Source: an uncultured Gammaproteobacteria bacterium (lineage in GTDB: Bacteria; Pseudomonadota; Gammaproteobacteria; Nitrosococcales; Methylophagaceae). Taken from it: a DNA stretch of 58,392 bases. The notes beneath the pieces are model-generated. The model was given only the letters and a program-made list of their open reading frames with translations. It was not told the origin of the DNA and did not search any database. Where the stretch lies: assembly GCA_905479985.1 (NCBI GenBank), contig CAJQOM010000026.1:1-58392 (forward strand). Direction: 5' to 3'. Both the position numbers and the translations under genes were made by a program. Of the stretch, positions 1 to 58,392 are shown piece after piece; positions within the stretch are counted from its first letter, which is position 1, and the number at the start of each line of letters is the position of its first letter.

Positions 1-307
1 CGACGTAGCCATTCACGCCAGCTTGAGCGGCTTCAATGATTTGTTCGCGTTTGGTTTCAGCGGTGACCATCAGCACAGGTAATGAGGCTAATTCAGCATC
101 AGCACGAACGGCTTTGAGTAAATCGATACCTTGCATCCCCGGCATATTCCAGTCGGTGACGAGAAAGTCGATGCCACCGGCTTTTAAAATGGGTAATGCT
201 GTTAGGCCATCATCAGCTTCAACGGTATTTGTGAACCCGAGGTCGCGTAGTAGGTTTTTAATAATCCGCCTCATGGTTGAAAAGTCGTCAACGATGAGGA
301 TTTTCAT
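1..307 (-). CDS. cheY: Chemotaxis response regulator CheY (3' part outside window)
   Basis: Receiver-domain protein that, when phosphorylated by CheA, binds FliM at the flagellar switch and changes rotation. The 102 visible codons begin [16 protein letters not shown] and show the acidic pair D7/D8, the phospho-acceptor D52 in [10 protein letters not shown] and the conserved T82 of VTAE. The last stretch, with the conserved Lys-Pro, lies beyond the window edge. It is the last visible gene of the flagellar operon, 34 bases after fliA, the usual place for cheY in Pseudomonas and Vibrio (cheZ normally follows). The start ATG is at 307. No sign of a break; it is partial only because of the window boundary. 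Confidence 0.95.
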
Positions 308-341
308 ATTCTTATCCAAATCTTAATCTCCAAAAATGCGT

Positions 342-1073
342 TTAACTTACCCAATCACCTAACTTTGATCGTAGTCTGATGATGGTTTGACTGTGGATCT
401 GGCTAACGCGAGATTCACTGACATTAAGTACTTCACCAATTTCTTTTAAATTGAGTTCTTCATTATAGTACAAGCTCATCATTAATCTTTCGCGTTCTGG
501 CAAAGTTTGAATTGCTTCACTTAAAGCATGCCGAAACCCACTTTTTTGGACTGTTTGTTCGGGTTCTGATTCATTTTTACCGATGGGTTGCGCAAGTGTC
601 TCGTCATGATCGGTCAATTCATCAAGGCTAAAAACTTGGTGTCCTGATGCATTATAGAGTTGTTGGTGGTATTCACTGGTGCTGATCCCGAAGGCTTCGG
701 CGACTTCACTGTCTTGGGCATTGCGACCTTCGCGTTGTTCTATTTCTTGCATGACAGCGGCAATTTCACGTGCCTTACGGTGGACAGAGCGAGGAGCCCA
801 ATTATTGCGTCTTATTTCATCTAACATTGCGCCGCGGATGCGGATGCCAGCGTAGGTTTCAAAACTGGCGCCTTGTTCGGTATTGTAGTTTTGTGATGCG
901 TCTAATAAACCGATCATGCCTTCTTGAATTAAGTCTGCAACATCGACGGTATGCGGCAGTTTTGAAATAAGATGATAAGCGATGCGTTTGACTAAAGGGG
1001 CATGTTGTTCCGCGATCTCAGCCGTTGACTGGCTGGAGATACTTGCTTGCTCATACATTCCAACCGGGCTCAT
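342..1073 (-). CDS. fliA: RNA polymerase sigma-28 factor FliA
   Basis: Flagellar sigma factor directing RNA polymerase to late flagellar and chemotaxis promoters. The 243 residues show sigma region 2 (HAPLVKRIAYHL, then DLIQEGMIGLLDA and FETYAGIRIRGAMLDEIR), region 3, and region 4 near the C-terminus (LPERERLMMSLYYNEELNLKEIGEVLNVSESRVSQ split over the helix-turn-helix). The length matches the family. The ATG at 1073 abuts the fleN stop codon (1074-1076), so the two are probably translationally coupled. A second ATG seven codons in is possible. Known FliA is held by the anti-sigma factor FlgM, which is not in this window. Confidence 0.97.
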   Translation of the reverse strand: MSPVGMYEQASISSQSTAEIAEQHAPLVKRIAYHLISKLPHTVDVADLIQEGMIGLLDASQNYNTEQGASFETYAGIRIRGAMLDEIRRNNWAPRSVHRKAREIAAVMQEIEQREGRNAQDSEVAEAFGISTSEYHQQLYNASGHQVFSLDELTDHDETLAQPIGKNESEPEQTVQKSGFRHALSEAIQTLPERERLMMSLYYNEELNLKEIGEVLNVSESRVSQIHSQTIIRLRSKLGDWVS

Positions 1074-1946
1074 TTAAGCTGTTTCCATACTGGCTTCGAT
1101 TAAGCGTTCTACAAAAAACTCCAAGTGACCACGCGGTTGTTTTTGCACTGGCCAATGGGCGACTTTTTTGCTGAGGTGGGTAAAGGCGGTGGCAGATTTA
1201 CTTTGAGGTAAGTAGTCGACAACAGCGCGCTGCTTTTTGACGGCATGGCGAAGGTCTTCATCAAAAGGTACGATACCCATAAAATCGAGTTGGACCTCTA
1301 AAAATCGTTCGCAAACCATGGCAATTTTATTAAAAAGTTCTCGACCTTCCTGTACGCTGCGTGTCATGTTGGCAATGATATGAAATTGCTCAAGCTTATA
1401 ATCTCGATTGAGTAATTTTATCAGGGCGTATGCATCCGTAATAGAGGCCGGTTCATCGCAGACGACGATAATCACTTCTTGTGCTGCGCGGGTGAAGCTG
1501 ATGACACTATCGGCAATGCCAGCGGCACTGTCGATCAGTAATATATCGATATGCTGTTCAAGCTCGCTAAAGGCTTGGATCATACCGGCATGTTCGGCCG
1601 GATTTAGTTCAGCCATTTTTTGAATGCCTGATGCCGCGGGAATGATTTTCAAGCCAGCAGGCCCTTCTACAATGACTTCTTGTAAGGTTTTAGTGCCTTC
1701 GATGACGTGTAAAAGATTATATTGAGGGTGTACGCCTAGCATGACGTCGATGTTAGCCAGCCCTAAGTCAGCATCCATGAGGAGGACTTCTTTACCTTGT
1801 GTTGCTAATGCGACGCCGAGGTTGACGGTGACATTGGTTTTACCGACACCACCTTTACCACTGGCGACAGCGATGACTTTTACGGGTCGTGGTGGGGCTG
1901 TCATTCTTCTTAATCCTGCTGCTTGATCTTGTGGCGAATTAGCCAT
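1074..1946 (-). CDS. fleN: Flagellar number regulator FleN/FlhG (MinD-like ATPase)
   Basis: MinD/ParA-type ATPase that limits the number of polar flagella, working with FlhF and, in pseudomonads, with FleQ. I chose the start MANSPQDQAAGLRRM at 1946, which overlaps the flhF stop by 8 bases and gives 290 residues, close to family length. The frame stays open to an ATG at 2000, but that adds 18 residues deep inside flhF. Visible are the N-terminal DQAAGLR activator motif (residues 7-13, known in FlhG to stimulate the FlhF GTPase), the deviant Walker A SGKGGVGKT around residues 29-37, and LLMDADLGLANIDVMLG. A C-terminal amphipathic membrane-targeting helix would be expected. Confidence 0.95.
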   Translation of the reverse strand: MANSPQDQAAGLRRMTAPPRPVKVIAVASGKGGVGKTNVTVNLGVALATQGKEVLLMDADLGLANIDVMLGVHPQYNLLHVIEGTKTLQEVIVEGPAGLKIIPAASGIQKMAELNPAEHAGMIQAFSELEQHIDILLIDSAAGIADSVISFTRAAQEVIIVVCDEPASITDAYALIKLLNRDYKLEQFHIIANMTRSVQEGRELFNKIAMVCERFLEVQLDFMGIVPFDEDLRHAVKKQRAVVDYLPQSKSATAFTHLSKKVAHWPVQKQPRGHLEFFVERLIEASMETA

Positions 1947-3144
1947 ATGCGGCAAATCCCCCGTAGGTCGATAAGGTTTGAGGATCAAGTTGTTCGTCAT
2001 TCATTAATAAGCTGGCGTCTTTAACGAGGCTGGCAGGACGGGCAAGACTGAAGTCTTCAGGGACTTGTTGGCCGTTGCATAGGTATGCCAGCGGTAGTTT
2101 ATGGCGGATCATTGCTGAGATTGCACCGCCTAAACTATTGGTTTCATCGGTTTTGGTCAAAATACAGCCACTTAATTCAAGGTGAGAGAAAGCCTTAATA
2201 GTATCATTGAGAACGTTAGTTTGTGTGGTTGCTGATAAAGTTAAATAGTTTTGTATCCTAGGTGACTGATTTCTAAGGAGAGAAAACTTTTCACTGAGCT
2301 GCATATCACGTTGATTCATACCGGCAGTATCGATCAATATAAAGCGGCGATCAAGTAGCTCATTCAGTGCACTGCCTAATTCTTCATGTGTTCTGGCAAC
2401 GCGAACCGGTAAACCTAGAATACGGGCATAGGTGCGGAGTTGTTCTTGTCCACCGACACGGAAGCAGTCTGTTGTGATCAGACCGACGTTTTTTGCGCCG
2501 TGTTTCAGGGCGCAACGGGCTGCCATTTTGGCGACGGTGGTGGTTTTACCAACGCCTGTGGGCCCAACTAATGAATAAATGCCGCCGGTTTCTAAGAAGT
2601 TATCAGCTTGAATCGGGATTTGTGTGGCGAGTGTGCCCAATGATTGACGCCACGCTGTTTCGAGGTCATCGCTTTGGCGTGATTGGGCAACAATAGATTT
2701 TGCTAATTCTACTTGAACGCCCATGGCTAAGTGACGGTGTAATAACTGTACCTGAATTGGGTTGATGCGTTCCATATCTTTCCAAGCTAAGTCAGATAGT
2801 TGGCTTTGCAACATGTCTTTCATGCCGGCAATTTCTTTACGCATTTGAACCAAGGTAGGCTCTTGTGACCAGACATTTTGGGCTGGTTCAGGTCTTGCTG
2901 CTGGTGCGACAGCTGGGTTTGCTAATGACGGATTAATTTCGACTTTCGCTTCTCTGCGAGCAGGTTCTGATATCGCAGGGCTTGGCCGTTTGAATTGTGA
3001 TTCATCATAGTCAGTGGCTGCAACGATTTCGACACCACCATCGACGCGGGTATTTGAAAGGATGACAGCATCCGGGCCTAATACATCGCGGACCTCTTTA
3101 ATGGCTTGTCTGACATCTGCTGCTTGGAAACGTTTAATTTTCAT
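1939..3144 (-). CDS. flhF: Flagellar biosynthesis GTPase FlhF
   Basis: SRP-type GTPase that marks the cell pole for flagellum assembly. The 401 residues show an N-terminal B domain (MKIKRFQAADVRQAIKEV), a proline/alanine-rich linker at about residues 50-95, and an NG domain with G1 GPTGVGKTTT (194-202), DTAG (272-275) and TKTD (330-333). It lies between flhA and fleN, the arrangement typical of polarly flagellated gammaproteobacteria. This, together with fleN, predicts polar flagellation for the organism (inference). Confidence 0.97.
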   Translation of the reverse strand: MKIKRFQAADVRQAIKEVRDVLGPDAVILSNTRVDGGVEIVAATDYDESQFKRPSPAISEPARREAKVEINPSLANPAVAPAARPEPAQNVWSQEPTLVQMRKEIAGMKDMLQSQLSDLAWKDMERINPIQVQLLHRHLAMGVQVELAKSIVAQSRQSDDLETAWRQSLGTLATQIPIQADNFLETGGIYSLVGPTGVGKTTTVAKMAARCALKHGAKNVGLITTDCFRVGGQEQLRTYARILGLPVRVARTHEELGSALNELLDRRFILIDTAGMNQRDMQLSEKFSLLRNQSPRIQNYLTLSATTQTNVLNDTIKAFSHLELSGCILTKTDETNSLGGAISAMIRHKLPLAYLCNGQQVPEDFSLARPASLVKDASLLMNDEQLDPQTLSTYGGFAAYG

Positions 3145-3158
3145 AGTAATAACCTCTG

Positions 3159-5237
3159 CTAACGACCAACATTAGCCACAATTCGGATTTGTTTGTTGTC
3201 TGGTATTTCGTTGTAAGACAGGACATTTAGGCTTGGAATAGAGTGACGAATAAAACGTGCAATCCATGATCTTAGGCCTGCTTGCACGACAAGAATGGCT
3301 GATTCTCCGGCCATTTCTTGACGTTGTGCGACTTCATTTAAATTTTTGTGCATATTTTCTGCGAGTCCTGGTTCAAGACTGACGTTGGTGTCGCCAGTTG
3401 TATTGAGTGTCTGAAGCAATATTTGTTCCAGCTCAGGGTCGAGTGTGATAATCGGCAAGTCAGATTTAATGCCATTGATGTGTTGGATAATAGAATGGCT
3501 TAACGCAACGCGGGTCGATGCGGTAATGGCATCAGGATCTGGGTTGCGTATCGCCTGCTCTGAAATAGACTCGATGATGGTCCGAATATCACGAACGGGA
3601 ATATTTTCTTCAAGTAAGTTTTGTAATACTTTTTGAATGCCACCGAGTGGAATGGTATCGGGAACAAGGCCCTCAACGAGCTTGGGTGTTGATTTAGATA
3701 AGTTGTCGAGCAGTTGTTGTACTTCTTCACGGCCGAGCAATTCATGCGCATGGTTTTGCAATATTTTACTGAGATGTGTTGCAATGACGGTATCAACGTC
3801 AACGACTGTGTAGCCTTGTGCTTGGGCATGTTCGCGTTGGTTGCTTTCGATCCAAACGGCATCTAATCCAAATGCGGGGTCTTGGCTTTTAATACCTTCT
3901 AATTCGCCGAAAACTTGGCCGGGATTAATGGCCATCATACGATCAGGATAAATTTCAGCTTCTCCGAAGATAACGCCGAAGAGGGTGATTTGATATGCCG
4001 TTGGGGCGAGATCTAAATTGTCACGGATATGTACAGGTGGAATCAAGAAGCCTAATTCTTGAGATATTTTTTTACGAATGCCCTTGATGCGACCCATTAG
4101 TTGGCCGCCTTGGTTTTTATCAACAAGTGGAATCAAGCGATAGCCAATTTCTAGGCCAACAGGATCTACAGGGCTGAGATCATCCCAATCTAGTTCACGC
4201 TGTTCTCGTGGTATTTCTGTTTCAGCGGGTGCTTGTGTAGCGGCCTGCGTGGCAGTTTTTTGACGCTGAGCGATTAGCCATGCGCCACCAGCACCCATAA
4301 ATGCGAGCAAGAGAAATGGGACATTGGGCATGCCGGGAATTAAGCCCATGCTGCCTATAATGGTTGAGGTGACGGCTAATGTTTTAGGGTCTTTCAATAA
4401 TTGGCTAACTATTTGTTCGCCCATGTCCTGTTCTTTGGTAGAACGTGTGACGAGTAGACCAGCAGCTGAAGCCAATAACAATGAAGGGATTTGCGCGACC
4501 AGGCCATCGCCAATAGTGAGTAATGTGTAGTTGTGGGCTGCTTCGGCAAAAGTTAAGTCATGTTGAGCGACGCCAATAATAAAGCCGCCAATAATGTTGA
4601 TAAACAAAATCAAGATACCGGCAACGGCATCACCACGGACGAATTTACTGGCACCATCCATTGAGCCGTAAAAATCGGCTTCTTGCATAATTTCTTCACG
4701 GCGGTTTCGAGCTTCGTCTTGATCAATCAAACCAGCGTTAAGATCTGCATCAATGGCCATTTGCTTGCCAGGCATGGAATCTAAGGTGAAACGGGCACTG
4801 ACTTCTGCAATACGAGTGGCGCCTTTGGTCACGACTACGAAGTTGATAATGACTAGAATCGCGAACACCACAAAACCAACCGTGTAGTTACCGCCAATGA
4901 CGAATTCACCAAAGGCTTCGATAACGTTACCGGCTGCGTTGGTGCCTGTGTGGCCTTCTAATAAAACAATACGGGTTGAGGCGACGTTTAAAGCGAGACG
5001 TAATAGGGTTGCAATCAATAGAATGCTGGGGAAAGCGGCAAAGTGGAGCGGTTTAAGCACATAAATGCTGGCGAGCATGATGGTGAGGGATAGGGCGATA
5101 TTAAAACTAAATAATAAGTCGAGCATGAAAGGCGGGAGTGGCACGACCACCATTGCCAATAGAGCAACCAACACCATTGGTGCAGCGACATTGCCATTAA
5201 TCAGTGTTTTGATACGGCTAAAAAAATCGTTGTCCAT
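3159..5237 (-). CDS. flhA: Flagellar export apparatus protein FlhA
   Basis: Largest inner-membrane component of the flagellar type III export gate; it conducts protons and docks export chaperones. The 692 residues have about eight N-terminal membrane segments (roughly residues 15-325), including the FHIPEP-family cytoplasmic loop with TRIAEVSARFTLDSMPGKQM and RRREE-like RNRREEIMQEADFYGSMDGA. A linker and large cytoplasmic domain follow from about residue 340. The length is normal. It starts 6 bases after flhB ends, within the same operon. Confidence 0.97.
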   Translation of the reverse strand: MDNDFFSRIKTLINGNVAAPMVLVALLAMVVVPLPPFMLDLLFSFNIALSLTIMLASIYVLKPLHFAAFPSILLIATLLRLALNVASTRIVLLEGHTGTNAAGNVIEAFGEFVIGGNYTVGFVVFAILVIINFVVVTKGATRIAEVSARFTLDSMPGKQMAIDADLNAGLIDQDEARNRREEIMQEADFYGSMDGASKFVRGDAVAGILILFINIIGGFIIGVAQHDLTFAEAAHNYTLLTIGDGLVAQIPSLLLASAAGLLVTRSTKEQDMGEQIVSQLLKDPKTLAVTSTIIGSMGLIPGMPNVPFLLLAFMGAGGAWLIAQRQKTATQAATQAPAETEIPREQRELDWDDLSPVDPVGLEIGYRLIPLVDKNQGGQLMGRIKGIRKKISQELGFLIPPVHIRDNLDLAPTAYQITLFGVIFGEAEIYPDRMMAINPGQVFGELEGIKSQDPAFGLDAVWIESNQREHAQAQGYTVVDVDTVIATHLSKILQNHAHELLGREEVQQLLDNLSKSTPKLVEGLVPDTIPLGGIQKVLQNLLEENIPVRDIRTIIESISEQAIRNPDPDAITASTRVALSHSIIQHINGIKSDLPIITLDPELEQILLQTLNTTGDTNVSLEPGLAENMHKNLNEVAQRQEMAGESAILVVQAGLRSWIARFIRHSIPSLNVLSYNEIPDNKQIRIVANVGR

Positions 5238-5243
5238 ATTGCC

Positions 5244-6380
5244 TTAATCTCGTTTATATTCGTCTGGTATTGGCAGGTCCTCCGTATTTAATTGCGGTTT
5301 ATTACCACCGCGGTTGTTATAGCGGCGTAATTGGAAGACGAATGCTAATATCTGAGCCACTGCAATATATAGACCAGATGGGATTTCCTCGCCTAATTCA
5401 GTGCTGAAATAAATGGCACGGGTGAGTGGCGGTGCTGAGATGATAGGCACCTCATTGGCTTCACCGATGATCCGAATTTGTTGTGCCATCAGGTCGGATC
5501 CTTTGGCGACAACGTAAGGTGCCCCATCGCCAGTTTGGTTATACCGGAGTGCGATAGCATAATGCGTTGGGTTAGTGATAATGACGTCAGCGTCTGGTAC
5601 CTCTTGCATCATGCGCTGTTGTGATAGTTCAACTTGTAGTCGTCTGATACGGCCTTTGACTTCTGGGTTGCCGTCAGTTTCCTTACTTTCATCCTTTAAT
5701 TCTTGCTTGGTCATTTTGAGCTGGCGATTGTGGTTCCAGTGCTGGAATGGTACGTCGATAGCGGCGATAAGAATCAAACTAGATGAAATGGCTAAAAAGA
5801 CCCAAAGCACAAGATCGGCTAAGGAGGCCATGGCGACATTGACCTCTTGCATGCCAAGCGTCAATAATTGGTCACGTAAGCTCCAGAGGGTAAGTGTAGA
5901 AATGGTGCCGACGAGGATAAATTTCCCTAGGGCTTTGACGAGTTCAATTAGACCTTGTGGTCCGAGGATGCGTTTTAGGCCTTTTAGGGGATCTAATCGT
6001 TCTAGTTTTGGGGCCATGGCTTGCGCCGAGAAATTCCAACCGCCAATGCTGGCTGGTGCGATTAAAGCGGCTAAAACGGTAATGCCGAAAAACAGGCTTA
6101 GATCAAAAGCGATTGTTTCTAATGAGTGGATCATATGGTGCGCCATCGCAACGGGGTCAAACAGTTGTTTACGGGTTAAGCTGAACGATTTTTCCATCAC
6201 GGCAGCGAGACTGGCAATGATGTTATTACCGAGGAACATCATCGCCACGGCACTGGCGATTAAGACGATGACGGTGGTAAATTCTTTTGACCGAGGAACT
6301 TGGCCTTTTTCTCGCGCATCATTGATGCGCTTCTCGGTAGGCTGTTCGGTTTTTTCCTGTCCTTGATTTTCTTCAGCCAT
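5244..6380 (-). CDS. flhB: Flagellar export switch protein FlhB
   Basis: Export-gate protein that switches substrate specificity from rod/hook to filament after self-cleavage. The 378 residues begin with a charged cytoplasmic segment (QEKTEQPTEKRINDAREKGQVPRS). Four membrane segments follow (about 34-54, 90-112, 150-170, 188-210), then a cytoplasmic domain with the cleavage motif NPTH at 270-273 followed by YAIALRY. Its first 8 bases overlap the end of fliR. All catalytic features are intact. Confidence 0.97.
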   Translation of the reverse strand: MAEENQGQEKTEQPTEKRINDAREKGQVPRSKEFTTVIVLIASAVAMMFLGNNIIASLAAVMEKSFSLTRKQLFDPVAMAHHMIHSLETIAFDLSLFFGITVLAALIAPASIGGWNFSAQAMAPKLERLDPLKGLKRILGPQGLIELVKALGKFILVGTISTLTLWSLRDQLLTLGMQEVNVAMASLADLVLWVFLAISSSLILIAAIDVPFQHWNHNRQLKMTKQELKDESKETDGNPEVKGRIRRLQVELSQQRMMQEVPDADVIITNPTHYAIALRYNQTGDGAPYVVAKGSDLMAQQIRIIGEANEVPIISAPPLTRAIYFSTELGEEIPSGLYIAVAQILAFVFQLRRYNNRGGNKPQLNTEDLPIPDEYKRD

Positions 6381-7155
6381 TGGGTGTGACCAATGCGCGA
6401 ATCATTTGGAGCATTTCATCTGTCATGGTGACAAGATGAGCCGATGCCGATGACAGCGTGATTAGGATAATCACAAAGCCCAAATTAATGGTTAAGGGAA
6501 AACCGATAGAGAAGGGACTGATTTGAGGTGCGGCGCGTGACAAGATACCAAATGCCAAGTTCACAACCATCAGTGATCCAATAGCGGGTAAGGCGACAAT
6601 GACGCCCGCGGCATACATCCAGCTAGCTTGTGCAGCAATGTCACGATAACTGGTATGGGGTAAGCCTGTTGTGCCAATCGGTAATGTCACAAAACTTTCT
6701 GCGAGGACGCGAAGCAAAATAAGATGACCATCTAAGCTGAGGAAGACCAAGGTCACGAAGATCAGATAGAGTTGACTGATAACGGGGACCGATACGCCGT
6801 TTTGTGGATCGATCATAGAAGCAAAACCAAGCCCCATTTGCATGGCAATAATCTGACCAGCGATGATAAAACCATTGAATAACAGTTGCAGCATAAATCC
6901 CATGCAGACGCCGATGAGAATTTGGTGAGCGACAATTAACAAGCCATCACTACTTAATGGCTCAACAGCCGGCGCTAAGTTAGGAATGGTTGGGACGATA
7001 ATAAAACTGACGGCTAGTGCGATTAAGAGACGACTTCTGACATTAACGAAGTTACTGCTGAAAATGGGTGCTGCCATCATCAGGGCAGCGATGCGAAAAA
7101 ATGGCCAGAGATAGCTACCGATTAAGCCTGTTATTTCTGCAACCGAAAGTGTCAT
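6373..7155 (-). CDS. fliR: Flagellar export apparatus protein FliR
   Basis: Inner-membrane export-gate component that forms the core channel with FliP and FliQ. The 260-residue protein is almost wholly hydrophobic, with about six membrane segments and the family stretch FLPIGTTGLP-like TLPIGTTGLPHTSYRDIA in the second half. The C-terminus overlaps flhB by 8 bases and fliQ ends 3 bases upstream, so all are translated from one message. Length and hydropathy match FliR/SpaR. Confidence 0.96.
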   Translation of the reverse strand: MTLSVAEITGLIGSYLWPFFRIAALMMAAPIFSSNFVNVRSRLLIALAVSFIIVPTIPNLAPAVEPLSSDGLLIVAHQILIGVCMGFMLQLLFNGFIIAGQIIAMQMGLGFASMIDPQNGVSVPVISQLYLIFVTLVFLSLDGHLILLRVLAESFVTLPIGTTGLPHTSYRDIAAQASWMYAAGVIVALPAIGSLMVVNLAFGILSRAAPQISPFSIGFPLTINLGFVIILITLSSASAHLVTMTDEMLQMIRALVTPNG

Positions 7156-7158
7156 GAC

Positions 7159-7428
7159 TTAACCGATCAGGAACGGAATATCTTCAAACAATTGGCTGGC
7201 ATAATTGGTCAGTAAACTGAGCATCCATGGACCAGCGAAAGCGAGGACTAAAAAGGTGATCAGGAGTTTTGGAATAAAAGTTAGCGTTTGTTCATTAATC
7301 GATGTTGCTGCTTGGAACATGCTGACTAATAAACCAATGAATAGGGCTGGCAGCAAGATAACTGAGATTAACAAGATAATTACTTGTAGGGCTTGTTGCA
7401 TGATAGTGAGAACGGATTCAGGGGTCAT
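7159..7428 (-). CDS. fliQ: Flagellar export apparatus protein FliQ
   Basis: Small two-helix membrane protein of the FliPQR export channel. The 89 residues start MTPESVLTIMQQALQVIILL, with hairpin helices at about 15-40 and 52-75 and the family motif ATSINEQTLTFIPKLL between them. Length is exactly typical. It sits 2 bases after fliP and 3 bases before fliR. Confidence 0.96.
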   Translation of the reverse strand: MTPESVLTIMQQALQVIILLISVILLPALFIGLLVSMFQAATSINEQTLTFIPKLLITFLVLAFAGPWMLSLLTNYASQLFEDIPFLIG

Positions 7429-7430
7429 AA

Positions 7431-8171
7431 TTAGACGTAAAAACTAGAGGCTAGGGTGCCCATTAATAAAGCCCAGCCATCGATAAGGACGAAGAGCATC
7501 AGTTTAAAAGGCAGTGACACTAACATGGGGGATAACATCATCATCCCCATTGCCATAAGGACGCTGGCAACAACAAGGTCAATGATGAGAAATGGGATAA
7601 AAATAAGGAAACCAATTTGGAAAGCCGTTTTTAATTCACTGGTCACGAAAGCAGGAAGCAGTAAACTAAAGGGGACGTCATTCTTGGTTTCTAAGACCAT
7701 ACCGCCGTGGATACTAGCGAATAGTGCGAGGTCACTTTCTCTCGTCTGTGCCAACATAAAGGCTTTGAAAGGTTGCGTTGATTTTTCAAAAGCCGCTAGG
7801 ACTTCGATTTGACCGTCCATATAGGGTTTGACGCCTTCTTCGTAGGCGGTATCAAAGACTGGATTCATGATGAAGAAAGTGAGGAAGAGAGATAGGCCGA
7901 TTAAAACTTGATTTGATGGCGTTGATTGGACCCCCATCGCTTGTCGTAGAATGGCGAGAACAATGATTATGCGGGTGAAGGAGGTCATCATAATTAACGC
8001 TGCAGGTAGCAGGGTTAATACCGTCATTAGGGCTAGAATTTGTAAAGTAACGGTGTAGCTTTGCTCGCCACTTTCTCCCGAGGTAACGGTGAGGGCGGGG
8101 ATTCCCGGTTCTGCTATTGCCAATATCGGCATGCAGAGTAGCAGTAATAGGGGCAGTAGACGCTTAATCAT
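7431..8171 (-). CDS. fliP: Flagellar export apparatus protein FliP
   Basis: Core subunit of the export channel. The 246 residues start with a cleavable signal peptide ([20 protein letters not shown]), as in most FliP proteins. The first membrane pair contains [20 protein letters not shown]; a soluble periplasmic loop with [15 protein letters not shown] follows. The last membrane pair contains [21 protein letters not shown] and [14 protein letters not shown], the family signature. The start overlaps the end of fliO by 8 bases. Confidence 0.97.
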
Positions 8172-8610
8172 TCGTTGGTTCTTTTTTAATCATACTTTGT
8201 AGTTGCTGATCAAATTGGCCATATTTATCGTTATCTTGATCTGAGGGTTGTTGACCTAACACATGCAAGGTTTGAATTTGATGTGGGGTGACACCGACAA
8301 GAATGCGTTCGCCACTGACCTCGATTAAGACAGCACGCTCACGTGTGCCTAATGACAAACCGGCGATCATTTTGATTTCGCCATTGGCCGAGGCTTGAAA
8401 CTTTCCTGTCCGCCTGATTAACCACGCTAAGGTGAAAATTAAGGCGAGAATTAAGACTAAGCCAATGGTGGTTTCGAGCAATGCACCTGATGCAATAGCA
8501 GGCGATGCCGTGGTTTTAGCGGCGTCTATTTTCGCTTCTTCAGCAGCAAAACATTGTGTGGTAAAGCTTGATAAGAGGATGCTTACCGTCGAAAGCCAGA
8601 GTTTGTTCAT
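8164..8610 (-). CDS. fliO: Flagellar export accessory protein FliO
   Basis: Membrane protein that helps assemble the FliPQR complex. The 148 residues begin with a signal-like segment ([22 protein letters not shown]). A single membrane helix at about 47-66 ([17 protein letters not shown]) is followed by a cytoplasmic domain with [20 protein letters not shown], typical of FliO/FliZ. Family members are poorly conserved, so position between fliN and fliP carries weight. The ATG shares one base with the fliN stop. Confidence 0.92.
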
Positions 8611-9053
8611 TATCTGAGCTTCTTAATCCGTTCGTCAGCACTGATGACATCAGTGAGACGAATACCAAATTTGTCATTCACGACAACGACTTCACCATGG
8701 GCTATCAGGGTATCGTTGACTAAAACATCCATCGCTTCACCGGCAAGGCGATCTAATTCAATCACTGAGCCTTGGCTAAGCTGGAGTAGATTGCGAATGC
8801 TGATCTTAGTTCGGCCAATTTCCATTGAAATGGTGACGGGCAATTCTAGGACCATATCCAGATTCATGTCTGAGCTTGCAACTGATTTAGAAGAGTCATT
8901 GAGTTGTTCAACTGGCACTGCTTCCGCTTCTGAGTCAGCTTGTTCCTCGAGTGCGGCTGCCCATGGGTCTTCTTCCGCTTCTTCGCTTGCACCGCCAGCT
9001 TCTTCTAGCACTGCATCCCAATTTTCTTCTGGCTTTTCTGTTTCTTCACTCAT
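8610..9053 (-). CDS. fliN: Flagellar switch protein FliN
   Basis: C-ring protein forming the lower rim of the rotor switch. The 147 residues have an acidic, disordered N-terminus (about 1-60, rich in Glu and Ala) and a C-terminal SpoA domain with LDMVLELPVTISMEIGRTKI, LLQLSQGSVIELDRLAGE and a VNDKFGIRLTDVIS end. It overlaps fliM by 4 bases, suggesting coupled translation in the proportion needed for the ring. Confidence 0.96.
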   Translation of the reverse strand: MSEETEKPEENWDAVLEEAGGASEEAEEDPWAAALEEQADSEAEAVPVEQLNDSSKSVASSDMNLDMVLELPVTISMEIGRTKISIRNLLQLSQGSVIELDRLAGEAMDVLVNDTLIAHGEVVVVNDKFGIRLTDVISADERIKKLR

Positions 9054-10075
9054 GATTGTGTACTCTTAATAAGATTAAATTGAGGGGCCACCTCTTTGGG
9101 GTGTTCGATCAATTTGATGATTTTTAATGCGGCTTTATTATTATGTTCGCCAAAGGTGGACTGGAACACGGGAATATCTTCGGCAAATGTGGTGACAGTT
9201 TCAGGCATGTCGATAGGGATGATGTCGCCGGGCTTTAAGTCTAGAACTTGTTGTAAGTTCATGGTGGAATCAGTGAGCGGTGCGGATAAAGTAACGTCTG
9301 CGGCCATAATTTCATCACGCATGGCTTTTGGCCAACGGCCATCATCAGTCGAACGATCACTTTGTAAGCCGGTATCAAGTAATTCTCGAATGGGTTCTAA
9401 TAAAGAATAAGGCAGGGTGATATGGAGATCGCCACTACCACCATCCAGTTCGATATTAAAAGTGGAGACGACGACGACTTCACTAGGGCTGACGATATTG
9501 GCAAATTGTGGATTGACTTCATGGTGAATGAATTCAAAGTCCATTTCCATGACGGGGGCCCAAGCTTCTGAGAGATCTTTGAAGCATATTTCTAGCACCA
9601 TATTAATGACGCGTAATTCTGTTGAGGTGAATTCACGGCCCTCGATACGGGCTTGAAAGCGACCTTCGCCACCGAAATAGTTATCCAAAACGCAGAAGAC
9701 TAATTTGGGTTCAAAAACGATAAGCCCAGTTCCCCTGAGTGGGTGCATATGAATCATATTCAAACTTGTTGGGACGAATAGAGTATGAATGTATTCTGAG
9801 AATTTCATGATTTGCACGCTGCCTGATGAAATCTCGGCGGTGCGGCGTAACATATTAAAGAGACTAATCCTTAGCTGGCGGGCAAAGCGTTCATTGACCA
9901 TTTCCAAGGTGGGCATGCGGCCACGGATAATACGATCTTCGTTGCCGAAATCGTAACTGCGAGTGGATTCTGGTGATGCGGAATCGCTATCAGTATCGGT
10001 TTCGATGTCGCCGCCATCCATGCCATTGAGCAGTGCATCTACTTCATCTTGGGAGAGTATGTCTTGTGCTGCCAT
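9050..10075 (-). CDS. fliM: Flagellar switch protein FliM
   Basis: Switch protein that receives CheY-P and contacts FliG. The N-terminus carries the CheY-binding/initiation motif ILSQDEVDALLNGM at residues 5-18. The middle CheC-like domain contains HPLRGTGLIVFEPKLVF, and the C-terminal SpoA domain has LNLQQVLDLKPGDII-like NLQQVLDLKPGDIIPI. The 341 residues are normal length. It starts 3 bases after fliL ends. Confidence 0.97.
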   Translation of the reverse strand: MAAQDILSQDEVDALLNGMDGGDIETDTDSDSASPESTRSYDFGNEDRIIRGRMPTLEMVNERFARQLRISLFNMLRRTAEISSGSVQIMKFSEYIHTLFVPTSLNMIHMHPLRGTGLIVFEPKLVFCVLDNYFGGEGRFQARIEGREFTSTELRVINMVLEICFKDLSEAWAPVMEMDFEFIHHEVNPQFANIVSPSEVVVVSTFNIELDGGSGDLHITLPYSLLEPIRELLDTGLQSDRSTDDGRWPKAMRDEIMAADVTLSAPLTDSTMNLQQVLDLKPGDIIPIDMPETVTTFAEDIPVFQSTFGEHNNKAALKIIKLIEHPKEVAPQFNLIKSTQS

Positions 10076-10078
10076 GGT

Positions 10079-10576
10079 TTATTGCATTATCAGGCTAGTG
10101 AAGTAGACGGACTTAAGGCCATTTTCTTGGCCTTCAGCTTTGAGTATGCCGTTGATTAGGGTGAGGGCTTCTTTGCGTAGTGCCCTTGTGCCTTCTTTGG
10201 TGTTCATAGCGTCATAATTCTGACTAAACAACAACATGAGTAATTCATGTTGAATGGCGGGCAGGTGCAATTTGAAGTCATCGATTACAGTTTGGTCGCG
10301 CGCCATCACTTTGAGTTTGACTTGCATGTATTTTACTTTGCCAGCACTTTGTTTTTTAAAGTTAACGACAAGCGGTTTTTCAATAGAGTGGTAAATGGCT
10401 GCTTGCTTGACAGGCTTAGCTTCAACGGCTTCTTCTGAGGCAGGCTCTTCACCACCCATCAAGAAAAAAGCGGCACCCCCAGCCAGTAACAGTACGGCTG
10501 CTACGATGATGATGAGCATTTTTTTAGATTTGCCACCGTCTTCGTTGATTTCAATATCGTCTTTTGTTTCTGCCAT
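10079..10576 (-). CDS. fliL: Flagellar basal-body protein FliL (membrane-anchored copy)
   Basis: Protein ringed around the stators that supports motor torque. The 165 residues have a short cytoplasmic N-terminus, one membrane helix at about 19-40 (KKMLIIIVAAVLLLAGGAAF) and a periplasmic FliL/stomatin-like domain ending LKSVYFTSLIMQ. The downstream order fliMNOPQR is canonical. A second FliL-like gene lies 52 bases upstream and ends in nearly the same way (VYFTSFILQ), so the pair arose by duplication. Confidence 0.95.
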   Translation of the reverse strand: MAETKDDIEINEDGGKSKKMLIIIVAAVLLLAGGAAFFLMGGEEPASEEAVEAKPVKQAAIYHSIEKPLVVNFKKQSAGKVKYMQVKLKVMARDQTVIDDFKLHLPAIQHELLMLLFSQNYDAMNTKEGTRALRKEALTLINGILKAEGQENGLKSVYFTSLIMQ

Positions 10577-10628
10577 TTGAACTTATCCTGTTTTGATGAA
10601 GGTTATTAAAGCAAAGACTGTGCCTAGT

Positions 10629-11042
10629 TTATTGAAGTATGAAGCTGGTGAAGTAAACGGCATCAATTGCATCATTGTCAGTCTCTTCTTTCAGAATGCC
10701 TTTAATTGTATCTAATGTCGTTTGTTGTAATGCTTTTCGGCCGTCTACGCTGTCAGCTTGTTCATAGCTTTGCTCTGAGAATAGGTCTAATAGGGCATCT
10801 TGTATCATCGGCAGGTTTTGTTCTGCGCTGCCAATTGCTTCGGCATTGGTCGATTTGAGTGTTACTTTGATTTGGAGGTAGCGGGCTTTTTGGTTACTTT
10901 GGTTGAGAAAATTGATGGTGAAAGGTTCTGGAATGGCATAGTACATTGCTTTTGGTGCTGCCTCTTCTTCATCTTCTGCCCAAGTTGGTGAGGCGAGGGT
11001 TGCGACGATGAAGACCAACAGGATTCTGAAATATTTTTCCAT
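10629..11042 (-). CDS. Second FliL-family protein with signal peptide
   Basis: FliL paralog of 137 residues at the head of the flagellar operon. The anchored copy has a membrane helix; this one has a signal peptide (MEKYFRILLVFIVATLASPTWA, cleavage before EDE) and so looks like a free periplasmic protein. Shared features with fliL are EPFTINFLNQS (against KPLVVNFKKQS), YLQIKVTLKS (against YMQVKLKVMA), LPMIQDALLDLFSEQSY and the C-terminal VYFTSFILQ. AGGAG lies about 11 bases before the ATG. A role beside FliL at the stator is inferred from sequence and position only. Confidence 0.85.
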   Translation of the reverse strand: MEKYFRILLVFIVATLASPTWAEDEEEAAPKAMYYAIPEPFTINFLNQSNQKARYLQIKVTLKSTNAEAIGSAEQNLPMIQDALLDLFSEQSYEQADSVDGRKALQQTTLDTIKGILKEETDNDAIDAVYFTSFILQ

Positions 11043-11127
11043 TGCTTGTTATACTCCTGCTAAATTTTAGGGTTGGAAGCGTGAATTATGACAACCTTCA
11101 CCCAGAGACGAAAGAGGCGAATGACAA

Positions 11128-12012
11128 TTGGCAATAAATACAGAGCGTAATGGTGAAATGGGAACGGTATCTTTGTGGGATAAAATTATCACATTGCCGC
11201 AGTACCTGATTCCACAGCATACCTTATCTATGTTGATGTATCGTGTGACACGATGTGAAGTTGTTTGGCTTAAAAACGCGATTATTCGTTTTATTACGCG
11301 TCAATATCAGGTCAATATGGCTGAAGCGGCAGAGACTGATTTGGCGACCTATTCAAGCTTTAATGCTTTCTTTACCCGTTTGTTGAAAGAAGGCGTGAGG
11401 CCATTAGCAGACAATGAGATTATATCGCCGGTTGATGGGGTCGTTAGCCAAGCGGGCCCGATTATTTCAGGTCAGATTGTACAAGCGAAAGGACAGGACT
11501 ATAGCGTACTGACTTTGTTAGGAGGCGATGATGCTTTGACGGCTGAGTTTACAGGCGGTCAATTTGCAACCATTTATCTATCTCCTAAAGACTATCACCG
11601 TATTCATATGCCAGTAACAGGAAAGCTTAAGAAAATGCGTTATGTACCAGGAAAACTATTTTCGGTCAGTCCGCGTACCGCACGTGCTGTGCCTGATTTG
11701 TTTGCTCGTAATGAACGGGTTGTGGTGACGTTTGATACGCCGATAGGACCGATGGTGATGGTGTTAGTTGGTGCTATTTTTGTTGGCAGTATGGCAACAG
11801 TTTGGTCGGGTCAAATTACGCCGAGCTACGGTAAAGTTATTCAGCAATGGACGTATGATGGCGAGCAAGCAATAACGATTGAGCAAGGTCAGGAAATGGG
11901 CCGGTTTAATATGGGATCAACTGTGGTGCTATTGTTCGGTGAGCAAGCGGTAAAATTTAATGATGCCATTGAAGCAGATGAGCCTATTCAATTGGGTCAT
12001 GCGATGGGTTAA
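11128..12012 (+). CDS. psd: Phosphatidylserine decarboxylase proenzyme
   Basis: Inner-membrane enzyme converting phosphatidylserine to phosphatidylethanolamine. Visible motifs are SPVDGVVSQAGPI, YLSPKDYHRIHMPV (conserved catalytic His) and MGST near the C-terminus; the chain self-cleaves between Gly and Ser to make the pyruvoyl group. Family members usually have L/V-GST, so Met is a mild variant. The start is uncertain. A TTG at 11128 has an AGAGGCG ribosome site about 8 bases upstream, whereas the ATG at 11158 fits homologs better but has no good site. A 9-codon frame starting at the ATG at 11121 overlaps this region. It is divergent from the flagellar operon. Confidence 0.95.
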   Translation: MAINTERNGEMGTVSLWDKIITLPQYLIPQHTLSMLMYRVTRCEVVWLKNAIIRFITRQYQVNMAEAAETDLATYSSFNAFFTRLLKEGVRPLADNEIISPVDGVVSQAGPIISGQIVQAKGQDYSVLTLLGGDDALTAEFTGGQFATIYLSPKDYHRIHMPVTGKLKKMRYVPGKLFSVSPRTARAVPDLFARNERVVVTFDTPIGPMVMVLVGAIFVGSMATVWSGQITPSYGKVIQQWTYDGEQAITIEQGQEMGRFNMGSTVVLLFGEQAVKFNDAIEADEPIQLGHAMG

Positions 12013-12100
12013 TCATGTTGCTTAGCCGTTGATGCATCACTGACAAGGGTTATTTATTGACGGAAGAGATTATCTAGAAGGTAGGTTTTGCCTAATGAGT

Positions 12101-12120
12101 GAATATTTAATTGATTATTC
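12101..12120 (+). promoter_or_regulatory. Candidate TetR operator overlapping promoter
   Basis: A 20-base imperfect palindrome (GAATATTTAA / TTGATTATTC, 8 of 10 positions symmetric) sits just before the TetR gene. It covers a possible -35 box TTGATT (12111-12116), 16 bases ahead of a possible -10 box TATGCT (12133-12138). This is the classic layout for TetR self-repression. It is read from symmetry and position only; no binding data. Confidence 0.4.
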
Positions 12121-12146
12121 ATTATTTAGGCGTATGCTATTTCCAC

Positions 12147-12734
12147 ATGAAAAATGATGAAATACGCCAACAGATATTAACAGCTGCAGAAGCGAGGTTC
12201 AGGCAGTACGGATACAAAAAAACGGGCATGATTGAGTTGGCAGAGGATTGTGATATGTCGGCGGCCAACTTATACCGTCATTTTGAGAATAAATTGGATA
12301 TCTGTGCGGCATTGGCGAAACTTTGCTTGGCAGAGGGTGAGGCTTTACTAGAGCAAGTGGTGGCAGATGAACAGCTATCAGCCAATGAAAAATTGATCGC
12401 CTTTATTTCTCAGCAATTACATCATACTTATCATTATTTCGAATCAGTTCCCAAAATAGGTGAGTTGGTTGAAGCGTTGACGATAAAGCGCCCGGAAGTG
12501 ATTGAGTCACATCGACAACACAAACTCACTTTATTAAAGCAGTTGCTGCTGCAGGGACAATCTTCCGGCGCATTTGTTTTTGATGATGTTGATGAAACGG
12601 GCGATGCGATTCATTCGGCGACCTTATTGTTTTATTTTCCGTCGACGATTTCGCTCTATCCTTTGCCAATAATGGAGCAAAAGTTACATCACGTTGGTCA
12701 ATTATTATTACGAAGTCTGCAAGCGTCTAATTAA
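12147..12734 (+). CDS. TetR-family transcriptional regulator
   Basis: One-domain repressor with an N-terminal helix-turn-helix (QQILTAAEARFRQYGYKKTG, then DMSAANLYRHFENKLDI) and a variable C-terminal ligand domain. I chose the ATG at 12147 (MKNDEIRQQI, 195 residues). The longer frame, from 12111, would begin inside the candidate promoter and adds 12 residues unlike the family. The gene ends 20 bases before the MMPL permease and is presumably cotranscribed with it, so it likely controls this export cluster. With the predicted -10 at 12133-12138 the message would start almost at the ATG and could be leaderless. The ligand is unknown. Confidence 0.88.
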   Translation: MKNDEIRQQILTAAEARFRQYGYKKTGMIELAEDCDMSAANLYRHFENKLDICAALAKLCLAEGEALLEQVVADEQLSANEKLIAFISQQLHHTYHYFESVPKIGELVEALTIKRPEVIESHRQHKLTLLKQLLLQGQSSGAFVFDDVDETGDAIHSATLLFYFPSTISLYPLPIMEQKLHHVGQLLLRSLQASN

Positions 12735-12754
12735 GCGCTATTTTAGGGAAGCAT

Positions 12755-15064
12755 ATGAAAGGATCTTTTACCGACCGTTATATTGATTTTGTTATCGGCC
12801 ATCCTTGGCGGGTATTACTGTTGGCAGTATTAGTGGTGTTAACGGCAGGCAGTGGCGGCCGTTTTCTTGAATTTACTAATGATTACCGGGTGTTTTTTAG
12901 TGAGGATAACCCTGAATTAAAAGCCTTTGAGGCGATGCAGGATATTTATACAAAAACAGATAATGTGTTATTTGTTATTGCGCCGAAAGAAGACAATGTT
13001 TTTGATGCTGATACATTAGCGTTGATAGCTGAAATGACGGATTTATCTTGGCAAACACCATATTCCACCCGTGTTGATTCGGTGACGAACTTTCAGCATA
13101 CCATTGCGGATGGTGATGATTTATTAGTGGGTGATTTAGTCGATGATGTGACGGCGCTATCGACTGAAGATATTGCGCGTGTCCGAGATGTGGCATTGAA
13201 TGAGCCCTTGCTGTTAAGACGTCTAGTCTCACCAAGTGCGCATGTGACTGGGATTAATATTACGATTCAGTTGCCCGGTAAATCGTTAACCGAGGTGCCG
13301 GAAGTGGCACAGTTTGCACGTGAGTTGGCGAGCAAAATGGAGACTAGCTATCCCGGACATCGTATCTATATCACTGGCTTAGCCATGATGAATAACGCCT
13401 TTGGTGAATCATCACAGAATGATATGGCGACATTGGTGCCGATGATGTTTTTAACGATTATTGTTGTACTCGGGCTGTTGCTACGTTCTTTTTCTGCGAC
13501 CTTTGTTTCAGTTTTCATGATTTTTTCCACCATTATTTTTGCGATGGGGGTGATGGGTTGGCTCGGTTGGAAACTGACACCAGCTTCGGCCTCAGCACCG
13601 ACTATTATTATGACGATGGCTGTGGCTGATACAGTCCATTTATTGGTGACTTTCTTACATAACCTTCGTAAAGGTATGGCTAAGCCTGATGCGATGCGGG
13701 ATAGTCTGCGGATTAATTTTCAACCTATTTTTATTACGAGTATCACGACGGCCATTGGCTTTTTGAGTATGAACTTTAGTGATGTGCCGCCATTCCATGA
13801 TTTAGGTAACGTGGTGGCTATTGGCGTTATGTTTGCCTTCGTATTGTCGGTGACGATCTTGCCTGCCATGATGATGTTGATGCCGCTCCGTGTTAGAGCA
13901 CAGGTAGAACAGCATAATGGTGCGATGGCCGCTTTTGCCAGTTTTGTGATAGATCAACGTAAGAGTTTGTTGGTGGTGATGGGGATTGTAGCCTTATCGC
14001 TGATGGCCTTTTTACCACAGAATAAATTAGACGATCAGTTTGTCGAGTATTTTGATGAGTCAGTTGATTTTAGGCAGGCGACAGACTTCTCGAGCCAAAA
14101 CTTATCAGGCATTTATACCCTGCAATATTCTTTAGAGCAGGGTGAAAGTGGGGGCGTGAGCGATCCGGACTTTTTACAATCCGTCGATCAGTTTTCACAA
14201 TGGCTACGAACACAGCCTGAAGTGATGCATGTGCAAACGATTTCTGACACCTTTAAACGCTTGAATAAGAATATGCATGGCGATGATCCCGCTTTTTATC
14301 GTTTGCCAGAGTCGCGGGAGTTGGCGGCACAATATTTATTATTATATGAATTATCGTTGCCTTATGGTTTGGATTTAAATGACCAAATTGATATTGATAA
14401 AGGACAAACACGGCTTAATATTACGGTTGAAAACTTACATACAGAAGAAATGTTGGCCCTAGAGAAACGTGTGTCGACATGGTTAGACCAAAATTTAGCA
14501 GATGTTCGCTATACCGGGGCAAGCCCGACCTTGATGTTTGCGCATATAGGGAAGCGTAATGTCAGCAGTATGTTGGTGGGTACGACATTGGCTTTAGTAT
14601 TGATTTCATTTATTTTGGTGCTTGCTTTGCGGTCACGTCGTATTGGTTTGATCAGTTTGGCACCCAACTTAATTCCGGCAGGTATGGCCTTTGGTTTATG
14701 GGGGTTAATGGTCGGCCAGGTAGGGATGTCTTTGTCTGTTGTCGCAGGTATGACATTGGGGGTTGTGGTTGATGATACGGTCCATTTTTTGAGCAAGTAT
14801 TTGCGTGCACGACGCGAAAAAGGGCTCGATGAGAAAGAAGCTGTGCGTTATGCCTTTAATACAGTGGGTGTTGCTTTATGGGTCACGTCTTTGGTGCTGG
14901 TGATGGGATTTTGGGTACTCAGTCAATCTCATTTTGCTCTTAATTCAGATATGGGTGCGATGGCCGCGATTACAATCGCCATTGCGTTGATTATGGACTT
15001 TTTGTTTTTACCGCCGTTATTAATGAAGTTAGAGGAAAACCAAGATGGGTATCAAGATGCGTAA
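12755..15064 (+). CDS. MMPL/RND-family permease (HAE3-like exporter)
   Basis: Large proton-driven inner-membrane transporter, 769 residues, with the twofold RND plan. TM1 at about 15-33 is followed by a periplasmic domain to about 220, then a block of five membrane helices to about 385. A second TM near 408-425, a second periplasmic domain to about 600 and a final helix block to about 755 complete it. Half-repeats TLVPMMFLTIIVVLGLLL and GTTLALVLISFILVLALR, and the loop motifs MAVADTVHLLVT and GVVVDDTVHFLSKY with paired acidic residues, are typical of the MMPL/HpnN group. Such proteins move lipids or hydrophobic molecules. The LolA-like and barrel genes downstream suggest transport of an envelope lipid or lipoprotein (inference). 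Confidence 0.9.
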   Translation: MKGSFTDRYIDFVIGHPWRVLLLAVLVVLTAGSGGRFLEFTNDYRVFFSEDNPELKAFEAMQDIYTKTDNVLFVIAPKEDNVFDADTLALIAEMTDLSWQTPYSTRVDSVTNFQHTIADGDDLLVGDLVDDVTALSTEDIARVRDVALNEPLLLRRLVSPSAHVTGINITIQLPGKSLTEVPEVAQFARELASKMETSYPGHRIYITGLAMMNNAFGESSQNDMATLVPMMFLTIIVVLGLLLRSFSATFVSVFMIFSTIIFAMGVMGWLGWKLTPASASAPTIIMTMAVADTVHLLVTFLHNLRKGMAKPDAMRDSLRINFQPIFITSITTAIGFLSMNFSDVPPFHDLGNVVAIGVMFAFVLSVTILPAMMMLMPLRVRAQVEQHNGAMAAFASFVIDQRKSLLVVMGIVALSLMAFLPQNKLDDQFVEYFDESVDFRQATDFSSQNLSGIYTLQYSLEQGESGGVSDPDFLQSVDQFSQWLRTQPEVMHVQTISDTFKRLNKNMHGDDPAFYRLPESRELAAQYLLLYELSLPYGLDLNDQIDIDKGQTRLNITVENLHTEEMLALEKRVSTWLDQNLADVRYTGASPTLMFAHIGKRNVSSMLVGTTLALVLISFILVLALRSRRIGLISLAPNLIPAGMAFGLWGLMVGQVGMSLSVVAGMTLGVVVDDTVHFLSKYLRARREKGLDEKEAVRYAFNTVGVALWVTSLVLVMGFWVLSQSHFALNSDMGAMAAITIAIALIMDFLFLPPLLMKLEENQDGYQDA

Positions 15065-15833
15065 TTACCTTTTGTTATTGTTGCTAGCTGTATCGCCATT
15101 TGTATTGGCTGAAACAAATGCGGAAAAAGGCCATGCGATTGCATTAGAAACTGATAACCGTGATAAGGGATGGCAAGATAGTTTTGCTGAGATGAGGATG
15201 GTATTACGTAATCGCCATGGTAAAGAAAGTGTCCGCTTGATTCGCGTTACCAACTTGGAAATGGATGGTGATGGTGATAAAGGTTTAACGGTGTTTGATG
15301 AGCCACGGGATATTAAAGGAACGGCTTTCTTAAGTTACTCGCATGCGTTGGTGCCAGATGAGCAATGGATTTATTTACCTGCTTTGAAGCGGGTGAAACG
15401 TATTTCATCGAGTAATAAATCGGGCCCGTTTATGGGCAGCGAGTTTGCTTATGAGGACATCAGTTCATTTGAAATTCCTAAATACAGTTATCTGTATTTA
15501 CGCGATGAGGTGATCAACGGCATCGACTGTTTCGTGCTCGAATTACGGCCGCAATATAAACATTCTGGTTATATAAAAAGCCATGTCTGGGTAGATAAAG
15601 TAGAGTATCGCAGGCAAAAGATTGATTATTATGATCGCAAAGATAGCTTGTTAAAGATCCAGACCTTTAGTGATTATCACCTTTATTTAGAACGATATTG
15701 GCGTGCACATACGATGACAATGGACAATCAACAAAATGGTAAATCAACGACGTTGCATTGGCGTGATTTTAAATTTAAAACTGGTTTGGCGGACGATGAC
15801 TTCAAGAAGAATGATCTTAAACGCCAACGTTAA
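15045..15833 (+). CDS. LolA-like outer-membrane lipoprotein-sorting family protein (first copy)
   Basis: Periplasmic protein of 262 residues with a signal peptide (MRNYLLLLLLAVSPFVLA, cleaved before ETN) and the LolA-like fold family often labelled outer membrane lipoprotein-sorting protein. Visible family pieces are VRLIRVTNLEMDGDGDKGL, WIYLPALKRVKRISSSNK, GPFMGSEFAYEDISS and YIKSHVWVDKVEYR. It overlaps the permease by 20 bases; AGAGGA 8 bases before the ATG at 15045 favours that start over the ATG at 15057. It probably shuttles the cargo of the permease across the periplasm. A paralogous protein of the same family lies at 36166-36927. Confidence 0.85.
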   Translation: MGIKMRNYLLLLLLAVSPFVLAETNAEKGHAIALETDNRDKGWQDSFAEMRMVLRNRHGKESVRLIRVTNLEMDGDGDKGLTVFDEPRDIKGTAFLSYSHALVPDEQWIYLPALKRVKRISSSNKSGPFMGSEFAYEDISSFEIPKYSYLYLRDEVINGIDCFVLELRPQYKHSGYIKSHVWVDKVEYRRQKIDYYDRKDSLLKIQTFSDYHLYLERYWRAHTMTMDNQQNGKSTTLHWRDFKFKTGLADDDFKKNDLKRQR

Positions 15834-17016
15834 GCTTTGGGTAAAAAAAATTGCCCTTGCTCTATTGGGCGGGCTTGCCGTACCCAGTGTATTAGCCGTT
15901 GAGTTATCGGGTTATGCTGGCGCTGAGTACCGATATTTCCTGCATGACTCTGCTTTGCCTTTTCCCGGGCAACATGTGCCTTCCTTGGTGTTAGCACCTG
16001 AGTTTTATACTGAATGGGATGACGGGCAACAGAGTTTATTGTTTTCTCCCTTTTTGCGTTTGGATGGAGAAGATGCTGAGCGAACGCATGGCGATATTGG
16101 TGAATTACAATGGTTACTGGTACGAGATGATTGGGAGCTGCGGGTTGGTGTTGGTAAAGTGTTTTGGGGTGTGGCTGAATCACAGCATTTAGTGGATGTG
16201 ATCAATCAAACGGATTTGGTTGAAAATAGTGATACGGAAGATAAGCTTGGACAGCCAATGATTAATCTCAGTGTGTTTCGTGACTGGGGTACCGTCGATT
16301 TATTTGTGATGCCCTATTTTAGGGAACGGACGTTTGCCGGTCGAGATGGCCGACTGCGGGGCCCGTTAGTCGTCGACACTGATGCGGCGGCTTATGAGTC
16401 TGGTGCGGGTCGACACCACCTTGATGTGGCTGTGCGTTGGTCGCATAGTCTGGGCGATTGGGATATAGGCGTGTCGCATTTCTATGGCACTAATCGCGAA
16501 CCACAATTGTTGCTTAATTCGACAGCAACAGCCTTGATTCCTTTTTATGAAACGATGCATCAAACTGGCTTAGATGCACAATATACTGCTGAAGCTTGGT
16601 TGTGGAAGCTAGAAACAATTCGTCGTGAAACGGATGCAGATACTTTTTTTGCATTGACGGGCGGTGTTGAATATACATTTTATAGTGTGTTTGAAACGGA
16701 TGTTGATGTTGGACTGATTGCCGAGTATTTATTTGATGATCGTGATGATGCACGGAAGACGGCTTTTGAAGATGATGTGCTAATGGGTGCACGCTTGACC
16801 TGGAATGATACCCAGTCAACGGCGTTATTGTTCGGTTTAATTCAGGACTTATCGAGTGAAGACATTGGCTGGAATATTGAAGCGAGCCGACGGATTGGTG
16901 ATCGTTGGAAGTTATCCGTCGAAGGCCGGTTTTTTAGTGTCAATGATAATACTAGTGTGCTTTACCCTGTCAGGCGGGATGATTATTTCCAATTAGAACT
17001 AGCACGTTATTTTTAA
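15811..17016 (+). CDS. Outer-membrane beta-barrel protein, DUF1302-like
   Basis: Predicted outer-membrane protein of about 401 residues. After a short start comes a signal peptide (VKKIALALLGGLAVPSVLA, then VELSGYAGAEYRYF). The rest alternates in beta-strand fashion and ends with LELARYF, the terminal-Phe signature of barrels. A GVGKVFWGVAESQHLVDVIN stretch resembles the DUF1302-type motif. The reading frame is open from 15736, but the ATG at 15811, overlapping the previous gene by 23 bases, gives the most sensible signal peptide. It probably completes the route of the RND/LolA-like module at the outer membrane. Confidence 0.75.
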   Translation: MILNANVKLWVKKIALALLGGLAVPSVLAVELSGYAGAEYRYFLHDSALPFPGQHVPSLVLAPEFYTEWDDGQQSLLFSPFLRLDGEDAERTHGDIGELQWLLVRDDWELRVGVGKVFWGVAESQHLVDVINQTDLVENSDTEDKLGQPMINLSVFRDWGTVDLFVMPYFRERTFAGRDGRLRGPLVVDTDAAAYESGAGRHHLDVAVRWSHSLGDWDIGVSHFYGTNREPQLLLNSTATALIPFYETMHQTGLDAQYTAEAWLWKLETIRRETDADTFFALTGGVEYTFYSVFETDVDVGLIAEYLFDDRDDARKTAFEDDVLMGARLTWNDTQSTALLFGLIQDLSSEDIGWNIEASRRIGDRWKLSVEGRFFSVNDNTSVLYPVRRDDYFQLELARYF

Positions 17017-17018
17017 GT

Positions 17019-17049
17019 AAAAAAAGCCGGCATTGAAGCCGGCTTTTTT
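17019..17049. terminator. Bidirectional intrinsic terminator
   Basis: Perfect stem GCCGGC (17026-17031) / GCCGGC (17038-17043) with a six-base ATTGAA loop, preceded by a run of A and followed by a run of T. It can therefore end transcription both of the 12.1-17 kb operon (plus) and of zwf (minus), which converge here. Confidence 0.9.
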
Positions 17050-17077
17050 ATTACTTAACTTTTATTTCAATTAAGCG

Positions 17078-18547
17078 TTAGGCATTATCACGCCATTGGT
17101 GACATGGATCATCAAAGATTCGACTGGCCTCTTCTGGTCCCCAAGTCCCTGCTTCGTATTTGTGTACGAAGTCTTGTTCTTTTGACCATTTTTTAATGAT
17201 TGGGTCGACGGCTTTCCACGCTAAATCAACTTCATCAGCACGCAAGAATAATGAACGATCGCCCAAGATAGCATTAAGAATCATGGCTTCATAGGCATCC
17301 AATTTATGCTTAGTGTCTTCCGTTTCGACGGTTTCCATACCCACGGTATGGGCTTTGAGCTCTAAACCAGGTTCTTTAGCCTGTATTTCTATTCTGAGGG
17401 TGTTTTCTGGTTGTAGCCCCATGACAATCCAGTTGGCATGACTGCCGCCAATATCGGTATCTTTAAAGATCTCTTGAGGTGGCTTTTTAAAGCGAATCGC
17501 GATTGTAGCGCGTGACTCAGGCATGCCTTTGCCGGTACGAAGATAAAAGGGCACGTCTTTCCAACGCCAATTATCGATATAAACTTTCATTGCAGCGTAA
17601 GTTTCAGTGACACTATTTTCAGGTGCGTCATCTTCTTCTAAATAGCCTTTCATATGTTGGCCGTTGACGACACCAGCAGCATATTGACCGCGGAAGGCAT
17701 GGTCATCAACCATATCTTCGGTGATAGGGCGGATAGCTTTGAGTACTTTTACTTTTTCATCACGTAATGATTCATCCGCTAAATCGGCTGGTGGTTCCAT
17801 AGCAATTAAGGTCATCACTTGTAATAAGTGGCTTTGAATCATGTCACGCATAGCACCTGAGCCATCATAGTAGCCTGCACGACCACCTACGCCTTGTTGC
17901 TCAGCATGGGTGATTTGTACGTGATCGATGTATCTACGGTTCCAAAGTGGCTCAAGTAATAAATTGGCAAAACGGAAAACAAAAATGTTTTGTACTGTGC
18001 CTTTACCCAAGTAGTGATCAATGCGGTAGGTCTGTTTTTCATTAAAGTTACGCCCTAGCACTTCTTCAAGCGCATGCGCACTTTTTTGATCATAACCAAA
18101 TGGTTTTTCAACCACTAGACGTCGCCAGCCGTCATCTTCCTTATTTAAGCCAACAGCGGCTAATTGATCACCGACCACATCAAATAGAGCAGGCGCGATT
18201 GATAAGTAAAAGACGATATTTGTTGAGAAATGGTAGTCAGGGTTATCTAGGATTTTTTTCAGTTCTGTATAGGTTTCAGGTTCATTGATATCACAATGAA
18301 AATAACTTACTTTGGTCAGAAAACTAGCCAAGACGTCATCATCAACACCACCACGGGCTTTAGGACTGACATAGCTAACGACTTTTTCTTTCCAGTCTTT
18401 TTGATCCATGGGTCTACGGCCCATACAAATCACTTTAGTGTTTTCTGTTAAGCGGTTTTCGGCATTGAGGTGATAAAGCGCGGGTAGCAATTTTTTTTGA
18501 GACAAGTCTCCAGTAGCACCAAAGATAATAATTGTACAGTCTTGCAT
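17078..18547 (-). CDS. zwf: Glucose-6-phosphate 1-dehydrogenase
   Basis: First enzyme of the oxidative pentose phosphate branch, making 6-phosphogluconolactone and NADPH. The 489 residues show the nucleotide-binding [17 protein letters not shown] at 9-25, the EKPFG motif at 147-151 and the active-site RIDHYLGK at 175-182, with His178 as expected catalytic residue. AGGAGA lies about 8 bases before the ATG. It is transcribed divergently from glgA; pgl and edd are not adjacent. Confidence 0.97.
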
Positions 18548-18565
18548 GTTTTCTCCTATTGCTTG

Positions 18566-18594
18566 CTGTGACTATGTTCGTGAATGTATATAAT
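18566..18594 (+). promoter_or_regulatory. Probable sigma-70 promoter of glgA
   Basis: A perfect -10 box TATAAT at 18589-18594 lies 31 bases before the glgA GTG, with a weak -35 (CTGTGA, 18566-18571) at 17-base spacing. The ribosome site AGGGG at 18614-18618 follows. The weak -35 hints at a need for an activator, but no site was recognised. Confidence 0.55.
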
Positions 18595-18624
18595 AGCGAA
18601 TTGTACATTTATTAGGGGCAAAAG

Positions 18625-20073
18625 GTGCGAAAAATTCTGTTTGCGAGTAGCGAAGTTCACCCATTAGTGAAAACAGGTGGGCTGGCTGATGTGTCGGCCA
18701 GTTTACCGTTGGCGTTACATGAACAAGGACAGGATGTGCGTATCGTGATGCCGGCTTATCGGGCATGTTTGGGGGCATTAGAGGGTGCTGTTGAGGTTGC
18801 ATCGATTAAATTAGATGGGTTTTTATTGCCCGTTACGATTTTAGAATCTCGACTACCAAATAGTGATGTCGTGTTGTGGTTAGTGAATTCGCCTTACCAT
18901 TTTGATCGGGATGGTGGGCCGTATAGTCAGCCAGAAGGTGGCGATTGGCCAGATAATGCCGCGCGCTTTGCTTTGTTTTCGCGTGCGATTGCGGCATTGG
19001 CAATGGATGAAGCTGGGTTGCAGTGGCAGCCTGATATTTTACATTGTAATGATTGGCAGACAGGTCTAGCGCCGGCACTCATTGCGGATAAGCCGGATCG
19101 TCCCGCGACGTTATTTACGATTCATAATTTGGCTTATCAAGGCGTGTATTCTCGGGATGAGTTTGATGCCTTAGATTTGGATGAGTCTTATTGGGCTATT
19201 GAAGGTTTAGAGTTTTATTCGCAGTTGTCGTTTATTAAAGGTGGATTAGTTTTTGCGGATAAAATCACCACGGTGAGTCCAAGTTATGCGCAAGAGATTT
19301 GTACTGCTGAGTATGGGGCGGGTCTTGAGGGCTTATTGTCTTACCGTTCAGAGCAAGGGCGTTTAAGCGGTATTCTGAATGGTATTGATCATGATGAATG
19401 GAACCCAAAGCAGGATCGCTATATTGCACAACCCTATTCTGCTAAAACAATTGATAAAAAATCAGGGAATAAAGCGGCATTGCAACAACTGTTTTCTTTG
19501 CCTAACGAGCCCAAGACATTGCTACTAGGGCTTATTAGCCGACTGGTTTCTCAGAAAGGCATTGATTTGACGATTGCGGCGGTACGCCAGTTATTGGATG
19601 AAGGTGCGTCGGTCCAACTTGTGTGTTTAGGGAGTGGCGATGCTGAATATGAGCGTGATTTGCAAGTATTGCGTGAGCGTTTTCCAGATAAAGTGGGTGT
19701 GACGATTGGCTATGATGAGGCGTTGTCGCATCAGATTGAGGCTGGTGTTGATGCTTTTGTGATGCCATCTCGTTTTGAGCCTTGTGGTTTAAACCAACTC
19801 TATAGTTTGCGTTACGGTACTTTGCCTATTGTTAGAGCAACGGGCGGCTTAGCGGATTCGGTAGAAGATGCAGATGGATTGGGCGGCGGCACAGGATTTC
19901 AATTTGAACTTGCGACAGCGGAGGCGATGTTGGTCGCATTGAAACGGGCAGATGCTTTATATCAGCAAGCTGATTTATGGCGGAAGATGCAGGTCACTGC
20001 GATGAAGCGTGATTTCAGTTGGCAAAGCAGCGCCTTAGATTACTTGGCTTTGTATGATGAGTTAATGGCTTAA
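18625..20073 (+). CDS. glgA: Glycogen synthase (ADP-glucose type)
   Basis: GT5-family transferase extending alpha-1,4-glucan from ADP-glucose. The 482 residues begin MRKILFASSEVHPLVKTGGLAD (written from a GTG start) with the ADP-glucose-binding KTGGL at 16-20. Further on are ILHCNDWQTGL and TIHNLAYQGVY, and the C-terminal Rossmann half has SRFEPCGLNQLYSLRYG and ATGGLADSV. AGGGG six bases before the GTG supports that start. Its 3' end overlaps the converging PqiA-like gene by 12 bases. No glgC, glgB or glgP is nearby. Confidence 0.96.
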   Translation: MRKILFASSEVHPLVKTGGLADVSASLPLALHEQGQDVRIVMPAYRACLGALEGAVEVASIKLDGFLLPVTILESRLPNSDVVLWLVNSPYHFDRDGGPYSQPEGGDWPDNAARFALFSRAIAALAMDEAGLQWQPDILHCNDWQTGLAPALIADKPDRPATLFTIHNLAYQGVYSRDEFDALDLDESYWAIEGLEFYSQLSFIKGGLVFADKITTVSPSYAQEICTAEYGAGLEGLLSYRSEQGRLSGILNGIDHDEWNPKQDRYIAQPYSAKTIDKKSGNKAALQQLFSLPNEPKTLLLGLISRLVSQKGIDLTIAAVRQLLDEGASVQLVCLGSGDAEYERDLQVLRERFPDKVGVTIGYDEALSHQIEAGVDAFVMPSRFEPCGLNQLYSLRYGTLPIVRATGGLADSVEDADGLGGGTGFQFELATAEAMLVALKRADALYQQADLWRKMQVTAMKRDFSWQSSALDYLALYDELMA

Positions 20074-20574
20074 ACCGTTCTTTTTTGATGTTGGGTTTTC
20101 GGACTCTAACAGGCTAACGACTTGTTGGGTGGCAAACATAATTAAGAGTACGGCGGTGCCAAAAATATAGAGGCCGGGATGAATTTTGATACTGGCCAGT
20201 GCACCTAATTTTACGGTGACGATCAGGACGGCCACGACCATCACATCGAGCATTGCCCAGCGGCCATAGTCATGCATTAAGTGTAATAACCTTTTGCGAC
20301 GGCCGGGTGAGGTGGTGTTCGGATGTAATAGGTTAAAGAGCAGGACTATCTTTACGATAGGCAGTACCACGCTAAACCCGGCAACAACGACAAATAAGAA
20401 AAAATGGCCTTCTTGTAATAATTGCCAAACACCGGTAACAATTGAGAATGAATGGCTGACAACAATTAGTTTTGTCAGGGTCAGCATTGGGATAAAAAAG
20501 CCAGCGAGCAATAAGATACTCGTGAAGAGTAATAACCAGCGTAATGCTTGCGCTGATAGCAGGACTTTAGTCAT
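20062..20574 (-). CDS. Single-domain PqiA-family membrane protein
   Basis: Inner-membrane protein of 170 residues with four predicted helices (about 10-33, 55-80, 103-125, 130-152). It carries the PqiA signature pieces LPIVKIVLLFNLL, YGRWAMLDVMVVAVLIVTVKLG and HPGLYIFGTAVLLIM. PqiA of E. coli has two such domains plus zinc-finger cysteines and works with MCE protein PqiB in lipid transport; this version has one domain and no CxxC, and no MCE gene is adjacent. It overlaps the DEAD-box gene by 8 bases and is probably cotranscribed with it. Its role is unknown. Confidence 0.82.
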   Translation of the reverse strand: MTKVLLSAQALRWLLLFTSILLLAGFFIPMLTLTKLIVVSHSFSIVTGVWQLLQEGHFFLFVVVAGFSVVLPIVKIVLLFNLLHPNTTSPGRRKRLLHLMHDYGRWAMLDVMVVAVLIVTVKLGALASIKIHPGLYIFGTAVLLIMFATQQVVSLLESENPTSKKNGLSH

Positions 20575-21796
20575 CAGGTGTCTGATCTGCTTTTAGCCGG
20601 TCTTTTTTCGCAATATAACGTGGTTTATCGCTATTCTTATTTTTGGCTTTTTTCTTGGCGGATTGCGTCTCTAGCCCTTTAATTTTACCGATAGGGAGGG
20701 CCTTTTTGAGATGGTATTCAATCCGTTCTAATTGCTTTCTATCGTGATGTTCAACTAAGTTGATAGCGATGCCTGTTTGGCCTGCACGTCCTGTTCTGCC
20801 AATGCGGTGAATATAGATGTCGCCGCGAAACGGCAAATCATAATTGATGACATGGCTGATATTCGTTAGATCGAGTCCGCGTGCTGCCACATCCGTTGCC
20901 ACCATCACTTTAATTTGGCTTTGTCGGAATTTCCGTGTTTTGTCGCGGCGTATCGCTTGGTTAAAATCACCATGCATGGCTTGTGCGGAGATGTTGCGTG
21001 ATTGTAGCCACTCTGCCACATCGTTCGCTTGCTCTTTTTTATTGCAAAATACGAGGGCTGTTTGGCAGTCTGGCGCGTTAATAATTGCTTCTAATAGTGC
21101 TTGTTTATGGGCTTTATTATCAGCGTAATAAACGGTTTGTGATACTTGTTCTGAATGTTGATTGGCGGCATCAATTTGGATAGTTTCAGCATCAGAGAGT
21201 AATTCTTCAGCGAAGATATCAACGCCACTGCCCGCTAAAGTGGCAGAGAATAGGCAAGCTTGAAAACCATTAGCGATGGTGGCGAGGAGTGATAAGACAT
21301 CTGGCCCTTGGCCCATATCTAACATGCGATCAGCTTCATCAATCACGACGATATCGAGATCGGTTAGATCTAAGACTTCATCAGCAACGAGGTTAAGAAG
21401 ACGACCGGGAGTGCCGATGAGGATATCGCATTTTTGGCTGATAAATTCGGATTGTTTTGCGGGTGAAAAGCCCCCGGTGATGATAGCTGTGTTGATGTAA
21501 AGTCCATATGACAATTGTTTAATGACATGTTGGATTTGGAAAGCGAGTTCGCGCGTCGGGGCAAGGATTAGGACGGTGGCATGGTCGCTTTTATTGGGCT
21601 CGTCGATCAGTTGTTGCAAGATGGGTAGAACAAAGGCAGCGGTTTTACCTGTGCCCGTCGCAGCGCCTGCAAGCACATCTTTCCCTTCTAAAATAACGGG
21701 AATGACGGCTTCTTGGATCGCTGTTGGTGTTTTGAAGTCTAGCTTGGCAAGCGATTTTAGCAGTTGGGCATCAAGAAATAGATCTTCAAAAGTCAT
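20567..21796 (-). CDS. DEAD-box ATP-dependent RNA helicase (RhlE/SrmB type)
   Basis: RNA helicase of 409 residues. Visible are the Q-motif region FKTPTAIQEAVIP (21-33), Walker A ATGTGKT (46-52), DEAD (153-156), SAT in LFSATLAG, and HRIGRTGRAGQTG. A lysine-rich tail (KKKAKNKNSDK) probably binds RNA. Members of this group help ribosome assembly or mRNA decay in the cold. Which E. coli helicase it corresponds to cannot be decided by eye; rhlB is present separately at 28585. Confidence 0.92.
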   Translation of the reverse strand: MTFEDLFLDAQLLKSLAKLDFKTPTAIQEAVIPVILEGKDVLAGAATGTGKTAAFVLPILQQLIDEPNKSDHATVLILAPTRELAFQIQHVIKQLSYGLYINTAIITGGFSPAKQSEFISQKCDILIGTPGRLLNLVADEVLDLTDLDIVVIDEADRMLDMGQGPDVLSLLATIANGFQACLFSATLAGSGVDIFAEELLSDAETIQIDAANQHSEQVSQTVYYADNKAHKQALLEAIINAPDCQTALVFCNKKEQANDVAEWLQSRNISAQAMHGDFNQAIRRDKTRKFRQSQIKVMVATDVAARGLDLTNISHVINYDLPFRGDIYIHRIGRTGRAGQTGIAINLVEHHDRKQLERIEYHLKKALPIGKIKGLETQSAKKKAKNKNSDKPRYIAKKDRLKADQTPDD

Positions 21797-21879
21797 GGTA
21801 GTGGTGTTTATCGCTGGGGTGATGGGCTGACTATGATAACAGTCAAGCTATTAAAAATCTTGTGATACGCAGTGTTTTA

Positions 21880-22749
21880 TTAGGCTTTCAGCACTAAGAG
21901 GCTGCCGGTAATCATAATAAAACAAGCGAGTAGACGTCGTTGAATATTTTGCTCTTTAAAGATGCGGTAGCCTAGGAAAACCTGTAACACCATGCTGAGT
22001 TGGAACAGTGCTAAGGAGTAGGCGATCAGGGTCTGTGATAGCACGATTAGGGTGGTGTATTGCATTAAAAACATGAGCGCACCGAGGGTGATAATGTGTG
22101 GCATGGCTATTTTGAGTTGTTTGGGGCTAGGTGCGTCATGGGGTGTGAATAGCCGGTAGCTCAGTACAGCTAAAGGGAAGCCCAGTAAACACCAAAAAAC
22201 CGTTGTGGCTAACGCTTGACCTGCGAGTACGGCATTTTTTAATGGCAGCGTGCCAATTGAAAAAAGTAGGATGGAGAGGAAACGATATTGCACACCTTTG
22301 TCGGTGAACAGCTGTGTTAGGCGGTGTTGCTGGTTTTGCGATTTTTTGGGTGGAAAAAGAAAGAGGCTGCCGATAATAATAATGAAAATGCCTGTTAAAC
22401 CTTGCATGTTCGGTATTTCATTGAGGAAGAAAAAGGCTAAAACCATCGAGATAACGACTTTATAAGCGTTAAGCGGACCGAAAATGGATAGGTCAGTCGT
22501 TGATAAGGATTTGACTAAAAAGAGGGTGCCAGCCATATCGAGTAGGGCAGCGAGTAGACAATTTAACCAAAACGCAGTGCTGAGTTCGGTGATGGGGATA
22601 AAAAATAGTAATGGGAGACAAATGACGGATAAAACGGCATAAGATGCCATGACAATCAGTAAAGGATGGTGTTGTTGGCTTAGCTGTTTTTGAACGACAT
22701 TGGCGAAGGAAGCGAAGAAAACGCGGCCAAGTACGATAAGGATTTCCAT
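21880..22749 (-). CDS. EamA/DMT-family membrane transporter
   Basis: Drug/metabolite transporter of 289 residues with about ten membrane helices arranged as two EamA repeats; the first includes GPLNAYKVVISMVLAFFFLN and the second ALFQLSMVLQVFLGYRIFKE. Substrate cannot be predicted. It starts 18 bases after the diguanylate cyclase stop, so the two may be cotranscribed. Confidence 0.85.
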   Translation of the reverse strand: MEILIVLGRVFFASFANVVQKQLSQQHHPLLIVMASYAVLSVICLPLLFFIPITELSTAFWLNCLLAALLDMAGTLFLVKSLSTTDLSIFGPLNAYKVVISMVLAFFFLNEIPNMQGLTGIFIIIIGSLFLFPPKKSQNQQHRLTQLFTDKGVQYRFLSILLFSIGTLPLKNAVLAGQALATTVFWCLLGFPLAVLSYRLFTPHDAPSPKQLKIAMPHIITLGALMFLMQYTTLIVLSQTLIAYSLALFQLSMVLQVFLGYRIFKEQNIQRRLLACFIMITGSLLVLKA

Positions 22750-22767
22750 AAGGTGTTAATCGAGAAG

Positions 22768-24336
22768 CTAAAAAGCGGCGCTTTGATTTCGCCCGGCAGA
22801 TTTTGCTTTGTAAAGTGCTTGATCGGCCATTTTAAATAACGCATCCGGGTTGGATTCATTTGAGGGGATGAGTGTCGCAAATCCGGCGCTGACGGTAATG
22901 TGGTTGGCTATTTTAGAGTGCGCATGGGGCTGAGCCAGTGTTTCGATATTTTTGCGACATAGTTCAGACAGAATGTAACCATCCGAGGTGTTGGGCGCGA
23001 TGATAGCAAACTCTTCTCCACCATAGCGGGCTAATAAATCCGAAGCGCGTCTTAACGTGTTACTCAATGCTGATGCGACTTCTTGTATGCAATGATCTCC
23101 TAATAAGTGACCATAATTATCGTTATATTGTTTGAAAAAATCGATATCGATGACGATCAGTGTGAGTGGGGTTTGTTCGCGTTGGCCACGTTGCCATTCT
23201 TTCATGAAATAATCATCAAAATGGCGTCGATTGGCAATGCCTGTCATATCATGGAGTAAAGCAATACGTTCTATGGCTTCTTTGGCCTCATTGAGTTCAA
23301 GTGTGCGTTGTTCGACGGCTTTTTGAGTGATTTCAGCTTGTTTGTGTAATCTGAAGATGTAGAAGAGAGATGAACTGATGAAGGTTAAAACTAATAAGAA
23401 AATAATAAAAGGATTAGCACTTCTTTTTTGGATGATGTAATTTCTGGACGGCGATGCCTCTAAATGCCATTGTCGACCGCCGATTAAACCTAATGGGTAA
23501 TCTAATATCGTTTCCTGATTATGGGTGATTTCAGGGTGGGTCGTGTGTAACTCTTCTGCGATGGCTGTTGTTTGGTCAAAAAGGGTGAGACTAATGTCGT
23601 GTTCAGCGGTATTTTTTAGGGCGTTGACCATGAGTTGATCGATGTGGAATACGGCGGTGATATAACCTTTGAGACTTTGTTTTTGGCCTGGGCCTTTGTC
23701 ATAGACAGGTACTGCGGCGAGGAAACTTTTGCGTGTCCCGGTCGTTTGTACAAGTTTAAGACTAGCAGTAATGGCTATCTCACCTGTTTGTTTCGCTAAG
23801 GTCAGTGCCGCTAGCCGTTGTGGGTTAGATGCGAGATCAAAGCCTAGGGCATTTTCATTACCCGTGACGGGTTCGATATAAGAGACGGGAAAGTAAACAT
23901 CGCGTTTTTGGGCAGGAATAAGCTGTTGTGTTTTATCTCGTTCAGTAATATGAAGTGGGTGTACAAAATAAGTTTGGTTTGAGTCATAGTGCGTGCGTTT
24001 TGATGAGGTAACTTTAGGCACCCAAGACAGCGCTACTATATTTGGATGAGACTGTAGTAATGTCGTAGAAAATTGTTTGAATTCATCAGGATCGACATGT
24101 TGTGAGTTGTCGAAGAAATTCTTCAGCGAGTCGATTGCATGAAAATTTAAGACAATTTCTCGTTCGATAGCCAAACTTTCTGTGACGACGTCTTTTTCAA
24201 ACGCTGATTTGATCCCTTGGGTTTCTATGGAATAGATGAAACGGCCCAGTAACACGGAGATAATTAACCCGAGCAGTAATGCAATCAGTAATCTTAGTGT
24301 TGAGTTTATTTTCACTTTTGCCTTCACATTTTTCAA
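22768..24336 (-). CDS. Membrane diguanylate cyclase with periplasmic CHASE-like sensor
   Basis: Makes cyclic di-GMP from two GTP. The 522 residues have TM1 at about 14-34, a periplasmic region at about 50-290 resembling CHASE (VALSWVPKV, FPVSYIEPVTGNENALGFDL), TM2 at about 308-328, a short coiled coil, and a GGDEF domain. The active site GGEEF (439-443) is intact, as is the inhibitory I-site RASD (430-433) five residues before it, so feedback-limited activity is expected. The CHASE call rests on pattern; the ligand is unknown. In a motile organism it probably tunes the swim/attach choice. Confidence 0.9.
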   Translation of the reverse strand: MKNVKAKVKINSTLRLLIALLLGLIISVLLGRFIYSIETQGIKSAFEKDVVTESLAIEREIVLNFHAIDSLKNFFDNSQHVDPDEFKQFSTTLLQSHPNIVALSWVPKVTSSKRTHYDSNQTYFVHPLHITERDKTQQLIPAQKRDVYFPVSYIEPVTGNENALGFDLASNPQRLAALTLAKQTGEIAITASLKLVQTTGTRKSFLAAVPVYDKGPGQKQSLKGYITAVFHIDQLMVNALKNTAEHDISLTLFDQTTAIAEELHTTHPEITHNQETILDYPLGLIGGRQWHLEASPSRNYIIQKRSANPFIIFLLVLTFISSSLFYIFRLHKQAEITQKAVEQRTLELNEAKEAIERIALLHDMTGIANRRHFDDYFMKEWQRGQREQTPLTLIVIDIDFFKQYNDNYGHLLGDHCIQEVASALSNTLRRASDLLARYGGEEFAIIAPNTSDGYILSELCRKNIETLAQPHAHSKIANHITVSAGFATLIPSNESNPDALFKMADQALYKAKSAGRNQSAAF

Positions 24337-24457
24337 TCGACATCAGCTTTGAAAGGTGATGAGACTCGCTTCTTAGTAATATAGCTTGTTTAGTCGTTTT
24401 TAAACTGGCGAATAGTCGAGGTTAATTGATATAAAAGTGAGTCCTACGCCTATTCAA

Positions 24458-24718
24458 TTAGAGATATTCAACCAGTAGGTCTATGTTGTCATGGCGTTGT
24501 TCTATTTGTTTGATGATATTGTGTGTGGTTTTTTCATCGCCTGGCGTCACCCACTGTTCAAGAATATGGGGTTCAATTCCCGCTTTTTCTAGCATGTCTA
24601 ATTGTTTTGCATCAAGGATGTTTGGGTTTATCCAGAGTGCAGCGGACGCTTCGATTAATGTGTCTTTAGTTTCGGTGTAACCTTCTTCGGTGAAGATCAG
24701 ATAAAGCGTCTTTTTCAT
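24458..24718 (-). CDS. Small protein of unknown function downstream of dctP-like gene
   Basis: 86-residue soluble protein, not recognised. It begins MKKTLYLIFTEEGYTETKDT, has an acidic surface (many Asp/Glu), WINPNILDAKQLDMLEKAG in the middle, and ends DNIDLLVEYL. No signal peptide or cysteine. It starts 3 bases after the DctP-like lipoprotein stop, so it is surely in that operon. 121 bases without a gene separate it from the cyclase. Confidence 0.65.
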   Translation of the reverse strand: MKKTLYLIFTEEGYTETKDTLIEASAALWINPNILDAKQLDMLEKAGIEPHILEQWVTPGDEKTTHNIIKQIEQRHDNIDLLVEYL

Positions 24719-24721
24719 TCG

Positions 24722-25822
24722 TTATGGAATGGCTAAATAGGCGTTTTCTGAGATATCTGACCAAGCATCATTTTGTTGCCTAAATGTCTGATAGGCATCA
24801 TAAACGCGTTTAAACTTCGGGTCTTTAGCGGCTTCTTCTTGTAACGTTTCATCGGTTAGCGTTTTGAGTTTTTGCAAAACATCGTCAGGGAAGCGATGGA
24901 TTTGTATGTCTTTGCGTTGCTGTAACTCGGCTAAGGCTGAGATATTTTTTTGTTCCATTTCTGACAGCATACGGACGTTTTCAGCCTGGGCTGCATTGCT
25001 GACAATGGCTTGCAGATCAGCAGGTAGGGTATTCCAAGCGCGTTCATTGACGGTCAATTCAAGCACAGTACCGGGTTCATGCCAGCCGGGGTAGTAATAA
25101 TGCTTTGCTGCGCGGTAGAGCCCGAGACGCTGATCATGGTATGGACCAATCCATTCAGTGGCATCAATGGTGTTGCGTTCTAATGCCGTATAGACTTCGC
25201 TACCTGCTAGTAGGATGGGATTGCCACCAGCCTTGGCAAAGACCTTGCCGCCCAAGCCGGGAATACGCATTTTCAGGCCTTTGATATCGGCCAGTGAATT
25301 GATTTCTTTGTTAAACCAACCGCCCATTTGAACACCGGTATTGCCCAGTGGGAACGGGATGACGTGGAAAGGTTTATAGACTTCACGCCATAATTCAAGA
25401 CCGCCGCCATCATAGAGCCAGGCATTCATACCACGTGCTGTCATACCAAAAGGGACGGTTGAGAAAAATTGTGCTTCTGGGACTTTACCTGCCCAATAAT
25501 AGGCACTGCCATGGCCCATTTCAACTGTGCCTTGCGAGACAGCATCAAAGGTTTGTAGGGGTGGGATGAGCTCGCCGCCGGCATAGACTTTAATATTGAG
25601 TCGACCATTACTCATGACTTTAATGTTGTCTGCGAAGCGTTCAGCGCCTTGTTGTAAAACGGGGAAACCGGGTGGCCAAGTGGTGACCATTTTCCAGCGG
25701 TAGGTTTTGCTGGGCTCAGCGGTTTGTGCTGCAGTGCTGTCAATCTCTTGTTCGCTGCAAGCACTCAGTAAGCCAATGCTTAAAGTGATGGCGAGGGTTT
25801 TAAGCCAATTTTTGGGTGACAT
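24722..25822 (-). CDS. TRAP-type substrate-binding lipoprotein (DctP family)
   Basis: Periplasmic solute receptor of 366 residues. The signal sequence ends in a lipobox (LLSAC at 18-22), so it is a lipoprotein, unlike most DctP proteins. Family motifs are FADNIKVMSNGRLNIKVYAG, GGELIPPLQTFDAVSQGTVEMGH, GLKMRIPGLGGKVFAKAGG and DATEWIGPYHD, the last close to TRAP receptors for 2-oxo acids such as TakP. No DctQ or DctM membrane gene is next to it. It begins 9 bases after uvrD. Confidence 0.88.
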   Translation of the reverse strand: MSPKNWLKTLAITLSIGLLSACSEQEIDSTAAQTAEPSKTYRWKMVTTWPPGFPVLQQGAERFADNIKVMSNGRLNIKVYAGGELIPPLQTFDAVSQGTVEMGHGSAYYWAGKVPEAQFFSTVPFGMTARGMNAWLYDGGGLELWREVYKPFHVIPFPLGNTGVQMGGWFNKEINSLADIKGLKMRIPGLGGKVFAKAGGNPILLAGSEVYTALERNTIDATEWIGPYHDQRLGLYRAAKHYYYPGWHEPGTVLELTVNERAWNTLPADLQAIVSNAAQAENVRMLSEMEQKNISALAELQQRKDIQIHRFPDDVLQKLKTLTDETLQEEAAKDPKFKRVYDAYQTFRQQNDAWSDISENAYLAIP

Positions 25823-25831
25823 TGACGATCC

Positions 25832-28009
25832 TTACGATGATGTTTTTTCTAATTTAGCATAAGCGAGTACGAGCCACTTGCTACCAGCGTGTTTGAAATT
25901 GACTTGTATTCGACTGTTTTTGCCTGCGCCTTCGGTATCAATAACGGTGCCTTGGCCAAATTTTTGATGGTGGACTTGTTCGCCGGGCAGAAAGCCTGTT
26001 TCATTGAGCGTCATGGTATGTTTTGGCGCCATGTGGCTGTAGCCACTTTGGCCGCTAGACACTGAATTAGTTCGGGCTCGGATTTCTTCAATACGCTCAG
26101 AGGGGATTTCACTGAGGAAGCGCGATGGCATAGGCGACATCTCTTGGCCATAGAGAAAACGCGATTCGGTATGTAGCAGATATAAGGTTTGCCGTGCTCG
26201 TGTCATACCAACATAACAAAGACGGCGCTCTTCGGCTAAACGAGTAGGGTCATCACTGCTTTTTTGACCGGGGAAGAGGCCTTCTTCCATCCCGACCATA
26301 AAGACAACGGGAAACTCTAAGCCTTTGGCAGAGTGTAAGGTCATCAGTTGGACACAATCTTCCCATGCACCGCCTTGGTTTTCGCCGGCTTCTAATGCAG
26401 CATGCGACAAGAAAGCATCCAAGAGGGACATGTCTTCAGCTTCTTCAGGCTGGTTAAATTGCTTACTGGCGCTGATCAGTTCGTCTAAGTTTTCTATTCG
26501 GCCTTGGCCTTTTTCTGTTTTGTCTTTACCGTGATGCGTTCGTAGGCCACTTTCATCAATGACGAGGCTGGTGAGCTCGTGCAAAGGCAATTCGGTTTCT
26601 GGTGTGAGAGAGTCAATTAAGGTTAAGAAACCTGTTAAGGCATTACCCGCACGCGCCGTGAAGAATTTGGCATCGAGTAGCGCGGTGGTGGCTTGCCAGA
26701 GGGTTTGGCTTTGTTCTCTGGCTTGTTGACGTAATTGCGTTAATGTTGCCGCACCAATGCCGCGTGTTGGGGTGTTGACGATACGTTCGAAAGCGGCGTC
26801 ATCGTTGCGATTAGAGATGAGTCTTAAATAAGATAAAACATCTTTGATCTCGGCGCGTTCAAAAAAGCGTAATCCGCCATAAACACGATAAGGCATATTG
26901 ACTTGCAATAGGGCTTCTTCAATGGCGCGTGATTGGGCATTAGAACGGTAAAGAACCGCATTGTCAGCGCGGTTGCCGCCTTTGTCGACCCAAGCTTGGA
27001 CTTGTCCAACTAGGTAGCTGGCTTCATCGCGTTCGTTATAGGCGTGGTATTGCTGGATGAGTTCGCCGTCATCATCTTCAGTCCATAACTCTTTGCCCAG
27101 TCGTTCACTGTTATTGGCAATGACGGCATTGGCAGCACCTAATATATGGCCGGTTGAGCGGTAGTTTTGCTCTAGGCTGATGCTGGCTGCAGTCGGATAA
27201 TCTTGGTGGAATTTTTGAATATTTTCAATTTTAGCGCCACGCCAACCGTAAATAGATTGATCATCATCACCGACAATAAATAAATTACCCGTGTCGCCAG
27301 CCAATAGGCGGATCCAAGCATATTGAATGGCATTGGTATCTTGGAATTCATCGACCAGAATTTGGCTAAAACGTTGTTGGTAGTTGGCAAGAATATCTGG
27401 GCGCTTAAGCCAGAGTTCATGGCTACGCAATAAAATCTCACCAAAATCAATTACGCCAGCACGTTGGCAGGCATCTTCATAAGCTTGGTAAATCGCGAGC
27501 ATCTTTTGTGAATAGGGATCGTTGCCAGCTTGGATATGACTGGCTCTTAGGCCTTCATCCTTTTGGCCATTGATATACCATTGGGCTTGTTTGGCGGGCC
27601 ATTGTGACTCGTCTAATTCCATGGTGCGAATCAGCCGCTTCAACATACGCTGTTGATCGTCGCTATCGAGAATTTGGAAGCTTTGCGGTAAGCCGGCTTC
27701 TTTCCAGTGCGCACGCAATAAGCGATGCGCTAGACCATGGAAGGTGCCAACCCACATACCACCAATGGGATAGCCGAGCATATCTTCAATGCGGCCTCGC
27801 ATTTCGGCGGCAGCTTTGTTGGTGAAGGTAACAGCAAGGATATTGGCGGGAGAAAGGGCTTCAGCTTGAATCAACCAAGCAATACGGTGGACAAGTACTC
27901 GGGTTTTACCACTGCCAGCACCGGCTAAAATTCGGGCGTGCCCCAGCGGTGCCGCGACGGCTTCACGTTGAGGTTTATTGAGATCGTCGAGTAATTCGGA
28001 AACGTCCAT
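25832..28009 (-). CDS. uvrD: DNA helicase II UvrD
   Basis: Superfamily 1A helicase, 3'-5', for nucleotide excision and mismatch repair. The 725 residues have Walker A LAGAGSGKT (about 28-36), LAVTFTNKAAAEMRGR, VDEFQDTN, VGDDDQSIYGWRGA, LEQNYRST and LMTLHSAKGLEFPVVF. A C-terminal tudor-like segment (GEQVHHQKFGQGTVIDTEG) is typical of UvrD/PcrA and separates it from Rep. No SOS box was seen upstream, unlike E. coli uvrD. Confidence 0.96.
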   Translation of the reverse strand: MDVSELLDDLNKPQREAVAAPLGHARILAGAGSGKTRVLVHRIAWLIQAEALSPANILAVTFTNKAAAEMRGRIEDMLGYPIGGMWVGTFHGLAHRLLRAHWKEAGLPQSFQILDSDDQQRMLKRLIRTMELDESQWPAKQAQWYINGQKDEGLRASHIQAGNDPYSQKMLAIYQAYEDACQRAGVIDFGEILLRSHELWLKRPDILANYQQRFSQILVDEFQDTNAIQYAWIRLLAGDTGNLFIVGDDDQSIYGWRGAKIENIQKFHQDYPTAASISLEQNYRSTGHILGAANAVIANNSERLGKELWTEDDDGELIQQYHAYNERDEASYLVGQVQAWVDKGGNRADNAVLYRSNAQSRAIEEALLQVNMPYRVYGGLRFFERAEIKDVLSYLRLISNRNDDAAFERIVNTPTRGIGAATLTQLRQQAREQSQTLWQATTALLDAKFFTARAGNALTGFLTLIDSLTPETELPLHELTSLVIDESGLRTHHGKDKTEKGQGRIENLDELISASKQFNQPEEAEDMSLLDAFLSHAALEAGENQGGAWEDCVQLMTLHSAKGLEFPVVFMVGMEEGLFPGQKSSDDPTRLAEERRLCYVGMTRARQTLYLLHTESRFLYGQEMSPMPSRFLSEIPSERIEEIRARTNSVSSGQSGYSHMAPKHTMTLNETGFLPGEQVHHQKFGQGTVIDTEGAGKNSRIQVNFKHAGSKWLVLAYAKLEKTSS

Positions 28010-28042
28010 TACAGGTCTGTGCTGGTAAGTTTTGATAAGTCA

Positions 28043-28072
28043 CGCAGGACTAACCCTGAGGTTAACCCTGCG
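28043..28072 (-). other. Inverted repeat in uvrD leader
   Basis: In the 146 bases between trxA and uvrD, arms CGCAGG (28043-28048) and CCTGCG (28067-28072) flank two direct copies of TAACCCTG. The RNA could fold either with these arms or through the inner GGTTAACC. It may be a weak end for trxA transcription or a leader element of uvrD; there is no T run. Confidence 0.3.
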
Positions 28073-28155
28073 TTTAGATTTGTGCAGTTTAGCAACAGAA
28101 GCGATGGTTTATTTCGCGGCTTGCTAGTTGGCTTTAAAAGCCGGTTGTAGCGTGT

Positions 28156-28482
28156 TTAGAGATTGCTATCTAAAAAGGCTGCAAGTTGAGACTTTGTTAA
28201 TGCGCCGACTTTTGTCGCTTCAACTTCGCCGCCTTTGAATAACATCAAAGTTGGGATGCCACGAATACCGTAACGAGGCGGTGTTTCTGAGTTTTCGTCG
28301 ATGTTGAGTTTGCAGACAGCTAATTTGCCAGCATATTCAGCACCAATTTCTTCTAGGATTGGGGCAATCATTTTGCAAGGACCACACCATTCAGCCCAGT
28401 AATCAACTAAGACAGGTAAGTCAGACTGTAATACTAGGCTTTCAAAATCGCCATCAGTCACATTGGTGACATTTTCGCTCAT
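28156..28482 (-). CDS. trxA: Thioredoxin 1
   Basis: Cytoplasmic dithiol reductant of 108 residues with active site WCGPC (32-36) and the cis-Pro loop [14 protein letters not shown]. Ribosome site GGAGAG lies 8-10 bases before the ATG. Divergent from rhlB, as in many gammaproteobacteria. A key D/W core ([11 protein letters not shown]) is intact. Confidence 0.97.
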
Positions 28483-28496
28483 GTTTTTCTCTCCAG

Positions 28497-28525
28497 TGGA
28501 ATATAAGCTATTGGAAGGCTATACT
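28497..28525 (+). promoter_or_regulatory. Possible promoter of rhlB
   Basis: A -10-like TATACT (28520-28525) lies 17 bases after a poor -35 (TGGAAT, 28497-28502) in the trxA/rhlB gap. The expected transcript start near 28532 falls 53 bases before the chosen rhlB ATG. Confidence 0.35.
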
Positions 28526-28584
28526 CGTGCACTCCAATACAGATGACATTTTTTCCTATCATTAAAGGTAATGCAAGTATTTCT

Positions 28585-29862
28585 ATGAGTGCACATTTAA
28601 CAGACCTGGCTTTTAAGTCATTAGCATTGCATGAATCTCTTCAAAGTGGCTTAGAAAATGCGGGGTTTGAATATTGCACTCCTATTCAAGCGCAATCGCT
28701 ACCTTTATTACTGGCAGGCCGTGATGTAGCAGGGCAGGCGCAGACAGGTACGGGTAAAACCATTGCCTTTTTATTGGCGGCTTTTCAACGCTTATTAGTG
28801 GATGAACCCTTTAAAAATTGGGATCGTAAACAACCACGTGCATTCATTTTGGCACCGACGCGTGAGTTAGCAATTCAAATTGCGAATGATGCTCACCTGT
28901 TAAATAAAGATGCGGGTTTGCGCATTGTGGTGGCGTATGGCGGCAAGGATTATGAAAAACAAAAGTCTGCGATTACGGCGGGTGTTGATATCTTAATTGG
29001 CACACCAGGGCGTTTATTAGATTATCAAAAACAAGGCGTGTTTAATCTTAAGCAAGTGCAGGTGATGATTTTAGATGAAGCCGATCGGATGTTTGATTTA
29101 GGCTTTATTAAAGATGTGCGTTATTTCTTACGTCGTGTGCCGGCGCCGAGCGAACGTTTGAGTATGTTGTTTTCTGCCACCATGAGCTACAAAGTGACTG
29201 AGCTGGCTTATGAACACATGAATAATCCTCAAAAGGTACAAATCGAACCTGAAAAAGTATCGGGTGATCGCATTGAAGAGTCAGTATATTACCCCGCAAA
29301 TGATGAAAAAATACCGTTATTGCTGGCGTTGATTAAACGGCTTGAGCCACAACGTAGCATTGTGTTTGTGAATACCAAACATGCGGCCGATAAGGTGTGG
29401 GGTTATTTGGAAAGTAATGGTTACCAATCCGCTTTATTGTCGGGTGACGTGCCACAGAAAAAACGTGAAAGTTTATTGAAGCATTTTCAGGATGGTGAAT
29501 TTCACTTTATGGTGGCGACGGATGTTGCTGCACGTGGTCTACATATCGATCAAGTGAGCCATATTTTTAATTATGATTTGCCGCAAGATAATGAAGATTA
29601 TGTTCATCGGATCGGCAGGACAGCACGGGCAGGTGCCAGTGGTGTTGCGATTAGTTTTGCCTGTGAAGATTATGCTTTTTCATTACCTGATATTGAAATT
29701 TATATTAAACATAAATTACCTGTTGTCGCGACCTCGATGGAGATATTGGAGACGCCTAAACCGGCTAAGAAGCCAGAAAGGCGACCACCAACTTCGCGTC
29801 ATAAAAGAACTGATTCAGGAAAACAAGGTCGAACAAGAAGGCCACATAGATCTAAAAATTAA
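28585..29862 (+). CDS. rhlB: DEAD-box RNA helicase RhlB
   Basis: RNA-unwinding partner of the RNase E degradosome in E. coli. From the ATG at 28585 the protein begins MSAHLTDLAFKSLALHESLQ, matching RhlB starts, and is 425 residues; the frame is open to an upstream ATG at 28543. Motifs: CTPIQAQSLPLLLAGRDVAG, AQTGTGKT (52-59), LDEADRMFDLGFIKDVR, LFSATMS and HRIGRTARAGASG. The tail is short and basic (KKPERRPPTSRHKRTD). Beside divergent trxA as in E. coli. Confidence 0.94.
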   Translation: MSAHLTDLAFKSLALHESLQSGLENAGFEYCTPIQAQSLPLLLAGRDVAGQAQTGTGKTIAFLLAAFQRLLVDEPFKNWDRKQPRAFILAPTRELAIQIANDAHLLNKDAGLRIVVAYGGKDYEKQKSAITAGVDILIGTPGRLLDYQKQGVFNLKQVQVMILDEADRMFDLGFIKDVRYFLRRVPAPSERLSMLFSATMSYKVTELAYEHMNNPQKVQIEPEKVSGDRIEESVYYPANDEKIPLLLALIKRLEPQRSIVFVNTKHAADKVWGYLESNGYQSALLSGDVPQKKRESLLKHFQDGEFHFMVATDVAARGLHIDQVSHIFNYDLPQDNEDYVHRIGRTARAGASGVAISFACEDYAFSLPDIEIYIKHKLPVVATSMEILETPKPAKKPERRPPTSRHKRTDSGKQGRTRRPHRSKN

Positions 29863-29879
29863 TGGTATAAAGCGTCATT

Positions 29880-30227
29880 ATGCAAATTAACGGCTCTACA
29901 TTATCAACTGCTTTTACACCTCGCTCGAGTGAAGCGAGGGAACCTGTTCGGCCGCCGGTCATCATCGACGCTGAGCCTAGGTCACGTAATGCGAGGCCTT
30001 TATTACCTGCAGCAACTGAGACATCTCGTTTTCAAACCGCGTTAACAATTGATGATGGGCAGGATGAGCGACAAGCACGATTTGTCCGTTTGTTCGCTGA
30101 CAATAATCAGCCTGAAACATTAGATTTTGTTGCAGAAGAGGCGCTGCCTCGTGGCGTGCAGCAGTATTTACAAATCGCCAATTTAGACACCGAGCCGCAA
30201 CAAAGGTTATTTGATGAGATTGTCTAG
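29880..30227 (+). CDS. Unknown protein, proline/arginine-rich N-terminus
   Basis: 115 residues, no recognised family. The first half looks disordered (PRSSEAREPVRPPVIIDAEP), the second half is acidic and probably helical (ARFVRLFADNNQPETLDFVA). No signal peptide or membrane segment. It starts 17 bases after rhlB and its stop region overlaps the start of the next lipoprotein gene, so the pair is translationally coupled. Confidence 0.6.
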   Translation: MQINGSTLSTAFTPRSSEAREPVRPPVIIDAEPRSRNARPLLPAATETSRFQTALTIDDGQDERQARFVRLFADNNQPETLDFVAEEALPRGVQQYLQIANLDTEPQQRLFDEIV

Positions 30228-30930
30228 ATTCGTTGTTGTATTCTTTTCTCTCCTCCTTTCTGCCTGCTCCCAAACACCTTATAAAGGTAAAATGGCTGCG
30301 GCTGATTTACGCGATGCGGGTATTTCTCGTTTAGCAAAAAGTGATATTGATGAGGTGATTGAGCTGCATCAGCATGCTGTAATGCAAGATTTAAAACAGT
30401 TGATGATCAAGCTCTATCATCGTAACCCAAGTCAACGTTTTGATAAGGCGAAACGGTCGATTGAAAGCAGTGTCGACTTGGTGTTTAAACGTCCTTCATC
30501 TTATGGTTATAAACATTGGGAGGGCTTAGCGGGCACAGATATTATCCGTTTGGCATTGGATCCTGATTACCATGTTAATGATCGTGTGTTGCCGTTAATC
30601 GTTGGGCTTAGAAAGATGTTGATGGCGTCATATGGGAATGAGACCGCCTTTTATTATTTAACGGATTTGAATGAACAAAAGCTGTACAACAGCGCACGAA
30701 ATATTGAAATTGCTGCGTGGTTATTGTCTGAAAAGAAGGATCAACAGGGGCGCTTGTTAATCATGAGTGATAGTGTTGAGCTAGAATCACGTAACCTTAG
30801 CTTTCAGCGTTTGATAGGTAAGATGATTGCGACCCAAGATAATCTAGCCAGCATTATTTCTTATAAGGAAGGCCGTGTGGTCAAAACGGTGATGATTAAA
30901 GCGGCTTCGATGGCTTTTTTGCCGATTTGA
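30214..30930 (+). CDS. Unknown lipoprotein
   Basis: Predicted lipoprotein of 238 residues with signal MRLSRFVVVFFSLLLSACSQ (lipobox LSAC). The mature part is mostly helical, with LKQLMIKLYHRNPSQRFDKA, HWEGLAGTDIIRLALDPDYH and ARNIEIAAWLLSEKKDQQGR. I do not recognise a named family with certainty. An alternative ATG one codon upstream exists. It overlaps the previous unknown gene by 14 bases and converges on ubiI with a 7-base gap. Confidence 0.75.
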   Translation: MRLSRFVVVFFSLLLSACSQTPYKGKMAAADLRDAGISRLAKSDIDEVIELHQHAVMQDLKQLMIKLYHRNPSQRFDKAKRSIESSVDLVFKRPSSYGYKHWEGLAGTDIIRLALDPDYHVNDRVLPLIVGLRKMLMASYGNETAFYYLTDLNEQKLYNSARNIEIAAWLLSEKKDQQGRLLIMSDSVELESRNLSFQRLIGKMIATQDNLASIISYKEGRVVKTVMIKAASMAFLPI

Positions 30931-30937
30931 ACTTTAT

Positions 30938-32143
30938 TTAAAACCGAGGTTTGGTCAGTGCCGGGTTAGCAAAACGCTGACCGGATGCTTGCTGCATAAA
31001 ACAGCGTTTTAATAAGTCACTGTTGTTCACTAATTGAAAGCCAGACTGCCTTGCTAAGCGGATTACTGGATTGTCACTGCCAAATACCCGTTTGAAAGCA
31101 TCCATTGTCAGTTGAATGGCAAGGTTATCGCCTTTGCGTTGGCGCTGGTATTTTGTCAGTGTATGCAAGCTGCCAATTTGGCGGCCTTTTTGGTGGGCAT
31201 TGATAACGACTTCGGCCAGTGTCGCAGCATCAAGAAAACCAATATTAACCCCTTGTCCGGCAAGCGGGTGGATAGTGTGCGCTGCATCGCCGACTAGTGC
31301 AAAGCCTTGTTCTACATAATGATCGGCATGGCGACATTTAAGCGGGAAACTTGCCCGAGGGCCGACGTCGGTGATATCCCCTAATTGATGTTCAAACGCT
31401 TTGGCTAAGGTGTCTTTGAATTCATCGTCGGTAAGTTGTTTGAGTAGCTCAGCTTCTTCACAACTGTTTGTCCAGACAATGGAACATTGATGTGGATTGG
31501 CGAGTGGTAGGAAGGCCAGTGGCCCTTCGGGTAAGAAACGTTGTCTCGCAGTTCGTTGGTGTGGCTGTTCTGTGGTGACGGTGCAGACTAAACCGTGTTG
31601 GTCATAATCCCATCCTTTACTGTCAATATCTGCCCAGTCGCGTAAAGGCGATTGGGCGCCATCTGCTGCGACAATTAAATCACCCGTGAGGACTTTACCG
31701 CTGTCGAGCGTGAGGGTATTACCTTCTTTGGAGACAGGTTTGTCTGGGCAAAGAAAGGTGACATTACTTTGTTGTTGGCAGGTATTAAGACAAGCTTGTT
31801 GAATATGGCGATTTTCAATGAGATGGCCCAAATGAGATTCGCCGACATCAGCACTGTCGAAGTGGATTTGGCTGGATTGGGTTTCCCAGACGGTCATATC
31901 TGTGAACGGGCTAAGGCGTCCGGGTATGAGGTGGGACCAAATATTGAGGTTTTTGAGCAATTGCTCGCTGGCTTGGCTGATGGCACTGACGCGTAGGTCA
32001 GCAGGGTCGTTGTCAGCAATTGGCTTTAGTTCAAAGGGTTCGATTAAAGCAATTTTAAGGTTTTGTTCTGTGCTTAAAGCGACGGCGAGCGTGGTGCCGA
32101 CCATGCCTGCACCGACGATGATGACATCGTAATGTTGGCTCAT
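30938..32143 (-). CDS. ubiI: Ubiquinone biosynthesis hydroxylase UbiI (VisC-like)
   Basis: FAD monooxygenase for ring hydroxylation (C5) in aerobic ubiquinone synthesis. The 401 residues begin with the dinucleotide fold VIIVGAGMVGTTLAVAL, carry DLRVSAISQASEQLL, which resembles UbiI/VisC, and the second FAD motif GDAAHTIHPLAGQGVNIGF. It overlaps the ubiH-like gene by 4 bases. Assignment of the two paralogs to UbiI and UbiH rests on short motifs and order (ygfB-pepP-ubiH-ubiI as in E. coli). Confidence 0.85.
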   Translation of the reverse strand: MSQHYDVIIVGAGMVGTTLAVALSTEQNLKIALIEPFELKPIADNDPADLRVSAISQASEQLLKNLNIWSHLIPGRLSPFTDMTVWETQSSQIHFDSADVGESHLGHLIENRHIQQACLNTCQQQSNVTFLCPDKPVSKEGNTLTLDSGKVLTGDLIVAADGAQSPLRDWADIDSKGWDYDQHGLVCTVTTEQPHQRTARQRFLPEGPLAFLPLANPHQCSIVWTNSCEEAELLKQLTDDEFKDTLAKAFEHQLGDITDVGPRASFPLKCRHADHYVEQGFALVGDAAHTIHPLAGQGVNIGFLDAATLAEVVINAHQKGRQIGSLHTLTKYQRQRKGDNLAIQLTMDAFKRVFGSDNPVIRLARQSGFQLVNNSDLLKRCFMQQASGQRFANPALTKPRF

Positions 32144-33345
32144 AGTGCAATGCCTCTTGCTAGGCGAGGTTGTTTTTTACCTAACCCCATACTTTTTTTC
32201 GCTAACCAGTGTTTCGCAGGCGGGATTAAATCTAATGCGATTAAGCCGGCACTGCGGCCATGACCGAGTACGGGGTTATTGTTGCTAAATAATCTGACTA
32301 ATAGATTGGTGGCTTTAATGACATTGTCTTGATCGCGCTGTTGCCATTGTTGGTAATCATGTAAGTGTTTTGGTCTTCCACAGTCTTCGGTCTCATCGAC
32401 GAGCACATCGGCTAAGGCAATGACATCACGGAGGCCAAGGTTAAAGCCTTGTCCGGCTATTGGGTGGAGGTTATGGGCCGCATTACCGACAAAGACGATA
32501 CGATTTTGAATCGGCTGGTCGGTTTGCGTGAGTTTGAGTGGATAATGGCCTCTTTTACCGACTTGGGTGAATTGTCCGAGGCGATAACCGAATTCAGTTT
32601 GGAGTCGGGCTAAAAAGGCTGTGTCGTCGAGATCATTGATTGCTGTTTCATCGCCGGTTTTGACTGTCCAGATTAGGCTGCAACGATTATCTGGCATAGG
32701 TAAAAGTGCGATTGGACCGTGTTCTGTAAAGCGTTCGAAGGCGCGGTTGTGATGAGGCCGTTCTGTGCTGATATTAGCGGTAATGGCGGTTTGTTGGTAA
32801 TCCTGTTCGGTAACAGAAAGGTCTAATAAACGACGAATGGTTGAATTGGCACCATCGGCTGCGACAATGAGTTTGCTGGTTATTTTTCGGTCATCATCGA
32901 GTGTTAATTCGACCTGATTTGACTGGTGATTTAATGCAATCACTTTGTTTGGACATAAGATATCTAGCGTCGTGTTTTCTGACATGGCTTGATTCAGCAC
33001 TTTGCCCATGGCTCTGGCGAGGATCACTTGGCCTAGCGCGGGCACATTTTCTTGTTGGGCCGATAACCGCGTGGCGCCAAAATGGCCACGATCTGAAATA
33101 TGAATATCACTAATGGCCGTGCTATGGGGTGCAAGTTGTTGCCATAAGCCCATGGTGTCTAAAATACGTTGTGAACCATAAGATAAGGCGATACCGCGAT
33201 CATCGTAGCTAGGTTGTTGCGTTGTTTTGAAGTCAAACGCTTCGATAAGGGCGATTTTATGGGCACTGTTTTTTAAGGCATAAGCAAAACTGGCACCGAC
33301 CATACCGCCGCCTACAATAATGATGTCGTAATCTGCTTGTGCCAT
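32140..33345 (-). CDS. ubiH: Ubiquinone biosynthesis hydroxylase UbiH
   Basis: 2-octaprenyl-6-methoxyphenol hydroxylase family (C1 hydroxylation). 401 residues with FAD fold IIIVGGGMVGASFAYAL, the DDRGIALSYGSQRIL segment typical of UbiH, and GNAAHNLHPIAGQGFNLGLRD. Starts 4 bases after pepP ends. Intact throughout. Confidence 0.88.
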   Translation of the reverse strand: MAQADYDIIIVGGGMVGASFAYALKNSAHKIALIEAFDFKTTQQPSYDDRGIALSYGSQRILDTMGLWQQLAPHSTAISDIHISDRGHFGATRLSAQQENVPALGQVILARAMGKVLNQAMSENTTLDILCPNKVIALNHQSNQVELTLDDDRKITSKLIVAADGANSTIRRLLDLSVTEQDYQQTAITANISTERPHHNRAFERFTEHGPIALLPMPDNRCSLIWTVKTGDETAINDLDDTAFLARLQTEFGYRLGQFTQVGKRGHYPLKLTQTDQPIQNRIVFVGNAAHNLHPIAGQGFNLGLRDVIALADVLVDETEDCGRPKHLHDYQQWQQRDQDNVIKATNLLVRLFSNNNPVLGHGRSAGLIALDLIPPAKHWLAKKSMGLGKKQPRLARGIAL

Positions 33346-33349
33346 GTGC

Positions 33350-34663
33350 TTAGTGGTTTGCTTGGGCCATTAAGGCTTCGATTTCATTAATTTCTTTTGG
33401 GGCAGCGGCAGATAATACTTCATTGCCTGTTTTGGTGACGAGGACATCATCTTCAATTCGAATACCGGTGAAATGCCATTTTTTAGGGACATGGTCGAGA
33501 TCGCGAATGTAAAGGCCAGGTTCAACTGTGAGTACCATGCCGGGTTCTAAGACGCGCCATTCGCCGCCGACTTTGTAGTCACCGACGTCATGGACATCCA
33601 TACCGAGCCAGTGGCCGGTACGGTGCATATAAAACTCACGGTAGGCTTGGTCTTCAAGCAGTTGCTCTAATTTGCCTTTGAGTAAGCCTATTTCCAGTAA
33701 ACCTTCGGTGAGGACGCGGACGGCTTCTTTATGAGGTTGATTCCAATGATTGCCGGGTTTGACCGCATCGATGGCGGCTTTTTGTGCGTCTAGCACAATA
33801 CTATATAAGGTCTTTTGAGCAGGGGTGAATTTACCGTTAACAGGGAATGTTCGGGTAATATCACCGGCATAATAGTCATACTCGGCACCGGCATCGATCA
33901 GTAATAAATCGTTGTTTTTTAATTTATGATTGTTTTCAATATAATGCAAAATACAGCCATTTTCGCCGCCACCAACAATCGATGGGTAGGCTGGTGAACG
34001 GCAGTCGTTTTTCATGAATTCATGAATAATTTCTGATTCAACTTGATATTCCCAATGACCGGGTTGGGTAAACTGCATGGCACGAATATGGGCTTGGGCT
34101 GAAATTTCAGCGGCTTGACGCATGGCTTTGATCTCAGCGCTGCTTTTGAATAGGCGTAGCTCATTCAGGCAATGGTCGAGTTCAATGATTTCGGTCGGTG
34201 AATTTTTACCTTGGCGTGAAGCATTGCGAAGGTGATTTAAAAAGCCAACCATGCGTTGATCAAAGTTCGGGATATTACCCATGGTGTAATAGACTTGCTC
34301 ACGTCCTTCTAATAGGCCGGGCAGGATATCATCGAGGTCACTGATAGGGTATGAGTCATCAGCACCGAACTTTTCAACAGCGCCTTCTTGTCCTGCGCGG
34401 TAGCCATCCCAAATTTCTTTTTCTAAGTTACGTTCACGACAGAACAGGAGATATTCGCCATGCGCTCTGCCAGGGATAATAACGATCACTGATTCAGGTT
34501 CATCAAAGCCACTGAGGTAATGGAAGTTGCTGTCGCTGCGATAAGGATAATCAACATCACGGTTACGGTTGGCCACTTCGGCATTGGGTAAAACGGCGAT
34601 GCTGTTTGGCCCCATGATATCCATGAGTTGTTGGCGGCGTTTTGCGAATTCTTTTTTAGTCAT
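33350..34663 (-). CDS. pepP: Xaa-Pro aminopeptidase P
   Basis: Dimanganese peptidase removing an N-terminal residue ahead of proline. The 437 residues comprise an N-terminal creatinase-like domain (to about 170) and a pita-bread catalytic domain with the metal ligands in LLIDAGAEYDYYAGDITRTF (Asp, Asp), HRTGHWLGMDVHDVGDY (His), VEPGLYI and GIRIEDDVLV (Glu, Glu). It follows ygfB by 20 bases, the standard order. Confidence 0.96.
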   Translation of the reverse strand: MTKKEFAKRRQQLMDIMGPNSIAVLPNAEVANRNRDVDYPYRSDSNFHYLSGFDEPESVIVIIPGRAHGEYLLFCRERNLEKEIWDGYRAGQEGAVEKFGADDSYPISDLDDILPGLLEGREQVYYTMGNIPNFDQRMVGFLNHLRNASRQGKNSPTEIIELDHCLNELRLFKSSAEIKAMRQAAEISAQAHIRAMQFTQPGHWEYQVESEIIHEFMKNDCRSPAYPSIVGGGENGCILHYIENNHKLKNNDLLLIDAGAEYDYYAGDITRTFPVNGKFTPAQKTLYSIVLDAQKAAIDAVKPGNHWNQPHKEAVRVLTEGLLEIGLLKGKLEQLLEDQAYREFYMHRTGHWLGMDVHDVGDYKVGGEWRVLEPGMVLTVEPGLYIRDLDHVPKKWHFTGIRIEDDVLVTKTGNEVLSAAAPKEINEIEALMAQANH

Positions 34664-34683
34664 AGTTTAGGGTGTGATGCGTT

Positions 34684-35232
34684 TTAATGTTCTGTTTGAT
34701 TATGAGTAGTATCGAGGGGTTGAAGTTCACTATATAACAGAAACAGTCCCATTCTTAAGTATTCGACCAATTCTTCGAAATTCGTTTCTTCTTCATTAGT
34801 GTCTTCGGGAATGTCATCGCTAATTTGACTGATTTTGATCACGTCGGCGATATATTCTTGGCAATCGGCTGACAATTCGGTGTCATCAGTTAAGCCTGAT
34901 GAGCCTAAACCGTAGACTAAACCTTGGCACCAATCTGACAAGGCTAAAATGCGCGATGGCAGTGGGGCATTGTCATCTGGTAGCGTCAATTGCAAATCAA
35001 AATCAAGACTATTAAGTGATTGAACTGTTTGATCAAATAGCGCAGTCAGGTCTAAAATCTCTTTGTCATCGGGTGCGATATCGTCATATAAGCTTTTATA
35101 CCAGTCTATACGGTTTGCTTGGGAATCCAGACAGAGTAAACCACACAGCGCACCTTGTAGCTCGGCGGCATTCGCGGGGCCATCGCCAGTGTTATTTTCT
35201 GGTGAAAGGGATGGAAAGTATAATTCTGACAT
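34684..35232 (-). CDS. ygfB: UPF0149 family protein YgfB
   Basis: Helical protein of 182 residues from the ATG at 35232 (MSELYFPSL). The open frame reaches further upstream to 35361, but that would cover the divergent promoter. Family features are AAELQGALCGLLCLD, ALSDWCQGLVYGLG and the acidic C-terminal stretch EELVEYLRMGLFLLYSEL. YgfB homologs sit beside pepP-ubiH in many gammaproteobacteria; in Pseudomonas YgfB represses the ampDh3 promoter context, but function in general is little known. Confidence 0.9.
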   Translation of the reverse strand: MSELYFPSLSPENNTGDGPANAAELQGALCGLLCLDSQANRIDWYKSLYDDIAPDDKEILDLTALFDQTVQSLNSLDFDLQLTLPDDNAPLPSRILALSDWCQGLVYGLGSSGLTDDTELSADCQEYIADVIKISQISDDIPEDTNEEETNFEELVEYLRMGLFLLYSELQPLDTTHNQTEH

Positions 35233-35273
35233 CGTGATAGGGCCCAAAGTTAAAAAACATATTATGACAGTTG

Positions 35274-35303
35274 TTGACCCGATTGGCGGGGCACGTCTAT
35301 AGT
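35274..35303 (+). promoter_or_regulatory. Sigma-70 promoter for the zapA operon
   Basis: TTGACC (35274-35279), 18-base spacer, TATAGT (35298-35303); the transcript would start near 35310, 28 bases before the coiled-coil gene. Both boxes are near consensus. Confidence 0.6.
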
Positions 35304-35337
35304 TAGTGCTATTTTTATCGTTTAAGAATGCATAATA

Positions 35338-35547
35338 ATGGAAAAAGACGATCTGCAACAATTAGAGCAGCAAATAGATGACTTGCTTCGGGTCAGTCGC
35401 CGTACGCGTGAAGAAAATATGTTGTTGAAGTCGCAACAGTCGGCTTGGGTGACTGAGCGCGCGAAATTAGTAGAGCGCACGGAGCTTGCTCGTAGCAGAA
35501 TTGACAAAATGGTTGAACGCTTAAAAGAGTTGGATAACGAATTATGA
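35338..35547 (+). CDS. ZapB-like coiled-coil protein (TIGR02449 type)
   Basis: 69-residue protein that is one long predicted coiled coil (DDLQQLEQQIDDLLRVSRRT, then leucine/charged heptads to the end). Small proteins of this type stand just before zapA in pseudomonads and relatives. Its stop overlaps the zapA start by 4 bases, strongly suggesting a joint role at the division ring. The ribosome site is weak. Confidence 0.82.
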   Translation: MEKDDLQQLEQQIDDLLRVSRRTREENMLLKSQQSAWVTERAKLVERTELARSRIDKMVERLKELDNEL

Positions 35548-35849
35548 GTTCACCTGTCGTGGTCAATATTCTTGGCAAGGAATATCAAATTGCTTGCCCG
35601 GAAGAAGAGAAACCTGCGCTGATTTCATCGGCGCAGCTGTTGCATGACAGCATGGAAAAGATTCGAAGCAGCGGTAAAGTCGTTGGTTTGGATCGTATTG
35701 CCGTGATGGCAGCATTGAATATTGCGCATGAATTGATCGGATTGCAGGGCCAAGAGGGCGATAGTGACCCTGAGGCAGTAGAGAAACTTTTGTCGATGAA
35801 AGATAAAGTTAGCGCTTTTTTACAAGAAGAACGGCAGCTAGATCTCTAA
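35544..35849 (+). CDS. zapA: Cell division protein ZapA
   Basis: FtsZ-ring stabiliser of 101 residues. N-terminal beta part has VNILGKEYQIACPEEEKPAL; then AQLLHDSMEKIRSSGKVVGLDRIAVMAALNIAHELI leads to a C-terminal helix used for dimer/tetramer coiled coil. Length and position before 6S RNA are typical. Confidence 0.95.
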   Translation: MSSPVVVNILGKEYQIACPEEEKPALISSAQLLHDSMEKIRSSGKVVGLDRIAVMAALNIAHELIGLQGQEGDSDPEAVEKLLSMKDKVSAFLQEERQLDL

Positions 35850-35857
35850 AATAATCA

Positions 35858-35885
35858 TTTTCATTGTTTGAAATCAGCGTATGAT
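35858..35885 (+). promoter_or_regulatory. Possible promoter of ssrS
   Basis: TATGAT (35880-35885) matches a -10 box 8 bases before the predicted 5' end of 6S RNA; a weak -35 TTTTCA (35858-35863) is at 16 bases. Confidence 0.4.
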
Positions 35886-35893
35886 CTTTAACT

Positions 35894-36066
35894 AGTTCTG
35901 CGGTGTTCGATAGCGACAAGTGTGTCTTGAGCCGATAAGCAATTGCTTCGGAGACTGACATTGAAATGGCGTGCAGGCCCGCAAGTCGGGAAGCCCAAGT
36001 TTCAATCGAGGTATCCACTTGAACCTACATGGTTCGAGAACCCGTTCGTACCGGCACTGTGGGACT
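35894..36066 (+). ncRNA. ssrS: 6S RNA
   Basis: Regulator that mimics an open promoter and sequesters sigma-70 RNA polymerase in stationary phase. The ends pair over 12 consecutive positions, G-U pairs included: 35894-35905 (AGTTCTGCGGTG) with 36055-36066 (CACTGTGGGACT). Conserved 6S pieces are TGTTCG near the 5' end, CTTGAGCCGATA, and CACTTGAACC with a complementary GGTTCGAG. T-rich sequence follows the 3' end. Position right after zapA is the same as in E. coli and Pseudomonas. Length is about 173 nt. The 300-base region around it has no protein gene; open frames there are chance. In E. coli the next gene is ygfA; here it is a LolA-like gene. Confidence 0.92.
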
Positions 36067-36165
36067 TTTTATTTCTTTATCGCCTACCCAGCTATTCGTT
36101 GCGTTTCCCCTTCAAGGTGTTGTCTGTTCTAATGACTTAACATGTCGCATGATTTAGGGAAAATG

Positions 36166-36927
36166 ATGTTTAAGCACCTCCTTTTTTGTTTCAGTTTATT
36201 ATCGCTTTTTATTGTGCCGTCTGTGCAAGCAGAGTCAGACTCCGAGCGCGTTAAAATGCTGTTGAACGAAGTTGATGATTTATGGCGAGGTCAATCTTCT
36301 TATGCTGTGACATCGATGCATGTCAAAACAGCCCATTACGAACGCACGATGAAAATGGAAGGCTGGTCGAAAGGCAAAGAGAAGACCTTATTTCGCATCA
36401 TGCAACCGCTGCGTGAGAAAGGGACTGCGACGCTGAAGTCCGATAATCATATCTATACCTATCTGCCCAAGACAGATCGCACGATTAAGTTGACCAGCGG
36501 CATGATGATGGGCTCTTGGATGGGCAGCCATTTAACCAATGATGATTTGGTGAAAGAAGCGCGGTTGGAAGAGGACTATACCGCTGAGATTAGTTTCGAA
36601 GGCGAGCGTGACGGTCAAAATATTATCGAATTTTCGTTGATTCCAAGGCTTGATGCTGCTGTCGTGTGGGGTAAATTGGTATTGATTATTTTAGAAGACA
36701 GTCATATCCCCGTGATTGAATATTACTATGATGAAGACATGGTGTTGGCGCGGACCATCGAGTTCAGCGATATTCAATTATTAGGGGGGCGAGAACGTCC
36801 GGCAGTCTTGACGGTTGTTCCTGCCGATAAGCCGGACGAATATACCCGGTTTGTTTATGAAGAACTGTCTTTAAATGTGGCCTTAAAAGACAGCCTTTTT
36901 TCATTGTCTAGTTTGAAAAAACGCTGA
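36166..36927 (+). CDS. LolA-like outer-membrane lipoprotein-sorting family protein (second copy)
   Basis: Periplasmic protein of about 253 residues with signal MFKHLLFCFSLLSLFIVPSVQA. AGGGA (36156-36160) five bases before the ATG at 36166 favours this start over ATGs at 36163 and 36142. Family pieces are TMKMEGWSKGKEKTLFRIMQ, IYTYLPKTDRTIKLTSGMMM, GSWMGSHLTNDDLVKEARLE and VIEYYYDEDMVLARTIEFSD. It heads a tight operon with two FtsX permeases, an ATPase and a barrel, so it likely carries cargo between the ABC complex and the outer membrane (inference). Confidence 0.86.
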   Translation: MFKHLLFCFSLLSLFIVPSVQAESDSERVKMLLNEVDDLWRGQSSYAVTSMHVKTAHYERTMKMEGWSKGKEKTLFRIMQPLREKGTATLKSDNHIYTYLPKTDRTIKLTSGMMMGSWMGSHLTNDDLVKEARLEEDYTAEISFEGERDGQNIIEFSLIPRLDAAVVWGKLVLIILEDSHIPVIEYYYDEDMVLARTIEFSDIQLLGGRERPAVLTVVPADKPDEYTRFVYEELSLNVALKDSLFSLSSLKKR

Positions 36928-36949
36928 TTGTCTAATTGAACATGCTGTC

Positions 36950-38173
36950 ATGAATATATTTACACTGGCCTCACGCAATGTTTATCGCAACCGTCATCGT
37001 AGTATGGTGACGACGCTAGCGATGGCATTCGCTTGTACGATGATGATTGTGTTTTCGGCTTTGATGGATGGCTTTGCGATTGGCAGTGAACGCAATGTGG
37101 TATCAATGAATACTGGCGATATTCAAATTCACTTGCCTGGCTATCGTGATGACCCCGATATTTACAGTTTGATCGACAATGCTGACAGTTTAGTTGCACA
37201 ATTTAGGGCTGATGCATTTTATGCCACTGAGCGTTTATTTGCTTTTGGTTTGATGGCCAGTGACCAAAGTTCATCCGGCGTGCAATTGCGCGGCGTTGAT
37301 TTGGATTATGAACCGACCGTGACCGATATTGACCAACATATTATGACCGGAGAGTGGTTAAGTGCAGATGACCAACATGGCGTGGTGATTGGTAAAAAGC
37401 TCTCAAAGTTATTAGATGTGGGTTTAGGTGACGAATTGATCTTTGTTGGCCAAACTGCTGATGGCTATATGGCGAATGATAGTTTCCAGATTAAGGGCAT
37501 TTTAAAGTCGGTATCCGCGACCATTGATAATGCCGGTGTGTTTATGAGTAATGGCATGTTACGTGAGTTGATTACTTTGCCAACCGGTGCCCATGAATTG
37601 GTGCTGATGCGAACAGATCGTACCGGTGACTTGACGTTGAGAACCGAGCAGTTAAAAACGGCATTGGGTGATGATTTAGACGTGATGAATTGGCAACAAC
37701 TGATGCCGGTTATTAATCGCTTTCTAGAAACGGCCCATATTCAAACGTTGATTATGATGATCTTCACTTATATTGCCGTGGCGTCAGTGGTGTTGAATGC
37801 GATGTTAATGAGCGTATTTGAGCGAATTCATGAGTTTGGCATTATGAAAGCGATAGGTGTTAAACCTAAGCAGTTAATCATATTGATTTATGCTGAAATG
37901 TTTATTCAGACTCTACTAGCGGTGTTGATAGCGTTGCTGGCGGGCAGTGGCTTATCTTGGTATTTACAAGAAAATGGGCTTGATATGTCATCGATGGCTG
38001 ACGAGATTTCTTTCGCGGGCCTTGCCTTTGATCCGGTTTGGCATGCTGCATTGACGCCGAATGCGCTGTTGATGCCGACCTTGTTCTTATTTGTGATTGC
38101 GGCGATTGCGGTGATTTATCCTGCGATTAAAGTGGCTGTTATTCAGCCTGTTGATGCGATTCATCACCAATAG
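36950..38173 (+). CDS. FtsX/LolCE-type ABC permease (first)
   Basis: 407-residue MacB/FtsX-family permease: N-terminal TM (about 20-42), periplasmic domain (about 45-265), then three TMs (about 268-295, 315-340, 372-395). NRHRSMVTTLAMAFACTMMI and SVFERIHEFGIMKAIGVKPKQL are family signatures, the latter coupling to the ATPase. Two bases separate it from the next permease; the two form a heterodimer. Substrate not known. Confidence 0.9.
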   Translation: MNIFTLASRNVYRNRHRSMVTTLAMAFACTMMIVFSALMDGFAIGSERNVVSMNTGDIQIHLPGYRDDPDIYSLIDNADSLVAQFRADAFYATERLFAFGLMASDQSSSGVQLRGVDLDYEPTVTDIDQHIMTGEWLSADDQHGVVIGKKLSKLLDVGLGDELIFVGQTADGYMANDSFQIKGILKSVSATIDNAGVFMSNGMLRELITLPTGAHELVLMRTDRTGDLTLRTEQLKTALGDDLDVMNWQQLMPVINRFLETAHIQTLIMMIFTYIAVASVVLNAMLMSVFERIHEFGIMKAIGVKPKQLIILIYAEMFIQTLLAVLIALLAGSGLSWYLQENGLDMSSMADEISFAGLAFDPVWHAALTPNALLMPTLFLFVIAAIAVIYPAIKVAVIQPVDAIHHQ

Positions 38174-38175
38174 CC

Positions 38176-39414
38176 ATGAAACTTAATACACTAGCATGGC
38201 GAAACTTGTGGCGGCATAAACGGCGAACTTTAATTACCGCATCCTCGATTGCTTTTGGTGTGCTATTAGCGGTGACATTTACCGGCGCGGGAGATTATTT
38301 TTATACTCGCATGATTGATGCCGGTGCCAATATGGGCATGGGTCATATTACGATTGCCGCACCGGACTATAACCGCGCGCCAAGTAGTCAGAAACGTATT
38401 CAGGATGCGGATAAGCTACAAGCGATGATGACAGACTTGCCCGAAGTAAAGTCCGTGGTTGGTCGACTTCAAGGCCAAGCGATGTTTGCCAGTGCGAGGA
38501 AAAGTATTGGTGGGACGTTTATTGCCATTGATCCGGCACAAGAAGACGCCAATAATAATTTGTTCATCCAAGCCTTGTCAGAAGGCGAGATGCTGACATC
38601 AACCGCCGGTAAAGGCATTGTGATGGGGGTGGATTTAGCCCGTAAATTACAGCTGACTTTAGGTAAGAAAGTGGTGTATACCACCACAGATGTGAATGGC
38701 GATATTGTCAGTGCGATTGCCCGGGTGAGCGGCTTGTTTCGAACCGGGGTGTCAGAGGTTGATGGCGGCATGGCATTGTTGCCGATGCAGAGCGTACAAA
38801 AGGTTTTGGGCTATAAGGCTGATGAAGTGAGTTTTATTGCCGTGAGTTTACGTGATCAACGGGCTAGTCATGCCGTACGCGATAGCCTGCAAAGCCAGCC
38901 TGAATTCCAACATGTCGACGTACTCAATTGGCAGCAAACCCAGCCGGACTTGGCGGGGATGATTGCTGTTGATAAGGGTGCTAATCGGATTAGTCAGTTA
39001 TTGATTGCTTTGCTCATTGCTGCCGGTATCTTGAATACCATGTTGATGAGTGTATTAGAGCGAATGCGAGAGTTTGGCGTGATGATGGCCTTGGGCATGT
39101 CGCCACGACATTTGTTTAGTTTAGTGATGTTGGAATCTTTCTGGCTGGCGGTGATTGGTTTGATAATAGGCGTGATCATCACGATTCCATGGTATCTCTA
39201 TATGGCCGAAACAGGGCTTGATCTCACGTCGGCTTATGGCGATGATTTTAGTTTTGGCGGTGTCTTGTTAGATACCGTGTTTAAAATTCGTTTATTTAAA
39301 GAAAGTATTATTGGCATTTTGGTTGGGCTATTCAGTCTGGCCTTATTATCAGGCGCTTATCCTGCATGGCGAGCGGGTCGTATTCCACCGGTTGAGAGTT
39401 TAAAAGCATTATGA
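38176..39414 (+). CDS. FtsX/LolCE-type ABC permease (second)
   Basis: 412 residues, the same plan as its neighbour, with LAWRNLWRHKRRTLITASSI at the start and SVLERMREFGVMMALGMSPR before the last helices. The C-terminus ends YPAWRAGRIPPVESLKAL, the usual MacB-type tail. It overlaps the ATPase by 4 bases. Divergent from the first copy, consistent with a LolC/LolE-like pair. Confidence 0.9.
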   Translation: MKLNTLAWRNLWRHKRRTLITASSIAFGVLLAVTFTGAGDYFYTRMIDAGANMGMGHITIAAPDYNRAPSSQKRIQDADKLQAMMTDLPEVKSVVGRLQGQAMFASARKSIGGTFIAIDPAQEDANNNLFIQALSEGEMLTSTAGKGIVMGVDLARKLQLTLGKKVVYTTTDVNGDIVSAIARVSGLFRTGVSEVDGGMALLPMQSVQKVLGYKADEVSFIAVSLRDQRASHAVRDSLQSQPEFQHVDVLNWQQTQPDLAGMIAVDKGANRISQLLIALLIAAGILNTMLMSVLERMREFGVMMALGMSPRHLFSLVMLESFWLAVIGLIIGVIITIPWYLYMAETGLDLTSAYGDDFSFGGVLLDTVFKIRLFKESIIGILVGLFSLALLSGAYPAWRAGRIPPVESLKAL

Positions 39415-40103
39415 ATCCCATTGTCGAATTGCGAGACTTACACAAACACTATCAGCAAGGTGAGTTGGAAGTGAAAGCCGTTGACAATGTGTCGCTTGCG
39501 ATTGAAAAAGGTGACTTTGCCGCGTTATGTGGGCCATCTGGTTCGGGCAAAACCAGTATTCTTAATTTGATTGGCGGTTTAGATTCGGTCACCTCTGGCA
39601 AAGTGATATTGGAAGGCACGGACTTATCAGCATTAAAGAATGGTGAGTTGGCTGAAATACGTAAAAACAGAATTGGTTTTGTCTTCCAAGCTTATAATTT
39701 AATTCCCGTGATGACGGCGTACGAAAATGCGGCGTTTGTATTAGATTTACAGGGTGTTGACCCCGCTGTGAGCCGAGCACAGGTGATGAAAACTTTGGCT
39801 GATGTGGGATTGACCGGTTTAGAAGATAGACGGCCAGATCAGATGTCGGGCGGACAACAACAACGGGTGGCGATTGCGCGTGCCATTGTGACGCAACCGG
39901 CGATTGTCTTAGCGGATGAACCAACAGCCAATGTGGATTCTAAAACGGCAGAATCGTTATTGGATTTAATGGAAACATTGAATCGTGAGCAGGGCGTGAC
40001 CTTTCTGTTTTCTACCCATGATCAGCATGTGATGGATCGCGCAAAGCGGATTATCCATATTCTGGATGGTCAGGTTGAATCGGATGAACTTAAAGCAGTA
40101 TGA
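39411..40103 (+). CDS. LolD/MacB-type ABC ATPase
   Basis: 230-residue ATPase with Walker A GPSGSGKT (41-48), Q-loop in GFVFQAYNLIPVMTAYEN, signature MSGGQQQRVAIA, Walker B VLADEPTANVDS and switch His in FSTHDQHVM. Pairs with the two FtsX permeases. Four-base overlaps on both sides show tight coupling. Confidence 0.93.
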   Translation: MNPIVELRDLHKHYQQGELEVKAVDNVSLAIEKGDFAALCGPSGSGKTSILNLIGGLDSVTSGKVILEGTDLSALKNGELAEIRKNRIGFVFQAYNLIPVMTAYENAAFVLDLQGVDPAVSRAQVMKTLADVGLTGLEDRRPDQMSGGQQQRVAIARAIVTQPAIVLADEPTANVDSKTAESLLDLMETLNREQGVTFLFSTHDQHVMDRAKRIIHILDGQVESDELKAV

Positions 40104-41344
40104 ACGTAACTTTACTATGGCACCTTTTCTGTCGGTTTTTAATTTTAGTCACACTTTGCTCTGCCCCCATTACGTCGTATGCTTTTTATCAATGGCAGGG
40201 TGACGGAACAGAAATAGAATTACGTGGCTTTGCTCGCGGGATTGGATTGGCTGCCAATAACCCAAATGATGACGTGCTATTTGAAGATGATGAGATCATC
40301 GGCGGTGGTGTATTCGGTCGTTTAATGTTGGATATTGAATGGTCAAAACTCAGTGCAGAAATGCATGTGGTGCAAAGTGTTTTGGGCGATGAGTTACGAA
40401 CCGGGGGTAGCCGATTTGCATCGTTAATTGATGTTGAGCGAAGCGATGGTCTGCATTGGCGTTATGGCAATGGTAAGGCTGACTTGGTGATTGATCGCTT
40501 AAATGTCCAATATGAAAGTGATAACTTTCGTTTAAAGCTAGGTAGACAGCCCATTAATTTGGCGACGACCTTTTATTTCACCCCGAATGATTTTTTCGCA
40601 CCGTTTGCTGCACAGGCTTTTTTTAGGACCTATAAACCGGGTGTTGACGCAGCGCGTTTAGATTGGCAATGGAGTAGTTACTCTCAGTTATCATTAATAA
40701 CAGTAATGGATTATGAATCTGATTTGGGTCAACCAACACGCTGGCGGACGTCGCCAGATTGGTCAGAAACGGCTTATCTAGCCCGTGCATCAACTTTGAC
40801 GGATAATTTCGAGTTTGGGTTAGTGGCTGCTAGCGTGTCAGGTGATGATGTTATTGGCTTTGATTTTCAGGGTGAAATATTTGATTGGTTTGGTCTGCGG
40901 GGTGAAGGGCACCTCCGTTTTGCTGATGAAGCCAAACTCGACCGAGATGCCCAGTTTTCCTTGGCAATCGATAAACGTTGGCAAAATACCCTAACATTGC
41001 GATTAGAGCACTTTTATCAACGCTCTGGTGCTAATGATAGTGATGACTATCAAATTACCCCTATAGCAGGTAACAACCGATTTTATCTAGCGAGAAACTA
41101 TACTGCACTGGGTGCGAGTTATGAATTTACGCCCTTATGGTTTGGGGATGCGGTTTATTTATTTAACCATCAGGATGCTTCCAAGTTATTAGCGTTATAT
41201 TCAACCTATTCTTTGTCGGATGAATCAGAGCTATCGGTTGGGATTAATATTCCGATGGGTAAGCAGCCAGAGTTTGGCAGGTTGAAAACTGAATTTGGTA
41301 GTTTTCCGCATTCTGTGACGATGGAGTATCGGGTTTATTTTTAG
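40100..41344 (+). CDS. Outer-membrane beta-barrel protein closing the ABC operon
   Basis: 414 residues with signal MNVTLLWHLFCRFLILVTLC...SYA and a beta-strand pattern ending TMEYRVYF, the terminal-Phe barrel signature. LKLGRQPINLATTFYFTPND is the kind of motif found in DUF1302-like barrels. It overlaps the ATPase gene by 4 bases. By position it probably acts with the ABC/LolA-like module. It is not clearly homologous to the barrel at 15811 by eye beyond that motif. Confidence 0.75.
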   Translation: MNVTLLWHLFCRFLILVTLCSAPITSYAFYQWQGDGTEIELRGFARGIGLAANNPNDDVLFEDDEIIGGGVFGRLMLDIEWSKLSAEMHVVQSVLGDELRTGGSRFASLIDVERSDGLHWRYGNGKADLVIDRLNVQYESDNFRLKLGRQPINLATTFYFTPNDFFAPFAAQAFFRTYKPGVDAARLDWQWSSYSQLSLITVMDYESDLGQPTRWRTSPDWSETAYLARASTLTDNFEFGLVAASVSGDDVIGFDFQGEIFDWFGLRGEGHLRFADEAKLDRDAQFSLAIDKRWQNTLTLRLEHFYQRSGANDSDDYQITPIAGNNRFYLARNYTALGASYEFTPLWFGDAVYLFNHQDASKLLALYSTYSLSDESELSVGINIPMGKQPEFGRLKTEFGSFPHSVTMEYRVYF

Positions 41345-41402
41345 GTTCTTTTATTAGAATCGTTTATGGATATATTAAGTAGTTTATTTATGGAGTGAAT
41401 GG

Positions 41403-42071
41403 ATGAAATTTTTAAGTAAAATATCGATGATAATGTTTGTCGTATTGTTATCGGCCTGTGCAAAGCATTTAACGAAAAATGAAGTTGAAAGTATTCAGCG
41501 GGTAGGAATTACTAATCACTTCCCAGAATATTTTACACATATGACAGCTGATATTGCTTTGCCGGGGGCTCGAGGTTTACGGCAAATTCATGATGTAGAA
41601 CTTAAAAAGTTTGTTGGTGCTGAATTGAGGAAGCAACTTCAGCAAAGAGGATTTTCTGTTGTGGAAGTTAAAAACATCCCTTTTCTTGATCCTCGGAAAC
41701 AACTTTTAGGGCATGTCTTTTCAATGGGAAAGGGGGAAAAGAAAGTTTCAATAGAAAATGTAGATCTTATTATCGAAATTATTCCTAGGGAGCGGCAAGG
41801 AATGATTAATTCGATGGGATATGGTTTTCATAAATCTGCTGTTTTTGGTCTTGAAGGAAGGCAGTATGCTTATACAGCATTAGATTTAAATTTTTTGGTA
41901 AATGCTGAAAACCGTTGTGGTAACTGTAAGAGTGACAATTCGATAGAGATATCAGGCATGAAGCTTAATTGGGAGGAACTGGATAAGTCTAAGCAAATAG
42001 CACTGATGGGTCTTTTGAAGCTAAATATTAGGACAGCAATACAAATTGCATTAGAAAAAAGTAATTTATAG
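41403..42071 (+). CDS. Unknown lipoprotein of A+T-rich island (1)
   Basis: 222 residues with lipobox LLSAC (signal MKFLSKISMIMFVVLLSAC). No family recognised. It has RELRKQLQQRGFSVVEVKN-like AELRKQLQQRGFSVVEVKNI, reminiscent of secreted ligand/DUF4136-type lipoproteins, and a CGNC pair near residue 175. Codon use and base content are clearly more A+T-rich than in neighbours. Spacing to the next genes is about 60-90 bases, not operon-tight. Confidence 0.75.
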   Translation: MKFLSKISMIMFVVLLSACAKHLTKNEVESIQRVGITNHFPEYFTHMTADIALPGARGLRQIHDVELKKFVGAELRKQLQQRGFSVVEVKNIPFLDPRKQLLGHVFSMGKGEKKVSIENVDLIIEIIPRERQGMINSMGYGFHKSAVFGLEGRQYAYTALDLNFLVNAENRCGNCKSDNSIEISGMKLNWEELDKSKQIALMGLLKLNIRTAIQIALEKSNL

Positions 42072-42161
42072 TTAGAAATATCAAGTATAAAGTTTTGGAT
42101 AAGAATTTGAATCAGCTTTTGTTGATTTGGTAATGGATTTAGTTATTTTAAGGAGTAAGAC

Positions 42162-42695
42162 TTGAAGAAAATAATCACTTTTTTATTTTTGATACCGTTG
42201 CTATCTTGCGTCAGCGTTCCAATTGAAGGTCTTTATACTGAAATAGAAACAGAAAACTGGGTGGTTGGTTTTGAAAAAGACTTCGGCAGTGGGAAGGGGT
42301 ATATAAGGGAGTTTGTTCCTAAGGGTGAGTCCATATTTGAATGGTCTAAACTAGTATCAATTGAGTTTCTTGAAGGAGATAGTAGAAGTCCAGGAGAGTA
42401 TATAAATACTTTCCGAATTCAGCGTAAAAACCAGTGTCCAGGTACGAGTTTTGAGATTATAAATAAAAGTCAGTACTTCGTTACTTATCTTTTCAACTTC
42501 CCAGAATGTATGGGAAATAGTACTCAATCCGAAATATCACGATTATATAAAGGTAATGATGGACTTCATAGGCTTTCGTATTCAGAAAAGTCTACTTTTT
42601 TGTCTGAGTCCGTTATTGCATTTTGGTTGTCTGAGTTCGACAGATCTTATATTACAAAGGGTTCGAATAAAAAAGCTATAGAGATAAGGAAATAG
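42162..42695 (+). CDS. Unknown lipoprotein-like protein of A+T-rich island (2)
   Basis: 177 residues starting at a TTG with AAGGAG 6 bases upstream. Signal KKIITFLFLIPLLSCVSVP contains a lipobox LLSC. The mature part has cysteines around NQCPGTSF and FNFPECMG that may form a disulphide, and a C-terminal ESVIAFWLSEFDRSYITKG. Not recognised. A+T-rich. Confidence 0.68.
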   Translation: MKKIITFLFLIPLLSCVSVPIEGLYTEIETENWVVGFEKDFGSGKGYIREFVPKGESIFEWSKLVSIEFLEGDSRSPGEYINTFRIQRKNQCPGTSFEIINKSQYFVTYLFNFPECMGNSTQSEISRLYKGNDGLHRLSYSEKSTFLSESVIAFWLSEFDRSYITKGSNKKAIEIRK

Positions 42696-42756
42696 AGTTT
42701 GTTAGGAAGATTACAACTTATAATGCATTATTAATTTCAAGGGACTTGGTATTTAG

Positions 42757-43305
42757 ATGAGACATTTTAGAAGCGTTAATATTGTATTTTTACTGTTATT
42801 TCTTGTTGGTTGTGCAGCGAATGTTAAAGAGGAAGTGCATAAGCCTTTTTTAGAGCCTAGGGATAGTACTGTTAATACAATATATCTGGACATTTCCCAT
42901 CCGAGACACGTCCCAAATAGTACAGATTTAGCGCAAATAATAGCTGAGTTAAAGCAACAAATTAGAAGAGAATATTTTGGTGTAGTGCAAGGTTCTAATA
43001 TAAGGCAGACTAAGCCTGAGGTAGGTACTGGTTTGTATATCTCGATAGAACATTACAAATATGTTTCTAGCGTTGAGCGTTTTATGATTGGTTTGTTAGC
43101 GGGTAAAGCTGAATTAAGGTTGATTGTAAAGCACGTTGACTTGGCTTCAGGCGAGCTTATTGGTGAGTCAGTTTTAGATACACGTTCTGAGAATATGGAA
43201 GGTATCTTTGGGGCTACGACTTCTCGACAATTAGAGGCCGTGACCCAGAAAATTGTTGCAGATGTCCAATCTAGCAATAGGAAAGTAGTTGAACCTGTTC
43301 AATAA
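42757..43305 (+). CDS. DUF4410-like lipoprotein of A+T-rich island (3)
   Basis: 182 residues with signal ending LFLVGCAAN (lipobox). GLLAGKAELRLIVKHVDLASGELIGE and GIFGATTSRQLEAV look like DUF4410 proteins, a family of unknown outer-membrane lipoproteins. Identification is by pattern and moderate. A+T-rich like its two neighbours. Confidence 0.72.
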   Translation: MRHFRSVNIVFLLLFLVGCAANVKEEVHKPFLEPRDSTVNTIYLDISHPRHVPNSTDLAQIIAELKQQIRREYFGVVQGSNIRQTKPEVGTGLYISIEHYKYVSSVERFMIGLLAGKAELRLIVKHVDLASGELIGESVLDTRSENMEGIFGATTSRQLEAVTQKIVADVQSSNRKVVEPVQ

Positions 43306-43350
43306 CGGGGGAGAACAAAATCATGGGATCTGTCAGTTTGCTCTTCCCCG
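43306..43350 (+). other. Long-loop hairpin after the lipoprotein island
   Basis: CGGGGGAGA (43306-43314) can pair with TCTTCCCCG (43342-43350), with 8 Watson-Crick pairs and one G-T in 9. The 27-base loop is large and no T run follows at once, though T-rich sequence comes about 25 bases on. It may be a barrier to transcription, or the edge of an inserted segment. Confidence 0.35.
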
Positions 43351-43408
43351 CAAGAATTGGATATTGGTTTTAATTTAAATTTAATGACTAAAGAGAGTGA
43401 CAGACACA

Positions 43409-43837
43409 ATGAGCATTTTTTGGCGTAACAGAGATAATTGGGTAAAGAGCGCACATAATACCAAGTGGTGTTTGATTGGTTGTGCGATTGGCGATTTTGG
43501 CACCATCGGCTATTTTCAATTTACTGAACATAGTCTTTCTGTGCTCACCGTTATGATGCTAGCCATGATAAATGGGCTAATCACCAGTATCGCGCTTGAA
43601 ACCGTCATTTTAGTTAAGGCTGATTTCAGTTTTAGTGATGCGCTTAAAACGGCCTTTGGTATGAGCTTTATATCCATGTTGGCGATGGAAATGGCAATGA
43701 ATTTGACGGATTATGCCTTGACGGGTGGCGCGATACTGACATGGTGGGTTATCCCCATTGCACTGTTGGCAGGTTTTTTAACGCCTTGGCCGTATAATTA
43801 TTGGCGATTACAAAGGCATGGGAAGTCATGCCATTAG
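43409..43837 (+). CDS. DUF4396 membrane protein
   Basis: 142 residues from the ATG at 43409 (MSIFWRNRDNWVKSAHNTKW), with about four helices. The family signature is visible near the end: LLAGFLTPWPYNYWRLQRHGKSCH; MAMNLTDY lies before it. A GTG at 43397 is an alternative start. DUF4396 proteins are of unknown function, sometimes beside copper or heavy-metal genes. Confidence 0.8.
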   Translation: MSIFWRNRDNWVKSAHNTKWCLIGCAIGDFGTIGYFQFTEHSLSVLTVMMLAMINGLITSIALETVILVKADFSFSDALKTAFGMSFISMLAMEMAMNLTDYALTGGAILTWWVIPIALLAGFLTPWPYNYWRLQRHGKSCH

Positions 43838-43874
43838 TCAGTGTTTTGTTCTATTACCAGCTGATGGAAACTGA

Positions 43875-44072
43875 ATGGCTTTATTAAACGAACAAACGAT
43901 TAGCTGTCCTTACTGTGGTGAGTCGATTGACGTACTCATTGATTCTGAAGATGTTGATCAACAATATATTGAAGATTGCCAAGTCTGCTGTCGACCGATT
44001 ACATTTATTATTACTACTGACTTTAGTGGCGATTTGTCAGTCGCAGTTCATGCTGAAAATGAGACGTTTTAA
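43875..44072 (+). CDS. CPXCG-motif cysteine-rich small protein
   Basis: 65 residues with CPYCG (11-15) and CQVCC (35-39), spacing right for one zinc site, and the acidic centre DSEDVDQQYIEDC typical of the CPXCG small-protein family. Function unknown. Confidence 0.88.
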   Translation: MALLNEQTISCPYCGESIDVLIDSEDVDQQYIEDCQVCCRPITFIITTDFSGDLSVAVHAENETF

Positions 44073-44192
44073 GCGGTATTATTTCACTATCCGCTAGGGT
44101 GAATCGGGTAAGATATATGGAATATCACTACATTGAGATTTATCCTGAGAGTGGGTGACTCTACTTTAGTTATTTAATTTCCGGGGACGGTT

Positions 44193-44840
44193 ATGCAAGC
44201 ACGATTTACTCTTTTTGGCGTTATTTTGGCCACTTTGTTGTTGGCAGGTTGTTCGAGTACGTATTATTCTGCAATGGAAAAAGTGGGTGTGCATAAACGC
44301 GATATTATGATTGATCGCATTATGGATGCTGAAGAATCTCAACAAGCAGCACAGCAGCAATTTAAATCGGCTTTAGAGGAGTTATCATCGTTAATTAATT
44401 TTGATGGTGGTGAGTTGGAACAGCGCTATCAAGCGGTTGAATCGCAATATGAAGCGAGTAAGGATGCGGCAGCTGATGTGAGTAGCCGGATTGATAGAAT
44501 TGAAAATGTGGCTGAGGCTTTGTTCGATGAATGGCAGTCGGAAATAGAGTTGATTTCGAATCCGAATTATCGTCGTCAAAGTGCCGCTAATTTAAGAGAT
44601 ACAAAAACGCGATACAGCAGTTTAATTCGGTCGATGCATAAAGCGGAAGATAAGATGGCGCCGATTCTGACGGCATTGCAAGATAATACTTTGTTTTTAA
44701 AGCACAATTTGAATGCTAAAGCGATTGGTGCCTTACAAGGTGAGGTGCAATCTATCGAGCGTGATGTTGATGTGTTGATTCGCGATATGAATGATGCGAT
44801 TGCACAATCTCAACAGTTTATTGATTTGTTGCAAAATTAG
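44193..44840 (+). CDS. DUF2959 lipoprotein
   Basis: 215 residues; lipobox LLAGC puts Cys20 as the lipidated residue. The mature part is nearly all helical and coiled (MDAEESQQAAQQQFKSALEE, then SQYEASKDAAADVSSRIDRI), with YYSAMEKVGVHKRDIMIDR, the DUF2959 start. Function unknown. A clear intrinsic terminator follows. Confidence 0.85.
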   Translation: MQARFTLFGVILATLLLAGCSSTYYSAMEKVGVHKRDIMIDRIMDAEESQQAAQQQFKSALEELSSLINFDGGELEQRYQAVESQYEASKDAAADVSSRIDRIENVAEALFDEWQSEIELISNPNYRRQSAANLRDTKTRYSSLIRSMHKAEDKMAPILTALQDNTLFLKHNLNAKAIGALQGEVQSIERDVDVLIRDMNDAIAQSQQFIDLLQN

Positions 44841-44866
44841 CCGTTATTCCCTTAATGTCATCATTT

Positions 44867-44894
44867 AAAGGCTGTCGGTTGATGGCCTTTTTTT
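44867..44894 (+). terminator. Intrinsic terminator after DUF2959 gene
   Basis: AAAGGC (44867-44872) pairs with GCCTTT (44885-44890), followed by more T to 44894; twelve-base loop. Confidence 0.65.
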
Positions 44895-44955
44895 GTATGG
44901 CGAGATTGCCCTTTTATCGATGAGTTCAGATGATGTTGTTTGTTAGACTTACACA

Positions 44956-46725
44956 ATGGATATAATTTTACGGGAATATTGGCGCGTCATTTGGCATAGG
45001 AAGTGGTATTTCTTGCTGGTTGTTTTGGCCTTGTCGAGTGCGACGGCATTGGATTATATTGCGCCTATTTTCTATAAGAATATTGCGGATGGTTTTGCGC
45101 TACCTTTTTCACAACAAACCTTAACGATCTTACAAGATAATTTCTTCTGGATTGCGGTGTTTTATGCTGGTATTTGGCTTTCTTGGCGCCTATTGGAGGT
45201 GGGGATTATTCCATTGGAGGCCGGTGGAATAAACCTGCTGGAGAAACGTTGCTTCGATATTTTTAAGAAACAGAAATATGATTTCTTTGAGAACAGTTTT
45301 TCAGGGAGTTTAGTGAAGCAAGCGAACCGTTTTTCTCGTGCTTTTGAGACGATCATGGATTGGTTCTTATTTCAGTTCTACGCCAATATTCTTGCGATTA
45401 CGATTGCCTTCACGCTCTTTTTTCAGCAACAACCTGAGTTTGCTTATTACTTTTTGATTTGGGTGGTGATGTTTATCACTTGGAGTGTTGGGTTTTCGAT
45501 ATGGAAACTTAAGTTTGATAAGGCGGTTTCTGAGGCGGACTCGACGGTTGGTGGCGCGTATTCGGATGCGATTACCAATATGGCCATTGTTAAAACTTTT
45601 GCACTTGAACAGGCTGAGCAAGGCCATATTGATCGGGCTGCAGATGATGTGTATCGCAAGAAGAAGCTGGCTTGGATTTTGATGTTTTTCTCTTTTGCTG
45701 TGCAAGCATTGATGACCTTTGGTATTGAGTTGTTTTTATTAGATTTGATGATTGAAAAATGGCAAGCAGGTGATTTCTCAGTGGGTCAGTTCGTCCTCTT
45801 CCAATCCTTGCTGTTATTGCTTATCCATCGGCTTTGGGAGTTTGGCCGAAACTTCCGCAACTTTTTTACGGCATTGGCGGATGCGTCTGAAATGGCTGAC
45901 ATTATTCGTGCTGGCGAAGTTGAACAAGATGCTGCTGGGGCAAAGGCGCACAAGATAACGCGTGGCGAAATTGTATTTCAGGATGTGAGTTTTAGTTATG
46001 GCAAGCAGCGAGAGAATGGGGTTGGCCATAATTTATTTGAACAGTTCTCATTAAAAATTCAAGCGGGTGAGAAGGTTGCGTTAGTGGGGCAATCGGGTTC
46101 AGGCAAAACCTCATTAACAAAATTGTTATTTCGATTCTTTGAGCCACAAGCGGGACAAATAGTGTTTGATGGTGTGCCGGCAGGTGAGTTTACGCTGGCC
46201 TCGTTAAGGCAGCAGATTTCATTGGTGCCACAGCAGCCAGAGCTGTTTCACCGGTCTTTACGAGACAATATTACGCTTGATAAGGCGGTCAGTGAACAGC
46301 GCCTTGAACAGGTGGCAGAGCAATCCCAATCGTTAGCCTTTATTAAGGATCTGCCAGAACAGTTTGATACGTTGGTGGGAGAACGCGGCGTTAAGCTTTC
46401 GGGTGGGGAGAGACAACGCGTTGCTGTTGCCAGAGCCTTTTTAGAGGATGCACCGATTGTGGTGTTGGATGAGGCGACCAGTGCGTTAGATTCTATTACT
46501 GAGCAGCAAATCCAAGACGCTATTTTTGAGTTAATTAAGGACAAAACAGCGATTGTGATTGCCCATCGTTTATCGACGGTCTTGAGGATGGATCGTATTA
46601 TTGTGATGGATAAAGGCCGGATTATCGAACAAGGTAATCATCAGACCTTGTTAGCACTTAAAGGCAAATACTTTACGATGTGGCAACACCAAAGTGGTGG
46701 CTTTCTGCATGAAGCGTATCAATAG
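44956..46725 (+). CDS. ABC exporter, fused permease and ATPase (MsbA/MDR type)
   Basis: 589 residues. Six membrane helices lie in about 15-305. The nucleotide-binding domain has Walker A GQSGSGKT (378-385), signature LSGGE (481-485), Walker B IVVLDEATSALDS and switch His537 in AHRLS. Half-transporter forming homodimers; substrate unknown (lipid, peptide or drug). The transmembrane part has the extended aromatic stretches seen in ATM1/MDR types, without a peptidase domain. Confidence 0.9.
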   Translation: MDIILREYWRVIWHRKWYFLLVVLALSSATALDYIAPIFYKNIADGFALPFSQQTLTILQDNFFWIAVFYAGIWLSWRLLEVGIIPLEAGGINLLEKRCFDIFKKQKYDFFENSFSGSLVKQANRFSRAFETIMDWFLFQFYANILAITIAFTLFFQQQPEFAYYFLIWVVMFITWSVGFSIWKLKFDKAVSEADSTVGGAYSDAITNMAIVKTFALEQAEQGHIDRAADDVYRKKKLAWILMFFSFAVQALMTFGIELFLLDLMIEKWQAGDFSVGQFVLFQSLLLLLIHRLWEFGRNFRNFFTALADASEMADIIRAGEVEQDAAGAKAHKITRGEIVFQDVSFSYGKQRENGVGHNLFEQFSLKIQAGEKVALVGQSGSGKTSLTKLLFRFFEPQAGQIVFDGVPAGEFTLASLRQQISLVPQQPELFHRSLRDNITLDKAVSEQRLEQVAEQSQSLAFIKDLPEQFDTLVGERGVKLSGGERQRVAVARAFLEDAPIVVLDEATSALDSITEQQIQDAIFELIKDKTAIVIAHRLSTVLRMDRIIVMDKGRIIEQGNHQTLLALKGKYFTMWQHQSGGFLHEAYQ

Positions 46726-46786
46726 TGTCATAGTGGTGTGAATAAGCTGTCGTGACGGATAGTGATGAGATGAAGGGTAATGAATT

Positions 46787-47410
46787 ATGATTAGATCTGT
46801 TTGGTTTGATACTAAAGAAGTTTATCCTTCAAAAGTGGTCTGCGTAGCGCGAAATTATTTAAGCCATATCAAAGAGTTGGGTAATACAGTTCCTGAACAA
46901 GCCGTATTTTTTATAAAACCCAATTCAGCGATAAGCCATGATTTGGTTTTACCGGCAGATGGGATCGTGGCTTATGAAGCAGAAATTGCTTTTTTGATAC
47001 GTGATAATGTCATTTTTGGCGTGGGCTTTGGCTTGGATCTGACTAAACGGGATGTGCAAGCAGCGTTAAAAACGAAAGGTTTACCTTGGGAACGGGCGAA
47101 GGCCTTTGATGGGGCTGCTGTATTGAGTCCATTTGTCCCTTTTAATGGTGACATAACGGGTTTGTCTTTACGTTTGTCTATTAATGGCGACGTTGTACAA
47201 CAAGGCGGGGTTGCTGACATGATCAATTCACCTACAACGTTGCTGATCGAGGCCAAGACTTTTTTATCGTTTGAAGATAACGATATCTTGATGACTGGGA
47301 CGCCTGAAGGGGTCGGCCTTGTAAAGGCTGGGGATCGTTTTCTGGGCCAAATATTTCAGGGTGATGTTTTAGTTGTCGAACAAGATTGGCTCGTGGGCAC
47401 TGCTGTTTGA
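46787..47410 (+). CDS. Fumarylacetoacetate hydrolase-family protein
   Basis: 207-residue single-domain FAH-type hydrolase, like YcgM acylpyruvases. Motifs: KVVCVARNYLSHIKELGN, FFIKPNSAI, GIVAYEAEIAFLI (metal Glu residues), AFDGAAVLSPFVPF and LMTGTPEGVGLVKAGD. It probably cleaves an acylpyruvate or tautomerises oxaloacetate. It ends 1 base from convergent ogt. Confidence 0.9.
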   Translation: MIRSVWFDTKEVYPSKVVCVARNYLSHIKELGNTVPEQAVFFIKPNSAISHDLVLPADGIVAYEAEIAFLIRDNVIFGVGFGLDLTKRDVQAALKTKGLPWERAKAFDGAAVLSPFVPFNGDITGLSLRLSINGDVVQQGGVADMINSPTTLLIEAKTFLSFEDNDILMTGTPEGVGLVKAGDRFLGQIFQGDVLVVEQDWLVGTAV

Positions 47411-47411
47411 G

Positions 47412-47915
47412 TCAGGTAGTTTCTAGCTGTAGTAGTTTTTGCTTAGTGTCCAGGCCGCCGGCATAACCGACGAGTTTGCCATTGTGGCCGATAATGCGGT
47501 GGCAAGGAATAATAATCGAGAGGGCATTAGCTGCGTTAGCATTAGCGACAGCACGGACAGCTTTGTCTTTACCTAATGTCTGAGCAAGTTGTAAATAGCT
47601 TGTAGTCTGGCCATATGGAATACTTTGTAGGGTTTGCCAAACCTGTGTTTGGAAAGCGGTGCCTGCTAAGACAAGGGGCAGGTCGAAATCGGTTCTTTGA
47701 CCTTTAAAGTATTCATCGAGCTGTTTGCTTGTGGTGGTTAATAAGGCATTGTTGCCTTGCTTAAACGATCCATTCAGGTGTTTAAAGAGTCGTCTTTCGA
47801 CAGCGGCTTTATTCTTTTTATCACGCCAATTACACAGACACAATTTGTCATTGAATGTGCCGAGGATAAGGTCTCCAACCGGCGATTGATAAAGTTGGGT
47901 GGTGATGTGTGTCAT
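47412..47915 (-). CDS. ogt: Methylated-DNA--protein-cysteine methyltransferase
   Basis: Suicide repair of O6-methylguanine. 167 residues; active-site PCHR with Cys138, preceded by FQTQVWQTLQSIPYGQTTSY and followed by LVGYAGGLDTKQKLLQLE. Starts 33 bases after the last of four paralogous unknown genes on the same strand. Confidence 0.95.
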   Translation of the reverse strand: MTHITTQLYQSPVGDLILGTFNDKLCLCNWRDKKNKAAVERRLFKHLNGSFKQGNNALLTTTSKQLDEYFKGQRTDFDLPLVLAGTAFQTQVWQTLQSIPYGQTTSYLQLAQTLGKDKAVRAVANANAANALSIIIPCHRIIGHNGKLVGYAGGLDTKQKLLQLETT

Positions 47916-47948
47916 AACGCTTACGATAACATTTAACGATTGTTTCGG

Positions 47949-48368
47949 TCAGATGATGTCAAACATCACTTGGTGGCCTGCTTTAAAATGTTTTTTGGCG
48001 TAATCTGAAAGCCAGCTTAAATCGAAGGGTTTGCTCTTAAGCACTTTTGATTTTGCGTGGTAATAGGCCAGCATGAAAATTTCATCTTCAGTTTGTAACC
48101 ATTTTTCGGTTTTGGTTTGGACTGCGACTGACTCGCGTCTGAAGAGCTCTTCAAAGACGGCATCAACAATGAGGTTAAAACTACGTTCGTTAATTTTGTT
48201 AGCAATGGCGTAACCGCGGCAGGTGCCAAGTACGGAGCCCGTGATTTCGTGGCTAGACTGCATGTCAATGGGGACATTGCCGAGCTCATCATTGAACGGC
48301 TTAAAGCAATTTGAAAAGGCGTTAAGTAAGTAGCGTTTATGCTGATTGTTTTTAAATAATTTGAACAT
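47949..48368 (-). CDS. Unknown tandem-paralog protein, copy 1
   Basis: 139 residues; fourth and last in transcription order of the four-gene array. Begins MFKLFKNNQHKRY. Invariant cysteines at 21 (AFSNC) and 50 (LGTCRGYA), 29 apart, then FEELFR, TEKWL, AYYHAKS and FDLSWLSDYAKKHF. All four genes share these positions. Soluble, mostly helical, no signal. Two close cysteines might bind metal or form a disulphide; this is a guess. Most basic of the four. Confidence 0.78.
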   Translation of the reverse strand: MFKLFKNNQHKRYLLNAFSNCFKPFNDELGNVPIDMQSSHEITGSVLGTCRGYAIANKINERSFNLIVDAVFEELFRRESVAVQTKTEKWLQTEDEIFMLAYYHAKSKVLKSKPFDLSWLSDYAKKHFKAGHQVMFDII

Positions 48369-48381
48369 GAGTCTCTATGTG

Positions 48382-48783
48382 TTATGTAGAATGACGTACC
48401 TCAATAGCGGCATCAAAATGTGTCTTTGCATAAGCCTGTAGCCAAGTTAGATCAATATCGAGCGAGGCTTTCTCTTTTGCTTGGTAATATGATTCCATAA
48501 ATACGGTATCGGCTTCCGTTAACCAAGTCTCAGTTCTGGTTTGAACGCCAATAGAATCTTGGCGATAAACTTCTTCGAACACAGCATCGACAATGCTGGC
48601 AAAGGCTTTTTCTGACAACTCTGCAGCCTCAGCATACCCGCGACATGTCCCTAGCATTGCAGCAGTGATATATCTGTCTTTTTGCATTGGGATAGGGACG
48701 TTATCGAAGATACTTTTGAGCGGCTGAAAGCAGTTTGAAAATGCTTGCTTTAATTTATTCTTGTGCATAATTACTTCAAACAT
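48382..48783 (-). CDS. Unknown tandem-paralog protein, copy 2
   Basis: 133 residues from the ATG at 48783 (MFEVIMHKNK), which has GAAGG 7 bases upstream; the frame is open a further 9 codons. Cys18 (AFSNC) and Cys47 (LGTCRGYA). Then VFEEVYR, TRTETWL, SYYQAKEKA and IDLTWLQAYAKTHF. Closest by eye to copies 1 and 3. Confidence 0.78.
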   Translation of the reverse strand: MFEVIMHKNKLKQAFSNCFQPLKSIFDNVPIPMQKDRYITAAMLGTCRGYAEAAELSEKAFASIVDAVFEEVYRQDSIGVQTRTETWLTEADTVFMESYYQAKEKASLDIDLTWLQAYAKTHFDAAIEVRHST

Positions 48784-48817
48784 AACGTTGCCTTCTTTGA
48801 TAGGTATCAATATTGGT

Positions 48818-49219
48818 TTACAGGTGTTGTCCTAGTGTACTGGCTTTTTCAAAATGCGTCTGTAAATATTGACCGAGCCAGTCTAAATTTAGTTCAACTT
48901 CTGCGACAGATTTAGCGTGATAATAGGCTGTCATAAAGTCAGTGTTTTCTTCATTCAACCACGTCTCGGCTTTAGTTTGCATAGGGAGAAATTCACTGCG
49001 AAAAACCTCTTCAAAGACGTTGTCGATAAGCATATTAACGATATTTTCTTTCAATTTTTGCTTGATGGCATAACCTCGGCAAGTACCGAGGATGGCACCG
49101 GAGATATACGGGTTTTGGCGCATGTCTGGGTGGACGTTGCCCAGATCACTTCTTAATGGATCTAAGCAATCAGAAAATGCTTGTAAGAGGATGGGTTTGT
49201 GTATGGCTGCTGTGAACAT
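48818..49219 (-). CDS. Unknown tandem-paralog protein, copy 3
   Basis: 133 residues, MFTAAIHKPI at the start. Cys18 (AFSDC) and Cys47 (LGTCRGYA), the same spacing. VFEEVFR, KAETWL, AYYHAKS and LNLDWLGQYLQTHF follow. Nine bases after copy 4. No strong ribosome site, so translation may be coupled to copy 4. Confidence 0.78.
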   Translation of the reverse strand: MFTAAIHKPILLQAFSDCLDPLRSDLGNVHPDMRQNPYISGAILGTCRGYAIKQKLKENIVNMLIDNVFEEVFRSEFLPMQTKAETWLNEENTDFMTAYYHAKSVAEVELNLDWLGQYLQTHFEKASTLGQHL

Positions 49220-49228
49220 CTTAGGTAC

Positions 49229-49633
49229 TTATAACATCAGGCCTGTAGCCGGCTTAAAGTTCTCTTTGGCAAAATCGGTTAACCACGTTAAGTCAAGATC
49301 TGCCGTGGTTTTAGCTTCGGCAGCGGCGTAGGCTTGGTTAAAGGCGTCGTTATTGTCGTTTTGCCAAGCACTTACGCGGTCTTGGACATTGATTGATTCT
49401 AGCCGGTAGACCTCTTCAAAAGCAGCGTCAGAAATGAGGGCAATATCACTCTGTTTTGTCACGTTTTGTGAGCGGGCATAGGTTTCACAGACGGCGAGAA
49501 TGGATGCATTAATGGCTGGATCGGTTTGCATGGGAATAGGGACATTGCCTAATTCGTCTATGAGAGGGTAAAAGCAAGTTTCTAATGCGATTTCCAATTT
49601 TCTTTTGTGTTTGCCAAGACCTAATCCAAACAT
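49229..49633 (-). CDS. Unknown tandem-paralog protein, copy 4 (first in operon)
   Basis: 134 residues from the ATG at 49633 (MFGLGLGKHK), chosen because all copies begin Met-Phe; an ATG at 49645 is possible. Cysteines in ALETC and LAVC, again 29 apart, but GTCRGYA has become AVCETYA, and the segment after FEEVYR is changed (SAWQNDNN). LDLTWLTDFAKENF is kept. This is the most divergent copy. A possible -10 TATATT (minus strand, 49673-49678) lies upstream. Confidence 0.76.
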   Translation of the reverse strand: MFGLGLGKHKRKLEIALETCFYPLIDELGNVPIPMQTDPAINASILAVCETYARSQNVTKQSDIALISDAAFEEVYRLESINVQDRVSAWQNDNNDAFNQAYAAAEAKTTADLDLTWLTDFAKENFKPATGLML

Positions 49634-49736
49634 ATGCGTTCTCATCCAATAAAGCGGTTATTAATTACTGGGAATATACACCAGTCATCACAGAATAAAA
49701 GTGTTTTATGTTGGCGGTGCTTTGTTTGGGTGGATT

Positions 49737-50153
49737 TTAGTTGTCGAACATTTTATTGCGTAGGGATTTGGTTTTACTACGATGGTTTTTATTTTCTAAC
49801 CGTTTTTTAATGGCGCTTTTTTTTGGCTTGGTGATGCGTCGTATTTTTTTGACTTTGGTGTGCGTGAGGATGAGCTGTTGTAGCCGATTTAAGGCATCTT
49901 GTCGGTTTTTTTCTTGGGTGCGCCATTGCTGCGCTTTGATAACGATGCACCCTTGTTTGGTAATGCGAGTGTCTGATGAGGCCAATAAGCGCTGTTTGAT
50001 GTGTTCTGGCAGTGAGGCGTTTTTGATATCGAACCGGAGGTGAATGGCCGAGGAAACTTTATTGACATTTTGACCACCGGCGCCTTGTGCACGAATCGCG
50101 GTCAAGTTGATTTCATGATCTGGGATGATGATGTTTTGAGTGATGGTTAGCAC
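49737..50153 (-). CDS. arfB: Alternative ribosome-rescue factor ArfB
   Basis: Peptidyl-tRNA hydrolase that frees ribosomes stalled on broken mRNA. From the GTG at 50153 the protein is 138 residues and aligns with E. coli ArfB at its start (LTITQNIIIPDHEINLTAIR). The catalytic GGQ is at 26-28 in RAQGAGGQNVNKVSSAIHLR. The tail is basic (KPKKSAIKKRLENKNHRSK), needed to enter the empty mRNA channel. AAGGA about 7 bases before the GTG supports this start over the ATG at 50177. Confidence 0.93.
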   Translation of the reverse strand: MLTITQNIIIPDHEINLTAIRAQGAGGQNVNKVSSAIHLRFDIKNASLPEHIKQRLLASSDTRITKQGCIVIKAQQWRTQEKNRQDALNRLQQLILTHTKVKKIRRITKPKKSAIKKRLENKNHRSKTKSLRNKMFDN

Positions 50154-50324
50154 AGGTTTTCCTTGTGACGGCGTCACATTAAGTGTGGTTTATTTTACGC
50201 TCAATGCGGGGAGAGTTGTGTACGTGGTTGTGCTTAGTATTTGGGATGAGGTAATGTCATACGTCAGACGGGTTTTAGCTCTATAATAAGCCTTAGATTA
50301 CGTTTAAACATGTTAGGAAATATG

Positions 50325-52676
50325 ATGGGACATGCTGTTAAATTTGTTGTAAGTATCGTCGTTGTGGCGTTGATCGCTGCATTTTATGCCTTATTGAATA
50401 TCGATTTGAACGATTATAAACAGCAAATTGAGGAAGCGACGACAGAAGCAACTGGCCGACAATTGCGACTAGAGGGTGATGTGTCGATTGCGTGGTCATT
50501 AATACCGACATTGGTGATTGAGAAAGCGCATTTTTCTAATGCGGCATGGGGCTCGGCCGCTGACATGGTGTCATTGGACAAATTTGAAGTTCGTTTAGCC
50601 TTATACCCTTTGTTAAAACGTGAGATTCAAGTGACAAAAATTTTGTTAAACGGCCCCCATATTTTGATTGAGACAAATAAAGCGGGTGTGGGTAATTGGG
50701 TATTTGATTCTGTGGCCGAACCTGAAGCGCCTGAACCTGAGACAGATGAAGCGTCGTCGATTCAGTCGGTCATTGTGAATGAGTTGGATATTGAGCAAGC
50801 TCAGATTCACTATATTGATGGTGTAACGGGTGACAAAAAACAATTTTCAATAGATCAGCTGTCAATTGGTGTTGCTGATTTGGAAGCGCCATTGGATGTG
50901 CTTTTAAAGGCGATAATCGATGATATTCCTGTGGCACTTGATGGCCAAGTAGGCGGTGTGGCTGCTTTGTTGGAAAATACTGATTCGTCGGTGGATTTGA
51001 AAGTCAATATTGGTGATGTTGATGTGACATTAAAAGGACATATTGCACAGCCGCATGAAGGGAAAGGCGCGGTGTTAGCGATTGACTTGAACACAAACGA
51101 TTCAGCGTTATCTGCATTATCGGGTAGTGAATTACCCGCTTTCGGCGCATTGGCGATCAAGGGTGATGTCGAGACTGATGTGGTGAGTGATAAATTGGCG
51201 TTAGATTTATCAGCAGCAATGGATGGCCTCGACTTGTTGCTGAAAGGGCATATTGCAAAACCACAAGCGGGCAAAGGCGTTGCGCTTAATGTTGATTTGA
51301 AGACAGATTCACCAACATTGTCGTTATTGTCTGGATCTGAAATACCAGCACTGGGTGATATTGCATTAAAAGGGCTTGTATCTAATAGCCTAAAGACTGA
51401 TGCCGTTAAATTGGATTTAACCGCTTTAGCTGAAGGATTGACTGTGCTTGTTAAGGGACATGTTCTGAAGCCTCAACAAGGTGATGGTATTGCGCTGGAT
51501 GTGAAAATCGATACCCATTCATCGACGCTAAGTGTATTAGCCAGGAGTGAGCTACCGCCGGTAGGTGAGGTGATGCTATCGGGTGCTTTGTCGGGTGATG
51601 CGAAGGTTTATCAGTTTAATGGTTTGAAATTGAATGCCGGTAAGACAGATTTGAAGGGTGATATTCGTATTTCATTAGTGGGTGATACACCTCAGGTTGT
51701 AGCGACATTGGTATCCCAAAAAATTGATTTGATGCCGCTCGAGCAGATGGATAAAGCGCCAGAATCTGAACCGACATCAGAGCGACTCTTTTCTGACGAG
51801 CCTTTGGTGCTTCAAGCGTTGAAAGAACTTGATGCTAAGATTGATATTAAAGTTCAAGAGATTGATACCGCAAGTATTCAATTGCGTAAAGTTGATGTTG
51901 GTGTTGATCTGCAAAATGGCCATTTAAAAGTTTCGCCTTTAGATGTGGCGTTTGCGGGCAGCCGACTTCAAGGAAATTTTGATTTAAATGCACAGCGTGA
52001 TAATGCGGTATTGAGTACAAAAATGCAGGTAAATGGCTTTAAACTGGGAAAAGTTAAGGCTTTAGAAGACGCTATTTCCGGTGGGAATACGGATGTGTAT
52101 ATTCAGGCCAAAGGTCGTGGTATGACAATGAAGCAGTTAATGGCTGGCTTGAATGGTAAAGCGGTTGTGAAAGTCGGTGAAAGCCAAATTTCTGATGGGA
52201 CTTTAGATATTTTAGGGGCTGATTTTGTCACTGAATTGGTGAATTTGCTTAACCCATTTTCTAAAGAGAAAAAGGGGACGGAGTTAGCTTGTGCTGTGGT
52301 AAATTTTAATATCAAATCCGGTATTGCAACGGCAGATAAAGGCATTGCCATTCGTACAGGGAAAATGAATATCGTTGGCGATGGCACGATTAATCTGAAA
52401 ACGGAAAAAATAGATATTGGCATTACACCTGAGGCCAGAACAGGGGTCGGTATCAATATGACTGATCTGGTTGGTCTTGTCCGGGTCGGTGGGACGCTAG
52501 CTAAGCCTTCAGCCTTGGTCGATAAAACGGCTGTGTTAGAAGCGGGGCTTTCAACGGGTGCCGCTGTTGCAACGGGCGGATTGTCAATTGTTGCAGAGGG
52601 ATTACTTGACCGTGCGACGGCAGATGAAAATCCTTGCGAGACAGCTTTGTCGGGTCCGAAGAAAAAGCCGGAGTAA
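50325..52676 (+). CDS. AsmA-family protein with internal repeats
   Basis: Inner-membrane-anchored periplasmic protein of about 783 residues; AsmA-like proteins form hydrophobic grooves that pass phospholipids to the outer membrane. One N-terminal helix (VKFVVSIVVVALIAAFYALL), then AsmA start motifs (EEATTEATGRQLRLEGDVSI) and the C-terminal AsmA domain (NGKAVVKVGESQISDGTLDI, GIAIRTGKMNIVGDGTINL, VRVGGTLAKPSALVDKTAVL). Between them are 70-residue repeats (see repeat entry). ATGs at 50310, 50322 and 50325 are possible; AGGAA 5 bases before 50325 favours the last. No ending transmembrane helix. Confidence 0.9.
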   Translation: MGHAVKFVVSIVVVALIAAFYALLNIDLNDYKQQIEEATTEATGRQLRLEGDVSIAWSLIPTLVIEKAHFSNAAWGSAADMVSLDKFEVRLALYPLLKREIQVTKILLNGPHILIETNKAGVGNWVFDSVAEPEAPEPETDEASSIQSVIVNELDIEQAQIHYIDGVTGDKKQFSIDQLSIGVADLEAPLDVLLKAIIDDIPVALDGQVGGVAALLENTDSSVDLKVNIGDVDVTLKGHIAQPHEGKGAVLAIDLNTNDSALSALSGSELPAFGALAIKGDVETDVVSDKLALDLSAAMDGLDLLLKGHIAKPQAGKGVALNVDLKTDSPTLSLLSGSEIPALGDIALKGLVSNSLKTDAVKLDLTALAEGLTVLVKGHVLKPQQGDGIALDVKIDTHSSTLSVLARSELPPVGEVMLSGALSGDAKVYQFNGLKLNAGKTDLKGDIRISLVGDTPQVVATLVSQKIDLMPLEQMDKAPESEPTSERLFSDEPLVLQALKELDAKIDIKVQEIDTASIQLRKVDVGVDLQNGHLKVSPLDVAFAGSRLQGNFDLNAQRDNAVLSTKMQVNGFKLGKVKALEDAISGGNTDVYIQAKGRGMTMKQLMAGLNGKAVVKVGESQISDGTLDILGADFVTELVNLLNPFSKEKKGTELACAVVNFNIKSGIATADKGIAIRTGKMNIVGDGTINLKTEKIDIGITPEARTGVGINMTDLVGLVRVGGTLAKPSALVDKTAVLEAGLSTGAAVATGGLSIVAEGLLDRATADENPCETALSGPKKKPE
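51030..51659 (+). repeat. Three 70-codon tandem repeats inside AsmA gene
   Basis: Repeats begin at 51030, 51240 and 51450, exactly 210 bases apart: LKGHIAQPHEGKG, LKGHIAKPQAGKG and VKGHVLKPQQGDG, each followed about 16 residues later by LSALSGSELPAFG, LSLLSGSEIPALG or LSVLARSELPPVG. The first two copies match through most of their length and the third decays in its second half. DNA identity is lower than protein similarity, so the repeats are old. The pattern suggests added segments of the beta-groove. Confidence 0.85.
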
Positions 52677-52718
52677 GTTAATACCAGCTGATAAGACGAT
52701 ATTATATTTGTGGCTGAT

Positions 52719-54553
<1,835 letters not shown>

Positions 54554-54575
54554 TTACGTTGAGTTGTACCAATTT

Positions 54576-54590
54576 TAGCAAACTTTGCTA
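54576..54590. promoter_or_regulatory. Palindrome in the hemB / nitrilase divergent promoter region
   Basis: Perfect 7-base inverted repeat about one central base: TAGCAAA-C-TTTGCTA. It overlaps a possible rightward -10 TATATT (54589-54594; TTGTAC at 19-base spacing) and a possible leftward TAAAAT. This is a good location for a dimeric repressor. The factor is unknown. Confidence 0.4.
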
Positions 54591-54630
54591 TATTTCATGA
54601 AAAATATCACGGCTATTAATTAGGAGTGCC

Positions 54631-55449
54631 ATGAAGAGCCAAATCGGTGTTGTACAAATGAATTCCTCAGATCGACTTGTTGATAACGTGGCTTTTGCAA
54701 AAGCCCAAATAGAACAAGCGGCTGATCAAGGGTTAGATTTGATCAGTTTTCCTGAAACATTTGTTTATGTGGGTGAAAATCATCATGAAAAACATCAGGT
54801 CGCACAGACGCTGGATGGTGAGCTGGTGCAGACTTTTCGTGATTTAGCGAATCAACATGATTTGTCGATTTTATTGGGCAGTATTTATGAAAAAACGCCT
54901 GATGATGATAATCGTTTATATAACACGTCGATTTTGATTAACCGTCAGGGTGAGTTGGGTGGGGTGTACCGTAAAATTCATATGTGTGATGCACCGACGT
55001 TAGGTTACAACGAATCAGTCGGTATCAAGCCAGGTAATATTCCCGTTGTTGTTGATCATGAAATAGGGAAACTGGGGTTGAGTGTTTGTTATGACTTACG
55101 TTTCTCTGAGTTGTATCGACATTTAACGGAAAAAGGCGCAGAAATCATCTTTGTGCCTTCGGCTTTCTTTTTGTACACCGGTAAACACCATTGGTTACCG
55201 CTGTTAACAGCGCGGGCAATTGAGAATCAAGTCTATATTGTGGCGCCAAATCAATGGGGCAAACATCATCAAGGACGTACTTCCTATGGCAGTAGCGTGA
55301 TTATTGATCCTTGGGGTAGCGTCTTGTGTTGCGCGCCAGAGCGGCCGGGTATGGTGTCGGCAACAATTGATTTGGGTTATTTGCGTGAAGTGAGATCGAG
55401 TATGCCAATATTGGGTCATCGACGACCAGAGTTATATCAAGCCAGTTAG
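54631..55449 (+). CDS. Carbon-nitrogen hydrolase (nitrilase superfamily, Nit type)
   Basis: 272 residues with the Glu-Lys-Cys triad at E42 (FPETF), K115 (YRKIHM) and C153 (GLSVCYDLRFSELYR). The sequence style (TFPETFVYVG, VPSAFFLYTGKHHW, RAIENQVYIVAPNQWG, HGRTSYGSS-like QGRTSYGSS) is that of the Nit1/YbeM group, deaminated-glutathione amidases, rather than of N-carbamoylputrescine amidase. Single gene between divergent hemB and carA. Confidence 0.88.
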   Translation: MKSQIGVVQMNSSDRLVDNVAFAKAQIEQAADQGLDLISFPETFVYVGENHHEKHQVAQTLDGELVQTFRDLANQHDLSILLGSIYEKTPDDDNRLYNTSILINRQGELGGVYRKIHMCDAPTLGYNESVGIKPGNIPVVVDHEIGKLGLSVCYDLRFSELYRHLTEKGAEIIFVPSAFFLYTGKHHWLPLLTARAIENQVYIVAPNQWGKHHQGRTSYGSSVIIDPWGSVLCCAPERPGMVSATIDLGYLREVRSSMPILGHRRPELYQAS

Positions 55450-55593
55450 TCCGGATAAAATTAAAGGTGCTTGCTTGGCATTGAGACCATTTTTACGTGG
55501 ACTCGGTGGCCTTTCTTGCGCTAAAATTAGCGGAATTTTGTGTGGGTGAAGCGTTCCGCTGCGCCCTGTGTTTTTATCCGTTGGAGGTTTCCC

Positions 55594-56724
55594 TTGCGAA
55601 CAAGCGCTTTACTCGCTCTTGAAGATGGCACGGTATTTCATGGCGAATCAATTGGTGCTATTGGGCAGTCAGTTGGTGAAGTTGTGTTTAATACATCTAT
55701 GACTGGCTATCAGGAAATTTTGACTGATCCTTCTTATTGCCGCCAAATTGTAACATTGACCTATCCGCATATTGGTAATGTGGGTGTGAATGCAGAAGAT
55801 GAAGAGTCAACTCAAATCTATGCGAGTGGCCTGATTATTCGTGAGTTGTCTCCGGTGGTGAGTAGCTGGCGGAGTGAGCAAGCCTTAGATGCTTATTTAG
55901 AGCAGCATAATATTGTGGGTCTTGCCGAAATTGATACTCGGGCTTTAACGCGTTTATTACGTGAAAAAGGTGCGATGAAAGGGTGTATCGTTGCGGGTGA
56001 CAATATTGATGTCGATGCAGCAATCGCCGCGGCACAAGCTTTTGAAGGCCTGAAAGGCATGGATCTGGCTAAAGTCGTTTCAACACAAGAAAGCTATAAG
56101 TGGGATCAAGGTTGTTGGCATTTGTCGGGTGACAATAAAGCGGCTGATGAACGTTTTCATGTTGTGGCTTATGATTTTGGTGCCAAGAGCAACATTTTAA
56201 GAATGTTGGTTGAGCGTGGTTGTCGGCTAACGGTTGTCCCTGCTCAGACTTCAGCAGCAGATGTGTTGGCGATGAACCCTGATGGTGTTTTCTTATCGAA
56301 TGGTCCGGGTGATCCTGAGCCTTGTGATTATGCGATTACGGCGATTCAACAATTATTAGCGGCAGATTTACCGATTTTTGGTATTTGCTTAGGCCATCAA
56401 TTATTGGCATTAGCGTGTGGTGCAAAAACAGTCAAAATGAAGTTTGGCCATCATGGCGCGAATCATCCTGTGCAGGAAGGCTTGGCTGGTTTAGTGATGA
56501 TTACCAGTCAAAACCATGGCTTTGCGGTTGATGAAGATTCACTGCCTGACACATTGGAAGCCACACATACATCGTTATTTGATGGCACATTACAAGGCAT
56601 ACATCATAGAACCAAACCTGCATTTAGTTTTCAAGGACATCCTGAAGCTAGTCCAGGTCCACAAGATGCGGCTCCTCTCTTTGATCACTTTATTGATCTT
56701 TTAGCTCAAGCGACAGGTAAGTAG
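55594..56724 (+). CDS. carA: Carbamoyl-phosphate synthase, glutaminase subunit
   Basis: Supplies ammonia from glutamine to CarB. From the TTG at 55594 (GGAGG 6 bases upstream) it is 376 residues and begins [20 protein letters not shown], like other CarA. The nucleophile lies in [15 protein letters not shown] and the His-Glu pair in [11 protein letters not shown]. An upstream frame opening at 55540 lacks support. Six bases separate it from carB. Confidence 0.95.
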
Positions 56725-56730
56725 ACCACG

Positions 56731-58392
56731 ATGGCAAAACGTACTGATATACAAAGTATTTTAATTCTTGGCGCGGGCCCGATTGTCATCGGTCAGGCTT
56801 GTGAGTTTGATTATTCAGGTGCACAAGCCTGTAAAGCGCTTCGCGAGGAAGGTTATCGGGTCATTTTGGTTAACTCGAATCCGGCGACGATTATGACGGA
56901 TCCGAATATGGCGGATGCGACTTATATCGAACCCGTGACTTGGCAAGCGGTCAGTAAAATCATCGAAGTCGAGAAGCCTGATGCGGTTTTGCCGACGATG
57001 GGTGGTCAAACAGCATTGAATTGCGCATTAGATCTCGAGCGCGAAGGCGTGCTGGAAAAATTTGGCGTTGAAATGATCGGTGCCGATAGTGAAGCGATTA
57101 ACAAAGCAGAAGATCGTGATTTATTCCGTACTGCGATGAAAAAAATTGGCTTGGATATGCCAAAATCAGCGATTGCCCATACACTTGAAGAATCTTTAGA
57201 AGTACAGAAAGAATTTGGTTATCCGACGATTATTCGTCCCTCGTTTACGATGGGTGGTAGTGGCGGTGGTATCGCTTATAACAAAGAAGATTTTATTGAT
57301 ATTTGCCAACGCGGTTTATATCTTAGTCCGACCTCTGAATTATTGATTGAAGAATCGATTATCGGTTGGAAAGAATATGAAATGGAAGTGGTACGTGACC
57401 GTAAAGATAATGCGATCATTATTTGTTCTATTGAAAATTTTGACCCGATGGGAGTCCATACCGGAGATTCGATTACTGTTGCGCCCGCTCAGACACTGAC
57501 GGATAAAGAATATCAAATCATGCGTAATGCTTCTTTAGCCGTATTACGTGAGATTGGTGTTGAAACAGGTGGGTCAAATGTCCAATTTGCCGTCAATCCT
57601 GACACGGGTCGTTTAATCATTATTGAAATGAATCCACGGGTATCGCGTTCATCGGCCTTGGCGTCAAAAGCAACGGGTTTCCCAATTGCTAAAGTGGCGG
57701 CAAAATTGGCTGTCGGTTATACACTGGATGAATTGCAAAATGAAATTACCGGTAATGCGACGCCAGCATCATTTGAACCGACGATTGATTATGTCGTCAC
57801 AAAAATACCCCGGTTCACTTTTGAGAAATTCCCACAAGCAGATAACCGATTAAGCACACAGATGAAATCGGTTGGTGAAGTGATGGCGATTGGCCGTAAC
57901 TTCCAAGAATCTTTACAAAAAGCATTACGCGGTTTAGAAATTGATCGTGATGGTTTGTCTGAAATTACAGATTTAACGGCTGACGATGTCGCAGATACGC
58001 TACGTCGTGAATTACGTCTACCGGGTTCTGATCGCCTTTGGTATGTGGCAGATGCTTTCCGTTATGGTTTTAGTTATGACGAAATTCAACAGTTAACTAA
58101 GATTGATCCATGGTTTTTAGTACAAGTTCAAGAAATTATTGATATTGAAAATGACTTGAAGTCACACTCCTTATCGTCAGTTGGCGAAACTCAAATGCGT
58201 GCATTGAAACGAAAAGGTTTCTCTGATTCGCGCATGGCTAAATTGCTACATAAAACAGAAAAACAAGTTCGTCAACATCGTCACGACTTAGCGGTTCGCC
58301 CTGTCTATAAACGGGTTGATACTTGTGCGGCTGAGTTCTCAAGTGACACGGCGTATATGTATTCAACTTATGACCAAGAGTGTGAAGCCAAT
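56731..58392 (+). CDS. carB: Carbamoyl-phosphate synthase, large subunit (5' part)
   Basis: Makes carbamoyl phosphate for arginine and pyrimidine synthesis. 554 codons are visible of about 1,070; the gene runs off the window. It begins [20 protein letters not shown] with the first ATP-grasp half: [47 protein letters not shown] and [20 protein letters not shown]. The oligomerisation region ([19 protein letters not shown]) is included. Confidence 0.97.

What the first reader, a model, noticed from the sequence alone, without database searches (positions are those of the whole stretch)
47949..49645. Four tandem copies of an unrecognised small protein with two invariant cysteines
Four same-strand genes of 133-139 residues, spaced 9-35 bases apart, are clearly paralogous. 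All keep two cysteines exactly 29 residues apart (after AFSN/AFSD/ALET and after LGT/LAV), then FEE(L/V)(F/Y)R, a W around residue 85 and DLxWLxxYAKxHF near the end. Copy 4, the first translated, is the most divergent and loses the RGY of GTCRGYA. Tandem amplification with kept cores suggests either hetero-oligomers or a dosage or specialisation role. No signal peptide or membrane helix is present. I do not recognise the family. The array leads into ogt, so alkylation damage or stress is one possible link.
Basis: partly seen in the sequence, partly recalled or inferred. Interest (0 to 1): 0.8.

Follow-up and report, generated by a model that had tools for sequence, protein, structure and literature searches.

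The report
Small proteins tied to methanethiol oxidation
Four side-by-side copies of an undescribed small helical protein occur, in this bacterial family, almost only in genomes that also carry a methanethiol-oxidase gene and one undescribed methyltransferase-like protein, so they are probably unrecognised helpers in breaking down methylated sulfur compounds.

Summary
In detail: four same-strand paralogs (133-139 aa, 35-51% identical) at 47949-49633, each with two Cys 29 residues apart. No Pfam or NCBIfam cut-off is reached and no PDB match is significant; the AlphaFold model is all-helical (pLDDT 93). Each array position is its own old clade, so this is not recent amplification. Relatives have 4, 3, 2 or 1 copies.

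The ogt link is weak; another is strong. In 37 Methylophagaceae genomes at least 90% complete, the family, an undescribed methyltransferase-like protein (C1) and SBP56/MtoX methanethiol oxidase have identical patterns (8 carriers, 29 without). Over all completeness levels carriers fall in five places of a marker tree. In family f165 the gene lies 8-12 bases before C1 in 6 of 6 genomes. In Methylophaga thiooxydans and M. sulfidovorans the pair, C1 and mtoX lie within 17.5 and 30.4 kb; the first DMS enzyme there was reported unidentified. Against: in family f45 the SBP56 association fails, and in the window's own clade the array is not near C1 or mtoX.

Best reading: accessory proteins working with C1 in methylated-sulfur oxidation. 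The pathway link is well supported in one family; the mechanism is inferred.

The parts
49229..49633 (-). copy 1 (first translated), 134 aa, probably the ancestral type; Cys20 and Cys49
   Evidence: model m489e7d66f9e0
48818..49219 (-). copy 2, 133 aa
48382..48783 (-). copy 3, 133 aa (start set at ATG 48783 by homologs)
47949..48368 (-). copy 4, 139 aa; not found as a whole gene in the four three-copy relatives, one of which keeps a remnant
49673..49685 (-). conserved upstream element ACTGGTGTATATT, extended -10-like, about 40 bases before copy 1; possible promoter of the array
   Evidence: nine upstream regions: whole in 4, 12 of 13 bases in one, 11 of 13 in two, absent in two; the consensus scan did not report it
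47412..47915 (-). neighbour: ogt-like O6-methylguanine-DNA methyltransferase, 33 bases after copy 4; not a constant neighbour
49737..50177 (-). neighbour: RF-1 domain protein (ArfB-like, name recalled) upstream of copy 1; matched in 6 of 8 other loci of the genus

Best explanation
The four genes encode all-helical, probably cytosolic accessory proteins of a methylated-sulfur (methanethiol/DMS) oxidation module. They work with C1, a 375-400 aa protein with methyltransferase-like parts that is found in 23 of the 25 genomes that have them. Shown: the family, its old paralogy, its phyletic link to C1 and, in Methylophagaceae, to SBP56/MtoX, the adjacency to C1 in f165, and the gene cluster in two Methylophaga species. 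Inferred: that they bind C1 and make it active or present its substrate, with Cys20 (and usually Cys49) touching a thiol, persulfide or methylthiol intermediate, and that the four paralogs are specialised subunits of one assembly or serve different substrates.
For: Order sample (63 genomes): family in 12, C1 in 10, all of them carriers; the two carriers without C1 are 81% and 67% complete. Class sample (369): family in 6, C1 in 11 including all 6. f45 (19): family in 7, all 7 with C1, which is in 14. SBP56 in 12 of 57 f1 genomes, 11 shared with the family; Fisher p 8e-10, and 8/0/0/29 in the 37 genomes at least 90% complete (p values ignore shared descent). Marker tree of 51 genomes: carriers in five places, with C1 and SBP56 present at each of the five. 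f165: C1 starts 8-12 bases after the small gene's stop in 6 of 6 genomes. The two C1-only genomes tested for SBP56 outside f45 (G079, G182) both have it. M. thiooxydans: C1 240368-241555, small pair 252103-252939, mtoX 256608-257825 on one contig; the mtoX operon has the published mto-cluster 1 gene types in 7 of 7 genes scanned, the sulP-position gene not scanned (PMC6548844). M. sulfidovorans: mtoX, C1 and pair within 30.4 kb (same calls). In the window's clade C1 lies beside SoxC-like, SoxD-like and SoxY genes, names from Pfam domains; soxB confirmed in the own genome.
Against: In f45 the family does not track SBP56 (in 6 of 7 carriers and 10 of 12 non-carriers), nor does C1 (11 of 14 with C1, 5 of 5 without). 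C1 occurs without the family in 12 genomes (5, 7, one of these with a broken C1), so C1 does not need it. In the window's clade the array is not near C1 or mtoX (G018: about 400 kb; own genome: separate contigs). G025 has SBP56 and a short SoxY without family or C1, G010 the family without SBP56 (82% and 81% complete). No unrelated accessory gene was tested as a control for co-travel. PMC6548844 reports that no methyltransferase candidate for DMS was found induced on DMS. No interaction, expression or activity is shown. Cys49 is not universal. C1's methyltransferase hits are below cut-off and its AlphaFold model is poor (pLDDT 52).
Confidence: 0.55

Rival explanations
1. Sulfur carrier: the proteins hold sulfane sulfur as a persulfide on Cys20 (and Cys49) and pass it between sulfide or methanethiol oxidation and the Sox or persulfide dioxygenase steps, as TusA or DsrE do elsewhere. 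C1 is only a pathway neighbour.
For: Cys20 in 47 of 47 and Cys49 in 44 of 47; association with SBP56 in Methylophagaceae and, in gene clusters, with Sox, SQR and persulfide-dioxygenase-type genes.
Against: All-helical model and no CPxP motif, unlike TusA (recalled). A Cys pair also fits a structural role. The tie is to C1 more than to Sox: for the two Methylophaga carriers one search lists no short canonical-type SoxY.
Confidence: 0.2
2. General stress or repair function linked to ogt: the array answers alkylation or formaldehyde stress in methylotrophs.
For: ogt follows the array by 33 bases in the window, and a related ogt is in the mtoX cluster of M. thiooxydans.
Against: ogt is the next gene in only 1 of 9 loci of the genus; in M. 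thiooxydans the cluster's ogt is expressed alike on DMS and methanol (PMC6548844); 51 of 63 genomes of the order lack the family.
Confidence: 0.07
3. Cargo of a horizontally moving organosulfur island without a biochemical role in it: the genes travel by linkage.
For: Patchy, multi-place distribution; clustering in Methylophaga.
Against: Kept together with C1 where not linked to it or to mtoX (G018, G084); adjacent to C1 in a distant family; low dN/dS for copies 1-3.
Confidence: 0.12

Closest known systems
MtoX (SBP56) methanethiol oxidase module with SCO1/MauG maturation genes (PMC5739008, passages; PMC6548844)
   Same: Nearly the same set of Methylophagaceae genomes; same stretch of chromosome in M. 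thiooxydans.
   Different: The small proteins and C1 resemble none of the module's described parts; no signal peptide is evident by eye, whereas MtoX is thought to be periplasmic.
Trm112-type small activator subunits of methyltransferases (recalled, not tested)
   Same: Works-like analogy only: a small partner beside a methyltransferase-like protein.
   Different: Trm112 is a zinc-binding protein with another fold (recalled); no homology found; several paralogs here.
TusA/DsrE sulfur carriers (features recalled)
   Same: Small, conserved Cys, sulfur-oxidation context.
   Different: All-helical model and no CPxP motif.

Membership tests
TusA/DsrE-type sulfur carrier | mixed alpha/beta fold with CPxP or DsrE active-site Cys (recalled) | tested here: not met
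   model has helices and no strands (pLDDT 93); Cys20 is not in a CPxP context
Any Pfam-A family | score above the curated cut-off | tested here: not met
   four window copies: cut-offs printed and not reached. 40 members by E-value only, cut-offs not printed: weak hits such as Sf6_terminase in 8 of 40 (best E 0.0064) and ATLF in 3 of 40 (best E 0.0005), taken as chance
Any NCBIfam family | score above the curated cut-off | tested here: not met
   four window copies and two distant members
Known PDB fold | significant structural match | tested here: inconclusive
   Foldseek best E 3.0; VIA best Z 4.0, rmsd 5.7 over 93 residues, spider-silk domain
Class I SAM methyltransferase (for partner C1) | Rossmann-like fold and SAM-binding motif I | tested here: inconclusive
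   Pfam and NCBIfam methyltransferase hits below cut-off; Foldseek hits of a poor model are mostly methyltransferases, best E 0.002; motif I poorly conserved by eye
Methylated-sulfur oxidation module | phyletic co-occurrence with MtoX/SBP56 | tested here: inconclusive
   Methylophagaceae: SBP56 in 11 of 12 carriers and 1 of 45 others, met; f45: 6 of 7 carriers and 10 of 12 others, not met; f165: both of the 2 genomes tested have it
Methylated-sulfur oxidation module | induction by DMS or methanethiol | not testable with these tools

The most novel reading that the evidence does not exclude
C1 and the small Cys proteins are the missing methyl-transfer system of methylotrophic DMS metabolism: C1 moves a methyl group from DMS (or handles methanethiol), with the small proteins as specialised Cys-bearing subunits. 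This would be the unidentified 'DMS methyltransferase' of Methylophaga, missed so far because C1 lies below every methyltransferase cut-off tried here.
Probability: 0.1. Interest if true: 0.9.

Novelty: new variant of a known kind. Interest (0 to 1): 0.6.

Why it matters
DMS and methanethiol are major volatile sulfur compounds of the sea. How M. thiooxydans starts on DMS was reported as unsolved at the gene level (PMC6548844, 2019; PMC9563715, 2022). Two protein families without a name that follow the methanethiol oxidase family this closely in Methylophagaceae are concrete candidates for missing parts, and the published RNA-seq and proteomics of M. thiooxydans could test them at once.

Tried and rejected
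Family searches in Pfam, NCBIfam and PHROGs, PDB sequences, PDB and viral folds gave nothing convincing. No relative was found in viral contigs (alignment A4: 18 pattern hits, none confirmed) or plasmids (copy 1 only). The weak ATLF, Sf6_terminase and Tai4 hits are taken as chance. One phylum-wide hit (G513, E 0.007, inside a 511-aa frame) is taken as chance. A 132-aa gene directly before C1 in f40 looked like a divergent member but is a Dabb-domain protein. SoxY as a marker failed: it is in 56 of 63 genomes of the order. Only a short, high-scoring form, picked by me afterwards from the printed frame lengths and scores (9 genomes: G000, G002, G003, G011, G012, G015, G018, G022, G025), resembles the family's pattern; none is listed for the two Methylophaga carriers. 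Structure prediction of C1 was poor (6-row alignment). No motif shared by the upstream regions of array, C1 and mtoX was evident by eye (one mtoX region only). The distance between the two Cys in the model could not be read.

Full report
What is there. The window carries four minus-strand genes of 133-139 codons at 47949-49633, followed after 33 bases by an ogt-like gene and preceded by an RF-1 domain gene. They are 35-51% identical with BLASTP E-values of 5e-25 to 3e-48 among themselves. Homologs correct two starts. Of seven ortholog comparisons five gave dN/dS, 0.035-0.121, for copies 1-3; copy 4 was not measurable.

What family. No curated Pfam or NCBIfam cut-off is reached by the window copies or, for NCBIfam, by two distant members; 40 members give only scattered weak Pfam hits, 14 members give PHROGs hits no better than E 0.018, and a 40-row profile finds no PDB sequence below E 0.33. 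AlphaFold on the 40-row alignment gives an all-helical model, pLDDT 93 and pTM 0.88, without a significant PDB or viral fold match; this does not show that the fold is new. Over 47 aligned members Cys20 is invariant; Cys49 is in 44, and in the three f165 sequences a Cys lies one turn later; Phe72, Glu73, Glu74 and Arg77 are in 46 or 47 of 47.

Where it occurs. Own order: 12 of 63 genomes, all f1. Order of f45: 7 of 19, single copy, one of them (G224) with an internal stop codon. Family f165: 6 of 6, single copy. Class sample: 6 of 369; phylum sample: 2 of 398, the own genome and one hit I take as chance. Copy number in f1 is 4 in five, 3 in four and 2 in three genomes; one three-copy genome (G011) keeps a remnant of 38 profile positions with a stop. 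The gene tree puts each array position of the window's genus in its own clade (supports 98/94, 100/97, 100/99 and 100/100), so the duplications are older than the sampled species, with order kept.

The partner. In f165 a 375-aa gene (C1) starts 8-12 bases after the small gene's stop in 6 of 6 genomes (L042 is taken as the contig of G807 because the coordinates agree). C1 relatives were found in 11 of 369 class genomes, including all 6 carriers; in 10 of 63 genomes of the order, all carriers, the two carriers without it being 81% and 67% complete; and in 14 of 19 genomes of the f45 order, including all 7 carriers. So 23 of 25 carriers have C1, but not the reverse: five class genomes and seven f45 genomes have C1 alone, one of the latter (G816) with a broken gene. 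C1 shows only below-cut-off methyltransferase hits, and Foldseek matches of a poor model are mostly methyltransferases.

The pathway. In the window's clade C1 lies beside SoxC-like, SoxD-like and SoxY genes. The own genome has soxB and an SBP56 (MtoX-family) gene on contig C19, C1 on the short contig C42 and the array on C26. In M. thiooxydans C1, the small pair and mtoX lie within 17.5 kb, in M. sulfidovorans within 30.4 kb. The published account places mtoX MDMS009_211 on scaffold 1104571000268 at 256503-257906 and reports that of six Methylophaga only M. thiooxydans and M. sulfidovorans have mtoX, and that the primary DMS enzyme is unidentified (PMC6548844: abstract, passages, sections 21 and 26 read). 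These two species are G427 and G425, matched to the named contigs by length and coordinates, and are the only carriers among the 24 genomes of genus g3. SBP56 is in 12 of 57 f1 genomes, 11 of them carriers; the mismatches G010 and G025 are 81% and 82% complete. At completeness of 90% or more the family, C1 and SBP56 have identical patterns, 8 of 37. A four-marker tree of 51 genomes (G025 not in it) places carriers in one clade of seven and four isolated positions, five parsimony changes. These are changes of presence, gains or losses; G015's neighbour G005 is only 73% complete and G002 only 86%, so those two places are less certain. Fisher p values ignore descent.

Results against. In f45 the family and SBP56 are not associated (6 of 7 carriers, 10 of 12 others), nor are C1 and SBP56 (11 of 14, 5 of 5). 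In G018 the array is about 400 kb from C1 and mtoX. No unrelated accessory gene served as control. SBP56 membership does not prove methanethiol oxidase activity. PMC6548844 found no DMS-induced methyltransferase candidate, though C1 would not have been recognised as one from the models tried here; and it cites a suggestion that the enzyme is cobalamin-dependent, for which C1 shows no evidence.

How it probably works. The proteins are most likely subunits or activators of C1 in handling methylated sulfur, with Cys20 as a candidate reactive group and the paralogs as specialised subunits. The pathway link I put at about 0.75 in Methylophagaceae, physical partnership with C1 at about 0.4, a reactive Cys at about 0.25; these are judgements.

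Not in print, as far as searched: (PMC open-licence library) listed no paper whose title or abstract start describes these proteins; text search cannot find unnamed proteins, so this is weak. PMC9563715 (passages) states in 2022 that the gene of the DMS methyltransferase remains unidentified; PMC13360808 (passages), a 2026 review of DMS cycling, does not mention one. PMC8371827 (passages) reports SBP56 of Methylophagaceae in North Sea metaproteomes.

Noticed in passing
L154:6363-18065 (M. thiooxydans); similar in L155 and L159: Beside C1 lies a cluster of fatty-acid-desaturase-like protein, globins, GST, ferredoxin-type reductase, a FadL-like porin (by similarity to L119:155-1483) and a nitronate monooxygenase, with a vWA plus NorQ-type AAA pair. 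A desaturase-like membrane hydroxylase with its reductase is another candidate for the first DMS step; PMC6548844 reports a desaturase and a flavin reductase induced on DMS (identity with these genes not checked).
   Followed up: partly
L164:13928-14434 and window 47412-47915: The ogt next to the window array is 53% identical to the ogt at the end of the M. thiooxydans mtoX cluster.
   Followed up: partly
G011:C2:85655-85771: Remnant of a family member (profile positions 94-131, one stop) next to a three-copy array, probably a decayed copy 4.
   Followed up: no
L079 (G224), about 8400-9900: Single-copy small gene with an internal stop, close to a winged-helix ORF of the kind seen in transposases: possibly a decaying copy.
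   Followed up: no
L034:4992-5405 (G016 copy 4): Unusually long branch (0.72) with Lys at two of the near-invariant positions; no C1 was found in this 67%-complete genome.
   Followed up: no
L127:6742-8264 and L128:7011-8543 (f40): C1 directly follows a Dabb-domain protein (scanned in L128); an ATP-sulfurylase gene lies nearby in L127.
   Followed up: partly
L080:8031-8753: A DACNG probable sensor-domain protein lies just upstream of the small gene in G219; no similar gene was clustered with it in the other f165 loci.
   Followed up: no
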